Origin: Haloarcula halophila
GTDB lineage: Archaea > Halobacteriota > Halobacteria > Halobacteriales > Haloarculaceae
Direction: 5' to 3'
Assembly: GCF_029278565.1 (NCBI RefSeq)
Contig: NZ_CP119559.1
Span: 1,922,001-1,986,000 of the forward strand
Length of the DNA: 64,000 nucleotides
Under the pieces are notes generated by a model. It did no database searches. It had not been told where the DNA came from and saw only the letters and a list, made by a program, of their open reading frames with translations. Made by a program: the position numbers and the translations under genes. Within the stretch, counting starts at the first letter, position 1. Each line of letters starts with the position of its first letter. Below, piece after piece: positions 1 through 64,000 of this stretch.

Positions 1-1
1 C

Positions 2-508
2 TACCTCGCCGAGGAGATGTGGCTCGCCCTGGACGAGGACGGCCCGGTCGCGGCCGCTAGCTGGCCTGAACCGCTCCACGAAGTCGACCACTACCGCATC
101 GAACGCCAACTCGTCCGCCGGACGCTGGACGACGTCCGTGAGATCACCGAGGTCGTCGACATCGACGACCCCGATACGATCGAACTCGTCGTCGCACCGG
201 CCTGGAAGTACGACGCCTACGAGATCGCCCGCGCGGCCGATCCCGACGACGCCATCGTCGGTGCGATCATGGACCACGGGACGATCCGGGACCACGGCGA
301 CGACGCGGCCGACTACGCCGCCGACTTGGCCGAAGACGGGGCCGGCCTGGAACCGATCGTCGACGGGGAACGCGAGTTGTCGGTGCTGGAACAGGCCCGC
401 TGGCTGTTCGAAGACGAGTTCGGGGCCGACGTGGCAGTGCGTCGTGGCGGCGACGACGATCTCGCCCGGAAAGCCCGGCCGAACAAGCCCGCGATCCACA
501 TCTCCTGA
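2..508 (+). CDS. leuS: Leucyl-tRNA synthetase, C-terminal part (5' truncated by window edge)
   Basis: The reading frame is open from the first bases of the window and ends at a TGA, giving the last 168 residues of a larger protein. The C-terminal stretch ending ARPNKPAIHIS, preceded by a region of alternating helices and acidic loops, matches the tail of archaeal-type leucyl-tRNA synthetase. That tail is the C-terminal domain contacting the tRNA elbow. The enzyme charges tRNA-Leu in the cytoplasm. The catalytic HIGH and KMSKS motifs lie outside the window, so identification rests on the tail only. The next gene is convergent, 25 bp downstream. Confidence 0.8.
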   Translation, partial: YLAEEMWLALDEDGPVAAASWPEPLHEVDHYRIERQLVRRTLDDVREITEVVDIDDPDTIELVVAPAWKYDAYEIARAADPDDAIVGAIMDHGTIRDHGDDAADYAADLAEDGAGLEPIVDGERELSVLEQARWLFEDEFGADVAVRRGGDDDLARKARPNKPAIHIS

Positions 509-532
509 GCGCTGGCTCGACCAGTGAGCCGG

Positions 533-1228
533 TTACGAGTGATCGACCGGTGAAGTGGGACCGGAGCGACCGCCCAGAACGGTGACAACCCGGCGGAGGA
601 GACGGCCCAGGACGAAGCCACCGAGCGCGAGCGGGAGTCCCAGGCTGAACGCGATCAGCAGGCCGATGCCCACGGCATCGGGGAGGGACACGACTTCAGT
701 CCCCCACGAGTAGGTGACGGTCGTCCCGTAGCGGGTGACCGCAGCACCGAAGATCGGGGCGCTGACGAGGCCGTACGTCGGGAGGAGCCCGGAGTTGATG
801 CCGGCGCTGATTCCGCCGAGGAGCAGCAGTCCACTGGCGGCGATGAAGATAGCCATCGAGGGGTTCGTTCCGGTCCAGGTCCCGCGGGTCAACGCCGCAA
901 GCGTCTCGTAGCCCACCGTCGAGCCGACCCACCACGCCGAGGCGAGTGCCAGCACCGGCGCGATCAGGAGTACGAGAAGCGACACGTCGGTCCGCCGTCC
1001 GAGGAGGAAGACACGGACCGGTCCGGTCACGAACCGTCTGCCCGGCCCCCGGAGGAGCCTGGTCATCGTTTCCCAGGCAGCGACGGTCTGTCCCTGCCCG
1101 ACCCGGACACACCGGACGACCACGCGTCGAACTGTTCGATACACGGACTGGAGAGCGTCTCTCGTCCATGCCATCGCAGCGATCAGGGCTGCGGTGGCCG
1201 TTCGCAAGGCGTTCTGGAGGGAAGACAT
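533..1228 (-). CDS. Haloarchaeal multi-pass membrane protein of unknown function
   Basis: This 231-residue protein starts at an ATG (MSSLQNALRT); an in-frame GTG four codons upstream is less likely. The N-terminal 75 residues are basic and amphipathic. About four hydrophobic segments follow near residues 81-103, 125-142, 150-166 and 185-210, with a glycine-rich stretch in the middle (GGISAGINSG). The C-terminus is arginine-rich and probably cytoplasmic. I do not recognise the family. It stands alone, convergent with leuS and divergent from the metallo-hydrolase. The membrane location is well supported; the function is unknown. Confidence 0.7.
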   Translation of the reverse strand: MSSLQNALRTATAALIAAMAWTRDALQSVYRTVRRVVVRCVRVGQGQTVAAWETMTRLLRGPGRRFVTGPVRVFLLGRRTDVSLLVLLIAPVLALASAWWVGSTVGYETLAALTRGTWTGTNPSMAIFIAASGLLLLGGISAGINSGLLPTYGLVSAPIFGAAVTRYGTTVTYSWGTEVVSLPDAVGIGLLIAFSLGLPLALGGFVLGRLLRRVVTVLGGRSGPTSPVDHS

Positions 1229-1330
1229 ATCAGGGCACACACTAGTTCGGCGTAACCCTGTGAACTTAATAGTTGGTAGCTACCGTGAGAATCCCGAACG
1301 ATTTCAAACGTTTCGGGTGTCACGAGCCGT

Positions 1331-1393
1331 ATGCGCCGCCAGTTCCTGGCAGGCGGAGCAGTCCTCCTCGCTGTCGCCGGGAGGCGTGTGTGA
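1331..1393 (+). pseudogene. Orphan twin-arginine leader-like mini-ORF (20 codons), possible gene remnant
   Basis: An ATG opens a 20-codon frame that reads like the start of a Tat lipoprotein leader: MRRQFLAGGAVLLAVAG followed by RRV and a TGA. A real haloarchaeal lipoprotein would continue with a cysteine after AG. Here the frame breaks exactly at the lipobox, as if one or two bases were lost or the gene was deleted. It lies in the 225-bp gap between the membrane protein and the metallo-hydrolase. It could also be chance, because the segment is short. Confidence 0.25.
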
Positions 1394-1453
1394 CAGACTC
1401 GGCGACCGCCGGCGGTCGCAACCGTTTTCTCGTCGCCGGTCGCCATCCGGACT

Positions 1454-2359
1454 ATGGCAATCGGTGACGTGTTCGAGGCCGAGCACTGCGAGGACGTCTA
1501 CTACGTCGACACCGGTATGTTCGACGTCGAGGAGTACGGATCGGTGTACATCGTCGACGCCGAGCGGCCCGCACTCGTGGATACGGGTATCGGGACCCGG
1601 TACGAGAACGTCCTCGACGCGATGGACGAGGTCGGGATCGCCCCCGTTGACCTCGACGTGATCGCGCTGACACACGTCCATCTGGACCACGCCGGCGGCG
1701 CCGGTCACCTCGTCGCGGCGTGTCCGAACGCCACGGTATACGTCCACGGCTCCGGTGCGCGCCACCTGGTCGATCCCGAGCGGCTCTGGGAAGGGACCAA
1801 ACGGGCCGTCGGCGACCAGATCCAGTACTACGTCGAGCCGGAACCGATCCCCGAGGACCGCATCGAGACGATCGAGGACGGCGACGAGATCGACTTAGGC
1901 GATCACAGCTTCGAGGTCGTCCACGCGCCGGGGCACGCTCCCCACCAGGTCGTCTTCTCCGATCCGGCCATCGACGGCGTGTTCACGGCCGACGCTGCCG
2001 GCATCTACACGCCCTCGACCGACGAGATCCACGTCACGAGCCCGCCGGCGAACTTCGAGCTGGAGACGGCCCTCGAAGACGTCGAACGCATCCAGGCGCT
2101 CGATCCGGAGACGCTGCTGTACGGACATTTCGGGCCGGCCCAGACCGACGACCGGCTGGCGGTGTACGCCGACAAACTCGCCGAGTGGGTCGCCGAGGTG
2201 GCCGAAGTCCGTGCCGATCTCGGCGACGACGACGCCGTCGTCGACCACTTCGTCGAGACTGTCGAGACCGACGATGTCTGGAGCGACCACAAGTCCAGAG
2301 CCGAGGTCGCGATGAACGTCCGGGGCGTACTGGTCGCGCTGGATCGCCGAGCGGAGTGA
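1454..2359 (+). CDS. MBL-fold metallo-hydrolase
   Basis: This 301-residue metallo-beta-lactamase-fold protein carries the metal motif THVHLDHAGG at residues 73-82 (His74, His76, Asp78, His79). Further metal ligands are likely in HAPGHAPH near residue 160, DAAG near 180 and GHFGP near 220. The ATG start lies just after an AT-poor leader. The family includes glyoxalase-II-like thioesterases, persulfide dioxygenases and lactonases; the sequence does not say which. The C-terminal extension of about 70 residues (WVAEVAEVRADLG...) is acidic and helical, as in many haloarchaeal MBL proteins. It is a single gene with no clear operon partner. Confidence 0.88.
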   Translation: MAIGDVFEAEHCEDVYYVDTGMFDVEEYGSVYIVDAERPALVDTGIGTRYENVLDAMDEVGIAPVDLDVIALTHVHLDHAGGAGHLVAACPNATVYVHGSGARHLVDPERLWEGTKRAVGDQIQYYVEPEPIPEDRIETIEDGDEIDLGDHSFEVVHAPGHAPHQVVFSDPAIDGVFTADAAGIYTPSTDEIHVTSPPANFELETALEDVERIQALDPETLLYGHFGPAQTDDRLAVYADKLAEWVAEVAEVRADLGDDDAVVDHFVETVETDDVWSDHKSRAEVAMNVRGVLVALDRRAE

Positions 2360-2440
2360 GACGAATCCCGCCCGGTGCCCGGACGAGTAGACGCGTTTAT
2401 CAGTGGTCCGTTCGTTCTCCCGGACTGATGGAGGACACCA

Positions 2441-4387
2441 GTGGCTGGTAGCTCTACACTACTGATCCCTCTCGTCGCCGGTATCATCGGACTCGGTGTG
2501 GTCGCACAACTCGCGGCCGCTCGGCTCAGAATCCCGAGTATCATCTTCTACCTGCTCGTCGGGGTTATCATCGGGCAACCGGGACTGGGGATCATCGGCA
2601 GCGGTACCTTCGGCGGTGCGCTGTCGGCGATCGTCGGCCTGGCTGTCGCGATCATCGTCTTCGAGGGGGCCTACCACTTGCGGTTCGAACGCATCAGAGA
2701 GGCGCCCGCGGCGACGTTTCGGCTCGTGACCCTCGGTGCCGCTATCGCGTTGATCGGGACCGCCGTCGCGGTCAAGTTCGCCTTCAGCGAACCCGCGGTC
2801 TCCTGGAACCTCGCCTTTCTCATCGGCGCACTGCTGGTGGCGACGGGACCGACGGTCATCACGCCGATCCTGAACGTCGTCCCGGTCCGGGATCGGGTCG
2901 CGACTGCCTTGGAGACGGAGGGGATCGTCAACGACGTCACCGCAGCGATCATCGCGGTCGTCGTCTTCGAGACGGTCAACCCCGCTGCGAACAGCCAGGG
3001 GCTGGTCCGGGCGTTCGCGTTCCGACTGGGGACCGGGCTACTGGTCGGATTGATCGTTGCGGGCCTGTTGTACTACCTGCTACAGTATATCGATCTCTCG
3101 CCGAGCGACGCGCCCAGAAACGCCCGGCTGTTGACGCTCGCGGGCGCCCTGGTCGCCTACGCCGCAGCCAACACCATCGCCACCGAGGCCGGCGTCGCCG
3201 CGGCCGCGACCGCCGGGGTCGCACTGGGGAACATCGACCACCCCTACGAGGAGGACATCGAGGAGTTCAAAGGCGACATCACGCTGCTCGTCCTTTCGTT
3301 CGTCTTTATCGCGCTTGCGGCACAGCTGAGCCTCGACGCGCTTATCGATGTCGGGCTGGCCGGGATCGTCGTCGTCGCCGCCGTCGCCTTGCTCATCCGT
3401 CCGCTGCTCGTGTTCGTTTCGATGACCGGTGATCGGTTTACCCGGGCCGAGAAACTGTTCGTCAGCTTCGTCGGTCCACGCGGGATCATTCCGGCATCGG
3501 TCGCGACGCTGTTTGCAGTCGAGTTGAATACTGTCGCCGAGGAACGGCGGGCCGAGGCGGCCGAACTTACCGGTGCGGAGGCCGACGCGCTTCTCCAGCA
3601 GGCCCAACTGCTGGGGACACAGGCCGAGATACTGCTGGGGACCGTCTTTCTCGTCATCTTCGTGACTGCCCTGCTAGAGGGCGGTCTCGCGCGTACGATC
3701 GCGGAGAAACTGAATGTGATACCAATGCGAGTCATCATCGTCGGCGGCGGCAAGGTCGGCCGCGCACTCGCCGAACGGCTGGAGGACCGAGGGGAGAACA
3801 TCGTCATCATCGAACAGGACGAATCGATCGTCGAACGCGCCCGGAACGAGGGGTACGCGGTCGAGATCGGTGACGGCACCGACACGGACGTGTTACGCTC
3901 CGCCGGTGCCGAGAACGCAAAGACAGTCGTCGCTGCGACCGGTGACGACGACGCGAACCTGCTGGTCTCACAGCTGGCCAGTTCGAAGTTCGGCGTCGAG
4001 CGGATCATCGCCCGCGCGAACAACCCCAACAACGTCGAGGCCTTCGAGGATCTCGGCGTCCGGACCATCTCCTCGGCGATGGCGACCGCCTGGGCCATCG
4101 ACAACCAGATCGAACGGCCGGCCATCGCTCACTGGATGACCGACGTGGGCCGGAGTGGCGACGTCCAGGAGGTCGAAGTCAAAAACGAGGAGCTGATCGG
4201 TAAATCCGTCCGCGAGATCGGGCCGATGCTCCCCGATGCTTGTCTCATCGCGCTGGTCAGCGGTAAAGACTACGAGGACGCACAGGTCCCGACCGCCGAC
4301 TACGTCCTTCAGGAGGGTGACATGGTGACACTGCTCGGTCGCCGCGAGTCGGTCCGTGACGGGATGAAACTCGTCGGTGACGGCTAG
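2441..4387 (+). CDS. CPA2-type sodium/proton (or potassium/proton) antiporter with C-terminal TrkA-N and TrkA-C domains
   Basis: This 648-residue protein begins at a GTG preceded by a good Shine-Dalgarno (GGAGG, bases 2430-2434). Residues 1-415 hold about 12 hydrophobic segments of a KefB/NhaP-like antiporter. Residues from about 429 (MRVIIVGGGKVGRALAE) form a Rossmann TrkA-N domain with the GxGxxG nucleotide loop, and residues from about 560 form a TrkA-C ligand domain. The arrangement indicates cation efflux gated by NAD(H) or another nucleotide. Such transporters matter in halophiles for sodium extrusion and potassium balance. The 3' end overlaps the convergent thioesterase gene by 4 bp. 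Ion specificity cannot be read from sequence. Confidence 0.9.
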   Translation: MAGSSTLLIPLVAGIIGLGVVAQLAAARLRIPSIIFYLLVGVIIGQPGLGIIGSGTFGGALSAIVGLAVAIIVFEGAYHLRFERIREAPAATFRLVTLGAAIALIGTAVAVKFAFSEPAVSWNLAFLIGALLVATGPTVITPILNVVPVRDRVATALETEGIVNDVTAAIIAVVVFETVNPAANSQGLVRAFAFRLGTGLLVGLIVAGLLYYLLQYIDLSPSDAPRNARLLTLAGALVAYAAANTIATEAGVAAAATAGVALGNIDHPYEEDIEEFKGDITLLVLSFVFIALAAQLSLDALIDVGLAGIVVVAAVALLIRPLLVFVSMTGDRFTRAEKLFVSFVGPRGIIPASVATLFAVELNTVAEERRAEAAELTGAEADALLQQAQLLGTQAEILLGTVFLVIFVTALLEGGLARTIAEKLNVIPMRVIIVGGGKVGRALAERLEDRGENIVIIEQDESIVERARNEGYAVEIGDGTDTDVLRSAGAENAKTVVAATGDDDANLLVSQLASSKFGVERIIARANNPNNVEAFEDLGVRTISSAMATAWAIDNQIERPAIAHWMTDVGRSGDVQEVEVKNEELIGKSVREIGPMLPDACLIALVSGKDYEDAQVPTADYVLQEGDMVTLLGRRESVRDGMKLVGDG

Positions 4388-4800
4388 TCTTGCTGCCAGG
4401 GCGACCCGTCGCCTTCGCCGCTCGTCTTGTAGGTTCCACGAGCCGTCGCGACGTGATGGTCGTCGGCGTCGTACACGTCGATATCGACGACGGCGACGCT
4501 TCCGCCCATCCGAATCACGTCGGCCTCGGCGCGTATATCCGCCGTCGCCGGCGCGAGGTAGTCGATCCGCATGTCCACCGTCGGTGAGATCGTCTCCGAC
4601 AGCGAGACGACGGCCGCGCCGCCGACCGTGTCGACGAGCGAGTACGTGACGCCGCCGTGTGCGATCATCTGGGTCGGGTTCGACGAGTGTTCGGGTTGCA
4701 ACGGAAGCCGGCCCTCGGCGTGCCCCTCGTCGGCGGCAGTGAGCGCTATTCCTAACTCCTCGACGAACGGCAACTCGTTGAAGATTCCCTCGACGTCCAT
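4384..4800 (-). CDS. PaaI-family hotdog-fold thioesterase
   Basis: This 138-residue single hotdog domain contains the signature AHGGVTYSLVDTVGG around residues 48-62 (HGG plus the catalytic acidic residue Asp57). The downstream beta-strands (DMRIDYLAPA, RMGGSVAVVDIDVYDA) are typical of PaaI/acyl-CoA thioesterases. It probably hydrolyses an aromatic or medium-chain acyl-CoA in the cytoplasm. The ATG is preceded by a short spacer, and the gene is divergent from the TrmB-type regulator. A thiolase nearby (6001-7134) makes an acyl-CoA role plausible, but there is no shared operon. Confidence 0.87.
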   Translation of the reverse strand: MDVEGIFNELPFVEELGIALTAADEGHAEGRLPLQPEHSSNPTQMIAHGGVTYSLVDTVGGAAVVSLSETISPTVDMRIDYLAPATADIRAEADVIRMGGSVAVVDIDVYDADDHHVATARGTYKTSGEGDGSPWQQD

Positions 4801-4926
4801 ACGTTCACGACGGCGGCGAGAGGCATAAGCCCACGAGAACCCGGCACAACGTGTCTATCGTGGTCTCGCATACGGACTCTCCGGCTCGGACGATGGACTG
4901 AAGGCGCCGGCCACGACATTGCGCGC

Positions 4927-5973
4927 ATGGCCGAGACGGTAGCACAGTTGGCTCGGTTCGGGCTCTCGGAGACGGAAGCACGGACGTACGTCGCAGTGCT
5001 GGAACGGGGCAGTGCGACCATCGCGGAACTCAGTACGGCGACCGACATCTCGACGGGCTACGTCTACGATCTCGTCGAGAGCCTCGAGGACCGCGGGCTG
5101 GTCGTCGTCGACGACCACCGGACGCCGACACGGGTCCGGGCGGTCGATCCGGAGTCGGCCATCGAGTCGATGACCGAGGAGCTATCCGAGTTAGCGACGG
5201 ATCTGGCCGAGCGCCACACCGAAGCCGAACCGGACTACCCGGCGGTCGAACTCGTCAGGACGCGGGAGACGCTGTACGACCGACTGGAGCGACTCGTCGA
5301 GAACGCCAGCCAGGAGGTGTTCCTGTCGGTCCCCGCGCCGGCGATCGGTCGTCTCACGCCCGCGCTGGAGCGTGCCGTCCGTCGGGGCGTGTTCGTGGCT
5401 GTCCTGCTGGGGACGGCCGGTGTCGACGGTCCGGTCGATGTCGAGCGGATCGCTGGTGGAACACACGTCGTCCGGACGTGGGAGGCGACCGTCGCCAGCT
5501 TGGCCGCCGCCGACGGGCGCGTCTCGATCACCAGCGACTCCTCGCTGTTGCACGGCCAACACCGCGAGGGTGAGTACGGGCTAGCGATCGAACAGAGTCC
5601 CAAAAACGCCACTGCGATCCTCTCGCAGTGGTCGAATTTCTGGGCCGCCGGCCAGCAGATCTACCGCGCCGACTGCCCCTCGCTTCCACTGGAGACCGTC
5701 TCGTTCCGACACGGACTGTTCGCCATCGCGACCCACGACGACCCCCACTCGCTGGCGGTGACCGCCCACCTCCTCCCGGAACAGGACAGGGAGACGCTGA
5801 CCGGGCGGGTCGTCGAGACGAAACAGGGGCTGGTCGACCCCGTCACCGCCGAGTTCACCGGGCAGAACGGACTGGTGCTGGACGTCGACGGTACCAATCA
5901 CAGCGTCGGCGGCAGCGGTGCCTACACCGAGGCGTTCGCGGCCGACCGCCTCTCGGTACGCGAACGGGAGTAG
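4927..5973 (+). CDS. TrmB-family transcriptional regulator
   Basis: This 348-residue protein has an N-terminal winged helix (residues 1-70: LARFGLSETEARTYVAVLERG, then TATDISTGYVYDLVESLEDRG). A helical dimer linker and a TrmB effector domain follow (residues 100-348, with ELVRTRETLYDRLERLVENA and a C-terminal sugar-pocket-like beta domain). The architecture matches haloarchaeal TrmB proteins; the best studied, in Halobacterium, controls glycolysis and gluconeogenesis in response to glucose. I see no TACT/GAGTA-type site by its own promoter. It could be that global regulator or a paralogue. It converges on the thiolase gene 27 bp away. Confidence 0.85.
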   Translation: MAETVAQLARFGLSETEARTYVAVLERGSATIAELSTATDISTGYVYDLVESLEDRGLVVVDDHRTPTRVRAVDPESAIESMTEELSELATDLAERHTEAEPDYPAVELVRTRETLYDRLERLVENASQEVFLSVPAPAIGRLTPALERAVRRGVFVAVLLGTAGVDGPVDVERIAGGTHVVRTWEATVASLAAADGRVSITSDSSLLHGQHREGEYGLAIEQSPKNATAILSQWSNFWAAGQQIYRADCPSLPLETVSFRHGLFAIATHDDPHSLAVTAHLLPEQDRETLTGRVVETKQGLVDPVTAEFTGQNGLVLDVDGTNHSVGGSGAYTEAFAADRLSVRERE

Positions 5974-6000
5974 GTGGACAGGCGGCCCGCGGGGAGACTC

Positions 6001-7134
6001 TCAGGGCCGGTGGAACTCGATCGCCGCACCCTGGCCGAAGCCGACACACTCGGTCGCCAGTCCCAGGTCGGCGTCCCGGCGGTTCATCTCGTGGACGAGC
6101 GTCACCGGGAGGCGAGCGCCGCTTGCCCCCAGCGGGTGGCCGATGGCGATGGCGCCACCGTTGACGTTGAAGATCTCGTCGTCGAACCCCAGCTCGCGCT
6201 GGCAGTACAGCGTCTGGGAGGCGAAGGCTTCGTTCAGTTCGACCAGGTCGTACTCGTCGGTGTCCCGATCGATCCGCTCGCCCAGTTTGCGGACGGCAGG
6301 GACCGGCCCGATCCCCATGACCGTCGGATCGACGCCGGCGACCTCGTGGGCACCGATCTCGGCTAAGATCTCCAGGTCCCGCTCCTCGGCGAACGCCCGG
6401 GAGGTGACCATGAGGCCCGCGGCCCCGTCCGAGACCTGCGAGGCGTTGCCCGGCGTGACTGTCCCGTCGGACTTGAACACCGTCGGGAGGCCCGAGAGCT
6501 TCTCCAGGGAGGTGTCACGGCGGATACCCTCGTCTTCCTCGATGCGGCCCTCGTCGGTCTCGACGGGAACGATCTCGTCGTCGAAGCGCCCTTCGTCGGT
6601 CGCCGCTGCGGCCCGCTCGTGGCTCCGCAGGGCGTACTCGTCCTGTGCCTGGCGGGCGACGTCTTTCTCATCGGCGACTTTCTCGGCGGTCATCCCCATC
6701 TGGAGTTCGCCGATGTTGTACAGGTCGGCCAGCCGCGGATGGACGTTGTGGGTGTTCTCGCCCATCTTCACGCGGGACATCGACTCGACGCCGCCGGCGA
6801 TCAGGACTTCGCGCTGGCCCGCAGCGACGGCGTCGGCCGCCCGCATCAACGCCTCCGCCGAGGAGGCACACCAGCGGTTGACCGTCGATCCGGGGACCGA
6901 CTCGCCCAGATCCGACAGCAGCGAGATCACGCGGGCAAGGTTGTTCCCCTGCTCGCCCCGCTGCTGGGCACAGCCCCACAGCAGGTCGTCGACCTCGTCG
7001 GACTCGACGCCGGTACTGGCGAGCAACTGGTTGACGAGCGGGATCGAGAGCTCCTCGCTGCGAACCTCCGCGTACGCGCCGTCTTCTTTCCCCTGTGGCG
7101 TCCGTACCGCGTCGACGATAACCGGTGTTGGCAT
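6001..7134 (-). CDS. Acetyl-CoA C-acyltransferase (thiolase)
   Basis: This 377-residue thiolase starts at ATG (MPTPVIVDAVRTPQGK). A TTG-initiated 13-residue extension upstream is not needed, since the family starts at VIVDAVRTP. The nucleophilic cysteine is Cys89 in VNRWCASS. The C-terminal catalytic His lies in NGGAIAIGHPLGASGAR, and the proton-shuttle Cys in CVGFGQGAA. The enzyme condenses or cleaves acyl-CoA and acetyl-CoA, as in beta-oxidation or polyester precursor synthesis. Length and motifs are complete. The missing third glycine of the usual CxGxGxG (CVGFGQG here) is common in haloarchaeal copies. No beta-oxidation operon is adjacent. Confidence 0.92.
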   Translation of the reverse strand: MPTPVIVDAVRTPQGKEDGAYAEVRSEELSIPLVNQLLASTGVESDEVDDLLWGCAQQRGEQGNNLARVISLLSDLGESVPGSTVNRWCASSAEALMRAADAVAAGQREVLIAGGVESMSRVKMGENTHNVHPRLADLYNIGELQMGMTAEKVADEKDVARQAQDEYALRSHERAAAATDEGRFDDEIVPVETDEGRIEEDEGIRRDTSLEKLSGLPTVFKSDGTVTPGNASQVSDGAAGLMVTSRAFAEERDLEILAEIGAHEVAGVDPTVMGIGPVPAVRKLGERIDRDTDEYDLVELNEAFASQTLYCQRELGFDDEIFNVNGGAIAIGHPLGASGARLPVTLVHEMNRRDADLGLATECVGFGQGAAIEFHRP

Positions 7135-7227
7135 GGCCGAATCAACGCCCCCGTTCGTGTTAAACCCTGACAAACTCGCAACCGGGTGCGGAGAGTTGTC
7201 CGCCTCGTGACGGCGGCGTCTTCACGA

Positions 7228-7695
7228 TCAGCCGTCGGCGAAACCCGGCGGCAACCCGGTGTGTTTTATGCCGCTGCGTTCCTCGATCTGGAACCGATAG
7301 ACGACGATCTCCGCGGACTCGGCGAGGCGCTCGAACAGGTCGGGTCGCCACGCTCCGTCGAGGATCGTTTCGAGGCCCTCGACCGCCGACTCGCGGACTC
7401 GTTCCGGGCGTCCTGCCAGGACGACACTCTCCCAGTTGAACATCGACCGCACGTCGTAGACGAGAAAGCCCGCCTGCTCGGTGTCCTCGATGAGCCGTCG
7501 TTTCCGGCTGTCGGGACCGCCGACGAAGGTGAAATACAGCGACTCGTCGTCGTAGCCATACGAGATCGGAACCATGTACGGTGCCCCCTCGGCCGGCAGA
7601 CCGAGGACCCCGACTTGCTGGCTCGCGACGAACGCCCCGATGGCCTCGTCGTCCATCCGTGCCAGTCCGGCCGCTTCGAGTGAATCGACTGTCAT
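7228..7695 (-). CDS. Pyridoxamine 5'-phosphate oxidase family protein (FMN-binding split barrel)
   Basis: This 155-residue split-barrel protein contains QQVGVLGLPAEGAPYMVPISYGY (about residues 26-48) followed by LYFTFVGGPDSRKRRLIEDT and VVLAGRPERV. This strand and loop pattern is typical of small haloarchaeal flavin-binding PNPOx-like proteins. The FMN site normally involves the PISY strand and the SRKRR loop. It probably binds FMN or F420 and acts as a small reductase or sensor; true pyridoxamine oxidation is unlikely at this length. The ATG (MTVDSLEAAG) is close to an upstream TATA-like AT patch. It stands alone between the thiolase and the DUF1508 protein. Confidence 0.85.
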   Translation of the reverse strand: MTVDSLEAAGLARMDDEAIGAFVASQQVGVLGLPAEGAPYMVPISYGYDDESLYFTFVGGPDSRKRRLIEDTEQAGFLVYDVRSMFNWESVVLAGRPERVRESAVEGLETILDGAWRPDLFERLAESAEIVVYRFQIEERSGIKHTGLPPGFADG

Positions 7696-7759
7696 ATCTG
7701 CAACTTCGCCGAAATCCCGGTTAAGTAGTCCGGGGATTCTCCCCAGCGGGGAACGGCCG

Positions 7760-9349
7760 TTACTCGGCCGTTTCGGCGCCCGGTGCGTGGCGTTTCACGC
7801 TCTGGATGGCGTCGATGGCCTTGTTGCGCTCGGTGTAGCCCTCGCCGCTGTCGGCGAGGATGTTGCCGTTCCGGTGGCGCAGTCGCCAGCGCCACTCGTC
7901 GGCCGCGTCCGCGAACAGTTCGAAGACGGTACTTCCCACCGGGAGCAGGGCCGCGTCGGCCGCGTAGTTCTGGACCCGTTCGAGACCGTCCATGGCCTTG
8001 CTCCGGTTGCTGTAGCCCTGGCCGCTGTCGGCGATGATCTCGCCGTTGGCCGCTTTGAGCCGCCAGCGCCACTTCCCGGCGTTGTCCTCGTAGACCTCGA
8101 ACCCGTCGTCGGTGGTGGCGTCGGGCGCGGTCCGTTGGACACGCTCGGCCGCGTCCCGGGCGCTAGCACGGGTCCTGTAGCCCTCGCCGCTGTCGGCGAG
8201 GATGTTGCCGTTGCGGTGGAGCAACCGCCAGCGGAACTCGCCGGCAGCGTCCGGGTAGACCTCGAACCCGACGGGATCGAGCGTGAGGTAGGGGGCGCCG
8301 GGCACGTACGCCTGGACCCCGTCGAGGCCACGCCGTGCGTTCGATTTCGAGGCGTATCCCTCGCTCCCGTCGGCGATGATGTTCCCGTTGTTGTGGCGCA
8401 GCCGCCAGCGGTAGTCCCCGCCGGCGTCCTCGTAGACCTCGTAGGTCGCCTGGCTCTCCTCGGCCGGAATCTCGGGAACGTCCTCGGGGGTGTCGTCCTC
8501 GGTGGCCGCGGGCAGGACGACGACCCCGCCGCCGACGGCGTTGGACTGGACGCTTCGCAGGCCCTGCATCGCCTTCTGCCGGGAGGCGTATCCCTGCGCG
8601 CTGTCGGCGATGACGTTGGAGTTCCGGTGGCGGAGCCGCCAGCGGTGTTTGCCGGCCTTGTCGGTGTACACCTCGAAGGTCGCCTTCGAATCCATCGCGG
8701 CGGCGATGGTCTCCTGTGCGGCGGTCAGTTCGGCCTCGGTGGCGTCTAGGACCGTCGTCATCTCTTCACGGGTCGCCTCGCTGGTCGCCAGCTTCTCGGT
8801 CAGCGAATCGCGTTCACGTGTCGCCCGCGTCGCGGTTTCGGTGGCCTCCTCGGCGGCCTGCCTGGCCTCCTCGGCCTCCTCCGTCGCGGCTTCCGCGGTC
8901 GCCTTCATCCGTTCGTACTCCTCCCGGCGCCCGGTCAACAGCGGGGCGACGACGGCGCCGACCGCGGTCAGGAGCAGTCCGAGCAGGTACACCGATATCA
9001 CGCCGGTGTGACCGCTCGGCCCCGCCCAGTTCGAGGGGTAGACCGTCGTGAACCAGACGACGCCGGCCAGACAGACGACGGCCCCGAGATACGAGAGGAT
9101 CAGCGCTCGCCGCGTCAACTGGAGTCGGAGTGTCGGTCCGACGATGAGAGCGACTAGTCCGATCGCCCCCGAGATGTAGCCCAACTGTCGGGGGAGTGAA
9201 TTATCAGGTGAGAAGTAAAACAGCAGTAGGCCGGCGATACCCAGGAGGATACCGACCACGAACAGCCAGTATCCGTAGGCTTCGTCGTCTGTTGTCGGCT
9301 CACCGATTCGACCACGGTACATCCGGACAAGGGGACTCCCCGATGACAT
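7760..9349 (-). CDS. Membrane-anchored coiled-coil protein with five DUF1508 (YegP/HVO_2922-type) repeats
   Basis: This 529-residue protein is modular. Four membrane segments lie near residues 27-47, 55-73, 82-101 and 116-138. A charged alanine/glutamate-rich coiled coil covers about 142-222. Five DUF1508 units follow at about 224-270, 302-348, 361-407, 417-463 and 475-522. Each repeat reads like FEVYxDxAGxxRWRLRHRNGNIIADSGEGY followed by a helix. Stand-alone family members usually have one or two copies and no membrane anchor. The acidic linker after repeat 1 (about 281-301) would separate a proximal repeat from the other four. The promoter TATA is at 9369-9380, giving a leaderless transcript. 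Function is unknown; a surface or cytoplasmic scaffold is possible. Confidence 0.85.
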   Translation of the reverse strand: MSSGSPLVRMYRGRIGEPTTDDEAYGYWLFVVGILLGIAGLLLFYFSPDNSLPRQLGYISGAIGLVALIVGPTLRLQLTRRALILSYLGAVVCLAGVVWFTTVYPSNWAGPSGHTGVISVYLLGLLLTAVGAVVAPLLTGRREEYERMKATAEAATEEAEEARQAAEEATETATRATRERDSLTEKLATSEATREEMTTVLDATEAELTAAQETIAAAMDSKATFEVYTDKAGKHRWRLRHRNSNVIADSAQGYASRQKAMQGLRSVQSNAVGGGVVVLPAATEDDTPEDVPEIPAEESQATYEVYEDAGGDYRWRLRHNNGNIIADGSEGYASKSNARRGLDGVQAYVPGAPYLTLDPVGFEVYPDAAGEFRWRLLHRNGNILADSGEGYRTRASARDAAERVQRTAPDATTDDGFEVYEDNAGKWRWRLKAANGEIIADSGQGYSNRSKAMDGLERVQNYAADAALLPVGSTVFELFADAADEWRWRLRHRNGNILADSGEGYTERNKAIDAIQSVKRHAPGAETAE

Positions 9350-9368
9350 ATCATTGACTTCTCATTCT

Positions 9369-9415
9369 GGATATATATCTCTTTGTGTGCCCACCTCGCT
9401 TCGTGTCACTTATGA
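9369..9415. promoter_or_regulatory. Divergent promoters for the DUF1508 protein and the AAA+ ATPase
   Basis: The 91-bp gap between the two starts holds a TATA box for the minus-strand gene (GATATATATC, within 9369-9380), about 26 bp before its ATG at 9349. A weaker TATA for the plus-strand gene (ACTTATGA, 9408-9415) lies about 26 bp before the ATG at 9441. Both spacings fit leaderless haloarchaeal transcripts. No separate operator is obvious. Confidence 0.6.
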
Positions 9416-9440
9416 CCGTCGCGGCACAACACCTGTGGGA

Positions 9441-10778
9441 ATGAGCAACCCGGAACTGGACGTCGTCGAGTTCCTGTTGACGACGGCCGTCTACACCGAC
9501 CGACGGGACCTCGAACCGGACGACCTCCCGGCGGCCTACCGGACGGTGTTCTGGAGCGACGGGACGATCGAACGACCGCTGTCTGCGACGGAATCGACGG
9601 CCAGCGAGGCGACGGGTGTCGACCAGCCCTGGAACGCCGTCTCGGGGCTGATGTTCACCGACCGGGACGACTTCTCGGGGACGATGTCGTTTACGAACCG
9701 CGAGATGGCGGAGGAGTGGTTCCTCGACCGCGTCGACGCCGACCACCTCTCGAAGAACCCCGTCCTCGCGGCGGAGTTCGACCACGAGGTCGACGACCTC
9801 GACTACGAGCGGGCACGTGAGCACAACCGTCCGGCACGGGCCGACCGGGCGTTCATCGACGCCATGCTGGAGGAGGCGTTCGACACCGAGGACGAGGACG
9901 ACGAGGAGATGCTGGATCTCGTCGATGTCCGCGCGCCCGAGGAAGTCGAGATGACGATGAACGACCTCGTCCTCACTCCCGACCAGGAGGGTGAGATCCA
10001 GAAGATCGTCAAGGCGATCGAACACCGTGACTATCTCGCACAGATCGGGCTGCGTGAGATCGGGAAACTCCTCTTTGTCGGCCCGCCCGGAACCGGCAAG
10101 ACCAGCGTCGCCCGCGCGTTGGCCCACGACCTGGACCTCCCGTTCGTCGAGGTGAAGCTGTCGATGATCACCTCGCAGTATCTCGGCGAGACTGCCAAGA
10201 ACGTCGAGAAAGTCTTCGAGGTAGCGAAACGGCTCTCGCCGTGTATCCTCTTCATGGACGAGTTCGACTTCGTCGCGAAGACCCGCTCGTCGGACGAACA
10301 CGCCGCGATCAAGCGGGCGGTCAACACGCTGCTCAAGAGCATCGACGAGATCTCGCTCATCCAGGACGAGGTGTTGCTCATCGGTGCGACCAACCATCCC
10401 GACCAACTCGACGCCGCCGCCTGGCGGCGGTTCGACGAAATCGTCAACTTCCCCAAACCCGACCACGACATGCGGGCCGACATCCTGCGGATCATCACCC
10501 GCGAGATGGACATCCTCGATTTCGACCCGTCGACACTGGCGGATCTCACGGAGGGACTGACCGGCAGCGACCTCCGTCTGGTCCTCCGGGAGGCCGTCTT
10601 GGAGGCGCTGACCGAGGAACGGACGACGCTGACCCAGCAGGATCTCGAAGACGCCGTCACCGACTTCGAGGAGCGTGACAACCTGAAGAACATGGACATG
10701 ATCGAGGGCGACCACGACGCGCTGGTCGCCGGTGGGGACTTCTCCGAGGCGGACGGCGGCCACGATCACGACCACTGA
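9441..10778 (+). CDS. AAA+ ATPase with haloarchaeal N-terminal domain
   Basis: This 445-residue protein starts at ATG 9441 (MSNPELDVVE). The upstream in-frame extension is rejected because it would cross the promoter. Residues 1-165 form an unfamiliar acidic domain rich in D/E. Residues 170-400 are a classical AAA+ module: Walker A GPPGTGKT (214-221), Walker B FMDEFD (271-276), sensor 1 GATN (315-318), the arginine-bearing RRFD (329-332), and a C-terminal helical lid. The tail ends HDHDH. The module resembles proteasome/Cdc48-type unfoldases but has only one ATPase ring and no known adaptor domain. It probably remodels a protein in the cytoplasm; the substrate is unknown. Confidence 0.87.
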   Translation: MSNPELDVVEFLLTTAVYTDRRDLEPDDLPAAYRTVFWSDGTIERPLSATESTASEATGVDQPWNAVSGLMFTDRDDFSGTMSFTNREMAEEWFLDRVDADHLSKNPVLAAEFDHEVDDLDYERAREHNRPARADRAFIDAMLEEAFDTEDEDDEEMLDLVDVRAPEEVEMTMNDLVLTPDQEGEIQKIVKAIEHRDYLAQIGLREIGKLLFVGPPGTGKTSVARALAHDLDLPFVEVKLSMITSQYLGETAKNVEKVFEVAKRLSPCILFMDEFDFVAKTRSSDEHAAIKRAVNTLLKSIDEISLIQDEVLLIGATNHPDQLDAAAWRRFDEIVNFPKPDHDMRADILRIITREMDILDFDPSTLADLTEGLTGSDLRLVLREAVLEALTEERTTLTQQDLEDAVTDFEERDNLKNMDMIEGDHDALVAGGDFSEADGGHDHDH

Positions 10779-10819
10779 CCGGCAGTAACACGTATCTACG
10801 TGCCCCGCGTCCGACAGCT

Positions 10820-11095
10820 ATGGCAGACGACGCGTTCACAGACACCGGCGAGACGGTCGAGGACTGGGTCGACGTGCGGATGACCGACCCCGAACAGGGC
10901 GAGTGGGACATCGACGCGGTGGTCGCGGGCGGCCGGGTCGAGTACGTGGACCTGCGGATCGACCCCGCGCTGTTGTCGGGGTTCATCGAGTGCCTCCTTA
11001 CGGATGTTGCTGCGGAACGGGCGGCGACAGTTCTCGCCAGGACCGCCGATAGACTGGACCTCGACCCCGAGGAGATCGCCGACCGGACGGAGTAG
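10820..11095 (+). CDS. Small conserved-looking haloarchaeal protein of unknown function
   Basis: This 91-residue acidic protein opens MADDAFTDTGETVEDWVD. A beta-rich middle (WDIDAVVAGGRVEYVDLRI) and a C-terminal helix (SGFIECLLTDVAAERAATVL) follow. There is no signal peptide, membrane segment or recognised motif. The gene lies 41 bp after the AAA+ gene on the same strand and may be transcribed with it. The reading frame is supported by strong GC3 codon bias and acidic composition. I do not recognise the family. Confidence 0.65.
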   Translation: MADDAFTDTGETVEDWVDVRMTDPEQGEWDIDAVVAGGRVEYVDLRIDPALLSGFIECLLTDVAAERAATVLARTADRLDLDPEEIADRTE

Positions 11096-11178
11096 TCGGC
11101 TCCGGGGGAGCGACAGCCGCGACGCCGTCCCGATCCGAAGCGGGGGGCTTAGGGCGGTCGCTCACACAGGGGGAGGTG

Positions 11179-12051
11179 ATGGAGGTCACACTGCTGGGGA
11201 CCGGCGACACGACCGGGACGCCGACCGTCGACTGCGACTGTGACACCTGTGAGCGAGCGCGTGCGCCCGACGCGGAGCTACGCGAGCGTGTCCGCGAGCG
11301 CGGTATCGATCCCACCGACGGCGTCGAACGCTCCCGGTTCTCGGTGTTCGTCCGGAGCGAGTCGGGGGAGTCGCTGCTGATCGACTGTAGCCCCGACTTC
11401 CGCCAGCAGTTCCTCGACGCGGACGTGGGCCTGCCCGACGCTGCCCTCGTCACGCATATCCACTTCGATCACCTCGACGGGCTGGGCAACGCGTATCGGC
11501 TGTTCGACGACCTGCCGGTGTACGCCGCCGACGAGACCGATCCCGTCACCGGGGAAAGCGTCGCCGGGGGGATCCGGAGCCGATACGATTACCTCGACAC
11601 CGTTACCGTCCGGCCACAGACGCCCTACGAGCCGTTCTCGGTGGCTGGGCTGGAGGTGACTCTCGTCCCCGTCGAACACCCGCCGCTCGTCTGTTACGGC
11701 CTGCGTATCGAGGAGCCGGCGACCGGAGCCGTCCTCTCGATCTCCGGGGACACGTGTTACGATGTCCCCGAACGGTCCCGGGAACTGCTCTCGGGGGCGG
11801 ATCTGGCGCTGGTCGAGGGGATCGTCCACCCCGAAGCCTGCGAGTTCCACCCGAAAGGCGGGGCTGACTTCGACGACGAGGGCGTGCCACGGACGTTCGG
11901 AACCAAACACATGACACTGCCCGGTGCCCGACAGTTCGCCGCCGACATCGGCGCCCAGGAGTACCGCATCGTCCACACTGCCCACTACGTTCCGGCCGAC
12001 CGGGCGTTCGCCGACGACATCGCGCTCGACGGCGAGCGGTTCTCGCTGTAG
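11179..12051 (+). CDS. PhnP-like MBL-fold phosphodiesterase / hydrolase
   Basis: This 290-residue protein starts at ATG 11179, preceded by GGGAGG; a GTG one codon earlier overlaps it. It opens with MEVTLLGTGDTTGTPTVDCDC, the signature of the PhnP/RNase Z-like branch of metallo-beta-lactamases. The Cys pairs in DCDCDTC may bind zinc. The catalytic metal motif THIHFDHLDG lies near residue 94, and further ligands lie in EHPP, SGDTCYD and the C-terminal HTAHY. PhnP acts on cyclic phosphodiesters from phosphonate breakdown, but no C-P lyase genes are nearby. The in vivo substrate is therefore open. Confidence 0.85.
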   Translation: MEVTLLGTGDTTGTPTVDCDCDTCERARAPDAELRERVRERGIDPTDGVERSRFSVFVRSESGESLLIDCSPDFRQQFLDADVGLPDAALVTHIHFDHLDGLGNAYRLFDDLPVYAADETDPVTGESVAGGIRSRYDYLDTVTVRPQTPYEPFSVAGLEVTLVPVEHPPLVCYGLRIEEPATGAVLSISGDTCYDVPERSRELLSGADLALVEGIVHPEACEFHPKGGADFDDEGVPRTFGTKHMTLPGARQFAADIGAQEYRIVHTAHYVPADRAFADDIALDGERFSL

Positions 12052-12132
12052 TCGAGTCTCCGACCGATTCCTGAGAGACGACACCGCTACACGGACCGTA
12101 CCCCTTTGTGCGATGGGGACACAACGACACGC

Positions 12133-12438
12133 ATGGACAGGCGCGGGATCGCCGAAGTCGTCGGTGCGGCACTGGTCAGCGGTGGGATCGCAGTCGCGGG
12201 ACTCCGACTGTTCGCCGGGGAGATCAACTGGTTGCTCGTGATCGGTCTCGTCGCGAGCGTGAGTCTGGCCGCCGCAGCGAACTACCGTGGTCGGACCGGC
12301 CACGCCGAACAGGTCGCCGCCGAGGCGCCCGACGCGACCGCGGAGGCCGTCGAGGCACACGCGCCGGACAGAGCGGGTGAGGGCGGTGAACCACTCGATA
12401 GGGCGGCCGACCGGAGCGCCACGGAACGGGACGACTGA
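12133..12438 (+). CDS. Small two-TM membrane protein
   Basis: This 101-residue protein starts at ATG 12133 (MDRRGIAEVVG). Nine upstream in-frame codons are probably not translated. Two hydrophobic segments (about 9-24 and 31-48) form a hairpin. A hydrophilic, alanine/glutamate-rich tail of about 50 residues (HAEQVAAEAPDATAEAVEAH) is probably cytoplasmic. It has no recognised domain. It converges with the DUF5787 gene, with 9 bp between stop codons. Confidence 0.65.
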   Translation: MDRRGIAEVVGAALVSGGIAVAGLRLFAGEINWLLVIGLVASVSLAAAANYRGRTGHAEQVAAEAPDATAEAVEAHAPDRAGEGGEPLDRAADRSATERDD

Positions 12439-12447
12439 ACCCGCGGC

Positions 12448-13398
12448 TCACCCGAAACGGTCGAGGCCGGACTGACGGCGGGCACGGCCTGCGGGGGTCG
12501 GGTCCCACGGTGTTCGCTCGGCGCGCAGCGTGTCACCGTCGACGGCGGGCGGGTCCGCGGGTTCGTACCCATCGCAACTGGCTCCACAGTCGTCGCTCGC
12601 CCGGACCGCTCGGTCCAACCAGGCACAGTAGGGCCGACCGTCGGCGTCGGGCCTACACCGCGTACAGCCCGGATAGTCGAAGCTGCGCCACCCTTTCGCG
12701 TAGGCCCGTTCGGCGATCCGGCGACGCGCCCTGGCTTTCGCCCCCGCGTCGACGATCCGGATGTCCGTCCGGCCGGCGTGCGAGTCGAGCGGTTCGACGC
12801 CGGGTTCGTCGGGCCGGAGCGTGGTCGGCTCCCGAACCACCTCCCGATCGTCGGTCTCCGGGTCGAACCGCCAGACACCGACGGCGTCCGGGAGACGGTT
12901 GAGGTGTGCGCGGGTGACATACGAGGCCGTCGCAAGCACTACTTCGTCGGCCAGTGCCAGCGACACGTCGGTTCGGAGCTGTCGCTGTAGATCGCCTGGT
13001 CGGCCGAGGTCGGGTTTGTTCTCGATCGCGGTGATCCCGCCGATCCAGTCGGGATACCGGGTCGTCTGGCGGACGTAGGTCCGGCCACCGCGGCGCTCCC
13101 GCTCGAAGAAGCCCCGCTCGACGGCCAGTTCGACGGCCCGTTCGGCACGATCCGGATGGCAGTCGAAGGCCGATTTCCAGTAGCGGGCCTCACCCGGTCC
13201 AACGTCGGACTCGACGGCGGCCGTCGGGAGCCGCTCGGCCGTGATCGCGGCCCGCTCCGGGAACTCCGGGCCGGGATCGATCACGACCGTATCGAGCACT
13301 CGACGACCGTGGACGTGGCCACCCAGTTGTCGGCTGACGAGGCGTCCCTCGCGTTCGAGGTGGGCACACAGCGCCAGTTCGAAGTCGAACTCCCGCAC
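12448..13398 (-). CDS. DUF5787-like protein with PD-(D/E)xK-type nuclease motif and C-terminal cysteine cluster
   Basis: I start this gene at GTG 13398 (MREFDFELALCAHLE, 316 residues), since the haloarchaeal DUF5787 family begins at REFxFELALCAHLE. A further GTG 25 codons upstream gives a low-complexity leader. Residues 117-128 read DWIGGITAIENK, with Asp117 and Glu126-x-Lys128 spaced like the active site of a PD-(D/E)xK nuclease, followed by a glutamine-rich helix (DLQRQLRTD). Near the C-terminus are Cys245, Cys248, Cys258, Cys271 and Cys275, a zinc or Fe-S-like cluster. Nuclease activity is an inference. No restriction or CRISPR partner is adjacent. Confidence 0.75.
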   Translation of the reverse strand: MREFDFELALCAHLEREGRLVSRQLGGHVHGRRVLDTVVIDPGPEFPERAAITAERLPTAAVESDVGPGEARYWKSAFDCHPDRAERAVELAVERGFFERERRGGRTYVRQTTRYPDWIGGITAIENKPDLGRPGDLQRQLRTDVSLALADEVVLATASYVTRAHLNRLPDAVGVWRFDPETDDREVVREPTTLRPDEPGVEPLDSHAGRTDIRIVDAGAKARARRRIAERAYAKGWRSFDYPGCTRCRPDADGRPYCAWLDRAVRASDDCGASCDGYEPADPPAVDGDTLRAERTPWDPTPAGRARRQSGLDRFG

Positions 13399-13569
13399 AG
13401 CCACAGGAAGGGGCGCTGCCGGCAAAAGCAGCCCGCCTGTCCCTGCGGTCGCGCCGCTCGCGGGGGGAGACACCTCGGCCGCCGCCGGAAAGCCCGTACA
13501 GAACGCGGTTCTCTAGATCGTTTCTCCCTCTCCCGCGGTTTTTTCAGCCCGTGAAGCCGCTGTTGGAAG

Positions 13570-13576
13570 TTTATTA
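13570..13576 (+). promoter_or_regulatory. TATA box for the stand-alone receiver-domain gene
   Basis: TTTATTA lies about 28 bp before ATG 13602, the standard spacing for a leaderless haloarchaeal transcript. This favours 13602 over the upstream GTG at 13551, which would lie ahead of the TATA box. The rest of the 203-bp gap from 13399 is GC-rich and shows nothing else. Confidence 0.6.
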
Positions 13577-13601
13577 CACGGGGGATCGGAGTGAGCAGCA
13601 C

Positions 13602-14003
13602 ATGGGGATGGTTACCTGCGACGCCGACAACGGCGCCGGGGAACGCACGCGCCGCGTCCTCGTCGTCGACGACGAGCCGATGGTAGCGACCGCTGTCGCC
13701 GAGTACCTCGAAGCAGTCGCCGACGCACTGGAGGTGGTCCACACGACGGCACCGACGACGGCGCTCGAACGCCTCGACGGGTCGTTCGACTGCGTCGTGA
13801 CCGACTACGAGATGCCACAACTCGACGGATTGACGCTCATCGATCGAGCCGAGACCGACGCCGCGTTCGTCGTCTTCTCGGGCGTCGACGACGAGTCCGT
13901 GGCCCAGCAGGCTCGCGACCGCGGGGCGATCTTCGTCTCGAAGGGGGCTGGGACTGACCAGTACGACGAACTCGCGACGCTCGTCTGCGAGCAGGTGACC
14001 TGA
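13602..14003 (+). CDS. Stand-alone response-regulator receiver (CheY-like) domain
   Basis: This 133-residue protein consists almost entirely of a receiver domain. The acidic pocket is in VLVVDDEP and the phospho-acceptor Asp in CVVTDYEMPQLDG. The switch Thr/Ser is replaced by FSGVD, and the conserved Lys lies in FVSKGAG. It has no DNA-binding output domain. It probably relays a signal from a histidine kinase encoded elsewhere, as is common for haloarchaeal single-domain receivers. The start at 13602 is chosen from the TATA position. It is divergent from the DUF5787 gene. Confidence 0.88.
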   Translation: MGMVTCDADNGAGERTRRVLVVDDEPMVATAVAEYLEAVADALEVVHTTAPTTALERLDGSFDCVVTDYEMPQLDGLTLIDRAETDAAFVVFSGVDDESVAQQARDRGAIFVSKGAGTDQYDELATLVCEQVT

Positions 14004-14063
14004 CGGGCCGGCGGACCCGCTGGACCGAAACCAGTTGCTTCTGGGTTCCGACGCCGACAGACG

Positions 14064-14183
14064 ATGCGCCGGTCCTCCGATTTCTGCCCCCACTGCGGTG
14101 AGGAACTCGACGGCGTAGTGGTGCGCCGTCCGAACTGCCGAACTGATCTGACCAGCCTCGGACGGTGGGTGCTGGCCGCTTGA
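14064..14183 (+). CDS. Possible 39-residue zinc-ribbon micro-protein or remnant
   Basis: A short ATG frame reads [17 protein letters not shown] and continues with PNCRTDL to a TGA. It resembles the small haloarchaeal zinc-ribbon proteins in which two CxxC pairs hold zinc. Here only Cys8, Cys11 and a single later Cys25 remain, so the second knuckle is incomplete. This suggests either decay or a real variant. It occupies part of the 289-bp gap between the receiver gene and eif2g. The rest of that gap holds only the eif2g promoter, with AGTTTATC at 14245-14252. Confidence 0.4.
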
Positions 14184-14292
14184 CGGCACACTGCGGGCTG
14201 TCACCGCGTGTGCCGGTCGGAGCCCTCACGCGCGCAGAACAGTAAGTTTATCACCCGCAGGCGGCGAACTTCCCACCACGATTACTCCCGAC

Positions 14293-15522
14293 ATGACATC
14301 GAACAAACAACCGGAGGTGAACATCGGACTCGTCGGCCACGTCGACCACGGCAAGACCACGCTCGTACAGGCCCTGTCAGGTGAGTGGACCGACCAACAC
14401 TCCGAGGAGATGAAACGCGGTATCTCTATCCGGCTCGGCTACGCGGACGCGACGTTCCGTCGCTGTCCCGAGGCCGAGGAGCCCGAGGCATTCACCGTCG
14501 AGGAACACTGCGAGGACCACGACGTCGACACCGACTACCTCCGAACGGTGTCGTTCGTCGACGCCCCGGGCCACGAGACGCTGATGGCCACGATGCTGTC
14601 GGGCGCGGCGATCATGGACGGTGCGGTACTGGTCGTCTCCGCGACCGAACCCGTCCCGCAGGCACAGACCGAAGAACACCTGATGGCCCTGGATATCATC
14701 GGTATCGACAACATCGTCGTCGCCCAGAACAAGGTCGACCTCGTCGACCAGGAACAGGCGATGCGCAACTACGAACAGATCCAGGAGTTCGTCGAGGGCA
14801 CCGTCGCCGAGGACGCCCCGATCGTCCCGATCAGCGCCCAGCAGGAGGCCAACATCGACCTCCTCATCGACGCTATCGAGGAGGAGATCCCCACCCCCGA
14901 GCGCGACCCATCCGCGGACGCCCGCATGATGGTCGCACGCTCGTTCGACATCAACCGCCCGGGCACCACCTGGGAGGACCTGATGGGCGGCGTGCTCGGC
15001 GGCTCGCTCGTCCAGGGGGAACTGGCGGTCGACGACGAGATCGAACTCCGGCCCGGCCGAGAGGTCGAGGAGGGCGGCAAGACCGAGTGGCGGCCGGTGA
15101 CGACCGACGTTCGGTCGCTGCAATCGGGCGGCGACTTCGTCGACACGGTCACGCCGGGCGGCCTGCTCGGCGTCGGGACCGGACTCGATCCCGCGATCAC
15201 CAAGGGCGACGCGCTGGCCGGCCAGGTCGCCGGTCCGGAGGGAACGCTCCCGCCGACCCACGAGCAGTTCACGATGGACGTGGATCTGCTCGAACGCATC
15301 GTCGGCGACGAGGGCGGCGAGGTCGAAGAGATCTCGACCGGGGAACCGCTCATGCTGACTATCGGCACGGCGACGACCGTCGGCTCGGTCACCAGCGCCC
15401 GGGACGGCGAGTGTGAGGTCGCACTCAAACGCCCGGTCTGTGCCGAATCCGGTTCGAAGATCGCCATCAACCGCCGTGTCGGCGCGCGCTGGCGGCTCAT
15501 CGGCGTCGGGACGCTGCGTTGA
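14293..15522 (+). CDS. eif2g: Translation initiation factor aIF2, gamma subunit
   Basis: This 409-residue GTPase is the core of the aIF2 heterotrimer that delivers Met-tRNAi to the small ribosomal subunit. The G1 loop is GHVDHGKTT (15-23), G3 is DAPGHE, G4 NKVD and G5 SAQQ. Domains II and III follow, ending in [12 protein letters not shown]. The zinc knuckle usually inserted after switch I is degenerate: two isolated cysteines (RRCPEAEE and EHCEDHD) replace the CxxC pairs. The gene leads a compact cluster in the order aIF2-gamma, PIN protein, Rpo7, Spt4 and dephospho-CoA kinase. Its TGA overlaps the next ATG. Confidence 0.97.
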
Positions 15523-15935
15523 TGATCGTGTTGGACACCAACGCGCTCATGATGCCGGTCGAGTGTGAAGTCCGCCTGTTCGAGGAACTGGACCGGGTCG
15601 CACGCGGCGCTATCGACCGATCGAACGGCGACGGAGCCGGAACCGCGGTCACCTACGCCGTCCCCGAGGCCGTCCGGGCCGAACTCGACAAACTCGCAGA
15701 CGGTGCCGGCACCGAGGCGACCGCAGCGGCGGTCGGACAGGACCTGCTCGACCGGTGTTCGATCCGCCAGACCGACGCCGACTACGCGGACGACGCGGTG
15801 TTGGAACTGGCACGCAGCGACGACGCGACACACGCAGTCACGAACGACACCCCCCTGAAACGCCGCCTGCTCGACGCGGGCGTTCCGGTAATTAGTTTAC
15901 GGGGCAAGAACAAACTGGGTATCACTCAACCATAA
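15522..15935 (+). CDS. PIN-domain protein (putative ribonuclease) of the aIF2-gamma cluster
   Basis: This 137-residue PIN domain starts at an ATG overlapping the eif2g stop (TGATG), which implies translational coupling. Acidic active-site residues are visible in VLDTNALM (Asp7), the middle acidic helix (PEAVRAELDKL) and the C-terminal TNDTPLKRRL. The C-terminus ISLRGKNKLGI is characteristic of the archaeal PIN protein that regularly accompanies aIF2-gamma. Unlike VapC toxins it has no antitoxin gene beside it. A housekeeping role in rRNA or tRNA processing is therefore more likely, though unproven. Confidence 0.87.
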   Translation: MIVLDTNALMMPVECEVRLFEELDRVARGAIDRSNGDGAGTAVTYAVPEAVRAELDKLADGAGTEATAAAVGQDLLDRCSIRQTDADYADDAVLELARSDDATHAVTNDTPLKRRLLDAGVPVISLRGKNKLGITQP

Positions 15936-15938
15936 CAC

Positions 15939-16517
15939 ATGTACAAACGGGTACGCCTCCGCGATACGGTCGAAGTTCCGCCACGGCATCTGGCAGACGT
16001 TAGTCCGGATCTCGTCAAGAAACTCCTGCAGGACAAACTCGAAGGACGGATGGACGAAGACGTCGGCAGCGTCGTCTCGGTCATCGACGTCCACGACATC
16101 GGCGACGGTGCGGTGTTGCCGAACAAACCCGGCGTCTATTACACGGCCGAGTTCGACGCGCTGACGTTCGATCCACAGATGCAGGAAGTCGTCGACGGCG
16201 AGGTCGTCGAAGTCGTCAACTTCGGTGCCTTCGTCGGCATCGGGCCAGTCGACGGCCTGCTGCACGTCTCACAGATCTCCGACGAGTATCTCGCCTACGA
16301 CGGGGAGAACAACCAACTCGCCTCGCGCGAGTCCAACCGCATCCTGGCCGAGGGCGACGCCGTCCGGGCCCGCATCGTCACAAAGAGCATCGACGAGCGC
16401 AACCCACGGGACTCCAAGATCGGGCTGACGGCGAAGCAGGTCGGTCTGGGCAAACACGGGTGGCTCCAGGAAGAGCGAGAACAACGCGAAGCGACAGCGG
16501 AAGCCGGTGAGAGCTGA
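15939..16517 (+). CDS. rpo7: DNA-directed RNA polymerase subunit Rpo7 (RpoE')
   Basis: This 192-residue subunit forms the stalk of archaeal RNA polymerase with Rpo4. The N-terminal tip domain (MYKRVRLRDTVEVPP) is followed by an S1/OB fold (VVEVVNFGAFVGIGPVDGLLHVSQISDEY, about residues 88-116) that binds nascent RNA. The acidic C-terminal tail (EREQREATAEAGES) is haloarchaeal. The start is 3 bp past the PIN gene stop. Its stop overlaps the spt4 start by one base, so the cluster is translated as a unit. Confidence 0.96.
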   Translation: MYKRVRLRDTVEVPPRHLADVSPDLVKKLLQDKLEGRMDEDVGSVVSVIDVHDIGDGAVLPNKPGVYYTAEFDALTFDPQMQEVVDGEVVEVVNFGAFVGIGPVDGLLHVSQISDEYLAYDGENNQLASRESNRILAEGDAVRARIVTKSIDERNPRDSKIGLTAKQVGLGKHGWLQEEREQREATAEAGES

Positions 16518-16714
16518 TGGCGGACCGACTCGTCTGTCGGGACTGTCACCGCGTCCAGGGTGCCGACATCGAGAGCCAGTGTGAGGCCTGTGGCGGGACC
16601 TCACTTACGGAAGACTGGGCGGGCTACGTGGTCATCGCCCACCCCGAGGAGTCCGACATCGCCAAGGAGATGGAAGTGAACAAGCCGGGCCAGTACGCGC
16701 TGAAGGTCCGCTAA
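16517..16714 (+). CDS. spt4: Transcription elongation factor Spt4 (RpoE'')
   Basis: This 65-residue zinc protein has the first pair CRDC and the second pair CEAC, followed by the family C-terminus (WAGYVVIAHPEESDIAKEM, then KPGQYALKVR). Spt4 pairs with Spt5 to keep RNA polymerase processive. The gene overlaps rpo7 by one base and is followed after 1 bp by the dephospho-CoA kinase. Length and motifs match the family. Confidence 0.96.
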   Translation: MADRLVCRDCHRVQGADIESQCEACGGTSLTEDWAGYVVIAHPEESDIAKEMEVNKPGQYALKVR

Positions 16715-16715
16715 C

Positions 16716-17252
16716 GTGGCGACCCTCGAACTCCCGGAGACGCTCCGAGCGGCGTTCAAAGAGCCCCTGGGTCCGATATACACCGACACGGCGGCGCTGC
16801 TTGCCGACGCAGGCGATCCGATCGTCGCCGTCGGCGACATCGTCACCTACCACTTGCTCGAAGCCGGTCGGACACCGGAACTGGCGCTGGTCGACGGACG
16901 GACCCACCGGAGCACGGTCGACGAGGAGATCGAGGCCGCCGTCGGCGGGTTCGACCGCCGGGTGACCGTCGAGAACCCGCCCGCGACGCTGACCGAAGCG
17001 TTGCTCGCCGCAATTCGCGACGGACTCGACGACGGCGGGACGACACTGATCGTCGTCGACGGCGAGGAAGACCTGGCGGCGTTGCCGGCGGTACTCGCGA
17101 TACCAACAACCGGTAGCGTCGTCTACGGCCAACCGGAGGAAGGGATGGTGTTGGTCACGCCCGACGGCGCGGCACGCGACCGGGCGCGGTCGCTGCTCGA
17201 ACGGATGGAGGGGGACAGCGACCGGGCGCTTGCCGTTCTCGACAACGTGTAG
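16716..17252 (+). CDS. GTP-dependent dephospho-CoA kinase (DUF359 family)
   Basis: This 178-residue protein starts at GTG 16716. It has the DUF359 pattern: LKEPLGPI-like N-terminus (FKEPLGPIYT), VAVGDIVTYHL, ELALVDGRTHR, VENPPATLTEAL and VVDGEEDLAALPAVL, ending with YGQPEEGMVLV. Members have been shown to be the archaeal GTP-dependent dephospho-CoA kinase, the last step of coenzyme A synthesis. It sits at the end of the transcription/translation cluster 1 bp after spt4, as in many Euryarchaeota. It converges with the zinc-ribbon gene downstream. Confidence 0.92.
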   Translation: MATLELPETLRAAFKEPLGPIYTDTAALLADAGDPIVAVGDIVTYHLLEAGRTPELALVDGRTHRSTVDEEIEAAVGGFDRRVTVENPPATLTEALLAAIRDGLDDGGTTLIVVDGEEDLAALPAVLAIPTTGSVVYGQPEEGMVLVTPDGAARDRARSLLERMEGDSDRALAVLDNV

Positions 17253-17253
17253 G

Positions 17254-17409
17254 TCACTCGGGGCGTGGAACGCTGATGTTGCGCATCTCGGCACCACACT
17301 TCTCGCAGGCCGTCGGCGCCGTCTCGCTACAGATGCGAGTCCCACACTCCGTGCACTCGTAGCGTTGTTCGTCGTCGTCACACGGTGCTGGGTCTGACCA
17401 GAGTGGCAT
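17254..17409 (-). CDS. 51-residue rubrerythrin-like zinc-ribbon protein
   Basis: The true frame starts at ATG 17409 (MPLWSDPAPCDDDEQRYECTEC). The longer open frame upstream runs into the divergent methyltransferase promoter. Two CxxC pairs (CTEC and CEKC) form a rubredoxin/zinc-ribbon fold, with two further cysteines (APCDDD and RICSE). Haloarchaea carry many such 50-60-residue proteins annotated as rubrerythrin-like. Their role is unknown; nucleic-acid or protein interaction is plausible. Confidence 0.75.
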   Translation of the reverse strand: MPLWSDPAPCDDDEQRYECTECGTRICSETAPTACEKCGAEMRNISVPRPE

Positions 17410-17462
17410 CTTTGCGTGTAGATCCACGGGCCGGACGCTTAACCCTTGGTATCGTGTAACAA

Positions 17463-18524
17463 TTACTGGACGTTCGTGGACTGCGAGAGCACGTGGACGT
17501 GCCGGACCAGCGACCGGTGGACGCGCCGTTCGAAGCGGTCGGTGACGGTCCAGCCGGCGCTCGTCGCCGCGTCGGACCAGTCGCGGTCGGCGACCAACAC
17601 GCACCGCGGTGCGATCCGGTGGGCTTCCGTCAGCGCCCCCGAGACGAGCGGGGCCAACTCACCCTCGATCCGGGACTGTCGGCCGTACGGCGCGTCGAAG
17701 ACGACGGCGTCGGCGGTGCCGTCCGGGAGTGGGAGCGAGGCCGCGTCCGACCGGACGAGGTCCCAACGACCTGTCTCCGGGTAGTCGCTGCGCCCGGGAT
17801 GCCCGTCCCCGCCGAGGACGTGCTGGAGGTTCCGGCGGCTCCCAGTGATCATCTTCGTCTGTGCGTCCCCACCGAGGACACGAGCGCCGACGAGTCCGGC
17901 CTCCATCAGGAGGCCGCCGGTGCCACACATCGGGTCCAGTACCGTCGCACCTGGTCGGGCGCCGGCGATGTTGACGAGCGCACGGGCTTCCAGCGGTGCC
18001 ATGCTCCCGGGCTGGAAGAACGGTCTGTCGGTGGGCTGCCGGTCGCCGAAATCCCGGTGGCTCTCGACGGCCAGCCATCCGACGGCCGAATAGGCCGCGC
18101 CATCGCTCTCTCCGTCGGCTGACTCCTCGTCACCGGCGGGGTCGGTGAAGTAGACGTACAGGACGTTGTCGGGGTCGTCCAGGTCGACGGCGAAGCCACG
18201 GTCGGTGAGCACGCCGCCCAGTTCCCGCTCGGCGCGTTGGGTGTCGACGCCGGCGCTGCCACGAACGTCGACCGCACGCACCGCGACGGTCCCCGTCCGT
18301 TCCAGCGTCGCCGCTTCCAGGAGGGCCCGCGCACCGGCGACGTCGGGGTCGCCGGTCCCGAGCAGTTCGCTGGCGCGATGGGTCAACGCGAGGTGGCGGA
18401 CTCGATCGGTGATCCCCCGCGCGGTGACCAGCCCGGGACCCAGCCTGTCGATGCCGCTCGCGGCACTGCCCGCTTCCCGCGCCGCGAAGGCGTCGTCCTG
18501 GCCGCCGAGTTCGAGGACGTACAC
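17463..18524 (-). CDS. tRNA (guanine-N2)-dimethyltransferase, TrmG10/Trm11-like
   Basis: I choose GTG 18524 as start, giving MYVLELGGQDDAFAAREAG, the usual family beginning. The longer frame needs a TTG. The 353-residue protein has an N-terminal THUMP-type RNA-binding region (1-165), the linker RPFFQPGSM (168-176) and a Rossmann methyltransferase. That domain shows motif I DPMCGTGGL (197-205) and motif IV DAPYG (278-282). The family modifies G10 of tRNAs to m2G or m22G. The gene is divergent from tbp and faces the zinc-ribbon gene. Confidence 0.87.
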   Translation of the reverse strand: MYVLELGGQDDAFAAREAGSAASGIDRLGPGLVTARGITDRVRHLALTHRASELLGTGDPDVAGARALLEAATLERTGTVAVRAVDVRGSAGVDTQRAERELGGVLTDRGFAVDLDDPDNVLYVYFTDPAGDEESADGESDGAAYSAVGWLAVESHRDFGDRQPTDRPFFQPGSMAPLEARALVNIAGARPGATVLDPMCGTGGLLMEAGLVGARVLGGDAQTKMITGSRRNLQHVLGGDGHPGRSDYPETGRWDLVRSDAASLPLPDGTADAVVFDAPYGRQSRIEGELAPLVSGALTEAHRIAPRCVLVADRDWSDAATSAGWTVTDRFERRVHRSLVRHVHVLSQSTNVQ

Positions 18525-18627
18525 GCCCGTGTGCTGTCTCCCGGCGCGTATGAGCGTGCCGATCGCCGGCTCAGGAGTCAACTGGGTGACGTTTCCACTG
18601 GCCGACCTGTCACCGATGGCATGAACC

Positions 18628-18635
18628 TTTATAAG
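18628..18635 (+). promoter_or_regulatory. TATA box of tbp
   Basis: TTTATAAG is a near-consensus haloarchaeal TATA box about 30 bp before the tbp ATG (18663), within an unusually AT-rich run (to about 18655). The transcript would start a few bases before the ATG. A strong promoter fits a general transcription factor gene. Confidence 0.75.
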
Positions 18636-18662
18636 CCTTAAATACGAGGTTTAAGTCGAGAT

Positions 18663-19226
18663 ATGGCTGACCCCAAGGAGACCATCAACATCGAAAACGT
18701 CGTCGCCTCGACTGGAATCGGTCAGGAGCTCGACCTCCAGAGTGTGGCGATGGACCTCGAAGGGGCGGATTACGACCCCGAGCAGTTCCCTGGCCTGGTC
18801 TACCGCACCCAAGATCCCAAGTCCGCGGCGCTGATCTTCCGTTCGGGTAAGATCGTCTGTACCGGCGCGAAGTCCACCGAGGACGTCCACCAGAGTCTAC
18901 GTATCGTCTTCGACAAGCTGCGCGAGCTGAACATCCAGGTCGACGAAGAACCCGAGATCGTCGTCCAGAACATCGTCACCAGCGCTGACCTGGGCGAGAA
19001 CCTCAACCTCAACGCCATCGCGGTCGGGTTGGGACTGGAGAACATCGAGTACGAGCCCGAGCAGTTCCCCGGGCTGGTCTACCGTCTCGACGAGCCCGAC
19101 GTCGTCGCGCTGCTGTTCGGATCGGGGAAGCTGGTCATCACAGGCGGGAAGGAACCCGAAGACGCCGAGAAGGCGGTCGATCAGATCGTCTCCCGACTCG
19201 ACGACCTCGGACTGCTGACCGACTGA
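18663..19226 (+). CDS. tbp: TATA-box-binding protein (TBP)
   Basis: This 187-residue TBP has two saddle repeats. The first (residues 6-90) includes DYDPEQFPGLVYR and FRSGKIVCTGAK. The second (95-180) includes EYEPEQFPGLVYR and FGSGKLVITGGK. It recruits TFB and RNA polymerase to promoters. Haloarchaea usually carry several TBPs; this copy has a complete, unmodified core and a strong own promoter, so it is probably the housekeeping one. A 14-bp palindrome follows the stop codon directly. Confidence 0.97.
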   Translation: MADPKETINIENVVASTGIGQELDLQSVAMDLEGADYDPEQFPGLVYRTQDPKSAALIFRSGKIVCTGAKSTEDVHQSLRIVFDKLRELNIQVDEEPEIVVQNIVTSADLGENLNLNAIAVGLGLENIEYEPEQFPGLVYRLDEPDVVALLFGSGKLVITGGKEPEDAEKAVDQIVSRLDDLGLLTD

Positions 19227-19240
19227 GAGGGACGTCCCTC
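19227..19240. repeat. 14-bp perfect palindrome after tbp stop codon
   Basis: GAGGGACGTCCCTC is perfectly self-complementary and begins at the base after the TGA of tbp. As RNA it could fold as a 5-bp stem with an ACGT loop. No U-tract follows, so a classical intrinsic terminator is not supported. A protein site or processing signal is equally possible. Confidence 0.4.
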
Positions 19241-19327
19241 CGGATCGCACCGCAGGCGTCCCGGGACCGTTCCCCACGACCCCACCGAAACACAACGCCC
19301 AAGCGCCGTGCGGCCCCACCATCCGGC

Positions 19328-19720
19328 ATGGTTCTCCAGGCCGGCCCGGCGGGACTGCTCGGCGGTGGACTGCTGGCGGTGGTCGTCACGCTCTGTGTCA
19401 CGTGGGTGTTCTACGCCGTCACGCTCCACCTGGCGGCGACGTTCTTCATCGGTGAGGTCCCCAGCCAGCTCGCGGCGAAGGCAGCGATCGTCCCCTCCGT
19501 CGTCTCGTTGTTGCTCCAGCGCTACGGCGTCGAGAGCGGGATCGTCTCCCCGAGTCTGGGTGTGCTGGTCGTCCTGGTGATCACGCTCGTCGCCGACGGC
19601 ATCGCGATCAGCGCCGTCTACCGGCTCTCGGGGCGGTCGACCGCGCCGCTGGTCGTGTTACACCTGGCTTTCGCCGCCGTGGTCGGGTTCGCGCTGAACA
19701 ACATCTTCGGCTTCGTCTGA
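19328..19720 (+). CDS. Small four-TM membrane protein, haloarchaeal
   Basis: This 130-residue, almost entirely hydrophobic protein has segments at about residues 9-32, 46-60, 70-95 and 104-127. It starts at ATG 19328 (MVLQAGPAGLLGGG). It contains no charged active site and no domain I recognise. It lies 87 bp after the tbp palindrome and 49 bp before the MFS gene on the same strand. Codon bias and the regular membrane pattern support a real gene; function is unknown. Confidence 0.72.
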   Translation: MVLQAGPAGLLGGGLLAVVVTLCVTWVFYAVTLHLAATFFIGEVPSQLAAKAAIVPSVVSLLLQRYGVESGIVSPSLGVLVVLVITLVADGIAISAVYRLSGRSTAPLVVLHLAFAAVVGFALNNIFGFV

Positions 19721-19769
19721 CCCGTCTGGAAACCGTTAACCGCGTCCGCACGTTTCCTCCCCGTACCCA

Positions 19770-21044
19770 ATGCGCGAGAACGACCGGGCGATCGTCGCGT
19801 TCACCGGGCTGTCACACGCCGTCGTTCACACCTACGAACTGTCGATCCCGATCCTGGTGTTGGTCTGGCTCACCGAGTTTCCCGTGACGACGGCGATACT
19901 CGGTCCGGTCGTCGCCGTCGGCTACGGCCTGTTCGGGGCCGGCGCGCTCCCCGGCGGGGTCCTGGCGGATCGCTACGGCCCCAAATGGCTTATCGTCGGC
20001 TGTCTCCTGGGGATGGGAGGGTCGTTCCTGCTGTTGAGTCTCGCACCGAACGTCCCGACGATCGCGCTGGCACTGGCCGTGTGGGGACTGGCTGCGAGCG
20101 TCTATCACCCGGCGGGGCTGTCGCTCATCTCGACGGGCGTCCACGACCGCGGGACCGGTTTCGCCTACCACGGGATGGCCGGTAACGCCGGCATCGCGCT
20201 GGGGCCGCTGCTCACCGCATTGTTGTTGCTGGCCTTCGACTGGCGGCTGGTCGCCGGCCTGCTGGCGGTCCCGGCCGTCCTCGCGGTCGCGGTCGCGTTC
20301 ACCGCGGAGTTCGACGGGACGGCGGCGGTCAGTACCGACGGCGGTGCGGGCGACGACGGCACCGAGACCGACGGTGCGCCGACTTCCCTCTCGGCGTTTC
20401 TCACGGACTCCCGAGCGCTGTTCACCGCCGGCTTCACGCTGGCGCTGAGTATCGTCGCGATGAACGGCCTGTTCTACCGGGGCACGCTCACCTTCCTGCC
20501 GGACGTCCTCTCGGGGTATCTCCCCAGCGTCACCGAGTACGTGCGCCTGTTCGAGCCCGGTAGCGCGATGGCCCAGGAGTTCGATCTGGCGTCCTACGTC
20601 TACACGGGGCTGTTGGTGGTCGGCATCGGGGGCCAGTTCGCCGGCGGGAAGCTCACCGACAGGGTCCCGGTGACGACCGGCCTCGCCGTCGTCTTCGCCG
20701 GCCTCGCCGTCGTCAGTGTCCTGTTCGTCCCGGCGGCCGAAGCCGGCGTCGGGCCGCTGTTGGCGATCAGCGCGGTGCTTGGCTTCCTCCTGTTTGCCAT
20801 CCAGCCGCTGTATCAGGCGACCATCGCGGAGGTCAGCCCGCCCGGGGACCGGGGGCTCTCGTATGGCTACACCTACCTGGCGAACTTCGGCGTCGGTGCG
20901 GCGGGCGCGGCGGTGTCGGGCTTCCTGCTGTCGGCCGTCGGCGAGAGCGGGACGTTTCTCGGGCTCGCACTGTTCCCGCTCGTCGGCGTGGCGCTGGCCG
21001 TGGGGCTGGCTCGCCGACTCCGGACGGACGCCACGGCCGCTTGA
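19770..21044 (+). CDS. MFS transporter
   Basis: This 424-residue major facilitator has two six-helix halves. The loop-2 signature is GGVLADRYGPKW (after TM2), and the N-terminal half contains YHPAGLSLIS and the GNAGIALGP motif. A central acidic cytoplasmic loop (about 185-210, DGGAGDDGTETDGAP) precedes the second half, which has GGKLTDRVP. The fosmidomycin-resistance-like subgroup has a similar SxYHPAG motif, so drug or metabolite efflux is a reasonable guess. No substrate can be assigned. The gene starts at ATG 19770 and is followed by a lipoprotein gene. Confidence 0.88.
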   Translation: MRENDRAIVAFTGLSHAVVHTYELSIPILVLVWLTEFPVTTAILGPVVAVGYGLFGAGALPGGVLADRYGPKWLIVGCLLGMGGSFLLLSLAPNVPTIALALAVWGLAASVYHPAGLSLISTGVHDRGTGFAYHGMAGNAGIALGPLLTALLLLAFDWRLVAGLLAVPAVLAVAVAFTAEFDGTAAVSTDGGAGDDGTETDGAPTSLSAFLTDSRALFTAGFTLALSIVAMNGLFYRGTLTFLPDVLSGYLPSVTEYVRLFEPGSAMAQEFDLASYVYTGLLVVGIGGQFAGGKLTDRVPVTTGLAVVFAGLAVVSVLFVPAAEAGVGPLLAISAVLGFLLFAIQPLYQATIAEVSPPGDRGLSYGYTYLANFGVGAAGAAVSGFLLSAVGESGTFLGLALFPLVGVALAVGLARRLRTDATAA

Positions 21045-21107
21045 GGACACTCAGCGCCGGTTTGACCGTCCACGAGACATTTACCGGGACCGTCGGAACA
21101 GGCTGGT

Positions 21108-21533
21108 ATGTCACTCGATCGCCGACGGTTCCTCGCGGCCGGTGCGGGAGCGGCGTCCGCCCTGACCGCCGGCTGTACGGGCCGTCTCACACGGTGTCTG
21201 CCGTTCGCCGACAGCGGGATGCCCCACGACGCGGCGATCGCCGTCACGTCGGTCGGTTCGGTGCCGTACGGCGCTCCCCTCCTCGACCTCGCAGACCTCC
21301 CCGACCGCGAGCGGGACCTGCTTCGGACCGCCATCGACGACGGAGTCGTCAGAGCCTGCATGCGGGACGAGACCGACCGAACCGGTGCGTTCTCGGATGT
21401 CGCCGACCGCGTCGGCGTTGAGACGTACCTCGCCGACGGCCAGGACCGCTACGGGCTCTGGGTCCGGATCACCGACCAGGTGTTCGCGTCGACCGGCGAT
21501 CCACCCGCGGGCGACGCTTCTCCCTGTTGCTGA
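21108..21533 (+). CDS. Tat-exported lipoprotein of unknown function
   Basis: This 141-residue protein begins with a twin-arginine leader, MSLDRRRFLAAGAGAAS, ending in the lipobox LTAGC at Cys23. It is predicted to be Tat-exported and lipid-anchored outside the membrane. The mature part is acidic, with cysteines at the extremes (RLTRC and the terminal SPCC). No known domain was recognised. It lies 37 bp before ggt on the same strand. Export by the twin TatC translocases in this window is expected. Confidence 0.78.
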   Translation: MSLDRRRFLAAGAGAASALTAGCTGRLTRCLPFADSGMPHDAAIAVTSVGSVPYGAPLLDLADLPDRERDLLRTAIDDGVVRACMRDETDRTGAFSDVADRVGVETYLADGQDRYGLWVRITDQVFASTGDPPAGDASPCC

Positions 21534-21570
21534 CCAAACCGTTTTCCGGCCCGCTCCCGCCATTCCCGCC

Positions 21571-23193
21571 ATGGATCACGAGCCGAACCTGGACCGGTTC
21601 GAGTCCCGCCGCTCGACGGCCTACGGGACCCGCGGTGTCGTCGCGACGAGCCAGCCACTCGCGGCACAGGCTGGCGTCGACGTGCTCAGAGAGGGGGGCA
21701 ACGCCTTCGACGCTGCCGTCGCGACGGCGGCGACGCTCAACGTCGTCGAACCGATGAGCACCGGCCTGGGCGGTGACGCCTTCGCGCTGTACCGGACTGC
21801 CGACGGCGAGGTCGGCGCGATGCGGGCCTGTGGCGGCGCACCCGAGACAGCGACGCTGGAGCGGGTCCGCGCGGCTGCCGCCGACGCACGAGGGTGTGAC
21901 CCCGGCGACGCCGAGATGCCCGAACGCGGCCCGCTCGCGGTGACCGTCCCCGGCGCGCCCCGTGGCTGGGAAGCGACGGTCGAGCGGTTCGGACGGCTGG
22001 ACCTGGCGGCCGTGTTGGACGACGCCGTCCACTACGCGACCGAGGGGTTCCCGGTCAGCGAGGTCATCGCCTCGGCCTGGGAGCTCTGTGAGCCCGCGCT
22101 CCGAAACGACGCCGCCCGCGAGCAGTACCTCCTCGACGGCGAGGCCCCGGCGGTCGGCGAACGGATGACGCTGCCCGAACTGGGGACGACCCTGGAGACA
22201 CTCGCCGCCGACGGTGCCGACCCGTTCTACGAGGGTACGATCGCCGACAGCATCGTCGAGACGGTCCGAGACGCCGGCGGTCTCCTCGAACACGACGACC
22301 TCGCGGGGTTCGAGGTCGAGTACCCCGACCCCGTCTCGACGACCTACGACGGGACGGAGGTGTTCGAACTCCCGCCGAACAACCAGGGGCTCATCGCCCT
22401 GGAGGCGCTGAACATCGCCCGGGAAGTCGGTGTCCCCGATTCCGAGGACCCCGTCGAACGGACCCACCTACTCGCGGAGTCGACGAAACTGGCGTTCACC
22501 GACGGGCACCGCTACATCACGGACCCGGCGTACGAGTCGATCCCGCCGCTGAACTCGGGGGAGTGGGCGCGACAGCGGGCCGCAGAGATCGGCGAGACGG
22601 CCATCGACTCCCCGGAGATCGGGCTGCTCGATTCGCCGGCCGAGGACGCCGACACCGTCTTGCTGACCGTCGCCGACGGCGAGGGGAACGTGGTCTCCTT
22701 CATCAACTCGCTGTTCATGGGCTTCGGGAGCGGCCTCGTCGCCGGCGACACCGGGCTCACGCTCCAGAACCGCGGGGCGTCGTTCGAACTCGACCCGGAC
22801 CATCCCAACTGTATCGAACCAGGAAAACGACCGTTCCACACGCTCATTCCCGGCCTCGTGCGGTTCGGCGACCGCGACTGGGCGGCCTTCGGCGTCATGG
22901 GCGGGTACATGCAGCCCCAGGGCCACGTCCAGGTGCTCTCGAACCTGCTGGACCGTGACATGCCACTGCAGACGGCGCTGGACGAGCCACGCTGGCGCTA
23001 CCGCGAGGACGGAACCCTGGCGACCGAGGCCCGGTTCGACGCCGACGTGGCGTCGAAACTCGCCCGCCGTGGCCACGACGTGGCCGTCGACGTCCCGCTG
23101 CGCTTCGGCGGCGCTCAGATCGCCCGCTGGAACGACGGGACGCTTTCGGGAGCGACGGAACCGCGGAAAGACGGGACTGTCGACGTGTACTGA
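21571..23193 (+). CDS. ggt: Gamma-glutamyltransferase (gamma-glutamyltranspeptidase family)
   Basis: The start is ATG 21571 (MDHEPNLDRFESRRST), giving 540 residues. The family N-terminus (VATSQPLAAQAGVDVLREGGNAFDAAVA) and STGLGGDAF are present, with PPNNQGLIALEALNI before the autoprocessing site. The nucleophile is probably Thr362 in EDADTVLLTV, followed by DGEGNVVSFINSLF. Such enzymes are Ntn hydrolases that cleave themselves into two chains and act on gamma-glutamyl compounds. Haloarchaea use gamma-glutamylcysteine as main thiol, a likely substrate class. No signal peptide is visible, so it appears cytoplasmic, unlike bacterial periplasmic Ggt. Confidence 0.9.
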   Translation: MDHEPNLDRFESRRSTAYGTRGVVATSQPLAAQAGVDVLREGGNAFDAAVATAATLNVVEPMSTGLGGDAFALYRTADGEVGAMRACGGAPETATLERVRAAAADARGCDPGDAEMPERGPLAVTVPGAPRGWEATVERFGRLDLAAVLDDAVHYATEGFPVSEVIASAWELCEPALRNDAAREQYLLDGEAPAVGERMTLPELGTTLETLAADGADPFYEGTIADSIVETVRDAGGLLEHDDLAGFEVEYPDPVSTTYDGTEVFELPPNNQGLIALEALNIAREVGVPDSEDPVERTHLLAESTKLAFTDGHRYITDPAYESIPPLNSGEWARQRAAEIGETAIDSPEIGLLDSPAEDADTVLLTVADGEGNVVSFINSLFMGFGSGLVAGDTGLTLQNRGASFELDPDHPNCIEPGKRPFHTLIPGLVRFGDRDWAAFGVMGGYMQPQGHVQVLSNLLDRDMPLQTALDEPRWRYREDGTLATEARFDADVASKLARRGHDVAVDVPLRFGGAQIARWNDGTLSGATEPRKDGTVDVY

Positions 23194-23284
23194 GCGGCGG
23201 GCGTCGTCGCGGTAGTGGCCGCTGTCGCGATAGTGGTCACAGTTGCGGGGAGCATACTGCGCCGAAGACCGAGACGCAGTTTCA

Positions 23285-23319
23285 CGTCACGCGACCGAGC
23301 GCAGCGAGGGAGCGTGACG
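23285..23319. repeat. Hairpin A: 8-bp stem with GAGCGCAGCGAG loop
   Basis: CGTCACGC (23285-23292) pairs perfectly with GCGTGACG (23312-23319) around a 19-nt loop containing GAGCGCAGCGAG. It lies in the convergent gap between ggt and hisG. Two other hairpins in the window (23340-23382 and 28477-28503) share this loop but have unrelated stems. No U-tract follows on either strand. Confidence 0.6.
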
Positions 23320-23339
23320 GACGTTTTTAACGTAGATTT

Positions 23340-23382
23340 TTGCAAGGAGGGTGCCCGCAGCGAGCGAGGACACCCCTTGCAA
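23340..23382. repeat. Hairpin B: TTGCAAGG stem with GCAGCGAGCGAG loop, between ggt and hisG
   Basis: TTGCAAGG (23340-23347) pairs with CCTTGCAA (23375-23382). After a 2-nt bulge the stem continues with GGTG/CACC around a 17-nt loop carrying GCAGCGAGCGAG. It ends 10 bp from the hisG stop codon, so it forms the 3' end of hisG transcripts and could act in termination or RNA stability. Neither strand shows a U-run directly after the stem. Confidence 0.6.
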
Positions 23383-23392
23383 TAAAAAGGTA

Positions 23393-24241
23393 CTATTCCA
23401 CGAGCCGCTCGATCTCGGTCACCAGCACGTCGCTGGCACCGACCTGCTTGAGGTCGTTGATCGTCTCGAAGACGTCGCTGTCGTCGACGACGGCGTGGAC
23501 GGCCACGTCCTCCCGGCCGGCGATGTCCATCACCGTCGGGCCGCCCATGCCCGGCAGGACCGCCTTCACCTCGTCGAGGGCGTCCTGTGGGACGTTCATC
23601 ATCAGGTAGCGTTTGCCCTCCGCCGAGAGGACCGACTGGAGTGCGGTCTGGATCTGCTGAACTTTCTCGTCGTCGGCGACGTCCGCGCGGGCGAACAGCC
23701 GCACCGACGACTGTAACACTTCGTCGACGATCTCCAGGCGGTTCATCCGCAGCGTCGTCCCCGTCGAGGTGATATCGACGATCCCGTCGGCGATGTCGAC
23801 ATGTGGGGTCAGCTCCGTCGCGCCCGAGACCTCGGTGATATCGACGTCGACGTCCAACTCGGCGAAGTAGTGCTGCGTGACGTTGGGGAACTCGGTCGCG
23901 ATCCGCCCGCCGTCGAGGTCGTAGACGGTCTGGATCTCGCTGTCTTCCGGTGCCGCGAGGACGAGCCGACAGCTCCCAAACTCTAGGTCGAGTAGCTCTT
24001 CTAGGTTCTCCGGGTCGGCCTCGCGGACCTGATCGAGGCCAGTGATACCCACGTCGGCGGCGCCGTCGGCGACGTACTCGGGGATGTCGGCGGCCCGGGC
24101 GTAGAGGACGGTCACGTCGGGATCGACCGTGTCGGCGTACAGTTGCCGGTCGGCGCCGTCGACGATGTGGAGTCCGGCCCGTTCCAGCAGGTCCTCTGCG
24201 GGGTCGTGCAAGCGGCCCTTGTTGGGGACGGCGATGCGCAT
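23393..24241 (-). CDS. hisG: ATP phosphoribosyltransferase (long form, HisG)
   Basis: This 282-residue enzyme catalyses the first step of histidine synthesis, ATP plus PRPP to phosphoribosyl-ATP. It starts at ATG 24241 ([11 protein letters not shown]). The bilobal periplasmic-binding-like catalytic domain includes VGITGLDQV, and the PRPP-binding loop is [12 protein letters not shown]. The C-terminal ACT-like regulatory domain (about 210-282, [13 protein letters not shown] and [11 protein letters not shown]) marks the long, histidine-inhibited form that needs no HisZ. It stands apart from other his genes, as is usual in haloarchaea. It is divergent from the deaminase gene. Confidence 0.95.
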
Positions 24242-24329
24242 ACTCGCCCTGGGAGGGGGGCGGGCAACTGTCTTTCCCCTCTCGGACGGACCCGGCCGAA
24301 CTAAGGACGGTCCACTCGAACCCGGTACC

Positions 24330-25637
24330 ATGAGCGACCTCCTCGTCAGCGGTGGACAGGTTCTCCGACCGGATCGGACAGTCGAGCACGCCGACGTTCT
24401 GGTCGACCGGGACAGCGGCGAGATCCTGTCGGTCGACGACCCCGGCGAACTGGACGGCGACGACCATCTCGACGCCGACGGCGGACTCGTGATCCCGGGG
24501 CTCGTCAACGCCCACACGCACGTCTCGATGACGCTGCTGCGGGGTTACGCCGACGACAAGCCCCTCGATCGGTGGCTCCAGGAGGACATCTGGCCGGTCG
24601 AGGCCGAACTCACGGCCGAAGACATCCGCGTCGGTGCCGAACTCGGCCTGGTCGAGATGCTCAAATCCGGGACGACGGCCCTGTCGGACATGTACTTCCA
24701 CGTCGAGGAGATCGCCGACGCCGTCGAGCGGGCCGGGCTACGGGCGGTGCTCGGCTACACTGCGGTGACCGTCGGCAAAGACGACGAGGGCGCCCACGCC
24801 GACCTCCAGGAGAGTCTCGACGTGGCCCGGGAGCTAGACGGCGCCGCCGACGGCCGTATCAGGACGACCTTCCAGCCCCACTCGCTGACGACCGTCGGCG
24901 AGTCCTACCTCCGGGAGTACGTCCCACAGGCCGTCGAGGCCGGTATGGCCGTCCATCTCCACGCCAACGAGACGACCGACGAGGTCGACCCCATCGTCGA
25001 CGAACACGGCGTCCGGCCGCTTTCCTACGCCGACGACATCGGGCTGCTCGGGCCGGACACCTTCCTGGCTCACTGTGTCCACGTCGACGACACCGAGATC
25101 GACCTGCTGGCCGAGCGCGATACCGGCGTCGTCCACTGTCCGGCTTCGAACATGAAACTCGCGAGCGGGATGGCCCCCGTCCAGGCGTTGCTCGACGCCG
25201 GCGTCACCGTCGGCCTGGGGACCGACGGCGCCGCTTCGAACAACGACCTGGACATGTTCGACGAGATGCGCGACGCGGCCATGCTGGGCAAACTGGCGGC
25301 CGACGACGCTAGCGCGGTCGACGCCGGAACCGTCGTCGAGATGGCGACACACAACGGTGCCGACCTGCTGGGATTCGACAGCGGTCGCATCGAAGCCGGC
25401 GCCAACGCCGACCTGGCCGTACTGGACTTGGAGCGTCCCCACTTGACCCCGGCCCACGATCTCGTCTCGCATCTGGCCTACGCCGCCAGCGGGAGCGACG
25501 TCCGCCACACGGTCTGTGATGGTCAGGTTCTCATGCGGGACCGCGAGGTCACGGTCGTCGACGAGACGGCGGTCCGCGAGCGGGCCAGCGAACACGCCCG
25601 TGACCTCGTCGAGCGTGCGGCCGGCGACGGCGAGTAA
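24330..25637 (+). CDS. Amidohydrolase: SAH / 5'-methylthioadenosine / 5'-deoxyadenosine deaminase family
   Basis: This 435-residue metal-dependent amidohydrolase starts at ATG 24330 ([15 protein letters not shown]). Metal-binding His62 and His64 lie in [17 protein letters not shown]. Further ligands lie in [18 protein letters not shown] and [18 protein letters not shown]. The pattern is that of MtaD/DadD-type adenosine-derivative deaminases. An S-adenosylhomocysteine hydrolase gene lies 1.6 kb downstream, which supports a role in recycling SAM by-products. The exact substrate (SAH, MTA or 5'-deoxyadenosine) cannot be distinguished from sequence. Confidence 0.88.
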
Positions 25638-25763
25638 ACGACGAGGCTCGTTTTTAAACACTCTGAACGGTTTTCAGGAGGTTTCCCTATCGGCCGAACG
25701 ACGGTGAACGAACTGAACGGCTTGGGGGGTTTACACTGGATTCAGTACTACCTGAGAGACGAG

Positions 25764-27089
25764 ATGAACACGAAACTACCAGCACTGATCGCTGCACTGG
25801 GCCTGGTCCTGTTCGCAGTTGGACCGGGTGCAGTCGGGAGTGTCGGCGCTGCATCGGCCGACGAGGGCGGCGGTTCCCTCGCCGTCGATGTCTCGCAAAC
25901 GGGAGACCAGAACGTGACCGTGGCCGTCACGGCGAACGATTCCGCTGTCGCGAACGCCTCGATCAACGTCACGGTGCGTGACGAGAACGCCACGTACGCG
26001 GACGAAGGGAACTTCACCACCGACGAAAACGGGACGGTTGCTCTGTCGGCGCCGAACCGGACCCTCACGGTCGACGTGACCGCGACGGCTGACAACCGGA
26101 CGGCCACGACGACGGACACGCTGAGCGAGGCCATCGAGATCGAGGACAACGAAGACTTCCAGGACGGGTTCTCCTCGTTCATCACGTACCTCGTGACCAG
26201 CGGGTACTACACCGGCCCCAACGCCGACACGCCTGGTGTCGGTGACGAGGTCTCCGAGTTCGTGACGGCGAACAACCCGAGTACGATCAACGACAGCGAC
26301 AACGAGAGTGCGGATAACGAAACCGAACTCGACGACAACGAGACCGCGGATAACGAAACCGAGCTCGACGACAACGAGACTGACGACGAACGTGGGCCGC
26401 CTGCGGACGCCGGTCCGCCCGAGGACGCGGGACCGCCTGAAGACAAGTTCGACGACGACTCGGACGACGGCGAGGAGGCTGACGAAGAAGACACCGACGA
26501 ATCGGACGAGAGCGACGACACAGACGAGGAAGCGTCCGAGGACAGTGAAGACGACGAACGCGGACCACCCGAGGACGCTGGTCCGCCCGAGGACGCCGGA
26601 CCCCCTGAGGACGCTGGTCCGCCCGAGGACGCCGGACCCCCCGAGGACGCTGGGCCGCCTGAGGACACGTTCGAAGACGAATCGGAGGATAGTGACGATG
26701 CAGACGAGGAGGACTCCGAAGATAGTGAGGAAGCCGACGAATCCGAGGACGGCGAGGAAGCCGAAGACTCCGAGGACAGCGAAGAAGCCGACGAATCCGA
26801 GGACAGCGAAGAAGCCGAAGAAGCCGAGGACGACGAGGAAGCTGACGACGCCGACGAATCGGACGAGAGCGACGATGCCGACGAGGAAGCGTCCGAGGAC
26901 AGTGACGAGTCAGATCAGGAGGAGTCCGAGGACAGCGAGGAAGCCGACGACAGTGACGACGCAGACGAGAGCGACGACACTGACGAAGAAGAGGCCGACG
27001 ACGAGACCGACAGCGACGACGAGCGTGGCCCGCCCGAGGACGCCGGGCCGCCCGAGGACGCCGGCCCACCGGCTGACGCTGGTCCGTAG
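25764..27089 (+). CDS. Secreted, extremely acidic repeat protein with GPPEDA hexapeptide arrays
   Basis: I use ATG 25764, which gives a Sec leader (MNTKLPALIAALGLVLFAVG) and 441 residues. Residues 30-185 form a folded-looking domain rich in NxT/S sequons, including an Ig-like stretch (NVTVAVTANDSAVANASINVTVRD). The remaining 250 residues contain almost no hydrophobic residues. Three proline arrays of GPP(E/A)DA (about 211-226, 267-301 and 421-441) alternate with Asp/Glu/Ser linkers. There is no C-terminal anchor. It should be extracellular, N-glycosylated and highly charged. I do not recognise a family; cell-envelope, ion-binding or matrix roles are possible. Confidence 0.8.
   Translation: MNTKLPALIAALGLVLFAVGPGAVGSVGAASADEGGGSLAVDVSQTGDQNVTVAVTANDSAVANASINVTVRDENATYADEGNFTTDENGTVALSAPNRTLTVDVTATADNRTATTTDTLSEAIEIEDNEDFQDGFSSFITYLVTSGYYTGPNADTPGVGDEVSEFVTANNPSTINDSDNESADNETELDDNETADNETELDDNETDDERGPPADAGPPEDAGPPEDKFDDDSDDGEEADEEDTDESDESDDTDEEASEDSEDDERGPPEDAGPPEDAGPPEDAGPPEDAGPPEDAGPPEDTFEDESEDSDDADEEDSEDSEEADESEDGEEAEDSEDSEEADESEDSEEAEEAEDDEEADDADESDESDDADEEASEDSDESDQEESEDSEEADDSDDADESDDTDEEEADDETDSDDERGPPEDAGPPEDAGPPADAGP
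26571..26642 (+). repeat. 36-bp tandem repeat (two near-identical units plus a partial third) coding for (EDAGPP) pairs
   Basis: Bases 26571-26606 and 26607-26642 differ only in the last position; a third, diverged partial unit follows to about 26669. Each unit encodes two EDAGPP hexapeptides with alternating codons (GCT GGT versus GCC GGA). The duplication is therefore 36 bp, not 18 bp. Identity at wobble positions points to recent copying or gene conversion inside the acidic protein gene. Confidence 0.85.
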
Positions 27090-27198
27090 TACCGGCGGTC
27101 GATCATTTCGATCCCTTTCTTCGCGCTTCGACGGGTCGGGGCGGCACTGCCGCCACTCGTTCGGTAGGGTTTAGAGTCCCGTCGCCTACCGACCTAGC

Positions 27199-28476
27199 AT
27201 GACAGAGCCGATCTCAGCCCGCCTCGACGACGTCGAGGCAGCCCGCGAATCCGGCCGTCGGAAGATGGACTGGGCCGCCCAGCATATGCCGATCCTCTCG
27301 GCGCTGCGCGAGCAGTTCGAGACCGACCAGCCGTTCGCCGACGAGCGAATCGGGATGGCGATGCATGTCGAAGCGAAGACCGCTGTCCTGGCGGAGGTTC
27401 TGGCCGCCGGCGGTGCCGAGGTCGCGATGACCGGGTGTAACCCGCTCTCGACCCACGACGACGTCTCGGCGGCGCTGGATGCCGTCGACGGCGTCACCTG
27501 CTACGCCGAACGCGGCGTCGACGACGAGGCCTACTACGGCGCGATGGAGGCGGTCCTGGCCCACGAGCCGACGATTACCGTCGACGACGGGATGGATCTG
27601 GTGGCGATGGTCCACGAGGACTACCCTGAACTGATCGACACTATCGTCGGCGGGGCCGAGGAGACGACCACCGGCGTCCACCGACTGCGCGCGATGGACG
27701 AGGACGGTGAACTCGACTACCCGGTGTTCGCGGTCAACGACACGCCGATGAAGCGGTTGTTCGACAACGTCCACGGGACCGGCGAGTCCTCGCTGGCGAG
27801 TATCGCCATGACGACGAACCTCTCGTGGGCCGGCAAGACCGTCGTCGTCGCCGGCTACGGCCACTGTGGCAAAGGTGTCGCGAAGAAGGCCAGCGGACAA
27901 AACGCCGACGTGGTCGTCACCGAGGTCGAACCCCGCCGTGCGCTCGAAGCACACATGGAGGGCTACGACGTGCTACCGATGGCCGAGGCCGCAGCGATCG
28001 GCGACGTGTTCATTACGACGACGGGCAACCGCGACGTCATCGTCGAAGACCACTTCGAGGCGATGCAGGACGGCGTCCTGCTGGCCAACGCCGGCCACTT
28101 CGACGTGGAGATCGATCTGGACGCCCTCTCGGACCTGGCGGTCGACACCTACGAGGCTCGCGACGGCGTCCAGGCCTACGAGCTGGCCGACGGCCGCCGG
28201 CTGAACGTGCTGGCCGAGGGCCGACTCGTCAACCTCGCGACCCCCATCGCGCTGGGCCACCCGGTCGAGGTGATGGACCAGAGCTTCGGCATCCAGGCGG
28301 TCGTCGTCCGGGAACTCGTCGAGAACGGCGACGCCTACGACGCCGGCGTCCACGACGTCCCCGATCGGCTGGACAAGGAGGTCGCCGAGATCAAACTCGA
28401 CGCGGAGGGCGTCGCCTTCGACTCGTTGAGCGACGAGCAAGCCGAGTATATGGATTCCTGGCAGCACGGGACGTAG
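27199..28476 (+). CDS. ahcY: S-adenosylhomocysteine hydrolase
   Basis: This 425-residue NAD-dependent enzyme splits SAH into adenosine and homocysteine, relieving product inhibition of methyltransferases. Substrate motifs are MAMHVEAKTAVL, GCNPLSTHDDV and AVNDTPMKRLFDN. The NAD Rossmann loop is VVAGYGHCGKGVA (about 213-225). The C-terminal segment carries NAGHFDVEID and ATPIALGHPVEVMD. The archaeal/bacterial short form lacks the ~40-residue insert of some bacterial enzymes. A constant-loop hairpin begins at the base after its stop codon. Confidence 0.95.
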   Translation: MTEPISARLDDVEAARESGRRKMDWAAQHMPILSALREQFETDQPFADERIGMAMHVEAKTAVLAEVLAAGGAEVAMTGCNPLSTHDDVSAALDAVDGVTCYAERGVDDEAYYGAMEAVLAHEPTITVDDGMDLVAMVHEDYPELIDTIVGGAEETTTGVHRLRAMDEDGELDYPVFAVNDTPMKRLFDNVHGTGESSLASIAMTTNLSWAGKTVVVAGYGHCGKGVAKKASGQNADVVVTEVEPRRALEAHMEGYDVLPMAEAAAIGDVFITTTGNRDVIVEDHFEAMQDGVLLANAGHFDVEIDLDALSDLAVDTYEARDGVQAYELADGRRLNVLAEGRLVNLATPIALGHPVEVMDQSFGIQAVVVRELVENGDAYDAGVHDVPDRLDKEVAEIKLDAEGVAFDSLSDEQAEYMDSWQHGT

Positions 28477-28816
28477 CGATATTCGAGCGCAGCGAGAATA
28501 TCGGCAAAGCGCAGCGGGGAACGCAGTGACTCGCGAGCAGTAGGAGAGACTGACCGTAGGGACGGCTCCCCGAACAGCCCAACGGTGTCGCCGTGAGCCG
28601 TAGCGAGGCCCGAGCAACGCGACCCCTTCGAACCGGACCGGCGAAGGGAGCCGTGGAAGATACAGGAATACTCGAACGGATAAACAGCGTCGACGGAACG
28701 GTCGAGGTCGCTCACGGCGGTCTCCTGACCACGTACGCACGGTGTGCTGACTCACCTCTGTGTGTCCGCGGCCGGTGACGGCAATTTTATTCGGGCACGT
28801 CCGCAAGGGGCCACAG
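28477..28816. other. 340-bp intergenic region with hairpin C, a long-range inverted repeat and the priL promoter
   Basis: Between ahcY and priL no coding frame is convincing. Hairpin C is CGATATTC (28477-28484) and GAATATCG (28496-28503) around GAGCGCAGCGA. A degenerate, unpaired copy of the loop (AGCGCAGCG) follows. A 9-bp perfect inverted repeat, ACGGCTCCC (28562-28570) and GGGAGCCGT (28646-28654), encloses CCCTTCG/CGAAGGG (28624-28630 and 28642-28648). It could close a structured RNA of about 93 nt. The priL TATA (TTTTAT, 28785-28790) lies 27 bp before its ATG. Confidence 0.5.
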
Positions 28817-29899
28817 ATGCAACCGCTCCACGCACGGTATCCGTTTACGACCGCCGCCCGGGAGGCCGTCGAAGCCGCGGCGGTCGATCTGGGGGAGGTG
28901 GTCGCGACCGACGAGGCGGTCGTCGAGCGCGCACTGGAGCGGGTCCAGTCGGCGATCACGAACCGGACCGTCGGCAAGCCACACCGACAGACGCGGGTCG
29001 AACTACTCTCCTATCCGGTCGCGCGGGTGCTCGTCTCGCTCGTCGATCAGCACGTCTGTACCCGGAAATACGCCGCGGCCGAGGCCGAGACGGCCTACGA
29101 CCGCTTCGTCGAGGAGTTCGAGAGCACGACTGAGCTCAAATCCACCCGGGGATCACAGATCGAACTGCGTGACCTGCTCGCGGAGTTTGACCTCGGGAGC
29201 GTCGTCGACGAACGCGGCGACGGCTACTGGATCGAGGTCGGCGCGTATCTGGAGATGGCGGCCGACCAGCGAGGCGACGAGTGGCGCCTGGTCAACCGCA
29301 CGCTCGCGGACGGACGGGTCGCGATCACGCAGGCCGAACTCCACGTCCTGCTCAAGCAGGCCATCCGTCACCGGATCGAAGACGGGTTGCCCTTCGACGT
29401 GCCCGACGCTATCGGCCAGGAACTCCAGGCGGAGGCCGAACAGATCCGAGAGGTGCTCTCGGAACTCGATCTCACCCGGGAGATCGACACCGTCGTCCCG
29501 GAACTGTTCCCGCCCTGCATGAAGGCGCTGCTCGATCAGGTCCAGAAGGGGGAACACCTCGAACACCACTCTCGATTCGCGATCGCGACGTTTCTGGTTG
29601 GGATCGGGATGACGACCGACGAGATCGTCGAACTGTTCCAGGTCAACCCCGGCTTCGGCGAGGAGGCGACCCGCTACCAGGTCAACCACATCCGCGGCGA
29701 TACCAGTCCGACGGAGTACTCGACCCCGGCGTGTTCGACGATGCAGTCCTACGGCGACTGTGTGAACAAAGACGACCTCTGTGAGACGATCGCCCATCCG
29801 ATGGCCTACTACGAGAAGAAGATCGACGACTCCGAGGAAGACGAGTTGACCGACTGGCGCGAGACCGACGCCGACGAAACGGACGAGGCCGACGCCTAG
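28817..29899 (+). CDS. priL: DNA primase large subunit PriL
   Basis: The start is ATG 28817 (MQPLHARYPFTTAAREAV), 360 residues, placed by the TATA box 27 bp upstream. PriL partners PriS to make primers for DNA replication and holds the [4Fe-4S] cluster. The four expected cysteines are Cys234 (FPPCMKALL), Cys306 (TPACSTMQ), Cys315 (YGDC) and Cys322 (DDLCETI). The C-terminal 30 residues are acidic low complexity. It stands alone rather than with GINS or PriS genes. The stop codon overlaps the end of the convergent membrane-protein gene. Confidence 0.95.
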   Translation: MQPLHARYPFTTAAREAVEAAAVDLGEVVATDEAVVERALERVQSAITNRTVGKPHRQTRVELLSYPVARVLVSLVDQHVCTRKYAAAEAETAYDRFVEEFESTTELKSTRGSQIELRDLLAEFDLGSVVDERGDGYWIEVGAYLEMAADQRGDEWRLVNRTLADGRVAITQAELHVLLKQAIRHRIEDGLPFDVPDAIGQELQAEAEQIREVLSELDLTREIDTVVPELFPPCMKALLDQVQKGEHLEHHSRFAIATFLVGIGMTTDEIVELFQVNPGFGEEATRYQVNHIRGDTSPTEYSTPACSTMQSYGDCVNKDDLCETIAHPMAYYEKKIDDSEEDELTDWRETDADETDEADA

Positions 29900-30105
29900 A
29901 AGTTCTGCCGTTCCAGCCAGAGGCCGGCACCGAGCATGAAGACGACGAACAGTCCGATCGCAGCGACGATACCGACCCCGCCCTGCGGGCCGAGGCCGCC
30001 GTTGGTTCCGTACGTGCTGGAGACGTAGACCGTCGCGGCGACGAAGAGCGCGAGGGCGATAACCGAGATGACGATCTGCACGACGGTCTCCCGCTCGATA
30101 TCCAT
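29896..30105 (-). CDS. 69-residue two-TM membrane protein
   Basis: The start is ATG 30105 (MDIERETVVQIVISVIALAL); nine upstream codons in frame are less likely. Two membrane helices (about 9-28 and 45-63) are joined by a short polar, glycine-rich loop (SSTYGTNGGLGPQGG). The C-terminus WLERQNF is polar. Such short two-helix proteins are common and uncharacterised in haloarchaea. It converges on priL, overlapping it by 4 bp. Confidence 0.65.
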   Translation of the reverse strand: MDIERETVVQIVISVIALALFVAATVYVSSTYGTNGGLGPQGGVGIVAAIGLFVVFMLGAGLWLERQNF

Positions 30106-30230
30106 GTCCTGCGGTTTCACTGGCCCGGGCAAAAGGGTGTCGAAGCGTCCGAGTCGCCGAGAGGCTTACGACCCTGGAGCACCTACGTTTCGACTGGACA
30201 CACTCCAGAACACAGCCGTGTCCGGCTCCT

Positions 30231-30866
30231 ATGACGGTACTCACACCCCCCGACGACACCGATCGGACTGCACTCGCACCGGACCTCCGGACGCTCGCCG
30301 ACCGGGCGGCCCGCGCCTGGACCGAGCGCATGGCGGTCCGCGAACTGGACGACGGCGAGTACGCCGTCACCGCCGAGAGCGGCCACACGTACGTCGTCGA
30401 CGTCCCCGACCGATCCTGTTCCTGTCCCGACCACCGCATCCGCGGCGAACGCTGCAAGCACCTGCGCCGGGTCGCTATCGAGATCACTGCCCGCCGCGTT
30501 CCGGCGCCCGGGACCCGACGCGCCCGCTGTGACGCCTGTGGCACCGAGACGTTCGTCGACGAGGACGCGTCGACGCCACACCTCTGTGAACCCTGCCGGT
30601 TCGACCCGGGCGACGTGGTCCGGGACCGCGAGACGGACAAGCGCTTAGTCGTCGTTCGCGTCACCGACGACCGCGCCGACGAGCGGACCGTCGAGGCGAC
30701 CGGCCGGTCCGTGGCCGCCTACCGGACCAACGACGGCTATCCGGCCGGGGACCCGGTCGTCGACGCCGTCTACCTCCCGGCGGCCGTCCGGAGCGAGTCA
30801 CCGCGGGAGTACGCCTTCCCGCACTCGCGGCTGGAGCGCGTCGACGACGCTGAACTGCTGGCCTGA
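30231..30866 (+). CDS. SWIM zinc-finger protein
   Basis: This 211-residue protein has a SWIM domain with Cys63, Cys65, Cys75 and His77 (CSCPDHRIRGERCKH). A four-cysteine ribbon follows at Cys100, Cys103, Cys119 and Cys122 (CDACG and CEPC), then a beta-rich C-terminal domain of unknown type (residues 125-211). SWIM domains bind DNA or protein partners. In other organisms they appear with Rad51 paralogues and helicases. Here it lies near priL, hjc and pcn, so a replication or repair role is a reasonable inference. Confidence 0.85.
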   Translation: MTVLTPPDDTDRTALAPDLRTLADRAARAWTERMAVRELDDGEYAVTAESGHTYVVDVPDRSCSCPDHRIRGERCKHLRRVAIEITARRVPAPGTRRARCDACGTETFVDEDASTPHLCEPCRFDPGDVVRDRETDKRLVVVRVTDDRADERTVEATGRSVAAYRTNDGYPAGDPVVDAVYLPAAVRSESPREYAFPHSRLERVDDAELLA

Positions 30867-30877
30867 CACCTCCCGGA

Positions 30878-31396
30878 TCAGTCCAGCATCTCGGCGGCGT
30901 CCTCCTTCGAGAGGTCGCCCCGTTCGAACGCCGAGAGCACGTCCAGCGTCGCCTGGTCGGGGCCGTCCCCGCCGAGTTCGTCGAGGGTGACCTTCTCGGA
31001 GTGGCCGACGAACTCCTCGAAGTCGGTGCCGTCGGCCAGCGCCGTCTCCTTCTTGACGCGGTAGTTCCCGCCGTCGGTCGTGTGGAGGTCCCCAGGGTGG
31101 AAGAAGTACCAGTCCTCGCGGTCGAAGCGGACGCCGATCCGGGGTTTCGCGCCGAAGTTCCGTGCGAAGAAGAGCAGTGCCTCGACCTCCTCGCCGGTGA
31201 GGTAGATCGGGTCGCCGGCGCTGGATTTGGCCTCGATCGCGTAGAAGGTCTCGCCGTCGCCGGTCAACACGTCGGGCAGTTCCCGCTCGGTGGCGCTACC
31301 GCTCGCCGGTGCCCGCATCACCGCGAAGCCGGCCTCGTCGAGTTCGTTGACGAGTTCGCGCTCGCGGCGGTCGCCCTTCGCGTTCGAGTTTGCCAT
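30878..31396 (-). CDS. hjc: Holliday junction resolvase Hjc
   Basis: This 172-residue protein has the archaeal Hjc nuclease fold at the N-terminus. It shows basic [13 protein letters not shown] with catalytic Glu, [11 protein letters not shown] (Asp42) and FYAIEAKSS (Glu55-x-Lys57). The C-terminal 60 residues ([19 protein letters not shown]...) are a haloarchaeal extension. The enzyme cuts four-way junctions during recombination. The ATG at 31396 fits the family. It converges with the SWIM gene 11 bp away. Confidence 0.93.
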
Positions 31397-31441
31397 CGTC
31401 CGACCCTCGGTCGTCGTCGATAAAAAGGGCTCGCGCTCGCC

Positions 31442-32062
31442 TCAGCGCTCGTCGTCGCCGGCCCGGGACTGTAGCTCCCGGATGACTTCCTCCGTCTCGC
31501 CGCCGTCGCCCCGGACGGCCCGGGCGTAGCGCTCGTACTCCTCGGGGGAGACCTGGACCGTCTCGGTCCCGCCCTCGTGTTTCAGCTCCAGGCGGACCGT
31601 CCCGCCGGGCGTGTTACGGAGCCGGAAGCTCGCCATCGCCGTGAGGACGAACCACAGCGCGATACAACTCCCCAAAAAGTACGCCATCGTCGTCTCGAAG
31701 GCCAGCGTCTCGGCCCCGTTGGTCCAGCGTGCCGGGTACGCCCGGACGAACAGCCCGACGCCGACCAGACAGCCGGCGTTCCCGAGGACGACCCCGAGTT
31801 GCTGGCGGCGCGACGAGGGGAGGACGGCGACGACCGAGAGGAACAGCGCCGGAATGCCCAGCCCGCCGAGCACGCCGGCGAGCTTCTCGGCGGCCCGGAG
31901 GTCGTCGACCCCCAGCATCGCCGACAGTGACGTCGTCACGACGAGGATCGCAGTCACGAGTGCCAGCACGCCGGCGACCCCGAGGACGATACCAGCGCCG
32001 ATCCGCCGCGGGTCCCGCCCGTTCCAGCGGCGCCCTCCGTACGCATCCCCGAGATTCTCCAT
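31442..32062 (-). CDS. Membrane protein next to pcn, unknown function
   Basis: The start is ATG 32062 (MENLGDAYGGRRWNGRDP), giving 206 residues. Four hydrophobic segments lie near 24-46, 63-84, 91-107 and 127-148. A cytoplasmic tail follows with a beta-strand (TVRLELKHEGGTETVQVSPEEYERY) and an acidic helix to the end. The tail resembles a small DUF appended to many haloarchaeal membrane proteins. It lies 57 bp downstream of pcn on the same strand, so co-transcription is possible. Function is unknown. Confidence 0.72.
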   Translation of the reverse strand: MENLGDAYGGRRWNGRDPRRIGAGIVLGVAGVLALVTAILVVTTSLSAMLGVDDLRAAEKLAGVLGGLGIPALFLSVVAVLPSSRRQQLGVVLGNAGCLVGVGLFVRAYPARWTNGAETLAFETTMAYFLGSCIALWFVLTAMASFRLRNTPGGTVRLELKHEGGTETVQVSPEEYERYARAVRGDGGETEEVIRELQSRAGDDER

Positions 32063-32119
32063 GGACCCACTTTGACACTCCCACCACAAAACGGTACGTC
32101 AGACGCTCGCAAGACGGGA

Positions 32120-32863
32120 CTACTCGCTCTGGATGCGTGGGGCGAGCATGTAGGTGACCCGGCCGTTGCCCTCTGCGAAGTTGAAGTGCATCTTGACGGG
32201 GAACTCCTCGCCCAGTTCCATCTCCACCTCGGCGTCCTTGGGGATGGCCTTGTTCATGTTCTTCAGGTAATCGAGCGAGAACAGCGAGTGAGCGTCCCCG
32301 ACGGTCAGGTCGATGAGATCGTCCTGTGTGAGTTCCAGGTGGACGTCGTCGGTGTCGCCCTCGGCGTCGACGTAGAACAGTTCCTCGGCCGTGTCGACTC
32401 CCAGCGCGATGTGGTCGCTGACCATGTCCGCCGCCGTCACCGAGCGGTCGATGTCACGGCCCTCGATGACGATGTGGGCCGAGAGGTCCAGTTCCGGCAG
32501 ATCCGGCTCCTGGCGGATGGAGTCGGGATCGATGAGCGCGAGGGTGTACTCCAGCCCGTCGATGGCGATGTGGAGTTTGCGTGTCTCCTCGTCGAGTTCC
32601 AGGTGGACGAGCTGGCCGGCGTCGGCCATCCCCGCGATGTCTTCGAGCCGCGAGAGGTTCACGCCGATGATTCCCCCGTCCGCCTCGTAGGACTCGAAGG
32701 CCGCCGCGTCCAGCCGGAGGTCGACCATCCCGACGTTCGCGGGGTCGACCGCCCGGATTTCCAACCCGTCGTCTTCTAGGTGGATCTTGCATTCGTCCAC
32801 CAGCACGCTCACCGAATCGAGAGCCGCCTGGAGCGTGTCTGCGCTCACGATGGCGTTGAACAT
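32120..32863 (-). CDS. pcn: DNA polymerase sliding clamp (PCNA)
   Basis: The start is ATG 32863 ([20 protein letters not shown]), giving 247 residues, the family length. Two repeated clamp domains are visible. The interdomain connector follows [18 protein letters not shown], and the C-terminus ends [12 protein letters not shown], which forms the partner-binding surface. Strong acidity (loops rich in DD/EE) is typical of halophile PCNA. The homotrimer encircles DNA and tethers polymerase, ligase and FEN1. It is the only PCNA gene in the window. Confidence 0.95.
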
Positions 32864-32936
32864 CTTGGAGCGAGCTACGCCCCCATCCATTAAAAAGCCG
32901 GCTATCGTCCCCGCGTGCGCGCAAGCGTTCGACCGC

Positions 32937-34022
32937 TCAGGCCTCCGGTTCGAACACCCCTGGGTTCTTGGGACCTTCGCGGTTGATGATCGCCAACATC
33001 CCCTTGCGGGCGACCCGCGAGAGCGCGTGGTCGACCAGCTTGATCGGTCCCGGGACCTCCGCGTGCAGCGTCGCGATGGCACAGGAACCGGGCTTGACCG
33101 GCGTCGTCTGGACGAACTTGTTGGCCGGGCCGGCGATGGCCCCCTGTTGCCAGACTTCGTCCCACACCGAGCCGATGGGGTGGAAGCTCGAATCGAGGTT
33201 CGGGCCGCCGGTGACGAAGTACACCCGCGCGGTCTCGCCAGTCTTGATCGACGGGGAGCCGTACCGGTCGGGCGTGATGGCGTACTTCTCGCCGTTCATG
33301 AGGACGTAGGTCGGGTCCTCGGCTTTCATCGACTCGATGTCGAAGTCGTGGTGGCCCTCCTCGCCGGCCTCGCCTTTGGTGTACAGTTCGTGCTGGCCGA
33401 AGTAGAACTCGTGGTCGACCTCGGGCAGCCCGTCCTTTGGCTCGACCAGGATCATGCCGAACATCCCCGAGGAGATGTGCATGTCCATGTTCGGGACCGC
33501 ACAGTGGTAGATGAACGCGCCGGGGTAGGTGGCCTTGAACCGGAAGGTCTTGGTCTGGCCCGGCGTGACCATCGACGCCTCCGCGCCGCCGCCGGTCCCG
33601 CGCACGGCGTGGAGGTCGATGTTGTGGGGCATCGAGTTGCTCTCCTCGTTGGTGACGGTCAACTCGACGGTGTCGCCACGGCGGACCCGGATCATCGGCC
33701 CCGGCACCTGCCCGTCGAAGGTCATGTACGTGTACGTGACCCCCGGTTCGACCTCGGCGACCTGCTCTTTGGTCGTCATCTCGATCGAGTGAGTCGTCGG
33801 CTCCGACCGGTCGATGGGGCCGGGGATGTCGGTCGGGTCGGCGGCGATACGGTCGACGTCGGTCGATTTCGCTTGGGTCATGGCTGGTTCCTGGGGCGTG
33901 GTGCGTTCGGCGGTCTGTTCGGTCTCGGCGCCGGGTGCCTGTGCACAGCCGGCGACCGCTGCAGTACTGACTCCGAGCGCCTGGAGCACCCGGCGTCGCG
34001 TCGCCGTCGGGATGGATGACAT
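32937..34022 (-). CDS. nirK: Copper-containing nitrite reductase NirK
   Basis: The start is ATG 34022, with a clear Shine-Dalgarno (GGAGGT, 34031-34036 on the minus strand); 361 residues. The Tat leader [10 protein letters not shown] is followed by the lipobox AVAGC (Cys26), so the enzyme is lipid-anchored outside. Type 1 copper ligands are His133, Cys174, His182 and Met187 ([10 protein letters not shown]...). Type 2 ligands are His138, His173 and probably His332 (LVDHAL). Catalytic Asp136 and His281 are present. It reduces nitrite to nitric oxide in denitrification. No nor or nos genes are adjacent. The upstream region carries an array of palindromes. Confidence 0.95.
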
Positions 34023-34049
34023 CGGTGTGGACCTCCGTACACGTAGGGA

Positions 34050-34137
34050 TGTGTCGCCGTGACACATATACCGAGAACCCTGCTCTCAGGGCGTGAGAGT
34101 GGTTCTCAGGCGACGAGAACCGCAACGAACGTGTTCG
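34050..34137 (-). promoter_or_regulatory. nirK control region: TATA box plus several inverted repeats
   Basis: On the minus strand, moving upstream from nirK, there are four elements. TGTGTC/GACACA (34050-34066) overlaps the TATA box at about 34065-34071. A nested palindrome, GAGAACC (34073-34079) with GGTTCTC (34101-34107), encloses CTCTCA/TGAGAG (34083-34099). A further GAGAACC lies at 34115-34121. CGAACGTGTTCG (34126-34137) pairs CGAAC with GTTCG. As I recall, haloarchaeal NarO sites upstream of denitrification genes pair the same half-sites with a longer spacer. The density suggests oxygen/nitrate-dependent control by more than one factor. Confidence 0.6.
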
Positions 34138-34152
34138 GCTCTGGGATGTGTT

Positions 34153-35301
34153 CTACCGGAGGCGGCTCACCAGCCCACCCGTCGGTCGCGATCCCTCCCG
34201 CCGTCGGTGACGAAGGCGACTCCTGCCGACTATCGCGCTCCCGACGAGATAGAACGGGACGACGATCGAGCCCAGCGTGCCGATCGTCGGAAGCAACGGG
34301 TGCTTGCTGTAGAGTTCCGTCAGCAGCGACGTTGGAAGGACTGCGACGTACCGGTGTGTGGTGAGCAACCGCTGGTAGCTGCCGGTATCGGCGGGCGCAT
34401 GCAGCGTCACGGTGATCTCACGCTGGCTCTGTGGCGGAACCCGGACGACCCGATCCGACACGTCGACTCCGTCGCCGGGGACGAGATAGACGACGTTCGG
34501 GAGGTAACTCGGGTTCCTGAGCTGCCGTGTCCGGGGCTTGGACTCCCCGGCGGGGATGACGTCCGCCCGTTCGGAGTCGAAGCTCGAACTGACGATCGCC
34601 ATTTCAGTCGTGCCGCCCTGGACGACTGTCGGGGCCACCAACCCGGCCGCCAAGACGAGCGCACAGGCGGCGACGAGCACCCGGGGATCGAGTCCCTGCG
34701 AGCGGCTCCGATCGGTGTCACGGTCCCGCTCGTCGCGTGTCCCGAACACGCTGTCGAACCCGAGGTACCCGAACGCCGCCACTGCGAGTACCGTCAACAC
34801 CCCTTCTGTCCCCAGAAACAGTTCGGTGCCGGACCAGCGGGCGAGTGTCAACTGAGCACCTTGGACCGTGTTCTTGATAGCGTTGATCCCGCTTCCCAGC
34901 GCGGGGATCGCGACGATCCGGCCGTTGATCTGGAGCACTTCCGCGACGATCTGGTGGTCGCGAACCGGGGGCTCCCCGGCCGTCTGATCGGTAATCGCGT
35001 TCGCGTCCCCCTTGGTGACGTACCCCTTCTCCGTGGTGCCGACCACCCGGTGTGTCGTCAACCCACCACCCTGGATCTCTTCGGCCTCGAAGACGATCAC
35101 GTCGCCCGGCTCCGGCGGGCCGGTAAGCGGGCTGGGGACCGCGACGAACCCGTCGTCGGGTTCCAGCGCCGGGTCCATGCTCCCGGTCCGAACGAACCCG
35201 AGCAGGACGGGCTGTCCGAGCAGTTGTCCGACAAGCAAGGCTAAGACGACGAGTACGAGTACCGTCTCGACCGCGTTCGTGATCCCCTCCCGTATCGACA
35301 T
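34153..35301 (-). CDS. S26 (Sec11/SipW-type) signal peptidase with long C-terminal membrane extension
   Basis: This 382-residue protein has an N-terminal membrane helix (10-32) and a type I signal peptidase core of the archaeal/SipW type. Nucleophile Ser41 is in RTGSMDPAL, His84 in LTTHRVVG, and Asp99 in YVTKGDAN. The His in place of Lys marks the S26B class. The core ends near residue 150. Residues 150-382 add about three more helices (164-180, 208-227 and 343-365) and an extracellular beta-rich domain (230-340). It lies 43 bp downstream of the secreted DUF1102-like gene on the same strand, suggesting a dedicated peptidase. Generic haloarchaeal Sec11 is much shorter. Confidence 0.9.
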   Translation of the reverse strand: MSIREGITNAVETVLVLVVLALLVGQLLGQPVLLGFVRTGSMDPALEPDDGFVAVPSPLTGPPEPGDVIVFEAEEIQGGGLTTHRVVGTTEKGYVTKGDANAITDQTAGEPPVRDHQIVAEVLQINGRIVAIPALGSGINAIKNTVQGAQLTLARWSGTELFLGTEGVLTVLAVAAFGYLGFDSVFGTRDERDRDTDRSRSQGLDPRVLVAACALVLAAGLVAPTVVQGGTTEMAIVSSSFDSERADVIPAGESKPRTRQLRNPSYLPNVVYLVPGDGVDVSDRVVRVPPQSQREITVTLHAPADTGSYQRLLTTHRYVAVLPTSLLTELYSKHPLLPTIGTLGSIVVPFYLVGSAIVGRSRLRHRRREGSRPTGGLVSRLR

Positions 35302-35344
35302 CTAGCCGTTCCCTGAGTGATTGTCGGGTGGCCGCCCGATCCGA

Positions 35345-36127
35345 TTACTCTTGTCCGGGATCGGCGGCCTCGTTCGCGTTGACGACGAACTGACTGGTGA
35401 GATCGAACTCACCGGTCGTGTCGCTATCGGTCGTATCGACCTGTAGCGAGACGTACACCGATTCTCCCGACGGCACCGCTTCGTTTGGATCGTTCGCGTT
35501 GTTGAAACTCAGGGCCTGATCCGGGTCCGTCTGGCCATCGGTGGGATCATCCAGATCCAGTGCCGTCGTTTCGGTCGAAGTCGCCGAATCGACCTGGCTC
35601 GGATCCGGGGAACTCGCACCCTGGATTTCCGTCGCCACGCCCTGCAGGTACACTGTTGCACCCGAAGCTTCCGACGTTTCCTGTAAGCCGACCTCTATGT
35701 CGAGGGCCTGGTCTGTCTGGTTCTCGATGACGAACGCCGATTGGTCGGTCCCGTCGTCGTAGGGCCATCCATCTCCGGCCGCCGCCGGGTTCGTGTCTCC
35801 GTCGTAGAGGCTGCTGAAAGCGACGCTATCGCCCTGTGCGTCGTCGTCCATCGCACCCAACTGGAAGCGAGCCTGGTCGTTGACTCCGGTCCCGCTACCA
35901 CTATCTTCACTGAAGTCGATGTACAGGTCACCGTTTTCGTATCCGATCTTGTCACCGATGCCTCGAGCACCTCCGGGACTGAGGCTGATGTAGGCCATAT
36001 CGTCGTTTGCCACGCCGATATCACCGTCTCTCCCGACAGTCGCAGCCGTGAACGCGCCTGTACCTGATGCGGCCGCCCCGCCGGCGGCGAGCGATCCGAG
36101 TCCGATGAGGAACTTTCGTCGGTCCAT
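35345..36127 (-). CDS. SipW-cognate secreted protein (DUF1102-like, TasA/camelysin-style)
   Basis: This 260-residue protein has a leader MDRRKFLIGLGSLAAGGAAA followed by SGTGAFTAATVGRD, the pattern of substrates of SipW-type signal peptidases. The mature part is acidic and beta-rich (FAVIENQT-like strand SAFVIENQTDQALDIEV, and VYVSLQVDTTD near the end). It resembles haloarchaeal DUF1102 proteins and, more distantly, bacterial TasA fibre proteins. It precedes the peptidase gene in the same transcription unit. It probably forms a surface or filament component. The start ATG lies 42 bp from an inverted repeat (36169-36199). Confidence 0.8.
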   Translation of the reverse strand: MDRRKFLIGLGSLAAGGAAASGTGAFTAATVGRDGDIGVANDDMAYISLSPGGARGIGDKIGYENGDLYIDFSEDSGSGTGVNDQARFQLGAMDDDAQGDSVAFSSLYDGDTNPAAAGDGWPYDDGTDQSAFVIENQTDQALDIEVGLQETSEASGATVYLQGVATEIQGASSPDPSQVDSATSTETTALDLDDPTDGQTDPDQALSFNNANDPNEAVPSGESVYVSLQVDTTDSDTTGEFDLTSQFVVNANEAADPGQE

Positions 36128-36168
36128 CTGTTGTCACCGCCCGCAGTCACCCTGCGAGCGTATCTGTC

Positions 36169-36262
36169 CCTGTATTCCGGAGGGGTGTCGTTATACAGGC
36201 CTATTCGGCGGCTCAACCGGAGGATTTCGTCACTCTGCTGGCGGGGATACGTCGTATTCCCC
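36169..36262. promoter_or_regulatory. Inverted repeats in the divergent region between the SipW-cognate gene and the DUF7344 gene
   Basis: The 317-bp divergent gap holds two repeats. CCTGTAT (36169-36175) pairs with ATACAGG (36193-36199), 42-72 bp ahead of the minus-strand ATG. A near-palindrome follows, GGGGATAC (36243-36250) with GTATTCCCC (36254-36262). The plus-strand promoter is AT-rich near 36385-36410 (GGTATTAATGTATAC). The remaining part shows nothing further. Shared control of the two divergent units is likely. Confidence 0.45.
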
Positions 36263-36444
36263 CCGTCTTTTCCACGGCCGCTAGGTAGTTAGTGACTGGC
36301 CGACCCGCCACACCGGCGGACGAAACCATCCGGTTGATCGGACTCAGCCACCTCAACGACCCATTGAGTTCCCGCCTGTAGGTAAAGTTTCAGTGGGTAT
36401 TAATGTATACTGAGGAGACTGGTCGGACACCGGGGTGGGGGTCA

Positions 36445-37032
36445 ATGCAAGAGGTTATTCAGCCAACCGGAGCGACAGAGTCGAACAGAGGGACAGAAGA
36501 GATCGACGAACTGTTCGATATCATGAGCAACAGTCGCCGGCGTGCGGTATTTCACTATCTCAAGCAGGGCGACGGGACCGACGTCGAGATCAGCAGACTC
36601 TCCAGGGAACTGGCCGCCTGGGAGTGCGGTATCGAGCCCGAACAGGTCTCCTACGACGACCGCCACTCGATCCACACGTCGCTCCGGCAGTTCCATCTCC
36701 CGAAGATGGAGGACGGTGGGATCATCGAGTTCAACGACCAGGGAACGAGTGTCGCGCTCACCGACGAGGCCGACCGGATGGACATCTACGTCGAGGCGGT
36801 GTCGGAAGACGAGGTCAGGTGGTCGACGTACTTCGTCTCGCTCTCGGCCGTCCTGGCGCTCGCGACGGGGGCGGCGATACTCGGTATCCGGCCGCTGACC
36901 GCGCTATCGGCGCAGGGGTTGGTCGTCCTCGAATCGATCGCCTTCACCGTCTCCTCGCTCGTATTCTGGTCCAGCCAGCAAGACGACCTTCTAGGCTCCG
37001 AAGGAGTGCCCCCGCTGTTCTCGGAGGAGTGA
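36445..37032 (+). CDS. DUF7344 helix-turn-helix protein with two C-terminal membrane helices
   Basis: I prefer ATG 36445 (MQEVIQPTGATESNRG, 195 residues) because the likely TATA (about 36396-36410) lies after the alternative ATG at 36403. Residues 20-125 form a winged-helix domain: IDELFDIMSNSRRRAVFHYL, ISRLSRELAAWE, and HTSLRQFHLPKMEDGGIIEF. This is the haloarchaeal DUF7344 pattern. Two membrane segments (about 127-147 and 153-175) anchor it. Three bases separate it from the next secreted protein. It is divergent from the peptidase pair and could regulate the cassette from the membrane. Confidence 0.82.
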   Translation: MQEVIQPTGATESNRGTEEIDELFDIMSNSRRRAVFHYLKQGDGTDVEISRLSRELAAWECGIEPEQVSYDDRHSIHTSLRQFHLPKMEDGGIIEFNDQGTSVALTDEADRMDIYVEAVSEDEVRWSTYFVSLSAVLALATGAAILGIRPLTALSAQGLVVLESIAFTVSSLVFWSSQQDDLLGSEGVPPLFSEE

Positions 37033-37035
37033 GCC

Positions 37036-37740
37036 ATGCGTAGACTCCTCGTCTTGCTTGTGGGAAGCGCGCTGGTAGTCGGGGTCTTCTCGGTCGGAAC
37101 CGGCGGCTTCACCGCCGGCCAAGTCGAACGGACGGCCACCGTCGGTATCGTCCCCGACGACCGCGCTGCGCTCGGCTACGACGCCCGCTGCCGGGGCGAC
37201 GATCTGCACGCTACGGTCACGAACCGGGCTGTCGGGGCGGAGCTGGTACTGTCCGTGTCCGTCTCCGGGACCGAGCGACAGGTGACTGTCGGCCCCGCGG
37301 AGTCGGGGACGCTCCGGTTCGTGGGTGTCGAACCGGGGACTCCGGTCACCGTCCGGGCACACAACGAGGACGGAGGGCTGGCGGTCGAACTGGAACGGTC
37401 CGTCCCCGAGGACTGCCGGGACCGGCGCGCGATCAGCTGGATCGCCTTCTGTGGGACTCCGCCCGCTGCCCCACCAGCGGTCGCGGCGACGGACGGTGAC
37501 GGCCCGACCGCGGTCGACTGGACCGACACCGGCGACGGTCCCGTCGTGTACAATGCCGGGCCGACGGTGTACAACACGACCGACGACGGCACCCTCCGTA
37601 GCGGGCAGGGAACTACGATCGGCAGTGCGCGCGGCGGTGCCGGTCAGTTGATATCCAGCCCCTGTGCCGTCGCGGCCGACTCCTCGGGCACGAAGTTCGA
37701 GTACAACAGCTCGACCGGGGCGTTCGAGGTCGGTGGCTGA
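37036..37740 (+). CDS. Second SipW-cognate-type secreted protein
   Basis: This 234-residue protein begins MRRLLVLLVGSALVVGVFSV and continues GTGGFTAGQVERTATVGIV. That is a leader and mature start of the SipW-cognate kind (GTGAF followed by R-T-V-T-V strands). The mature region is beta-rich, with six cysteines (ARCRGDDL, EDCRDRR, AFCGTPP, SSPCAV and others). This is unusual for haloarchaeal secreted proteins and suggests disulfides. It shares a unit with the DUF7344 protein 3 bp upstream. A hairpin overlaps its stop codon. Confidence 0.78.
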   Translation: MRRLLVLLVGSALVVGVFSVGTGGFTAGQVERTATVGIVPDDRAALGYDARCRGDDLHATVTNRAVGAELVLSVSVSGTERQVTVGPAESGTLRFVGVEPGTPVTVRAHNEDGGLAVELERSVPEDCRDRRAISWIAFCGTPPAAPPAVAATDGDGPTAVDWTDTGDGPVVYNAGPTVYNTTDDGTLRSGQGTTIGSARGGAGQLISSPCAVAADSSGTKFEYNSSTGAFEVGG

Positions 37741-37767
37741 GACGCACGCGGAGTACAGCGCGTCTCA
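37738..37767 (+). terminator. Hairpin at the end of the DUF7344/secreted-protein unit
   Basis: TGAGACGC (37738-37745, including the stop TGA) pairs perfectly with GCGTCTCA (37760-37767) around a 14-nt loop. It is placed like a terminator or 3'-end processing signal. The following bases (CACTGCTTTGC) contain only a weak T-run, so intrinsic termination is unproven. Confidence 0.4.
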
Positions 37768-37904
37768 CACTGCTTTGCTCGTTTCCTGGTCCATCGGCTC
37801 CCATCTCAATGTTGACGGCTTCTGCCGTCGTATGGCCGACTGTTCGTCCACGCGGCGAGGGACGGGTCGTTATCGACTTGCCACTCGCTCCCGACTATCC
37901 ACGT

Positions 37905-38189
37905 ATGACCGACGGGACCGACGACCGTGTCCAGGTGTGGCTGGTCGAGCGCACCTACTCCGACGACGAGCAGAACCTCATCATCCTCACGTACGCGACT
38001 CGGGACGGCGAGCAGTACTTCCGCAAGGAGCGTGCGCTCACCTCCTTCACCGACGTTCGGGACACGACGGCGGCCGTCGAGACCGACCCGGGAAATCTCG
38101 GGGCAGTCGAAGACCCCGACCTGCGCGAGCAGTACGCTGCCGAAGCACAGCGGATGGAGCGCGCTCACGACCCTGGGGACGTGATCTGA
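37905..38189 (+). CDS. Small haloarchaeal cytoplasmic protein upstream of rlmE
   Basis: The start is ATG 37905 (MTDGTDDRVQVWLVERTY), 94 residues. A beta-rich N-terminus (NLIILTYATRDGEQYFRKE) is followed by an acidic helical tail (EDPDLREQYAAEAQRMERAH). There is no membrane segment or known motif. It lies 112 bp upstream of rlmE on the same strand. The function is unknown; the reading frame has clear haloarchaeal codon bias. The 165 bp before it, beyond the hairpin, show nothing else. Confidence 0.68.
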   Translation: MTDGTDDRVQVWLVERTYSDDEQNLIILTYATRDGEQYFRKERALTSFTDVRDTTAAVETDPGNLGAVEDPDLREQYAAEAQRMERAHDPGDVI

Positions 38190-38301
38190 GAGGACGGCCA
38201 CGCCACCTGATCCGGCACCCCTTTCAGCGTCGACGGCGTCAGTACAGGTATGATCGATATCTCACCCGTCTCTCGCGGTCGATACGCGTCGGGAGGCAAC
38301 T

Positions 38302-39093
38302 ATGTCGGGTAAAGACGACTACTACAACAGAGCCAAACAGGAGGGGTACCGTGCCCGATCGGCCTACAAACTCCAGCAACTCGACGAGACGGCCGGCCTG
38401 CTGGGCGAGGGTCGGACCGTCGTCGACCTCGGTGCCGCGCCCGGCGGGTGGCTCCAGGTCGCGGCCGAGCGGGTCGGCGAACGCGGGACCGTCGTCGGCG
38501 TCGACCGCCAGCGCATCGACCCACTGGCGGACCCGGAGCCGACGGTCGAGTACGTCCGCGGGGACATGACCGACGACAGCACGAAGGCCGAGATCCGCGA
38601 GATCGTCGGCGGCGACGGCGACCAGGGTGGCCCCGTCGACGTGGTCATCTCCGATATGGCGCCGAACATGACCGGCGAGTACGACCTGGACCACGCCCGC
38701 TCGGTCCACCTCGTCCGGCAGGCGTTCGAGGTCGCGACCGACCTCTTAGACGCCGGCGGGGATTTCGCCGCGAAGGTGTTCGACGGCCAGGACCTGGACG
38801 ACCTGAAGGCGGACATCGAACCGGAGTTCGAGTACGTCCGCGAGGTCCGCCCGGACGCATCCCGCGATTCGTCCTCGGAGCTGTATCTGGTGGCGAAACA
38901 CCGGTTGACGGCGCCAGTCCGCGAGGGCGACGTCGTCGAAGTCACCATCGAGGACATCGGCGAGGAAGGCGACGGCATCGCGAAAGTCGAGAACTTCACG
39001 GTCTTCGTCGGCGGCGTCGAGAAAGGCGAGACCCTGGACGTCCGAATCGGTGACGTGAAACCGCGCTACGCGTTCGCCCAGCCAGCCGAGTAG
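38302..39093 (+). CDS. rlmE: 23S rRNA (uridine-2'-O-)-methyltransferase RlmE with C-terminal TRAM domain
   Basis: This 263-residue FtsJ-type methyltransferase begins with YNRAKQEGYRARSAYKL, which carries the catalytic Lys of the K-D-K-E tetrad. The SAM loop is VVDLGAAPGGWLQ (40-52), and the catalytic Asp is in ISDMAPNMTGEY. The third and fourth residues lie in FAAKVF and SSELYLVAK. A TRAM domain from about 205 to the end (EVTIEDIGEEGDGIAKV) is an RNA-binding addition common in haloarchaea. It methylates the A-loop of 23S rRNA. It converges with the transporter gene. Confidence 0.92.
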   Translation: MSGKDDYYNRAKQEGYRARSAYKLQQLDETAGLLGEGRTVVDLGAAPGGWLQVAAERVGERGTVVGVDRQRIDPLADPEPTVEYVRGDMTDDSTKAEIREIVGGDGDQGGPVDVVISDMAPNMTGEYDLDHARSVHLVRQAFEVATDLLDAGGDFAAKVFDGQDLDDLKADIEPEFEYVREVRPDASRDSSSELYLVAKHRLTAPVREGDVVEVTIEDIGEEGDGIAKVENFTVFVGGVEKGETLDVRIGDVKPRYAFAQPAE

Positions 39094-39789
39094 CTACCGG
39101 ACGACCGACGACGAGCCGACCTCCCGGCGCCGGACGAGGCCGACGACGGCGTAGACGAAGGGCGTGTCGACCACCGCGATAGTGAGTTTCAGCAGGTACT
39201 GGCCGACGATCAGCGCCAGCGCCTCGTTGGGCGGGACGCCTTGGAAGACCACGAACCCGATCGTGATGAAGATGACAGTGTCGAGCAGTTGGCTCGTGGC
39301 CGTCGACCCGATGTTCCGGAGCCAGAGTTTCGTCGGGCCGGTGCGCCGACGGATCGCGTGGAAGACGAAGACGTCCCAGTTCTGACTGACGACGTAGGCC
39401 GATAGGCTCGCGACGACGATGCCCGTACTGGCACCCAGTACCGACCGGAACGCGGCCGGATCGACCGGCTGTGCGGCCGCCGGGAGCCCGGGTGCGAAGA
39501 TCGTGCTCCAGACCAGCCCCAGCAGGACGAAGTTCATGACGAACCCGACGTTGACCAACACCGTCGCCGCCCGCCGGCCGTACAGTTCGGCGTAGCAGTC
39601 CGACGCGAAGAACGTCAGCGCGTACGCGAGCGCCGCACCGGGTAACACCAGCGTGTCGCCCGTCAGGGGTACCCCGAAGGGCAGGCCGAACGCGAGCAGT
39701 TTCGAGGCGGTGACCTGCGCGACGACCAGTGCCGTCACGAACAGGCCGATCAGCGCGACCCGCTGTGGCGAGCCGTCGTCACTCGTCAT
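39094..39789 (-). CDS. VUT/QPTR-family queuosine-precursor transporter
   Basis: This 231-residue protein of about six helices has the COG1738 pattern: VAQVTASKLLAFGLPF near the start and LTFFASDCYAELYGRRAA. The middle contains ASLSAYVVSQNWDVFVFHAIRRRT and the end QLLDTVIFITIGF and VDTPFVYAVVGLV. Bacterial members import queuosine precursors; in archaea, which make archaeosine, the cargo may be a related deazaguanine. Its ATG lies inside the 3' end of the upstream RHH gene (11-bp overlap), so the two are translationally coupled. Confidence 0.87.
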   Translation of the reverse strand: MTSDDGSPQRVALIGLFVTALVVAQVTASKLLAFGLPFGVPLTGDTLVLPGAALAYALTFFASDCYAELYGRRAATVLVNVGFVMNFVLLGLVWSTIFAPGLPAAAQPVDPAAFRSVLGASTGIVVASLSAYVVSQNWDVFVFHAIRRRTGPTKLWLRNIGSTATSQLLDTVIFITIGFVVFQGVPPNEALALIVGQYLLKLTIAVVDTPFVYAVVGLVRRREVGSSSVVR

Positions 39790-39955
39790 CGTCTAAGCGA
39801 CCGTGGCGGGCGTCGATGTCGTCCAGTACGTCCAGTGTCTTCCGGACCGAGGCGCGGATCGCGTCGCTCCGGTTGACGAACTTCCCGTCGTCGCCGACGT
39901 GTTCGTCTAGATCCTCCAACAACTCTGCGGGCATCTCGACGCTTATCTTGGGCAT
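39779..39955 (-). CDS. Ribbon-helix-helix (CopG/Arc-type) regulator, 58 residues
   Basis: The 58-residue frame reads MPKISVEMPAELLEDLDEHV, followed by GKFVNRSDAIRASVRKTL. The first strand and two helices are those of an RHH dimeric DNA-binding protein. The tail is acidic (ARHGRLDDDE). It overlaps the start of the transporter gene by 11 bp. RHH proteins bind operators as dimers, so control of its own operon, and thus precursor uptake, is likely. The 134 bp upstream to tatC carry its promoter and nothing else obvious. Confidence 0.82.
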   Translation of the reverse strand: MPKISVEMPAELLEDLDEHVGDDGKFVNRSDAIRASVRKTLDVLDDIDARHGRLDDDE

Positions 39956-40089
39956 ACCTGGAGAATACTGTAAGCGGACTCATAGCCACTGCGGTTCGAT
40001 GGCCGGTCCTCGGCGCTTCCCACGTGGTGTCTCGATCAGGCACTCCCGGAGACAACAAGCGGACACAGCGGTGTTCGGAGACCGGTGAG

Positions 40090-42276
40090 TCAGTCGGCCG
40101 GTTCGCTCCGGCGCTCGGAGGTCCGCCGACCGCCCAGCGTGTACACCCAGAGGACGCCAAGCCCGAAGAGGTACGCCAGCGCCGTCGGGATCCCGACGAT
40201 GAACATCGTGAAGATGCCGTTGGGCGAGAAGATCGCCGAGACGGCCACGATGGCGATGACGACCTCCCGCCAGCGGGTGTACATCGTCTCGAAGGGGACG
40301 ATCCCGCCCTTGTGGAACAGGAACATCGTCACCGGGATCTCCGCCAGCAGCCCGATCCCGACGGTGAGGAAGAACACGAGCCAGCCGAACTTGCTGACCC
40401 GGTAGGCGATGACCATGTTGGCCTGGAGCTGGTCGTAGGCGATCGCCGAGATCGTCAGCGGCGCGAAATAGAGGAACCCGAGCACGCTCCCGCCGATGAG
40501 CGCGGCGAACATCGTCCCACCCCAGACAGCCAGGATATTGCGGTTCCCGACGACGAAGCCCCGTTCGCGCAGCGCCGGCCACGCGAAGTACATGAGGACG
40601 GGGATCACCGCGACGGCCCCGACGACCGTCGAGAACTTCACGATGAACACCAGGTGCTCGACCGGGTGCAACGTGACGATACCGACGTCGTTGGCCATCT
40701 CCGGCGGGAGTCGGCTGACGAAGGTCCGCTGGATGCGGCCGATGCCGCCCTGATAGAGGAACAGGAAGGCCGCGCCCATCACGACCCCGAAGATGCCCAG
40801 GATCCAGAACGCCTTGGAGGCGATCGAGTCGAAGATGAAACGGATGTCGTAGTAGTAGCCGCCCACGTCGTCCTCGGTGGTCTCGTCCTCGGTGAAGGCG
40901 TTGAGGACCCCTGCAGTCGTCGAGGTGACGACGTCGTCGTCCTCGGTGTCGTCGGCCTCTGGGGCTTCTTCGCCGTCGCTCTCGTCGGCCTCGTTTGCCA
41001 TGTCCCACCGGTCGAGGACGAGCCCGGCCTTCTCCTCCTCGCCCTTGGTCAGCGCCGTGTCGGCGTGGGCCAGAGCCTCCTGTTCGGTCATCTCCTCGAA
41101 GACCTCCGGCGGCGCGACCTTGATCGCCTCCGCGTTGAGTTCGTCGACGTCGATGGCGGTCGGGTCGCCGTGTTGGCCCGGTGCCGTGTGGGCCGATAGC
41201 TCCCGCAGGACGTGGACGTAGAGGACGACGACGCCGCCGACGAGCGCGAACAGTGCGCCGAACAGTAGTGCCGTCCCCTCGACGGAGAGGCCAAACAGCG
41301 CCGGCGGCTGGACGTTCCCGGTCAACCGGCTGGAGTACTGTGCGGCAAACGCCTCGGCCGCTTGCACGTACTGGAAGGCCGGCGAGGACAGCAGGTAGTA
41401 GGCGGCTGCCCCCGACAGGAGGCTCCCGCCCAGGATCGTGTTCCAGTTCGAGAGTGCGACCTCCCGTGTGCTGACCAGTTCGCTGGAGCGTTTGAACAGC
41501 ACCGCGACCTTCGCCAGCGCGAGACTGACGCCGTAGAGACCACACAGCGGCGCGGCCCACATGATCTGCGTGAACGGGTCCGGCGGCGAGAACAGCGCGC
41601 CGAAGGCGAAGATCCCCATCACCGCGTAGCGCCACTTGTCCCGGAACGTCTCGTAGGGGACGATCTCCGTATACGAGAGGATCGTCATCATCAGCGGCAG
41701 TTGTGCGGCCAGGCCGAACGAGACGGCCAGCATGAAGACGAACTGGAACCACTTGACGATAGAGTACTGTGGCGTGAACCCGGCGTCGAAGGCGTCGCCC
41801 GCCAGGAAGTTGAACATGATCGGGAAGAACAGCTCGTAGGCGTAGGCGACGCCGCCGACGAACAACGCCAGGCTGACCGTCGCGAACGTCAGGAGCTTCC
41901 AGGCGGGGATGTGTTCGGCCGGCCACCAGCCACGGCGGCGAAGTCCGTCACGGCCGAAATAAATGAGCAGCGGGACCGACATGAGGATGCCGACGACGGC
42001 ACCGATCTTGACCTGCAGGAGGATCACGTCGAACGGGGTGACGGCGACGATACTGGTCGCCTCCTGGGTGGTCAGGTCCATCTGGGAGTACAGGAGGTCC
42101 TGGCGCAGTCGGTCCCAGACGCCGTACTGGAGTCCCATGATCGTCCCGATCATCCCGACGACGAAGACGATAAACACCTTCTGGAGGTGCGTCTGGGCAC
42201 TGCTGAGCATCGCACCCAGTGTCGCACGGCCACTCTGGACCGTCTTGACGGTGTCCTCGTCGATCGCGCTCGCCAT
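40090..42276 (-). CDS. tatCt: Twin-arginine translocase TatC, fused double form (TatCt)
   Basis: The start is ATG 42276 (MASAIDEDTVKTVQSGRA), giving 728 residues, about three times a normal TatC. Two TatC domains are joined: the first covers about residues 20-250, followed by two extra helices (to about 360). An acidic cytoplasmic linker (about 395-455, DESDGEEAPEADD) leads to the second TatC domain (about 470-715). Each half has the TatC pattern (ILSYTEIVPYETFRDKWRY, and MFLFHKGGIVPFETMYTRWRE). This is the haloarchaeal TatCt, part of the pathway that exports folded proteins. It is divergent from tatCo; the 135-bp gap carries both promoters. Confidence 0.94.
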   Translation of the reverse strand: MASAIDEDTVKTVQSGRATLGAMLSSAQTHLQKVFIVFVVGMIGTIMGLQYGVWDRLRQDLLYSQMDLTTQEATSIVAVTPFDVILLQVKIGAVVGILMSVPLLIYFGRDGLRRRGWWPAEHIPAWKLLTFATVSLALFVGGVAYAYELFFPIMFNFLAGDAFDAGFTPQYSIVKWFQFVFMLAVSFGLAAQLPLMMTILSYTEIVPYETFRDKWRYAVMGIFAFGALFSPPDPFTQIMWAAPLCGLYGVSLALAKVAVLFKRSSELVSTREVALSNWNTILGGSLLSGAAAYYLLSSPAFQYVQAAEAFAAQYSSRLTGNVQPPALFGLSVEGTALLFGALFALVGGVVVLYVHVLRELSAHTAPGQHGDPTAIDVDELNAEAIKVAPPEVFEEMTEQEALAHADTALTKGEEEKAGLVLDRWDMANEADESDGEEAPEADDTEDDDVVTSTTAGVLNAFTEDETTEDDVGGYYYDIRFIFDSIASKAFWILGIFGVVMGAAFLFLYQGGIGRIQRTFVSRLPPEMANDVGIVTLHPVEHLVFIVKFSTVVGAVAVIPVLMYFAWPALRERGFVVGNRNILAVWGGTMFAALIGGSVLGFLYFAPLTISAIAYDQLQANMVIAYRVSKFGWLVFFLTVGIGLLAEIPVTMFLFHKGGIVPFETMYTRWREVVIAIVAVSAIFSPNGIFTMFIVGIPTALAYLFGLGVLWVYTLGGRRTSERRSEPAD

Positions 42277-42411
42277 CTCTCCTGGGTGTAGCCTATTGTG
42301 CGTTATCAATTTATTCATCCCACTGGCGGGCGGGAACCAGCCCTCGCGAGACGGCCGCGCGAGGCATCTCGAAAAGAAAGTTTACAATCACCTCCCGCTA
42401 AGCCCATCCAG

Positions 42412-44031
42412 ATGCCGGACGGCGACGACAGCGACGAACAGCATGGCCCGACAGAGCCACTGCTGCCCGACGAGGATGCTGGGACCTCCGCCGAGAGCGA
42501 CGGCGAGGGGACACCGCCGTCCGACGATGACATCGACGCGCCGGCCGACGCCCCCGCCGGTGGGGACGAATCGACGGCGGGCACACACGCAGCGCCCGTC
42601 GAGCCGGCGACGCCGCTGTTCGACCGGGACCCCGACGACGTGGTCGCCGCGACACCGGCCGACGTTCCCTCCGACTGGGGAATGCCGGGATCGCCGACCG
42701 CACACACGTCCTACGGCGGGGAGACCGTCTCGACGCCGAGCGATAGCACGTCGGTGCCCGACCCCGACGCGGAGTTCGACTACGGCGAGGAGGGCGCGCC
42801 CGACGACCAGGAGATGCCCCTGGCCGACCACGTCGAGGAGATGGCGATGCGGCTGTTCGTCGTCGTCGGCGTGATGGCGGTCGTCACCGTCCTCGCGTTA
42901 CCCTCCTCCGATCAACTGATCAACTTCCTGTGGTACTCCTTCCTCGACGGCCCCGCCGAGGCCTGTGGCCAGTTCGCGGCCGACGCCCAGCCCGGCGGCG
43001 AGAGCACCGTCTCCGGGGCGGACTGCCCACACGTCTACAGCCCGCTCGCGCTGATCCTCGCCCGACTGAAGGTCTCCTCGCTCGTCGGCCTGATCGTCGC
43101 GCTCCCGGTGTTCGTCTACGAGACGTATCTGTTCATGCGGCCGGGGCTGTACCCCAAGGAGCGACGGTACTACCTCGCCGCGGTCCCGACCAGCCTCGTG
43201 CTCGCGACCGTCGGCGTCGCCTTCGCGTACTTCCTCGTCCTGCGGGCGATGTTCGACTACTTCATCACCTACTCCGACCGCGCCGCGGACCTCGCCTTTG
43301 GCCTGGGGGAGACGTTCAACCTCATCATTCTGATGCTGGGTTTCTTCGCGATCGTCTTCCAGATCCCGCTGTTCGTGATGCTGGCGATCATGATGGGGGT
43401 CACGACCCGCCAGTGGCTCGAAGACCGACGGCTGTACTTCTGGGGCGGGTTCGCGGCCATCGCCTTCGTCTTCAGCCCGGACCCGACCGGGATGGCGCCG
43501 TTGATGGTCGCCGTGACGATGATCGGCCTCTTCGAGGGGACGCTCCTGCTGTTGCGCTGGACCCAGGAGAGTTCGCCGGTCCCGACGGCCGAGGAGGCCG
43601 CGGCCCAGCGCCCGATCGCTTGGCTCGGGGCCGGCCTCGTCGGCTACGTCCTCAGCCCGGCACCGGTGCCGACGGGCTACTACCAGCAACTGCCGACGGC
43701 GATCACCGACGCGCTCAACAGCGTCGGACTCGCGCCGCCGCTGCTCGTCGGCGGGAGCGCTATCGTGGCCTTCGAGGCGCTGGCCTACGTCAACAAGAAC
43801 TACGTCGTCAACATCCGGCTCTGGCGGGCACTGCGCCGTATTCGGCTCCCGGTCTGGGGGGCGGCGATCGTCGTCGGCTACCTCTCCAGTGCCGACCCGA
43901 CGCTGTTCCGCCTGGTCGACCAGGTGAGCCTGACGCCGGCGGCGGCCGTCGCCGTCAGCGGGACGCTCGTGGTCGCCTTCGAGGCCGCGATCCTCGTCGG
44001 GAAACGCCGGAGGGCGTCGACTGATGGCTGA
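42412..44031 (+). CDS. tatCo: Twin-arginine translocase TatC, single form with acidic N-terminus (TatCo)
   Basis: The start is ATG 42412 (MPDGDDSDEQHGPTEP), 539 residues. Residues 1-130 are a very acidic, proline-rich cytoplasmic extension. The TatC domain follows from about 135 (MPLADHVEEMAMRLF), with six helices, including TTRQWLEDRRLYFW. C-terminal helices from about 405 are additional. Many haloarchaeal secreted proteins, including NirK here, carry Tat leaders, so TatCo is important in this organism. The 3' end overlaps the phosphatase gene by 8 bp. Confidence 0.94.
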   Translation: MPDGDDSDEQHGPTEPLLPDEDAGTSAESDGEGTPPSDDDIDAPADAPAGGDESTAGTHAAPVEPATPLFDRDPDDVVAATPADVPSDWGMPGSPTAHTSYGGETVSTPSDSTSVPDPDAEFDYGEEGAPDDQEMPLADHVEEMAMRLFVVVGVMAVVTVLALPSSDQLINFLWYSFLDGPAEACGQFAADAQPGGESTVSGADCPHVYSPLALILARLKVSSLVGLIVALPVFVYETYLFMRPGLYPKERRYYLAAVPTSLVLATVGVAFAYFLVLRAMFDYFITYSDRAADLAFGLGETFNLIILMLGFFAIVFQIPLFVMLAIMMGVTTRQWLEDRRLYFWGGFAAIAFVFSPDPTGMAPLMVAVTMIGLFEGTLLLLRWTQESSPVPTAEEAAAQRPIAWLGAGLVGYVLSPAPVPTGYYQQLPTAITDALNSVGLAPPLLVGGSAIVAFEALAYVNKNYVVNIRLWRALRRIRLPVWGAAIVVGYLSSADPTLFRLVDQVSLTPAAAVAVSGTLVVAFEAAILVGKRRRASTDG

Positions 44032-44650
44032 CGCCGCGACCGTCCTCGTCGCACGCCACGGGGAGACTCACTGGAACCGTACGAGTCGGGTCCAGGGGTG
44101 GGCACCGACCGGACTGACCGACCGCGGCCGCGACCAGGCCGCGGCGCTTGGCGAGGCGGTCACACAGCGGTACGCCGTCGACCGCGTGGTCGCCTCGGAT
44201 CTACAGCGGACTCGTGAGACGACCGAGGGTATCCGGGACGCCGGGCAGGGACTCCCGGAGCCGACCTTCGACGCCGACTGGCGCGAACGCGGCTTCGGCG
44301 TCCTCCAGGGGTTGCTCGCCGCGGACCTCTTCGAACGGTACCCCGCCCACGACGACGGCGACAGCGTCTCGGCGCTGCCGGCCGCCCCGGAGAACGGCGA
44401 GACCGTCGCGGCGTTCTGTGACCGCGTTCGGGACGCCTGGGAGCGACTGGTTCGATCGGTCGAGCCCGGCGAGACGACGCTGCTGGTCACCCACGGCGGC
44501 GTCATCAAGGTCCTGCTGGCGACAGTCGACGACCGGTCGCTTTCGGCGACACTCGCGACACACTCCCAGGACAACTGCGCGATCAACGAGATCAGGATCG
44601 ACGACGGCGGGGCACGGCTGCTCGCCGAGGCACTGACCGACTGGCGCTGA
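44024..44650 (+). CDS. Histidine phosphatase family protein (phosphoglycerate mutase-like)
   Basis: This 208-residue protein has the catalytic RHG motif (VARHGETHWNRTSRVQG, His12), a second Arg in SDLQRTRETTEGI, the acid residue in WRERGFG, and the late His in LLVTHGGVIKVLL. It matches cobalamin-phosphatase-like or other small phosphatases rather than true mutases. It overlaps the tatCo end by 8 bp, so it may be translated with it. The substrate is unknown. Confidence 0.88.
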   Translation: MADAATVLVARHGETHWNRTSRVQGWAPTGLTDRGRDQAAALGEAVTQRYAVDRVVASDLQRTRETTEGIRDAGQGLPEPTFDADWRERGFGVLQGLLAADLFERYPAHDDGDSVSALPAAPENGETVAAFCDRVRDAWERLVRSVEPGETTLLVTHGGVIKVLLATVDDRSLSATLATHSQDNCAINEIRIDDGGARLLAEALTDWR

Positions 44651-44687
44651 CGAACGTTTATCGGCCTGGCGTGTCTCTGTCGAACAA

Positions 44688-44864
44688 ATGGGCCTTTTCA
44701 ACAAGATCGGGCGGAACGTCGAACGGTTCAAACAGACGGCCACCGACGCCGCGGACCAACAGGCGGAGTACGAGTGTTCGGCCTGCGAGTCGCGGTTCCA
44801 CACCGACCACGACGACTGTCCGGAGTGTGGCGCGACCGAGGTCCGACCGATCGACGGGGAGTAG
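44688..44864 (+). CDS. 58-residue zinc-ribbon protein
   Basis: ATG 44688 opens MGLFNKIGRNVERFKQTATD, an amphipathic basic helix. A four-cysteine ribbon follows (CSAC at 30-33 and CPEC at 44-47), then a short acidic tail ending EVRPIDGE. This architecture is typical of haloarchaeal small zinc-finger proteins. It lies 37 bp after the phosphatase gene and ends one base before the convergent larE. Function is unknown; protein or nucleic-acid binding is plausible. Confidence 0.75.
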   Translation: MGLFNKIGRNVERFKQTATDAADQQAEYECSACESRFHTDHDDCPECGATEVRPIDGE

Positions 44865-45734
44865 TTACTCGACGCTCGGATAGTCGGCGTCGAAGACGTC
44901 GGCGACGACGTCGTCCTCGCTCTCCTCGTCTTCGGGGCTGACACTGCCGGTCTGGTAGCCGTGCAGGTCCAGGGTCACGTGATCGAATCCACAGTCCTCG
45001 ATGTGGTCACGGGCGGTCCGCACGAAATCCGGATCGAGCGCGGTCTCCAGTTCGGCCTCGCCGACCTCGATGCGGGCCAGGCCGTCGTGGTCGCGGACCC
45101 GGAACTGTTCGAACCCCCAGGTACGGAGCAGCTGTTCGGCCTTCTCGACACGGGAGAGCCGGTCTTCGGTCACTTCGAGCCCGGTCGGGATACGCGAGGA
45201 GAGACAGGCCATCGACGGTTTGTCGGCGACCGAGAGGTCGTACTCGCGGGCGATCTCCCGCACCTCGGATTTGTCGATGTCGTGTTCGAGCAGCGGGGAG
45301 TAGGCGTCCAGTTCCTCGACGGCTCGCAGGCCAGGACGGTGCCCCTCGCCGATGTCCGAGAGGTTGGTTCCGTCACAGACGATACCGATCCCCAACTCCC
45401 GGGCGCGGTCGTACATCGCGCCCAGACGCATCGACCGGCAGTGATAACAGCGCATCTCGTCGTTGGTCCGGAACTCTTGACTACTGAGTTCCGAGAACTC
45501 GACGATCTCGTGACGGATGCCGATCTCCTCGGCGACCCGGACCGCGTCACCGAGTTCGGCTTCCGGTAGGGTCTCCGACTTCGCCGTACAGGCGACGGCG
45601 TCGTCACCGAGGGCGTCGTGGGCCAGCGCGGCGACGACACTGGAGTCGACGCCGCCGGAAAACGCGATCAACACACCGTCGCGCTGGGCGAGGTCGTCCC
45701 GTGCAGCAGACGCCTTCGTCGCGACTGAGGACAT
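44865..45734 (-). CDS. larE: LarE-type sulfur transferase (ATP-pyrophosphatase), three-cysteine form
   Basis: The start is ATG 45734 (MSSVATKASAARDDLA), giving 289 residues. The PP-loop LIAFSGGVDSSVV activates a carboxylate, as in NAD and ExsB synthetases. Cys96 and Cys99 (EMRCYHCRSMR) and Cys177 (SMACLSSRIPTG) match the three-cysteine LarE variants that carry a [4Fe-4S] cluster, in contrast to the sacrificial single-cysteine bacterial enzyme. LarE makes the nickel-pincer cofactor of lactate racemase. No larA, larB or larC lies in the window. It is divergent from minD across a 128-bp AT-rich gap. Confidence 0.87.
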   Translation of the reverse strand: MSSVATKASAARDDLAQRDGVLIAFSGGVDSSVVAALAHDALGDDAVACTAKSETLPEAELGDAVRVAEEIGIRHEIVEFSELSSQEFRTNDEMRCYHCRSMRLGAMYDRARELGIGIVCDGTNLSDIGEGHRPGLRAVEELDAYSPLLEHDIDKSEVREIAREYDLSVADKPSMACLSSRIPTGLEVTEDRLSRVEKAEQLLRTWGFEQFRVRDHDGLARIEVGEAELETALDPDFVRTARDHIEDCGFDHVTLDLHGYQTGSVSPEDEESEDDVVADVFDADYPSVE

Positions 45735-45862
45735 TGTAAACGGTTTGGTCTGGATGCTCAAAAGCGCGTCGCGTTCGGCACACGATCCGGTGCCCTCTCG
45801 GTAGTTACAGATATCTAACATACGCACATTATTTTCACAAATAAGGAGAGAAATTATACTCG

Positions 45863-46609
45863 ATGCTGGGTCAGTGTTACGCGGTTGCGAGTGGGAAAGG
45901 AGGGGTCGGAAAGACGACGACGGTCGTCAACACGGCGTACGAACTGGTCACACTGGGTCACGACGTGGCCGTCGTCGACGCCGACCTGTCGATGACGAAT
46001 ATCGGGCGACTGCTCGGGGTCGACCACGAACCGACGTTACACGACGTGTTGGCCGGCGCGGCCGACCTGGCCGACGCTGTCGACACCAGCGGCGAGGTCG
46101 CGCTCGTCCCCGGCGACGCGTCCGTTGAGACGTATCGCGAGGCCGACCCGTCCCGACTGGGCCGGGTCCTCCGTCGGCTCCGAACCGAGTTCGATATCGT
46201 CCTCGCGGATACGGGCGCTGGCGTCAGCCACGAGGTCGTCGTCCCGTGCGGGGTCGCCGACGGGACCGTTCTGGTGACGACGCCGGACGACACCGCCGTC
46301 TCGGACACGTCCCGGACGGCGTCGCTCGTGGACAGGGTCGACGGGACGGTACTGGGCGTCGCCGTCACGCGGACCGACGAGCGTGCGGCCGAGGCGGTCG
46401 CGGACGAACTCGGGACGGACCTGCTGGCGTGGATCCCCGAGCGCCCCGACGTGGTCGGGGACGAACCGGTCGTCAGAACCGCACCCTCGTCGGCGGTCGC
46501 GGCCGCCTACAGCGGGTTGGCCGGGGTGGTGTCGGTCGCGGCGGCCGCGAGCGACCCGGCGGCGGTCGAGGCCTCCGATGACGCTCCCACCGACGACTCC
46601 GGGGAGTAG
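45863..46609 (+). CDS. minD: MinD/ParA-family ATPase
   Basis: This 248-residue deviant-Walker ATPase has CYAVASGKGGVGKTTTVVN (P-loop at about 10-19, with the signature Lys). It also has the A-prime motif VVDADLSMTNIGRLLG and DTGAGVSHEV. Haloarchaea have several MinD paralogues; characterised ones position chemotaxis arrays and archaella rather than divide cells. The C-terminal acidic tail (about 228-248) replaces the usual membrane-targeting helix, so membrane cycling is not evident. The promoter lies in an AT-rich patch before the ATG (AAATTATACTCG). Confidence 0.88.
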   Translation: MLGQCYAVASGKGGVGKTTTVVNTAYELVTLGHDVAVVDADLSMTNIGRLLGVDHEPTLHDVLAGAADLADAVDTSGEVALVPGDASVETYREADPSRLGRVLRRLRTEFDIVLADTGAGVSHEVVVPCGVADGTVLVTTPDDTAVSDTSRTASLVDRVDGTVLGVAVTRTDERAAEAVADELGTDLLAWIPERPDVVGDEPVVRTAPSSAVAAAYSGLAGVVSVAAAASDPAAVEASDDAPTDDSGE

Positions 46610-46652
46610 CCGGCGACGGGTTTTTTCTGACCGGCGCCGAACGGAGCGATAG

Positions 46653-48647
46653 ATGGACCTGGAATCGGTGCCGGGCGTCGGGGCCAAGACGGCCGCGGCG
46701 CTCCGGGAACTCGACGACCCCGAGCGCGCGCTCCGGGAGGGAGACGTCGCCACGCTGTCACAGGCACCGGGCGTCAGCGAGGGCCGAGCGGCCCGCGTGG
46801 CCCGGGGAGCGATCCGCGCCGACCACGACGACCCGGGGGGGTTCGCCGCGACCGCGCGGGCCCGCGAACTGTTCCGGGAGGCGCTCGGCCTGGTCCAGGA
46901 GCGGACCGTCACCGACTACGCCGAGAAACGCCTGGAGACGCTGTATCCCAGCGGGACCCGGAGCCGGATCGAGGAGGTCCGGGCGTTCGTCGAGTCGGCG
47001 ATGGCCCGGGACCCCGAGCTGGACGTTCGGGAGCCCCTCTCGAACGTCGCGCCGCTCTCCGAGCCCGACGGCGTCCGGGTCCGCGACCGCTGTCTGGCCA
47101 CGAGCGACGCCGAGCGCTACGCCCAGGCCCAGGAGGCCATTCCGGAAGTGAGCGTCGAGGTGGTCGACGACGCCCGGCAACTGGCCGAACTCGCCCGCTC
47201 GTACTCGACGGTCGTCGCGCTGGACGAGGCCTTCGCCGGCGTCGACGTGGAGGGCGATGTTCGGGTCGAACCCGACGCGCTAGAGAACCCCTCCGCTGTC
47301 GTCCCCGAGCGGGTTCTCGCGTTCTTCTCGCGGAACCGCGATCGGGTGCTAGCCGCCGCCGAGGTCCACCGGATCGCCGATCTGGACCCGCCCTGTGATC
47401 TGGACACGCTGGAGTCGGCGCTGGACCAACTGGCCGAGGACGGTACCGTCCGTGGCGACGAGGAACTCGATCGGCTGGCGACGGCCGTCGACGATCTGGA
47501 CGCGGCGGTCGGGATGGCCGAGAACGTCGCCAACGACCACCTGCGGGAGGCTATCGAGGAGCGCGACGTCACCATCGAGGGGACCGACCTGCTGTCACTG
47601 GTCGAACGGGGAGCGGGCGTCGACTCGCTGCTGTCCCGGGAACTGGCCGACGAGTACGCTGCCGCCGTCGCGAAGGCCCGCGATCACCTCGTCGAGACGC
47701 TCTCCCTGCGGGAGACGGAGGCGATGGCCCGCCGGGCCTTCCCCGACGAGCCGACCTACCCCGTCGAGCGCCAGGAGGACGTCGTCAGCCGACTCCGCGA
47801 GGAACTGACCGCCGCCCGGGACCGTCGGGCGACGCGGCGCAAGCGCGAACTGGCCGACGACCTGGCGGGACTGCGGGACGACGCCGCGGCGCTGGTCTCG
47901 GCGGCCCTGGAAGTCGACGTGGAACTGGCGATTGCCCGCTTCGCCGCCGACTTCGACTGTACGCTCCCGGAGCTCACCGAGGAGAGCGGCTTCGCCATCG
48001 AGGGCGGGCGCTCGCCGTTGCTCGATGTCCCCTTTCAGGATGTCGAGCCGGTCGACTACGCCGTCGAGGGCGTGACGGTGCTGTCGGGCGTCAACAGCGG
48101 CGGGAAGACCTCGACGCTGGATCTGGTCGCGCTCGTGACCACGCTGGCCCACATGGGGCTGCCGGTGCCCGCCGAGTCGGCCCGGGTCGGCCGCGTGACC
48201 GAACTCCACTACCACGCCAAGACCCAGGGGACGCTGGATGCCGGCGCGTTCGAGGCCACCATCCGGGAGTTCGGCGACCTGGTCGGGAGCGTCGGCGAGG
48301 GGGGCGACGAACGGCGCGTGCTCGTGCTCGTGGACGAACTCGAATCGATCACCGAACCCGGCGCGAGCGCGAAGATCATGGCCGGCATCCTCGAAGCGTT
48401 GAGCGAGCGCCGGGCGACGGCCGTCTTCGTCTCCCACCTGGCCCGGGACATCCGCGAGGCCGCCACCATCGACATCGGCATCGACGGCATCGAGGCCGTC
48501 GGCCTGGAGGACGGCGAACTCGTCGTCGAGCGCTCGCCGGTCAAGGGGAAACTCGCCCGGTCGACGCCGGAACTCATCGTCGAGAAACTCGCCGCCGACG
48601 ACTCCGGGAGCTTCTACCGCGATCTCCTGTCGAAGTTCGAGGAGTGA
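46653..48647 (+). CDS. HhH-MutS-like ATPase (MutS-related protein)
   Basis: This 664-residue protein begins with two helix-hairpin-helix motifs (VPGVGAKTAAAL and APGVSEGRAARVA, within residues 1-55). A MutS-type core (alpha-helical levers, about 60-440) leads to the MutS ATPase: Walker A SGVNSGGKTST (about 478-488) and Walker B VLVDELESITEPG (about 556-568), then FVSHLARDI. It lacks the mismatch-recognising N-terminal domain of MutS1 and the Smr domain of MutS2. It is therefore a structure-specific DNA ATPase of the haloarchaeal MutS5-like type. It lies 43 bp after minD. Confidence 0.85.
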   Translation: MDLESVPGVGAKTAAALRELDDPERALREGDVATLSQAPGVSEGRAARVARGAIRADHDDPGGFAATARARELFREALGLVQERTVTDYAEKRLETLYPSGTRSRIEEVRAFVESAMARDPELDVREPLSNVAPLSEPDGVRVRDRCLATSDAERYAQAQEAIPEVSVEVVDDARQLAELARSYSTVVALDEAFAGVDVEGDVRVEPDALENPSAVVPERVLAFFSRNRDRVLAAAEVHRIADLDPPCDLDTLESALDQLAEDGTVRGDEELDRLATAVDDLDAAVGMAENVANDHLREAIEERDVTIEGTDLLSLVERGAGVDSLLSRELADEYAAAVAKARDHLVETLSLRETEAMARRAFPDEPTYPVERQEDVVSRLREELTAARDRRATRRKRELADDLAGLRDDAAALVSAALEVDVELAIARFAADFDCTLPELTEESGFAIEGGRSPLLDVPFQDVEPVDYAVEGVTVLSGVNSGGKTSTLDLVALVTTLAHMGLPVPAESARVGRVTELHYHAKTQGTLDAGAFEATIREFGDLVGSVGEGGDERRVLVLVDELESITEPGASAKIMAGILEALSERRATAVFVSHLARDIREAATIDIGIDGIEAVGLEDGELVVERSPVKGKLARSTPELIVEKLAADDSGSFYRDLLSKFEE

Positions 48648-48648
48648 G

Positions 48649-49902
48649 TCACCACGCACCCAGCCCCGATCGCCCGTGGCGGTACGTGAGGATGCCGGCG
48701 AAGGCTGCGACGCCGGTGAACGCCGACGCCGCACCCAGGTAGAACACCCACTCCATGCCGACGTTGGTCGTCAGCCAGCCGCCGGCAAGCGGTGCCAGCA
48801 CGGCACCGGGCCGCCAGACCAGATCGCGGACGCCGAAGCTGGACGCCACGCCCTTCCCGCTGCCCTCGTCGGCGAACAGCGCCATGCTCGCGGGTTCGCG
48901 GATCGAGTCCGCGATACCGAGCAGGCCGTTCAGTGCCACGAGCGGCAGGAACGCGGGCGAGAGGTCGCCGAAGTACGGGAACACCGCGGGGAGCCCCAGC
49001 GCCGCGCCGATCGCGGGGGTGAACGGGACGACCAGGGCAACCACACCGTAGGCCAGCCCGCCGACGAAGACGAACCGCGCACGGCCCTGCCGGTCCGAGA
49101 GCCCGCCGGTGTAGGGCTGACAGAGCATGTTGGTGAACTTCTCGGCGGCCAGGACGACGGCCACGGCGGTCGCGCCGTTGATCGCCGCGTTGTACCCCAG
49201 CCCGCCGCGAGCGGCGGCGACGCCGGCGAAGATCGGCACCCACGTCCGGACCAGCGTCACCGCGACGGCGTACTGGGCGCGAAAGCTCGTGATGGTGAGG
49301 ATCCGCCGGTTCACGGCCAGATCGGCGAGCGCGAACCCCTCCGTCGTCGTCTCGTCGGGATCGACGAACGCCAGGACCGCCAGGAAGGCGACGAGCGTGA
49401 TCGCCACGAGCAGGCCGAAGACGGCGTCAAAGCCGAACCGGTCGTACAGCAGGCCGGCCGACAGCGAGCCGCCGATCGCCGCCGCGAACCGCCAGGCGTT
49501 GGAGGTTCCGATGGTGGTCCCGCGGGCGCTGTCCCGTGCTAGCTGGCCGACCAGAGCCAACCCGACCAGGCCTGCGGTCGTCGCCGCGACCCCCTGGAGT
49601 CCTCGGACGAAGACAAAGCTCCAACTGGAGGATACGAGCGGAAACAGTCCGTAGACGGCCGCTGCGAGCCCCAGCCCCACCAGCAACACCGTCCGTTTGT
49701 CGAAGCGGTCGCCCAGATACGACACCGGGATGACGGTGCCCGCCTGGGCCAGGGTCAGTCCGGTCGCGAACATCCCCAGGACGAACCCCTGGGGGTCCAG
49801 CAGGTCGATGTAGGTCGGCAACAGGGTCAGCAGCGTGACGATGCCGAAGGCAGTGGCGAAACGGGTGAGAAACAGGGCCTGGAGTTGACGGCGTGCGGTC
49901 AC
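48649..49902 (-). CDS. MFS transporter
   Basis: This 417-residue transporter of 12 helices has the typical loop motif YLGDRFDKRTVLL after TM2 and its counterpart GGLSDRQGRARFV after TM8. The centre has the positively charged cytoplasmic loop DPDETTTEGFALADLAVNRR. It starts at ATG 49902 (MTARRQLQALFLTRFAT). Such proteins are often called sugar or drug efflux permeases; no substrate is evident. It converges with the MutS-like gene with 1 bp between. Confidence 0.87.
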   Translation of the reverse strand: MTARRQLQALFLTRFATAFGIVTLLTLLPTYIDLLDPQGFVLGMFATGLTLAQAGTVIPVSYLGDRFDKRTVLLVGLGLAAAVYGLFPLVSSSWSFVFVRGLQGVAATTAGLVGLALVGQLARDSARGTTIGTSNAWRFAAAIGGSLSAGLLYDRFGFDAVFGLLVAITLVAFLAVLAFVDPDETTTEGFALADLAVNRRILTITSFRAQYAVAVTLVRTWVPIFAGVAAARGGLGYNAAINGATAVAVVLAAEKFTNMLCQPYTGGLSDRQGRARFVFVGGLAYGVVALVVPFTPAIGAALGLPAVFPYFGDLSPAFLPLVALNGLLGIADSIREPASMALFADEGSGKGVASSFGVRDLVWRPGAVLAPLAGGWLTTNVGMEWVFYLGAASAFTGVAAFAGILTYRHGRSGLGAW

Positions 49903-50013
49903 TGCGTGTGGACAGCGGAGTGGCCGTCTAATCGGTTACGGTCCGCCGAAGATATCCGATCGCCGTCGCAGAAAAAATCGGTCGTGGGAGCGTCGGTCCG
50001 CCCGCTGCGTCGC

Positions 50014-53000
50014 TCAGTCGGAGGCTTCCGCGGCCGCGACCGGTGCAACCGCGATCTCCATCTCCACGTCCTCGACCGCCCAGGTCTTACGGTGGCCGTC
50101 GACGACTTCGCCGAACTCGTCGGCCCGGACTTCCTCGGCGATCAGGTCCCGGTGGTCGTCGACCAGCGCGGCCACGCGGTCGTCGGCGACGTCGAGGTCG
50201 ACGACGATCCGCTCCTCGATGTCCAGTTCGAGGTCCTTGCGCATCTCCTGGACCCGGCGGATGACCTCGCGGGCGTACCCCTCGCTCTCGATGTCCTCGG
50301 TGAGTTTCGTGTCGACGTAGACGACGCCGCCGCCGGAAAGCGCCGCGAACTCGGTGCCGGTGACGCCGGCGGGCGTCTCCCGGCGGAACTCGACCATCTC
50401 GTCGGTCAGATCGACGGGTTCGCCCAGTTCGTCGGCGACGGCCGCTTCGAGCGCGTCGATCGACCGCTCGGTGACCCGTGACTCGTTGAGCGCGTTCATC
50501 ACGCGACCGGCGTCGTCGCCGAAGGCGGGGCCGAGTTCGCTCATGTCGGCTTCGGCGGAGTAGCGGAGTTCGCCCCACTCCTCGTCGGCGCCGACGACCT
50601 CGACCGCGCGGGCGTTCAGCCGGTCGGCGACGATGGCCGTCTGGGACTCCACGGCGTCGGCGACGGCCTCGCTGTCGACGTCGACGATCACGCGCGTGAC
50701 CGGCCAGCGGAGTTTCCGCTCGGCCTGCTGGCGGGCGTTCGAGCCGGCCTCCTCGACCTCGCGGACGACCTCGATCTCGTCTTCCAGTTCGGGGTCGCGC
50801 AGCGACGCGTCCGATTCGGGCCAGTCACACATGTGGACCGTCGGGTGGCCGCCGTCGCCGGTCAGCGCGCCGTAGACCTCCTCGGCGACGAACGGGGTGA
50901 AGGGCGCGAAGAGGGCGGCGACCTCCTCCAGGACGCGGTACAGCGTCGCGTATGCAGCCTGCTTGGAGGCCGAATCGGCCTCGTCCCACATCCGCTCGCG
51001 GACGACCTGGATGTAGAACCGGGAGACGTCTTCGACGACGAAATCGAGCAGTTCGCCGGCGGCCTTGTCGTTCTCGAAGTTCTCCATGTGCTCGGTCATG
51101 GCCTGTTCGACGCTCTGGAGCCGCGAGAGGACCCACTCGTCGACGAGCTCGAGGTTCTCGCGGACGTCCGCAACCGTCGTCTCCGCGGGATCGAAGCCGT
51201 CGGCCCGCATGTACGGCAGCGGGAAGCGGGCGACGTTCCAGAGGATGTTGAGCCGCCGTTGCATCTCGGCGGTCTCGTCCCAGGAGAAGTTCATGTCCTC
51301 GCCCTGGGCGGTCACCGACAGCAGGAACAGCCGCATCGGGTCCCGGCCGTACTCTTCGATGACCTCGTGAGGGTCGACCAGCACGCCCTTCGATTTGGAC
51401 ATCCCGCGGCCGTCGGGCATGTTGGCGTAGCCGTGCATCAGCACCTGCTTGTAGGGGATCTCGCCGGTCGCGGCCGTCGACATGCCCAGTTGCGACCAGA
51501 ACCACCCGCGGGTCTGGTCGTGGGCCTCCATGATGAGGTCGGCGGGCCACAACTCCTCGAAGGCCTCGGTCTGTTCGGGGTAGTCCAGCGTCCCCCACGT
51601 CGCGACCGAGGAGTCGAGCCACACGTCGAAGACGTCGCCGACCCGGGTGTAGGTCGTCCCGTCCCGGGTGATCGTCAGGTCGTCGACGGTCCCCTTGTGG
51701 AGGTCGACGGCGTCGGGATCGATCTCCTGGTCGACCAGTTCGGCCAGTTCCTCGCGGTCGCCGACGACGACGGCGTCGTCCATGTCGCCGCTCCAGTCTT
51801 CCGGGAGCCAGATCGGGATCGGGATACCCCAGTAGCGCTGGCGGGAGACGTTCCAGTCCGGGGCGTCCTCGACGAAATCGTGGAAGCGGTTGTCCCGCGC
51901 CCACGAGGGGTACCACTCGCTGTCCTCGATGTTGTCCAGCAGTTCCTCCTTGATGTCGGTGACCGTGATGAACCACTGGTCGGTGACGATGCGGACGATG
52001 TCGGTGTCACAGCGCCAACACTGCCCCTCCCGGACGGAGTGACCCTCCTCGTGAGCCAGCAACAGCCCCTTCGAATCGAGGTCGGCGATCACGTCGTCGT
52101 TGGCGTCCCGGACGAAGGTCCCCTCGTATTTGCCGGCCTCGGCGGTGTAGACGCCGTCGCTACCGACCGGACAGAACACTTCCAGATCCAGCTCCTGGCC
52201 GCGCTCGAAGTCCTCTTCACCGTGGCCGGGCGCGGAGTGGACCAGCCCGGTGCGGTCGGCCTCTACGTAGTCGGCGGTGTAGACCTGGCCGGACCCCTCG
52301 GCGCTTGCGTGGTCCGGGACCTCGTCGGCCAGCGGGTGGTCGTACTCCCAGCCCACGAGGTCCTCGCCGGACAGTTCCTCGACGACCTCGTAGTCCTCGT
52401 ACCGGCCGGCCTTCAGGACGCCCTCGACGCAGGGTTCGGCGACGTAGAGCCGTTCGGTCTCGCCCTCTTTCGTGGCGTCGACGCCGACGTACTCCAGGTC
52501 CCCGTCGACGGCGACGAAGGTGTTGGCGACGATGGTCCAGGGGGTGGTGGTCCAGATGACGACGCTGCCCTCCCGGTCGGCCAGGGGGAACTTGACGTAG
52601 ATCGATGGCTTGCCAACGTCGTGATACTCGACCTCGTTGTTGGCGATGGCGGTCTCACACCGGGGACACTGGTTGATCGAGCGTTTGCCCTGCTCGACGA
52701 GGTCCCGTTCGTGGGCCTGCTGGAACCCCCACCAGGCGGCCTCCATGTACTCCGGCTCGACGGTCTTGTACGGGTCGTCCCAGTCCATCCAGACGCCGAA
52801 GTCCTGGAAGTCCGTCTGGAGCCCTTCGAGTTGCTCCTCGGCGAAGGCCTTGCACTCCTCGATGAAGTTCTCCTCGCCGAAGCGCTCGATGTCTTTCTTG
52901 TTCTCGAAGTCCAGCCGTTCCTCGACTTTCGTCTCGATGGGCAGGCCGTGCATGTCGTAGCCCGGCCGGTCGGTGACGTCGTACCCCTGCATCCGGAGAT

Positions 53001-53217
53001 AGCGGATGTAGAGGTCTTTCAGGGTCTTGTTCCAGGTCGTCCCCATGTGGGCCGCGCCGGAGGTGTACGGCGGCCCGTCGACGAAGAAGTACGTCTCCCC
53101 GTCGGCACGATGTGCCTTCGTCCGTTCGTAGGCGTCGACGTCGTCCCAGTAGTCGAAGACCGTCTCCTCGACGGCCTCCGGATCGTACTGGTCGTCGATC
53201 GCGGCGAATCGGTCCAT
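50014..53217 (-). CDS. ileS: Isoleucyl-tRNA synthetase
   Basis: The start is ATG 53217 (MDRFAAIDDQYDPEAVEE), giving 1067 residues. The class I signature appears as PPYTSGAAHMGTTWNK (His57, HMGT variant of HIGH) and GMSKSKGVL (about 604-612). The editing domain lies between (about 190-400), including SVVIWTTTPWTI. The C-terminal anticodon and zinc-less tail contains the long acidic helical region. The C-terminus matches archaeal-type IleRS. The enzyme charges tRNA-Ile. Upstream is the DUF4177 gene on the same strand. Confidence 0.96.
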   Translation of the reverse strand: MDRFAAIDDQYDPEAVEETVFDYWDDVDAYERTKAHRADGETYFFVDGPPYTSGAAHMGTTWNKTLKDLYIRYLRMQGYDVTDRPGYDMHGLPIETKVEERLDFENKKDIERFGEENFIEECKAFAEEQLEGLQTDFQDFGVWMDWDDPYKTVEPEYMEAAWWGFQQAHERDLVEQGKRSINQCPRCETAIANNEVEYHDVGKPSIYVKFPLADREGSVVIWTTTPWTIVANTFVAVDGDLEYVGVDATKEGETERLYVAEPCVEGVLKAGRYEDYEVVEELSGEDLVGWEYDHPLADEVPDHASAEGSGQVYTADYVEADRTGLVHSAPGHGEEDFERGQELDLEVFCPVGSDGVYTAEAGKYEGTFVRDANDDVIADLDSKGLLLAHEEGHSVREGQCWRCDTDIVRIVTDQWFITVTDIKEELLDNIEDSEWYPSWARDNRFHDFVEDAPDWNVSRQRYWGIPIPIWLPEDWSGDMDDAVVVGDREELAELVDQEIDPDAVDLHKGTVDDLTITRDGTTYTRVGDVFDVWLDSSVATWGTLDYPEQTEAFEELWPADLIMEAHDQTRGWFWSQLGMSTAATGEIPYKQVLMHGYANMPDGRGMSKSKGVLVDPHEVIEEYGRDPMRLFLLSVTAQGEDMNFSWDETAEMQRRLNILWNVARFPLPYMRADGFDPAETTVADVRENLELVDEWVLSRLQSVEQAMTEHMENFENDKAAGELLDFVVEDVSRFYIQVVRERMWDEADSASKQAAYATLYRVLEEVAALFAPFTPFVAEEVYGALTGDGGHPTVHMCDWPESDASLRDPELEDEIEVVREVEEAGSNARQQAERKLRWPVTRVIVDVDSEAVADAVESQTAIVADRLNARAVEVVGADEEWGELRYSAEADMSELGPAFGDDAGRVMNALNESRVTERSIDALEAAVADELGEPVDLTDEMVEFRRETPAGVTGTEFAALSGGGVVYVDTKLTEDIESEGYAREVIRRVQEMRKDLELDIEERIVVDLDVADDRVAALVDDHRDLIAEEVRADEFGEVVDGHRKTWAVEDVEMEIAVAPVAAAEASD

Positions 53218-53320
53218 ACCGGTCACATTCGCCGCCGGCATTAAAGGACAATCGATTGTGTGTGTCGCCGTCACGGGACGAGCGGCCCCGACAACCCGTG
53301 TCTGTGGGGCGAACGGCGCG

Positions 53321-53491
53321 TCAGCGCTCGCGCTGGAGGAGGAGTGCGGCGGTCTGCCCGCTGTTCTGGGTGATCGGCGCGACGACTTCCCAGCCGTCAG
53401 CGCCGAGTTCGTTCAACTGCTCTTCGGGGACGCTGCTGGAGCCGAACATGCCGGTTTCGACTTCGAACATCTTGTACTCGTAGGAGGGCAT
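53321..53491 (-). CDS. DUF4177 small protein, 56 residues
   Basis: ATG 53491 opens MPSYEYKMFEVETGMFGSSS and continues PEEQLNELGADGWEVVAPI, ending in ALLLQRER. The strand-helix-strand order with GADGWEVV is the DUF4177 signature found widely in bacteria and haloarchaea. Its function is unknown. It lies 103 bp upstream of ileS on the same strand. Confidence 0.8.
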   Translation of the reverse strand: MPSYEYKMFEVETGMFGSSSVPEEQLNELGADGWEVVAPITQNSGQTAALLLQRER

Positions 53492-53591
53492 ACATCTGGC
53501 GGGAACGGTGCCACCGGTACCAGTCTTGTGGTCGCCCGATAGTGGCGTCTCCTTCAGCAGTCAAGAGGTCCCGGAGCCAGCCGCCCCTTTC

Positions 53592-53635
53592 AGCCCCACT
53601 CCGTAGCTGGCTGATCAACCGGCCTGAGTGGGGCT
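53592..53635. repeat. 10-bp perfect inverted repeat in the DUF4177/proC gap
   Basis: AGCCCCACTC (53592-53601) pairs with GAGTGGGGCT (53626-53635) around 24 nt. An alternative partner set is AGCCAG (53575-53580) with CTGGCT (53607-53612 or 53638-53643). The 250-bp region 53492-53741 has no coding frame. The proC promoter is presumably the AT-richer stretch before 53735. It could be a small structured RNA, a terminator for an unseen transcript, or an operator. Confidence 0.5.
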
Positions 53636-53741
53636 TTCTGGCTGTGTATGGTCGAATTCCCGTAACTAAACACTGCTCCCGTGTCGAGCGCGGGATGAAA
53701 ACACAGTTAGTCTCTGCGTCTCCTGAGGTGTGGTAGAGACA

Positions 53742-54515
53742 ATGGTACGCACGAGCGTCATCGGCTGCGGGAACATGGGCAGTGCCCTCGTCACGGGCCT
53801 CTGGAAGTCCGGGAACCACACGGTCATCGCGTGTGACTTGGACTCCGAGGCGCTGGCGGCCGTCGCCGACTACAGCACGGAGACGACAGAGGACATCTCG
53901 CGGGCCGCGGAGGCAGACGTCGTGTTCGTCGCGGTCAAACCCGACATCGTCGAGGCGGTACTGGACGAACTGGAGCTCTCGGCCGACCAGACGCTGGTCT
54001 CGATCGCCGCGGGCGTCCCCACGGAGTTCGTCGAGGCATACACCGACGCCGACGTGGTCCGGATCATGCCGAACCTGGCCGCCGAGACCCGCGATATGGC
54101 CGCGGCCGCCACAGGCGACCTCTCGCCGGCGATCCGGGAACTGCTGGACGACGTCGGCGAGTTCGCCGAGATCCAGGAGGCACAGATGGACATCGCGACC
54201 GCCGTCAACGGGAGCGGGCCGGCCTTCGTCTTCTATCTCATCGACGCCATGACCCAGGCCGGCGTCGCGGGCGGGCTGGACCACGAGGAGGCCGAGACTC
54301 TCGCGGCACAGACGTTCAAGGGTGCCGCCGAGACGATCCTGCGGGACGACCGAAGCGCCGAGGAACTGATCGACGCCGTCTGCTCGCCGAACGGGACGAC
54401 GATCGAGGGTATGGAGGTCCTCTGGGACAGCGACGCCGACGAGGCCGTCGCCGACGCGGTCGCGGCCGCAGAGCGGCGTTCGAAGGAACTGGCGGCCGAC
54501 TTCGACGATGCGTGA
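53742..54515 (+). CDS. proC: Pyrroline-5-carboxylate reductase
   Basis: The start is ATG 53742 ([17 protein letters not shown]), 257 residues. The Rossmann loop GCGNMGSA binds NAD(P)[11 protein letters not shown] marks the middle, and the substrate domain has [15 protein letters not shown] and [12 protein letters not shown]. It catalyses the last step of proline synthesis. It leads the operon proC-proB-proA, with an 8-bp overlap into proB. Proline synthesis from glutamate is thus complete in this window. Confidence 0.95.
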
Positions 54516-55341
54516 GGCCGTCGACGCCGAGACCGTCTCGGCGACCCGACAACTCGCCGCCGACGCCCAGCGGGTCATCGTCAAGGCCGGCACGAACTCA
54601 CTGACCGACGAGGAGTCGAACTTGGACGACGAGAAACTCGACAAACTCGTCGACGATATCGAGGACCTGCTCTCGCGGGGCAAGGAGGTCCTGCTGGTTT
54701 CCTCGGGGGCTGTGGGGGCCGGGATCGGCCGGGTCGACCATCCAACCGGGACCGTCGAGGAGTCCCAGGCGCTCTCGACGGTCGGCCAGAGCCACCTGAT
54801 GCGCCGCTACACCGAGAGCTTCGAACGGTACGGTCGGACGGTCGCCCAGATCCTCATCACCGAACACGACCTGGAGAACCCCGAGCGGTTCACCAACTTC
54901 CGCAACACCGTCGAGACGCTGCTCGATTGGGGTGTCGTCCCGATCATCAACGAGAACGACGCCGTCGCGACGGAGGAACTCCAGATCGGCGACAACGACA
55001 TGATCTCGTCCTCCATCGCTATCGGCGTCGACGTGGACCTGCTGGTGACCCTGACCGACGTGGGCGGGGTCTACACTGGCAACCCCAAGGAGAACCCCGA
55101 CGCCGAGCGCATCCCGGTCGTCGGCGAGAACTACGACGAGGTCGAAGAGCTGGTCTCCGAGAGCTCGACGGGCGGGTTCGGCGGCATCCAGACGAAGGTC
55201 AGCGGCGCCCGGGACGTCAGCGAACACGGTATCCCGGCGATCATCGCCCGGTCGACGGAGCCCGACGTGCTGGAGAACGTCGCCAGGGCCGAATCGGTGG
55301 GCACAATATTCGTCCCGATCAACGGTGAGGTAGATGACTGA
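54508..55341 (+). CDS. proB: Glutamate 5-kinase
   Basis: This 277-residue amino-acid kinase has the motifs [49 protein letters not shown] and [14 protein letters not shown]. It phosphorylates glutamate as the first step to proline. It lacks the C-terminal PUA domain found in E. coli ProB, so proline feedback inhibition may differ. It overlaps proC upstream and proA downstream by 8 bp each, indicating translational coupling. Confidence 0.95.
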
Positions 55342-56674
55342 CGACACCGAACGCCAGGTCGAACAGGCACAGTCCGCGGCCCTGCGGCTGGCGAACGTCG
55401 ACGCCGCCGAGCGCGACGCCGCGCTCGGTGCCATCGCCGACGCGATCCGGGAGAACAGCGAGGCGATCCTTGAAGCCAACGCCGAGGACGTCGCCGAGGC
55501 AGAGGAGATGCTCGCGGAAGGCGAGTACACGCAGGCGCTGGTCGACCGGCTGAAACTCGACGAGGGCAAACTCGAATCGATCGCCGGGATGGTCGAGTCC
55601 GTCGCCGACCAGACCGATCCGCTGGGCAAGACGCTGGCCGCCCGTGAACTCGACGACGACTTGGAGCTGTACAAGGTCGCGGTCCCCATCGGCGTCGTCG
55701 GGACCATCTTCGAGTCCCGTCCCGACGCCCTGGTCCAGATCGCCGCGCTCGCGCTGAAGTCGGGCAACGCCGTCATCCTCAAGGGCGGCAGCGAGGCCAG
55801 CGAATCCAACCGCGTCCTCTACGAGACGATCGTCGAGGCCGTCGCGGAGGCCGACGCCGACCTCCCCGAAGGCTGGGCACAACTCATCGAGGCCCACGAG
55901 GAGGTCGACCGCCTGCTGGAACTGGACGACAAGGTCGATCTGGTGATGCCCCGTGGCTCCTCGGAGTTCGTCTCCTACATCCAGGACAACACCCAGATTC
56001 CCGTTCTGGGGCACACCGAGGGGGTCTGTCACGTCTACGTCGACGAGGCGGCCGACCTCGAAATGGCCGAGGAGATCGCCTTCGACGCGAAGGTCCAGTA
56101 CCCCGCCGTCTGTAACGCCGTCGAGACGCTGCTCGTCGACGACGACGTGGCCGCCGACTTCCTCCCGGGGATGGTCGAGCGCTACCGCGAGGCCGGCGTC
56201 GAACTGCGCGGGGACGCCCCGACCCGGGAGATCGTCGACGTCGACCCCGCGAGCGACGACGACTGGTCGAGTGAGTACGGCGACCTCGAACTGTCGATCA
56301 AGGTCGTCGAGGACGTCTACGCGGCCGTCGACCACGCCAACACCTTCGGCTCGAAACACACCGAATCGATCGTCACCGAAGACGCCGACGTGGCCGAGAC
56401 GTTCATGACCGGCATCGACGCCGCAAGCGTCTTCCACAACGCCTCGACGCGCTTCGCCGACGGCTACCGCTACGGGCTGGGCGCGGAGGTCGGTATCTCC
56501 ACGGGCAAGATCCACGCCCGCGGCCCGGTCGGGCTGGAGGGGCTGACGACCTACAAGTACTACCTGGAGGGTGACGGCCAACTGGTCGCGAGTTACGCCG
56601 GCGACGACGCCCTCCCGTTCACTCACCGTGACTTCGACGGCGAGTGGACTCCCGGCCACCTGGCCGGGGAGTGA
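55334..56674 (+). CDS. proA: Gamma-glutamyl phosphate reductase
   Basis: This 446-residue aldehyde dehydrogenase-like enzyme reduces glutamyl phosphate to the semialdehyde, which cyclises to pyrroline-5-carboxylate. Visible motifs are [47 protein letters not shown], the catalytic Cys in [13 protein letters not shown], and [11 protein letters not shown]. The start overlaps the end of proB. It ends the operon, 1 bp from the convergent small membrane protein gene. Confidence 0.95.
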
Positions 56675-56675
56675 T

Positions 56676-56954
56676 TCACCCGACGGTGCTCGAAGCCGGC
56701 TCGCCGGAGCCGATCTCGTCCCGGACGACCAGGTAGAACACCCAGAAGACGACGCCCCCGAACAGCGAGCCCAACACCGCACAGAAGAACGAGGCGCTCG
56801 CCCACGCCACCGCGTGGGGACTGCCCCGGCTCCTGGCGTCCCGATAGAGCAACAACGACACGACGAGCGGTATCGCGAACAGTATCCCGGCCCCGACGAA
56901 GACGAGGAGCAACTCCGGACTGGCCGCGATGCCTGACTGGAGGATCACAGTCAT
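56676..56954 (-). CDS. Small two- to three-TM membrane protein under a duplicated upstream element
   Basis: This 92-residue protein has hydrophobic segments near 14-37 and 46-76, and a short polar tail ending ASSTVG. The ATG at 56954 is about 27 bp from a TATA-like CTTATGAG (56978-56985), implying a leaderless transcript. Upstream of that TATA is one copy of a 34-bp element shared with the winged-helix gene 57136-57717. The proteins share no sequence, so common regulation, not duplication of the gene, explains the element. Function is unknown. Confidence 0.7.
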   Translation of the reverse strand: MTVILQSGIAASPELLLVFVGAGILFAIPLVVSLLLYRDARSRGSPHAVAWASASFFCAVLGSLFGGVVFWVFYLVVRDEIGSGEPASSTVG

Positions 56955-56990
56955 GCTTTCCCGTTACCGGAGCGCTCTCATAAGCCCCGG

Positions 56991-57024
56991 AGCGAATTTC
57001 GCGGCCGTGAACCACGCAATCGCG
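56991..57024 (-). promoter_or_regulatory. 34-bp upstream element, copy 1
   Basis: This 34-bp stretch differs from 57757-57790 at only three positions. It contains the near-palindrome TTCGCGGCCGTGAA (56998-57011) and a terminal CAATCGCG. The palindrome centre lies about 23 bp upstream of the TATA-like box of the 56954 gene, the same spacing as in copy 2. The rest of the 181-bp gap is GC-rich and shows nothing more. Confidence 0.65.
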
Positions 57025-57135
57025 GCCGGGAAAACCGACGGCCGGCGCTGTGGGCAGGTCTTCGACGTGCTGTAACCGGGCGGTGGGCCGACTCGCGGGG
57101 GTGTCGTCGGGAGGCACTCTGCCGACACGGTGGTG

Positions 57136-57717
57136 CTATCCCATCGTGCGGTCAGTGGCGACCAGCCCCAGAAAGAAGATGCCCGATTGGAGCGCGCTGG
57201 TACAGACGACTGCGCAGGCACCGACCAGCAGCGTGCCGACGGGCCGCGCGAGGCCACCGATGTCGAACAGCAGTGTGGCGCCGACGAGGCTCGCGAGGCC
57301 ACCGAGGCCGAACAGCACGAGGCTGACCAGGAGACCAGCGACCACGGTGGGGTGACTGCCGACCGTGTCCGAGAGGCCGAGAAAGCCGATGGAGAGCCGG
57401 TCGAGCGGGGTCGCGGTTCTGAGGGCGTGCTTTCCTTCCGGCGATAGCGGCCAGTCCGACTCGTCGTAGTCGATGTAGTACAGGGTGACCGAGTCGGGGT
57501 AGGTCTCGGTCGCGACGACGTCGATCTCCCGTAGCTCGTCGAGTCGGTTCCTGACGGTCGCTTTGCTCACGTCCGGTTTGACGCGCGCCTGGAGCTGGCG
57601 CGTCGAGAAGAACGGCCGCTCGGCGTCGACCATGACCTCGGCGACGTGGTCCTGTGTCAGCGTCTTGTCGAGGTCCCGGTCGATCCGGGTTTCGATCCAG
57701 TCTGGAAGGTCGGACAC
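57136..57717 (-). CDS. Winged-helix DNA-binding protein with two membrane helices
   Basis: This 193-residue protein starts at GTG 57717 (MSDLPDWIETRIDRDLDKT). Residues 20-100 form a winged helix: VAEVMVDAERPFFSTRQLQ, VSKATVRNRLDELREID, and a wing ending YYIDYDES. Two membrane segments (about 124-147 and 158-185) follow. It may be a membrane-bound regulator. Its promoter has the 34-bp element at 57757-57790 upstream of a TATA (TTTATTA, 57745-57751). The small protein gene next to it has the other copy, suggesting that this protein controls both genes. Confidence 0.75.
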   Translation of the reverse strand: MSDLPDWIETRIDRDLDKTLTQDHVAEVMVDAERPFFSTRQLQARVKPDVSKATVRNRLDELREIDVVATETYPDSVTLYYIDYDESDWPLSPEGKHALRTATPLDRLSIGFLGLSDTVGSHPTVVAGLLVSLVLFGLGGLASLVGATLLFDIGGLARPVGTLLVGACAVVCTSALQSGIFFLGLVATDRTMG

Positions 57718-57756
57718 GGTGGGTCTAGGCTCTCGTGGCGGTGTAATAAATACGGA

Positions 57757-57790
57757 AGCGAATTTCGCGGCCGCGAACCGCCCAATCGCG
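57757..57790 (-). promoter_or_regulatory. 34-bp upstream element, copy 2, with perfect palindrome
   Basis: This copy contains TTCGCGGCCGCGAA (57764-57777), a perfect 14-bp palindrome. Its centre lies about 22 bp upstream of the TATA box of the winged-helix gene. The spacing and orientation are the same as in copy 1 (56991-57024). The placement just upstream of the TATA box suits an activator or repressor operator. Confidence 0.65.
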
Positions 57791-57867
57791 ACTGCGGGGC
57801 GACTGGTCAGGCGACGGGACAGAAACTACATGTGTCGACCGAACACACCCGAAACCGGACGAGCCCG

Positions 57868-58488
57868 ATGTCACCGTTCCCCGACGACGACAGTCGCAAC
57901 GCGCTCGCCGAGGACTGCCGGCGCTGTCCCGCCCTCACCGAGAGTCGTACGTGCATCTCCTGGGGAAACGGCCCGCTGGATGCCGATCTCGTCGTCGTCG
58001 GTGAGGCACCGGCCGAGGGGGACCCCGACGCCGACCGCTGGCGGGGCGGGAACCTGACCGGGATGGCCTACACCTCGCGGGCGTCGGGCCGAAAGATCCG
58101 CTCGCTCCTGGCCGACGCCGGATTCGACCACGACGACTGTTACTTCACGAACGCGGTGAAGTGTCATCCACCGGAGAACCGCGACCCGACCGACGACGAA
58201 CTCGCGAACTGTCGGCCCTACCTGATCGAGGAGATCGAGACGGTCGGCCCGCGGGTGGTCGTGACGACCGGGAACCACGCGACGCGAACCGTGCTCGCGC
58301 TCGACGGCGACTCGCTGGACGGCTTCCTCGACGACGTACTGGAACCCCGATACAGCGACACACTCGGCGTGCCTGTCGTTCCACTCCTCCACCCGAGCTA
58401 CCAGGAGGTGTGGCTCGCGCGACTGGGCTACGACCGCGCGGAGTACGTCGACGCGATCCGCGAGACGGTCGCCGGCTGTCACCCGTAG
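57868..58488 (+). CDS. Uracil-DNA glycosylase, family 4-like (Fe-S)
   Basis: The start is ATG 57868 (MSPFPDDDSRNALAEDCRR), giving 206 residues. The motif VVGEAPAEGDPDADRW matches the GEAPG-type uracil-recognition loop, and the second catalytic segment is LLHPSYQEVW. Cysteines Cys17, Cys20 and Cys29 (CRRCPALTESRTC) plus the Cys in VKCHPPENRDP fit the [4Fe-4S] cluster of UdgA enzymes. It removes uracil from DNA, important at high temperature and salt. It is divergent from the winged-helix gene and 42 bp before the HIT gene. Confidence 0.92.
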   Translation: MSPFPDDDSRNALAEDCRRCPALTESRTCISWGNGPLDADLVVVGEAPAEGDPDADRWRGGNLTGMAYTSRASGRKIRSLLADAGFDHDDCYFTNAVKCHPPENRDPTDDELANCRPYLIEEIETVGPRVVVTTGNHATRTVLALDGDSLDGFLDDVLEPRYSDTLGVPVVPLLHPSYQEVWLARLGYDRAEYVDAIRETVAGCHP

Positions 58489-58530
58489 CGGGGCCGAACC
58501 TTCATGTAATCGCCGGCCGACGACCCGGAC

Positions 58531-58953
58531 ATGAGCGACTGCATCTTCTGTCAGATCGTCGACGGGGACATCCCGAGCCGGACCGTCTACGAGGACGACT
58601 CCGTGCTGGCGTTTCTGGACGCCAACCCGCTCTCGCCGGGGCACACGCTCGTCATCCCGAAAGCCCACCACGAACGGCTGAACGACCTTCCCGCCGACGC
58701 CGCCAGCGAGGTCATGAGCACGGTCCACGCGCTCACGCCCGCCGTCGAGGCGGCGGTCGACGCGCCGGCGACGACGGTGGCGTTCAACAACGGCGAGGCC
58801 GCCGGCCAGGAAGTTCCCCACGTCCACGGCCACATCGTCCCACGGTTCGAGGACGACGGCGGCCGGCCGATCCACGCGCTCGTCAGCGACCGACCCGACC
58901 TGAGCGACGACGAACTCGACGACATCGCGGCGGCCATCGAGGACGGCGTTTAA
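58531..58953 (+). CDS. HIT family nucleotide hydrolase/transferase
   Basis: This 140-residue HIT protein has the zinc-like CIFCQIVDGDIPS start and NPLSPGHTLVIPK. The catalytic triad HVHGHIVPR lies near residues 95-103. Such proteins hydrolyse adenosine phosphoramidates or diadenosine polyphosphates. It lies 42 bp downstream of the uracil-DNA glycosylase on the same strand. Complete length and motifs; the substrate is not resolved by sequence. Confidence 0.93.
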   Translation: MSDCIFCQIVDGDIPSRTVYEDDSVLAFLDANPLSPGHTLVIPKAHHERLNDLPADAASEVMSTVHALTPAVEAAVDAPATTVAFNNGEAAGQEVPHVHGHIVPRFEDDGGRPIHALVSDRPDLSDDELDDIAAAIEDGV

Positions 58954-58992
58954 GCCGTATCTTTTTACCGTAGAGCGAGTGCAACGAAGTGT

Positions 58993-59715
58993 ATGGGAGT
59001 GTCGACGCTCGCGTTCGTCGGTGCGACGGGTGGTGCGGGAACGACGCGGTTGGCCGTCGAGACGGCCGCGACCCTGGCCAGGGACGGCCGTTCGGTCGCG
59101 GTCCTCGATGCGGCCTTCGCGACCCAGGGACTGGCCACGCGGGTCCCGGCACAGATCCGGGGCGACCTGACGGCGGTCGCGACCGGGGAGGCGTCCCTGG
59201 CCGAGGCGACCTACGACGCCGACTTCGGCGTCCCCGGTCAGGTCGCGCTCTGTCCGGCCCACGCACCCTTCGAACGCATCGCCCGGGCGAAGACGTCCGA
59301 GCACGCACAGGCGTTCGAACGGGCCGTCGCCGAGGCGGCCGGCCAGTACGACCACGTCCTGCTCGACGTTCCGCCGGTCGCCGCCAACCAGGCGCTGGCG
59401 GCCGTCGACGCCGCACAACGCCGCGCGCTCGTGGTTCCAGCGACCGCCCGGGGCCGTGATCTCCTCCCCCAGCAGCGTGGCCGGTTACGGGACGTCGACG
59501 CGCCCGCCGACGCCGTCGTCGCCACCCGGACCGACGCCGCCGAGGCCGTCGCCGTCGAGGACGCCGACCACACGGTTCCGGCCGGCGACCCGAACCCGAC
59601 GAGTCCGTCCGCACTGGACCCCGAGAGCACGCTCGCGCCGGCCGTCGCCGACACCACCGAGGCGCTGCTGGACGTGGAGCTGGGGCTCTCGTTCGACTCC
59701 GGGGGACTCCTCTAG
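58993..59715 (+). CDS. MinD/ParA-like protein with degenerate P-loop
   Basis: This 240-residue protein has a ParA-type fold: LAFVGATGGAGTTRLAVETA at the start, then VAVLDAAFATQGLATRV and HVLLDVPPVAAN. The P-loop reads TGGAGTT, so the signature Lys and the catalytic Lys of KGGVGKT are both missing. ATP hydrolysis is therefore doubtful. It may be a nucleotide-binding or purely structural paralogue; haloarchaea have several such DUF-like MinD homologues. The C-terminus is acidic. It follows HIT by 39 bp and converges with the USP gene. Confidence 0.8.
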   Translation: MGVSTLAFVGATGGAGTTRLAVETAATLARDGRSVAVLDAAFATQGLATRVPAQIRGDLTAVATGEASLAEATYDADFGVPGQVALCPAHAPFERIARAKTSEHAQAFERAVAEAAGQYDHVLLDVPPVAANQALAAVDAAQRRALVVPATARGRDLLPQQRGRLRDVDAPADAVVATRTDAAEAVAVEDADHTVPAGDPNPTSPSALDPESTLAPAVADTTEALLDVELGLSFDSGGLL

Positions 59716-60089
59716 AGATCCGGCAACGGAACCACGACGACGGGCCGGGTCGCCGCCGACAGCACCGCCCGGGCGGTCTCCCCGACCCCGCTCGCCCCCT
59801 CGGTGCCGCGGTTGGCGCCGATCAGGACGGTGTCCGGGTCGTGGTCGTCGATCGCCGCCAGGACCTCCTCGGTCGGGTCACCCGCTCTGGTCTCGGTCGT
59901 CGGCATCGCGGCCGCGAGTCGCGAACGGGCGACGTTGGCCGCGTCGCCGGCGTCACGGTCCGGTGCCGAGGGATCACGGACCGCGACGACGACCACGCCG
60001 TCATCGCTGGGGTCCAGTCGGTCACGGAGGTAGTCGGCCGCCGCGGCGGTGACGTGGACCGACGAGGTGGCGACGAGATATTCGGTCAT
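59712..60089 (-). CDS. Universal stress protein family (UspA)
   Basis: This 125-residue single Usp domain contains the nucleotide-loop GANRGTEGASGVGETARAVL and the strand-end VVVVPLPDL. The Gly-rich loop (G-2x-G-9x-G-S/T-like) suggests ATP or AMP binding. Usp proteins in haloarchaea are numerous and often stress-regulated. It overlaps the end of the ParA-like gene by 4 bp and is divergent from the nuclease gene. Confidence 0.85.
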   Translation of the reverse strand: MTEYLVATSSVHVTAAAADYLRDRLDPSDDGVVVVAVRDPSAPDRDAGDAANVARSRLAAAMPTTETRAGDPTEEVLAAIDDHDPDTVLIGANRGTEGASGVGETARAVLSAATRPVVVVPLPDL

Positions 60090-60175
60090 AGGTGTCCCTG
60101 CGGACGCCGGTGGCTTCGCCCTTTCGCCGATCGGCTCCGACGAACTTACGTCGACCGCCGCCCCTACGGGAGAGC

Positions 60176-60910
60176 GTGCGCGTCGAGAACAGTTTCATCG
60201 GGGTCGACGGCGTCGGCGAGAAGACCGAACGGAGCATCTGGGAGCAGGGGATCACCCACTGGGACGAGTTCGAGCCGTCGGTCGTCGGCGGGAAACGCGG
60301 CCAGCGGATCGGGTCGTTCATCGAGGAGGGCCGAGACCGTGTCGCGGCGGCCGACGTCGACTACTTCGACCGGGCCTTCCCCAACAGCGAGCAGTGGCGT
60401 CTCTACGAGACGTTCCGCGACCGGGCCTGTTTCTTCGACATCGAGACGACGGGCCTGGACGAACACCGCAACCAGGTGACCACCGTCAGTCTCCACCAGG
60501 ACGGCGAGACACGGACGCTCGTGGCCGGCGACGATCTCACCGCCGAGAACCTCCGGGCGGCCTTCGCCGACGCCGGCCTCCTGGTGACGTTCAACGGCAA
60601 GCGCTTCGACGTCCCCTTCCTGGAGGCGAACTTCGACATCGACCTCAGGGACCCGCACCTCGACCTCATGTACACCTGCAAGAAACTCGGGCTCTCGGGC
60701 GGGCTCAAGCAGGTCGAGCAGGACATCGGCATCGAGCGCGAGCGGCCGGACATCTCCGGGCGGGACGCGGTGCGGCTCTGGCGGGAACACGAACGCGGCG
60801 TCGACGGCTCCCTGGAGACACTGATCTCGTACAACCGCGAGGACACCGTCAACCTCCGGACGCTGGCCGACCGCGTGACCAGCGACCTCGACGAGGAACT
60901 GTTCGTCTAG
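60176..60910 (+). CDS. RNase H-fold exonuclease with N-terminal helix-hairpin-helix
   Basis: The start is GTG 60176 (MRVENSFIGVDGVGEKTER), giving 244 residues. The first 45 residues resemble a helix-hairpin-helix (GVDGVGEKTERSIWEQGITH). A DnaQ/YprB-like domain follows: Exo I FFDIETTGLD, Exo II VTFNGKRFDVPFL and Exo III YNREDTVNL, each giving an acidic catalytic residue. This is the RNase_H_2 (PF13482) type predicted to be a 3'-5' nuclease. It could act in DNA repair. It overlaps the end of the rhomboid gene by 4 bp. Confidence 0.85.
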   Translation: MRVENSFIGVDGVGEKTERSIWEQGITHWDEFEPSVVGGKRGQRIGSFIEEGRDRVAAADVDYFDRAFPNSEQWRLYETFRDRACFFDIETTGLDEHRNQVTTVSLHQDGETRTLVAGDDLTAENLRAAFADAGLLVTFNGKRFDVPFLEANFDIDLRDPHLDLMYTCKKLGLSGGLKQVEQDIGIERERPDISGRDAVRLWREHERGVDGSLETLISYNREDTVNLRTLADRVTSDLDEELFV

Positions 60911-61536
60911 GGCTCTGTGGGGGCCGGTTCCCCGAGGACGCTCCCGGGGCGCAGCAGGTGTGCTCGCCCGGCCAGAATACCCAGCAGGAGGCCGGTGAAG
61001 TGTGCGATCAGTGCGACGCCCGGATTCGCGGTCGCGATGGTGATCGCCGCGGCGCAGATCCCACCGATCGCGAGTTGTGCCCGTGGTGACAGCGAGATCC
61101 CGCCCACGACCGTCTCGGTCAGCCGGTTCGAGGCGAGCAGATACCCCAGGAACGCGAAGATCGCGCCGCTCGCCCCCAGGACGTTGACCTGGCTGACCAT
61201 CCAGGGGACGATCGGGCCGAGCAGTCGCGCGGCGTACACCTCGGCCAGGCCGGCGAACATTCCGGTGAGGAGGAAAAACGTGTGATAGCGGAGGCTGGTG
61301 GTCTCCCGTTCGAGCAGGAACCCGAGGACCGCCAGCGCGATGGCGTTCGACAACAGATGCGAGGGGCCGCCGTGGGCGTAGACGCTGGTCACGAGCGTCC
61401 AGGGCTGACTGAACGGGTGTGACATCCCGAACACGAGCGTCTGTGGGACGAGCAAGCCGACGACCTGCTGGAGGGCGAAGACGGCGCCGATGGCCCCGAG
61501 GGTGACCACCGTGGGGCTGTCCGTGAGGCGGGGCAT
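60907..61536 (-). CDS. Rhomboid-family intramembrane serine protease
   Basis: The start is ATG 61536 (MPRLTDSPTVVTLGAIG), 209 residues. About six membrane helices are present. The Ser nucleophile is in VNVLGASGAIFAFLGY (GxSG), and the catalytic His is in VALIAHFTGLLLG. The conserved HLLSNAIAL lies in the second helix. Haloarchaeal rhomboids cut membrane proteins, with surface glycoprotein-related roles in Haloferax. It converges with the nuclease gene. Confidence 0.92.
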   Translation of the reverse strand: MPRLTDSPTVVTLGAIGAVFALQQVVGLLVPQTLVFGMSHPFSQPWTLVTSVYAHGGPSHLLSNAIALAVLGFLLERETTSLRYHTFFLLTGMFAGLAEVYAARLLGPIVPWMVSQVNVLGASGAIFAFLGYLLASNRLTETVVGGISLSPRAQLAIGGICAAAITIATANPGVALIAHFTGLLLGILAGRAHLLRPGSVLGEPAPTEP

Positions 61537-61618
61537 ACTCCGTACTTCCGACCACTCCCACAAGAAAGGTCGGCCCGAATCCAGAACGCATACGTGGACC
61601 GGCCGCGTTCGATCGGGT

Positions 61619-61912
61619 ATGACAGACACGCTCAGCGAGTCGCTTGCCGAGGCGTTCGCGGAATCGACCGACGAGGGGACCGCCACCGAGGCAGCCGAAC
61701 AGCTCGCGGCCTTCGTCGAGGACTACGAGCGGGATCTCACGGCCGAGGCCTTGCTGGAGCGCTTCGAGGACGCCCCTTACGACGACTTCCCCCACCGCTA
61801 CGACTGGCTCGTCGGCGAACTCGCCGCCGAGACCGAGGACTGTACGGACTCACGGACCTACCGGCTCGACGGCTTCGGCGAGTTGGCCGCCGATCCGAGT
61901 CAGGGCGCCTGA
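61619..61912 (+). CDS. Small acidic haloarchaeal protein of unknown function
   Basis: ATG 61619 opens MTDTLSESLAEAFAESTDEG, giving 97 residues, mostly helical and acidic. A central segment is FEDAPYDDFPHRYDWLVGEL. There is no domain I recognise, no membrane segment and no signal. It lies 4 bp before the GIY-YIG gene and is probably co-transcribed with it. Strong halophile codon usage supports a real gene. Confidence 0.7.
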   Translation: MTDTLSESLAEAFAESTDEGTATEAAEQLAAFVEDYERDLTAEALLERFEDAPYDDFPHRYDWLVGELAAETEDCTDSRTYRLDGFGELAADPSQGA

Positions 61913-61916
61913 CCCG

Positions 61917-62348
61917 ATGGCCGGCGGGACGTACACGCTCGTCCTCGAACGGAGCGAGGGCGCGACGATCGAGGTCGGCGCGCTCGGCCGGCGGCAGTTT
62001 CCGGCCGGATGGTACGCCTACACCGGGAGCGCGCTCGGTTCGGGCGGGTTCGGCCGGATCGACCGTCATCGTGCGGTCGCGGCCGGCGAGAACGACACCC
62101 GCCACTGGCACGTCGACTACCTCCTCGGCGATCCGGCGACGACCGTCGACACCGTCGTGACGACCGAGGCCGCTGTCGAGTGTGCGGTCGCCGGCCGGAT
62201 CGGCGATCCGACGGCCGACGGGTTCGGGGGCGTCACCGGATTCGGCTGTTCGGACTGTGACTGTCCGACCCACCTCACCTCTCACGAGCGCCGGGACGTG
62301 TTGCTCGCCAGCGTCGAACGGGCTCACGAGGCCGCGGCGGCCGACTAA
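61917..62348 (+). CDS. GIY-YIG (DUF123) nuclease-like protein
   Basis: This 143-residue protein has the DUF123 pattern: YTLVLERSEGATIEVG, FPAGWYAYTGSALGSGGFGR, then DRHR and RHWHVDYLL. A late cysteine group (FGCSDCDCPTHL) may bind zinc. GIY-YIG proteins cut DNA or RNA, though DUF123 members have no proven activity. The ATG lies 5 bp after the previous stop codon, suggesting translational coupling. Its end overlaps the convergent CopZ-like gene by 4 bp. Confidence 0.88.
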   Translation: MAGGTYTLVLERSEGATIEVGALGRRQFPAGWYAYTGSALGSGGFGRIDRHRAVAAGENDTRHWHVDYLLGDPATTVDTVVTTEAAVECAVAGRIGDPTADGFGGVTGFGCSDCDCPTHLTSHERRDVLLASVERAHEAAAAD

Positions 62349-62548
62349 GCCAGTTCGTAGCCGGCGTCGGCGACTGCCGACCCGATCGCTTCCTCGTCGA
62401 CGTCGCCGTCTGTCTCGACGGTCACCGTCCCCGCGCCGTGGTCGGCCGATACCGAGACGACGCCGGAGAGTTCCCCCAGCGCCTGCTCGACGGCGTCTTC
62501 ACAGCCGGTACAGGACATCCCCGTCACCGAGAGGGTCTGCGTGCTCAT
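62345..62548 (-). CDS. Heavy-metal-associated (CopZ-like) protein
   Basis: This 67-residue protein is a single HMA domain. It starts MSTQTLSVTGMSCTGCEDAV, with the copper-binding pair GMSCTGC at residues 10-16. Two beta-alpha-beta units follow, ending GYELA. It is a cytoplasmic copper chaperone or sensor. No copper ATPase lies beside it; nirK in this window needs copper but is 28 kb away. It overlaps the convergent GIY-YIG gene by 4 bp. Confidence 0.9.
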   Translation of the reverse strand: MSTQTLSVTGMSCTGCEDAVEQALGELSGVVSVSADHGAGTVTVETDGDVDEEAIGSAVADAGYELA

Positions 62549-62669
62549 AGCCGTCCCTAACTGCCGGTCAGCCAAAACCGCTTCCCTCGGGGTAGTCACG
62601 ATCCGCCGCCGTGTGAGAGTCCGCCGCGGGACCGACACGCCTAATTTCCGCCGTCGAGAACCGACGCCC

Positions 62670-64000
62670 ATGTTATCGAGACAGTTCGTCCGGGAGAACC
62701 CCGAGACGGTCCGTGACGCCATCGAGCGCAAGGGCGTGACAGGCGTCGACCTCGACGAGATCCTCGAAATCGACGAGGAGTGGCGCGGGCTGAAAGCCGA
62801 CGGCGACGGGCTCCGCCAGGAACGCAACGAGATCTCCAGCAAGATCGGCCAGTACAAACAGGAAGGCGACGAGGAGGCCGCTCAGGAGGCCATCGAGCGC
62901 TCCCAGGAACTGAAAGCCGAACTCCAGGAGATCGAGGAGCGCGCCGACGAACTGGAGGCGAACCTGGAGGCGGCGCTGCTGGAACTGCCGAACGTCCCCC
63001 ACGAGTCGGTCCCGACCGGCGAGGACGAATCCGACAACGTCGAGCGGTACCGCCGCGGCTTCGAGGACCTGCGGGATCTCCCCGAGGACGTCGTTCCCCA
63101 TTACGACCTGGGCGAAGAACTGGACGTCTTGGACTTCGAGCGCGGCGCGAAAGTCTCGGGCGGGGGCTACCAGTTCGTCAAAGGCGAGGGCGCTCGTCTG
63201 GAGCACGCGCTGATCCAGTTCATGCTGGAGATCCACCGCGAGCAGGGCTACACCGACGTGTTGCCGCCGATCCCCGTCAACTCCGCCTCGATGGAGGGCA
63301 CCGGCCAACTCCCGAAGTTCGACGAGGACGCCTACCGTGTGAGTGCTCGCCAGGACGACGACTACGACGACGACGACCTCTGGCTGCTCCCGACGGCGGA
63401 GGTCCCCGTGACGAACATGTACCGCGACGAGATCCTGCTGGACGACGACCTCCCGGTGAAACACCAGGCGTTCTCGCCGAACTTCCGCCGGGAGGCCGGC
63501 GAACACGGCACCGAGACCCGCGGATACGTCCGCGTCCACCAGTTCCACAAGGTCGAACTCGTCAACTTCGTCCGGCCCGAGGACAGCTACGACCGCTTAG
63601 AGGCCCTGCTGGGGGAGGCCGAGGAAGTGCTCGACCGCCTGGAGCTCCCCTACCGCGTGCTGGACATGTGTACCGGCGACATGGGCTTTACACAGGCCAA
63701 GAAGTACGACATCGAGGTGTGGGCGCCCGGCGACGACATGGCGGACGGTCCCGAGGTCGGCGGTCGCTGGCTCGAAGTCTCCTCGGTCTCGAACTTCGAG
63801 GACTTCCAGGCTCGCCGGGCCGGGTTGCGGTACCGTCCGGAGCGCCACGAGTCCGCCGACTACCTCCACACGCTGAACGGCTCCGGGCTGGCGGTCCCCC
63901 GCGTCCTCGTCGCCATCATGGAGTACTACCAGAACGACGACGGGACGATCACGGTCCCGGAACCGCTGCGGCCCTACATGGGCGGCCAGGAACGGATTAA
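62670..64000 (+). CDS. serS: Seryl-tRNA synthetase (3' end beyond window)
   Basis: The ATG at 62670 (MLSRQFVRENPETVRDAI) starts a frame that stays open for 443 codons to the window edge. The last two bases do not complete a codon, and the TAA at the end is out of frame. Residues 1-115 form the tRNA-binding coiled coil. The class II core has motif 2 (FSPNFRREAGEHGTETRG), GQLPKF for serine recognition and motif 3 (LNGSGLAVPRVLVAIMEYY). The family is about 460 residues, so only a short tail is missing. Confidence 0.95.
   Translation, partial: MLSRQFVRENPETVRDAIERKGVTGVDLDEILEIDEEWRGLKADGDGLRQERNEISSKIGQYKQEGDEEAAQEAIERSQELKAELQEIEERADELEANLEAALLELPNVPHESVPTGEDESDNVERYRRGFEDLRDLPEDVVPHYDLGEELDVLDFERGAKVSGGGYQFVKGEGARLEHALIQFMLEIHREQGYTDVLPPIPVNSASMEGTGQLPKFDEDAYRVSARQDDDYDDDDLWLLPTAEVPVTNMYRDEILLDDDLPVKHQAFSPNFRREAGEHGTETRGYVRVHQFHKVELVNFVRPEDSYDRLEALLGEAEEVLDRLELPYRVLDMCTGDMGFTQAKKYDIEVWAPGDDMADGPEVGGRWLEVSSVSNFEDFQARRAGLRYRPERHESADYLHTLNGSGLAVPRVLVAIMEYYQNDDGTITVPEPLRPYMGGQERI

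Follow-up and report, generated by a model that had tools for sequence, protein, structure and literature searches.

Which export system is encoded by the four intact ORFs that span positions 34153-37740 of the 64-kb stretch of Haloarcula halophila DNA analysed here by computation (the window)? On the minus strand, the locus carries the genes of a 260-aa secreted protein and of a 382-aa ER-type signal peptidase, and the genes of a DUF7344 protein and of a second, 234-aa secreted protein are divergent to them. An earlier note on this DNA had proposed an uncharacterised haloarchaeal surface-filament or matrix system. We retain the filament as the most likely product; systems of this kind can no longer be called uncharacterised, because a Tafi pilus structure is available in the PDB (9p0a), a matching gene set is found at its locus and NCBIfam holds Taf models. 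The locus is probably a reduced cassette for a surface pilus built by donor-strand exchange, of the TasA/AbpA/Tafi type. Such a system is thus already known in kind, and the copy described here is reduced, lacking DUF5305 and an anchor in cis. Since purifying selection acts on each of the four genes (dN/dS of about 0.24-0.38 against a second species) and the arrangement recurs across Halobacteria, it reflects more than chance.

The pilin candidate

The pilin candidate (35345..36127, minus strand) is a cysteine-free protein of 260 residues that begins with a twin-arginine leader, MDRRKFLIGLGSLAAGGAAASGTGAFTAA (36053..36127). R3, R4, G22, G24, A25, F26 and R33 are nearly or fully invariant among 90 relatives, and the aligned chain of 9p0a begins at residue 28, a Phe homologous to F26; conservation and homology together point to a cleavage at GTGA/F26. 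While 28 of the first 30 residues are identical in the second species, identity over the whole protein is 57%, versus 91-97% for the neighbours, making the pilin the fastest diverging member of the cassette. Such rapid change in the pilin, next to a peptidase that changes slowly, is consistent with external pressure on a surface structure.

The protein had been described as DUF1102-like. Its ORF is intact and its leader present. Pfam DUF1102 (PF06510) matches neither this protein, which is assigned to no Pfam family, nor any other of its own genome; only its relatives reach DUF1102, and weakly. The camelysin family PF12389 does not match it either, while it does match another cassette of the same genome (L016).

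The fold search suggested in the earlier note returned AbpA, the Tafi pilin, a thread pilin and TasA. The model used has moderate confidence (pLDDT 72, pTM 0.70), an input alignment dominated by the candidate's own family and an N-terminus that is of low confidence or disordered in the monomer. With Foldseek, the best match and the sole one below 0.001 was the Tafi pilus 9p0a, at an E-value of 2.6e-4 and with low TM-scores (0.32/0.41). VIA-align gave, over 147-155 residues, Z scores of 8.5 for AbpA, 7.5 for 9p0a, 7.2 for the Sulfolobus thread (7pnb) and 5.4 for the TasA fibre, values of 7-8.5 being close to the level reached by unrelated beta-sandwiches. In sequence, phmmer linked the candidate to 9p0a at 1.4e-6 across the leader and the first ~55 mature residues, and profile iteration with the mature part only gathered one family with hundreds of ORFs from cassettes of this kind. 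Altogether, we propose with moderate confidence that the 260-aa protein is a secreted subunit with a TasA/AbpA/Tafi beta-sandwich.

A fold by itself does not show polymerisation, and the secreted proteins could be non-polymerising surface or matrix proteins, camelysin-like or S-layer-associated, that have a leader and a sandwich fold in common with pilins and that the peptidase would only release, with no fibre being formed. The camelysin-type relatives in L016, the absence of DUF5305 and of the anchor protein at this locus and the moderate quality of the pilin model speak for such proteins. We nonetheless judge this reading improbable: every one of the closest structural matches is a donor-strand filament, the segment F26..R33 behind the leader is conserved as a donor strand would be, and the gene set is the same as that of the solved Tafi pilus locus.

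If the locus encodes a donor-strand pilus, as we favour, the following pathway can be proposed. The membrane-anchored DUF7344 winged-HTH protein would control the divergent promoters. Judging from their leaders, twin-arginine for the pilin and Sec-like for the 234-aa TafC-type protein, both secreted proteins would be exported, and the co-encoded SipW-type peptidase would cut after GTGA/GTGG to leave an N-terminal Phe; homology with the solved Tafi pilin places this site. Once released, the N-terminal stretch from F26 to R33 and beyond may serve as donor strand and complete the beta-sandwich of the following subunit, as was shown for TasA (PMC9674648). The 234-aa protein would be a minor subunit, tip or adapter. 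More speculatively, the new subunit may be held or passed on by a predicted outward-facing Ig domain of the peptidase.

The enlarged signal peptidase

The gene at 34153..35301 (minus strand) had been read as an enlarged signal peptidase of the Ser/His/Asp type, and our analysis agrees. This SipW-like, ER-type signal peptidase I scores above the gathering cut-off of Pfam Peptidase_S26 (PF10502), and its catalytic residues Ser41, His84, Asp99 and Asp105 are invariant in an alignment of 75 relatives (at least 254 relatives were found in one scan). The NCBIfam models stay below their cut-offs, TIGR02228 with 45 bits for a cut-off of 51.85 and the SipW model with 2.1e-6. A PDB sequence search returned only unrelated transporters. 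The genome also holds two housekeeping Sec11-like genes.

The AlphaFold model (pLDDT 85.7) bears out the roughly 230 extra residues and the extracellular domain that had been proposed. The catalytic S26 domain (residues 33-133; 34903..35205) aligns over residues 28..133/134 with SipA (Z 10.9) and LepB (Z 10.4) in VIA-align. The extension, about residues 135-382, contains one beta-domain, and the whole protein has four predicted membrane helices. Within the extension, the strands of a predicted PapD/MSP-like Ig domain (residues 230-319; 34345..34614) reach a pLDDT of 95+; helix order and the positive-inside rule suggest that this domain faces outside. Among its matches, MSP domains rank above chaperones: VIA-align gave Z 6.8 for the MSP domain of VAP-A and Z 5.2 for the chaperone Caf1M. 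Foldseek aligned it with the chaperones CupB2 (E 0.0089) and PapD (0.019).

It is conceivable, if rather doubtful, that in haloarchaea the enlarged SipW works as a membrane-bound platform combining peptidase and chaperone. The leader would be cut by the S26 domain, and the PapD-like Ig domain, in the same chain and facing outwards, would cap each new subunit until donor strands are exchanged. One protein would then do the work of both SipW and TapA (or PapD), and its membrane-anchored regulator could be a sensor of pilus assembly. If true, this would suggest a way of controlling donor-strand assembly in archaea that have no periplasmic chaperone.

The divergent genes and their control region

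As described earlier, an HTH-membrane protein of the DUF7344 family stands divergent to the secretion genes (36445..37032, plus strand; 195 residues). It matches PF24035 at 2.2e-23 and carries two C-terminal membrane helices, at residues 130-148 and 151-169. Translation more likely starts at 36445, whose Met is where the alignment with the nearest relative's protein begins, than at 36403. The control region between the divergent genes (36128..36444) contains blocks conserved in the second species. Two candidate TATA-like elements were assigned by eye, TGTATAAC towards the pilin (36190-36197) and GTATTAAT towards the HTH gene (36397-36404). A near-palindrome, CTCAACG-ACC-CATTGAG (36352-36368), is also conserved in the second species and occurs once in the 64 kb versus 0.04 expected. 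Other loci were searched for it and, beyond its own locus and that of the second species, only two scattered matches were found; it was thus rejected as a general cassette motif.

The DUF7344 protein is likely a local transcription regulator. Of the eight DUF7344 genes in its genome, four belong to the three export cassettes present there and another lies among type IV pilins; all five long DUF7344 genes adjoin filament-type genes. The remaining three stand elsewhere and lack the long C-terminal extension, which leaves room for a protein that does not regulate this cassette, its HTH binding elsewhere or acting as a membrane adaptor and the neighbourhood being one of shared inheritance. We think this unlikely to be so: among 61 flanked loci around enlarged peptidases of haloarchaea, DUF7344 is present in 56 and on the opposite strand in 54, it adjoins type IV pilins as well, in cassettes outside the haloarchaea it precedes the operon, and the near-palindrome is conserved in the divergent region. 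We therefore keep the local regulator and propose more generally that membrane-anchored DUF7344 proteins are local regulators of surface filaments.

Only 3 nt separate the stop of the HTH gene from the ATG of the 234-aa protein (37036..37740, plus strand). The cysteine-containing protein with a GTGGFTAGQ leader that had been pointed out was indeed found: a hydrophobic signal at residues 4-22 precedes this motif, and four Cys stand at 52, 127, 139 and 210. Profile iteration from this protein reaches LamG-carrying TafC proteins and aligns it to their N-terminal part, while its match to NCBIfam TafC itself (0.0066) is far under the cut-off. A small 94-aa ORF (37905..38189, plus strand) accompanies the cassette; among eight relatives its homologue was found only in the second species (L200), where it is 85% identical and stands on the other side of the cassette.

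A reduced cassette among known systems

Gene-neighbourhood conservation, which the earlier note had singled out as a check, proved wide: at the same 61 loci, DUF5305 is present in 58 and at least one leader protein in 60. A related order of HTH, DUF1102-like and enlarged peptidase genes was also found outside Haloarchaea, in two other families of the phylum. An enlarged peptidase and a membrane HTH protein are the rule throughout this family of haloarchaeal cassettes and are not peculiar to this locus. What sets it apart is that it is reduced and was recently inserted, with nirK on one side and an FtsJ-type gene on the other, a position occupied by the cassette in two of the nine genomes examined. 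In cis, no DUF5305, anchor protein or rhomboid-like gene was found; the gene after the peptidase is nirK, not DUF5305, and the only DUF5305 of the genome sits in a complete paralogous cassette (L015, C1:1459.8-1468.5 kb), on which the present cassette may depend in trans. That it is a decaying or partial copy depending on, or replaced by, L015 would fit the lack of DUF5305 and anchor genes and the poorly conserved pilin, and is very improbable given that all ORFs are intact, that the four genes are under purifying selection and that the second species keeps both cassette and control region. A functional but reduced pilus cassette thus remains our preferred reading. It ties a widespread, mostly unnamed haloarchaeal cassette to one solved pilus and gives each gene a testable role.

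Among the closest known systems is the Tafi pilus of Natrinema sp. J7-2 (PDB 9p0a, released 2025-07-23), which resembles the present one in pilin fold and leader, with 17% identity between the pilins over the aligned part. Our literature search found no paper on Taf or Tafi, and the identification relies on the PDB title and on NCBIfam names. One locus (G190) encodes a pilin that agrees with 9p0a at each of the 175 residues used for the comparison. There, the genes of DUF7344 and, behind it, of a leader protein likewise diverge from those of the pilin and of an enlarged peptidase (392 aa); they are accompanied by DUF5305 and by an anchor-like protein containing CARDB, both absent from ours. 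Regarding the NCBIfam models TafA/TafC/TafE (NF052520-NF052522), the leader and N-terminal part of our pilin candidate match TafE/TafA, and no protein of the locus reaches the curated cut-offs; the solved Tafi-locus pilin likewise remains below (77 bits vs 155). True TafC proteins carry LamG, unlike the 234-aa protein. TafA is over or near its cut-off in 12 of the 15 genus members listed by name, and not in this genome. Equating the solved pilin with NCBIfam TafA was considered and rejected, true TafA matching 9p0a at only 0.009.

AbpA of the archaeal bundling pilus of Pyrobaculum calidifontis (PDB 7ueg) gave the top Z score with the pilin model, over 152 residues and with 12% identity. The Ig fold predicted for the extension of the peptidase can be aligned with PapD-type pilus chaperones (Caf1M, CupB2, PapD), to which it is no more similar than to MSP/ASH domains, which are no pilus chaperones; unlike PapD-type chaperones, it is a single domain, membrane-bound and fused to a peptidase. 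Finally, in the Bacillus TasA-TapA-SipW system, as probably here, a SipW-type peptidase adjoins a donor-strand fibre subunit and an aromatic residue stands at the cleavage site, where in TasA it blocks LepB (PMC10269814); TasA gave the lowest Z score of the four matches. Bacillus SipW, in contrast to the peptidase described here, has no outside domain, and the chaperone-like Ig protein of that system, TapA, is a separate polypeptide (PMC10151520).

The four genes and the candidate pilin

All four genes described in the earlier note are present as ORFs in the window. The gene of the 260-aa leader protein, the pilin candidate (35345-36127, minus strand), is located upstream of that of a 382-aa signal peptidase (34153-35301, minus strand), assigned to S26 by Pfam and NCBIfam. 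On the plus strand, 3 nt separate a gene identified as DUF7344 by the same two libraries (an HTH protein, most likely 36445-37032) from the downstream gene of a 234-aa leader protein (37036-37740). For both secreted proteins, NCBIfam Taf models were the sole matches in Pfam and NCBIfam, mainly via the leader and far under the cut-offs. Directly after the peptidase gene, nirK, encoding a copper nitrite reductase (32937-34067; 464.6 bits), occupies the slot held by DUF5305 in other cassettes. The locus is a reduced version of an already known cassette type.

A PDB sequence search with the 260-aa protein gave one relevant match, the chain 'Pilin' of 9p0a (1.4e-6), entitled 'Structure of Natrinema sp. 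J7-2 Tafi pilus' in the Foldseek library (released 2025-07-23). The AlphaFold model of the pilin candidate, with 90 relatives as input (pLDDT 72), shows a beta-sandwich preceded by an unordered N-terminal part, and its best Foldseek match is 9p0a (2.6e-4). When the fold search suggested in the earlier note was run on this model, archaeal donor-strand filaments took the first three VIA-align places, namely AbpA of Pyrobaculum (Z 8.5), 9p0a (7.5) and the Sulfolobus thread (7.2), with TasA lower (5.4); these values are moderate, and sandwiches with other functions come next at 6.5 and lower. Among the 90 relatives, there is little or no variation at the twin-arginine R3/R4, at G24, A25 and F26, or at R33. 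The 9p0a chain in VIA-align covers residues 28 to 215 (188 residues), residue 28 being the Phe of GTGAF in the sequence alignment; the mature pilin is therefore expected to start at F26.

The peptidase extension

The predicted peptidase structure (pLDDT 85.7) comprises the S26 domain, helices, a beta-domain at 230-319 and a final membrane helix. Judged from the order of the helices and from two basic segments, 187-205 and 359-382, this beta-domain would lie outside, in line with the extracellular domain first proposed for the enlarged enzyme. It resembles MSP/PapD-like domains (VAP-A MSP, Z 6.8; Caf1M, Z 5.2), with Foldseek E of about 0.01-0.02 against CupB2 and PapD. Since TapA, an Ig protein encoded beside SipW in B. 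subtilis, is a chaperone for TasA (PMC10151520), a chaperone fused to the peptidase is an attractive idea for this putative Ig domain, although its predicted fold is common.

Distribution and recent history of the cassette

The same genome carries a complete paralogous cassette, L015. On one side it encodes DUF7344 and a TafC-like protein; the genes divergent from these encode two pilin-like proteins, one membrane-anchored and one rhomboid-like protein, a peptidase of 389 aa that shares 43% identity with that of the window, and DUF5305. This DUF5305 is the only one in the genome and, the slot here being taken by nirK, might help the window cassette in trans. A 363-kb replicon bears the third cassette (G000:C3:272001-290000, 6689-13807), which is of the camelysin type: it has camelysin-type secreted proteins (PF12389), a signal peptidase of 338 aa and a pair of DUF7344 genes; two of its secreted proteins (473 and 555 aa) have an apparent inserted von Willebrand A-like stretch. 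TafA-type pilin genes were not found in this genome; most of the genomes of the same genus that were searched have them.

When named genomes were scanned with the alignment of the peptidase, at least 254 relatives were found. The gene neighbourhood, whose conservation the earlier note proposed to check, is conserved: in the 61 loci with sufficient flank, a leader protein (at least one) occurs in 60, DUF5305 in 58, DUF7344 in 56 and a rhomboid-like gene in 27, as counted with profiles derived from that same locus set. With only eight DUF7344 genes in the 4.04 Mb of the genome, their position within a few kb of cassettes is far from chance. One long, membrane-type DUF7344 gene is flanked by two type IV pilin-like genes (AVSPVIGVILMVAITVI; G000:C1:2897001-2911000, 6429-8239), and DUF7344 may thus regulate other surface filaments too.

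Among eight same-genus relatives, five have nirK and FtsJ adjacent without the cassette, two lack the cassette with nirK not found at the site, and one alone (G396) has it, that is 2/9 genomes examined, this one included. Between the two species, identity is 86% for the peptidase, 73% for the 234-aa protein, 72% for the HTH protein and 57% for the pilin, whose leader is almost unchanged, and 91-97% for the adjoining genes. Pairwise dN/dS ratios of about 0.24-0.38 indicate, at the sequence level, that the cassette genes are working. In the divergent region, TATA-like blocks and a near-palindrome beside the HTH promoter are kept. A small ORF (37905-38189 in the window; 8250-8585 in the G396 locus) accompanies the cassette on opposite sides in the two species.

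Beyond Haloarchaea, loci from two families of the same phylum line up in one row the genes of a DUF7344-like HTH protein, of several DUF1102-like proteins and of a peptidase of 341-366 aa; in one of these loci a DUF5305-like gene is also present. These rows (L217, L218, L219, L220, L221) suggest that the cassette is old.

Comparison with TasA/SipW and the Tafi locus

In TasA polymers, the N-terminal strand of one subunit is inserted into the following one (PMC9674648). LepB of E. coli rejects the aromatic cleavage site of TasA, and SipW tolerates it (PMC10269814). A similar scheme could apply here by analogy: the dedicated peptidase would process a leader whose cleavage site has Phe, and the cleaved pilin would then assemble by donor-strand exchange. 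Roles for the 234-aa protein, the putative DUF7344 regulator and the predicted Ig domain are inferred as well.

In genomes whose pilin is 72-100% identical to the 175 residues read from 9p0a, DUF7344 is divergent from the pilin, which is accompanied by an anchor-like protein, a 393-codon peptidase frame and DUF5305; this plan matches that of the cassettes elsewhere in Haloarchaea.
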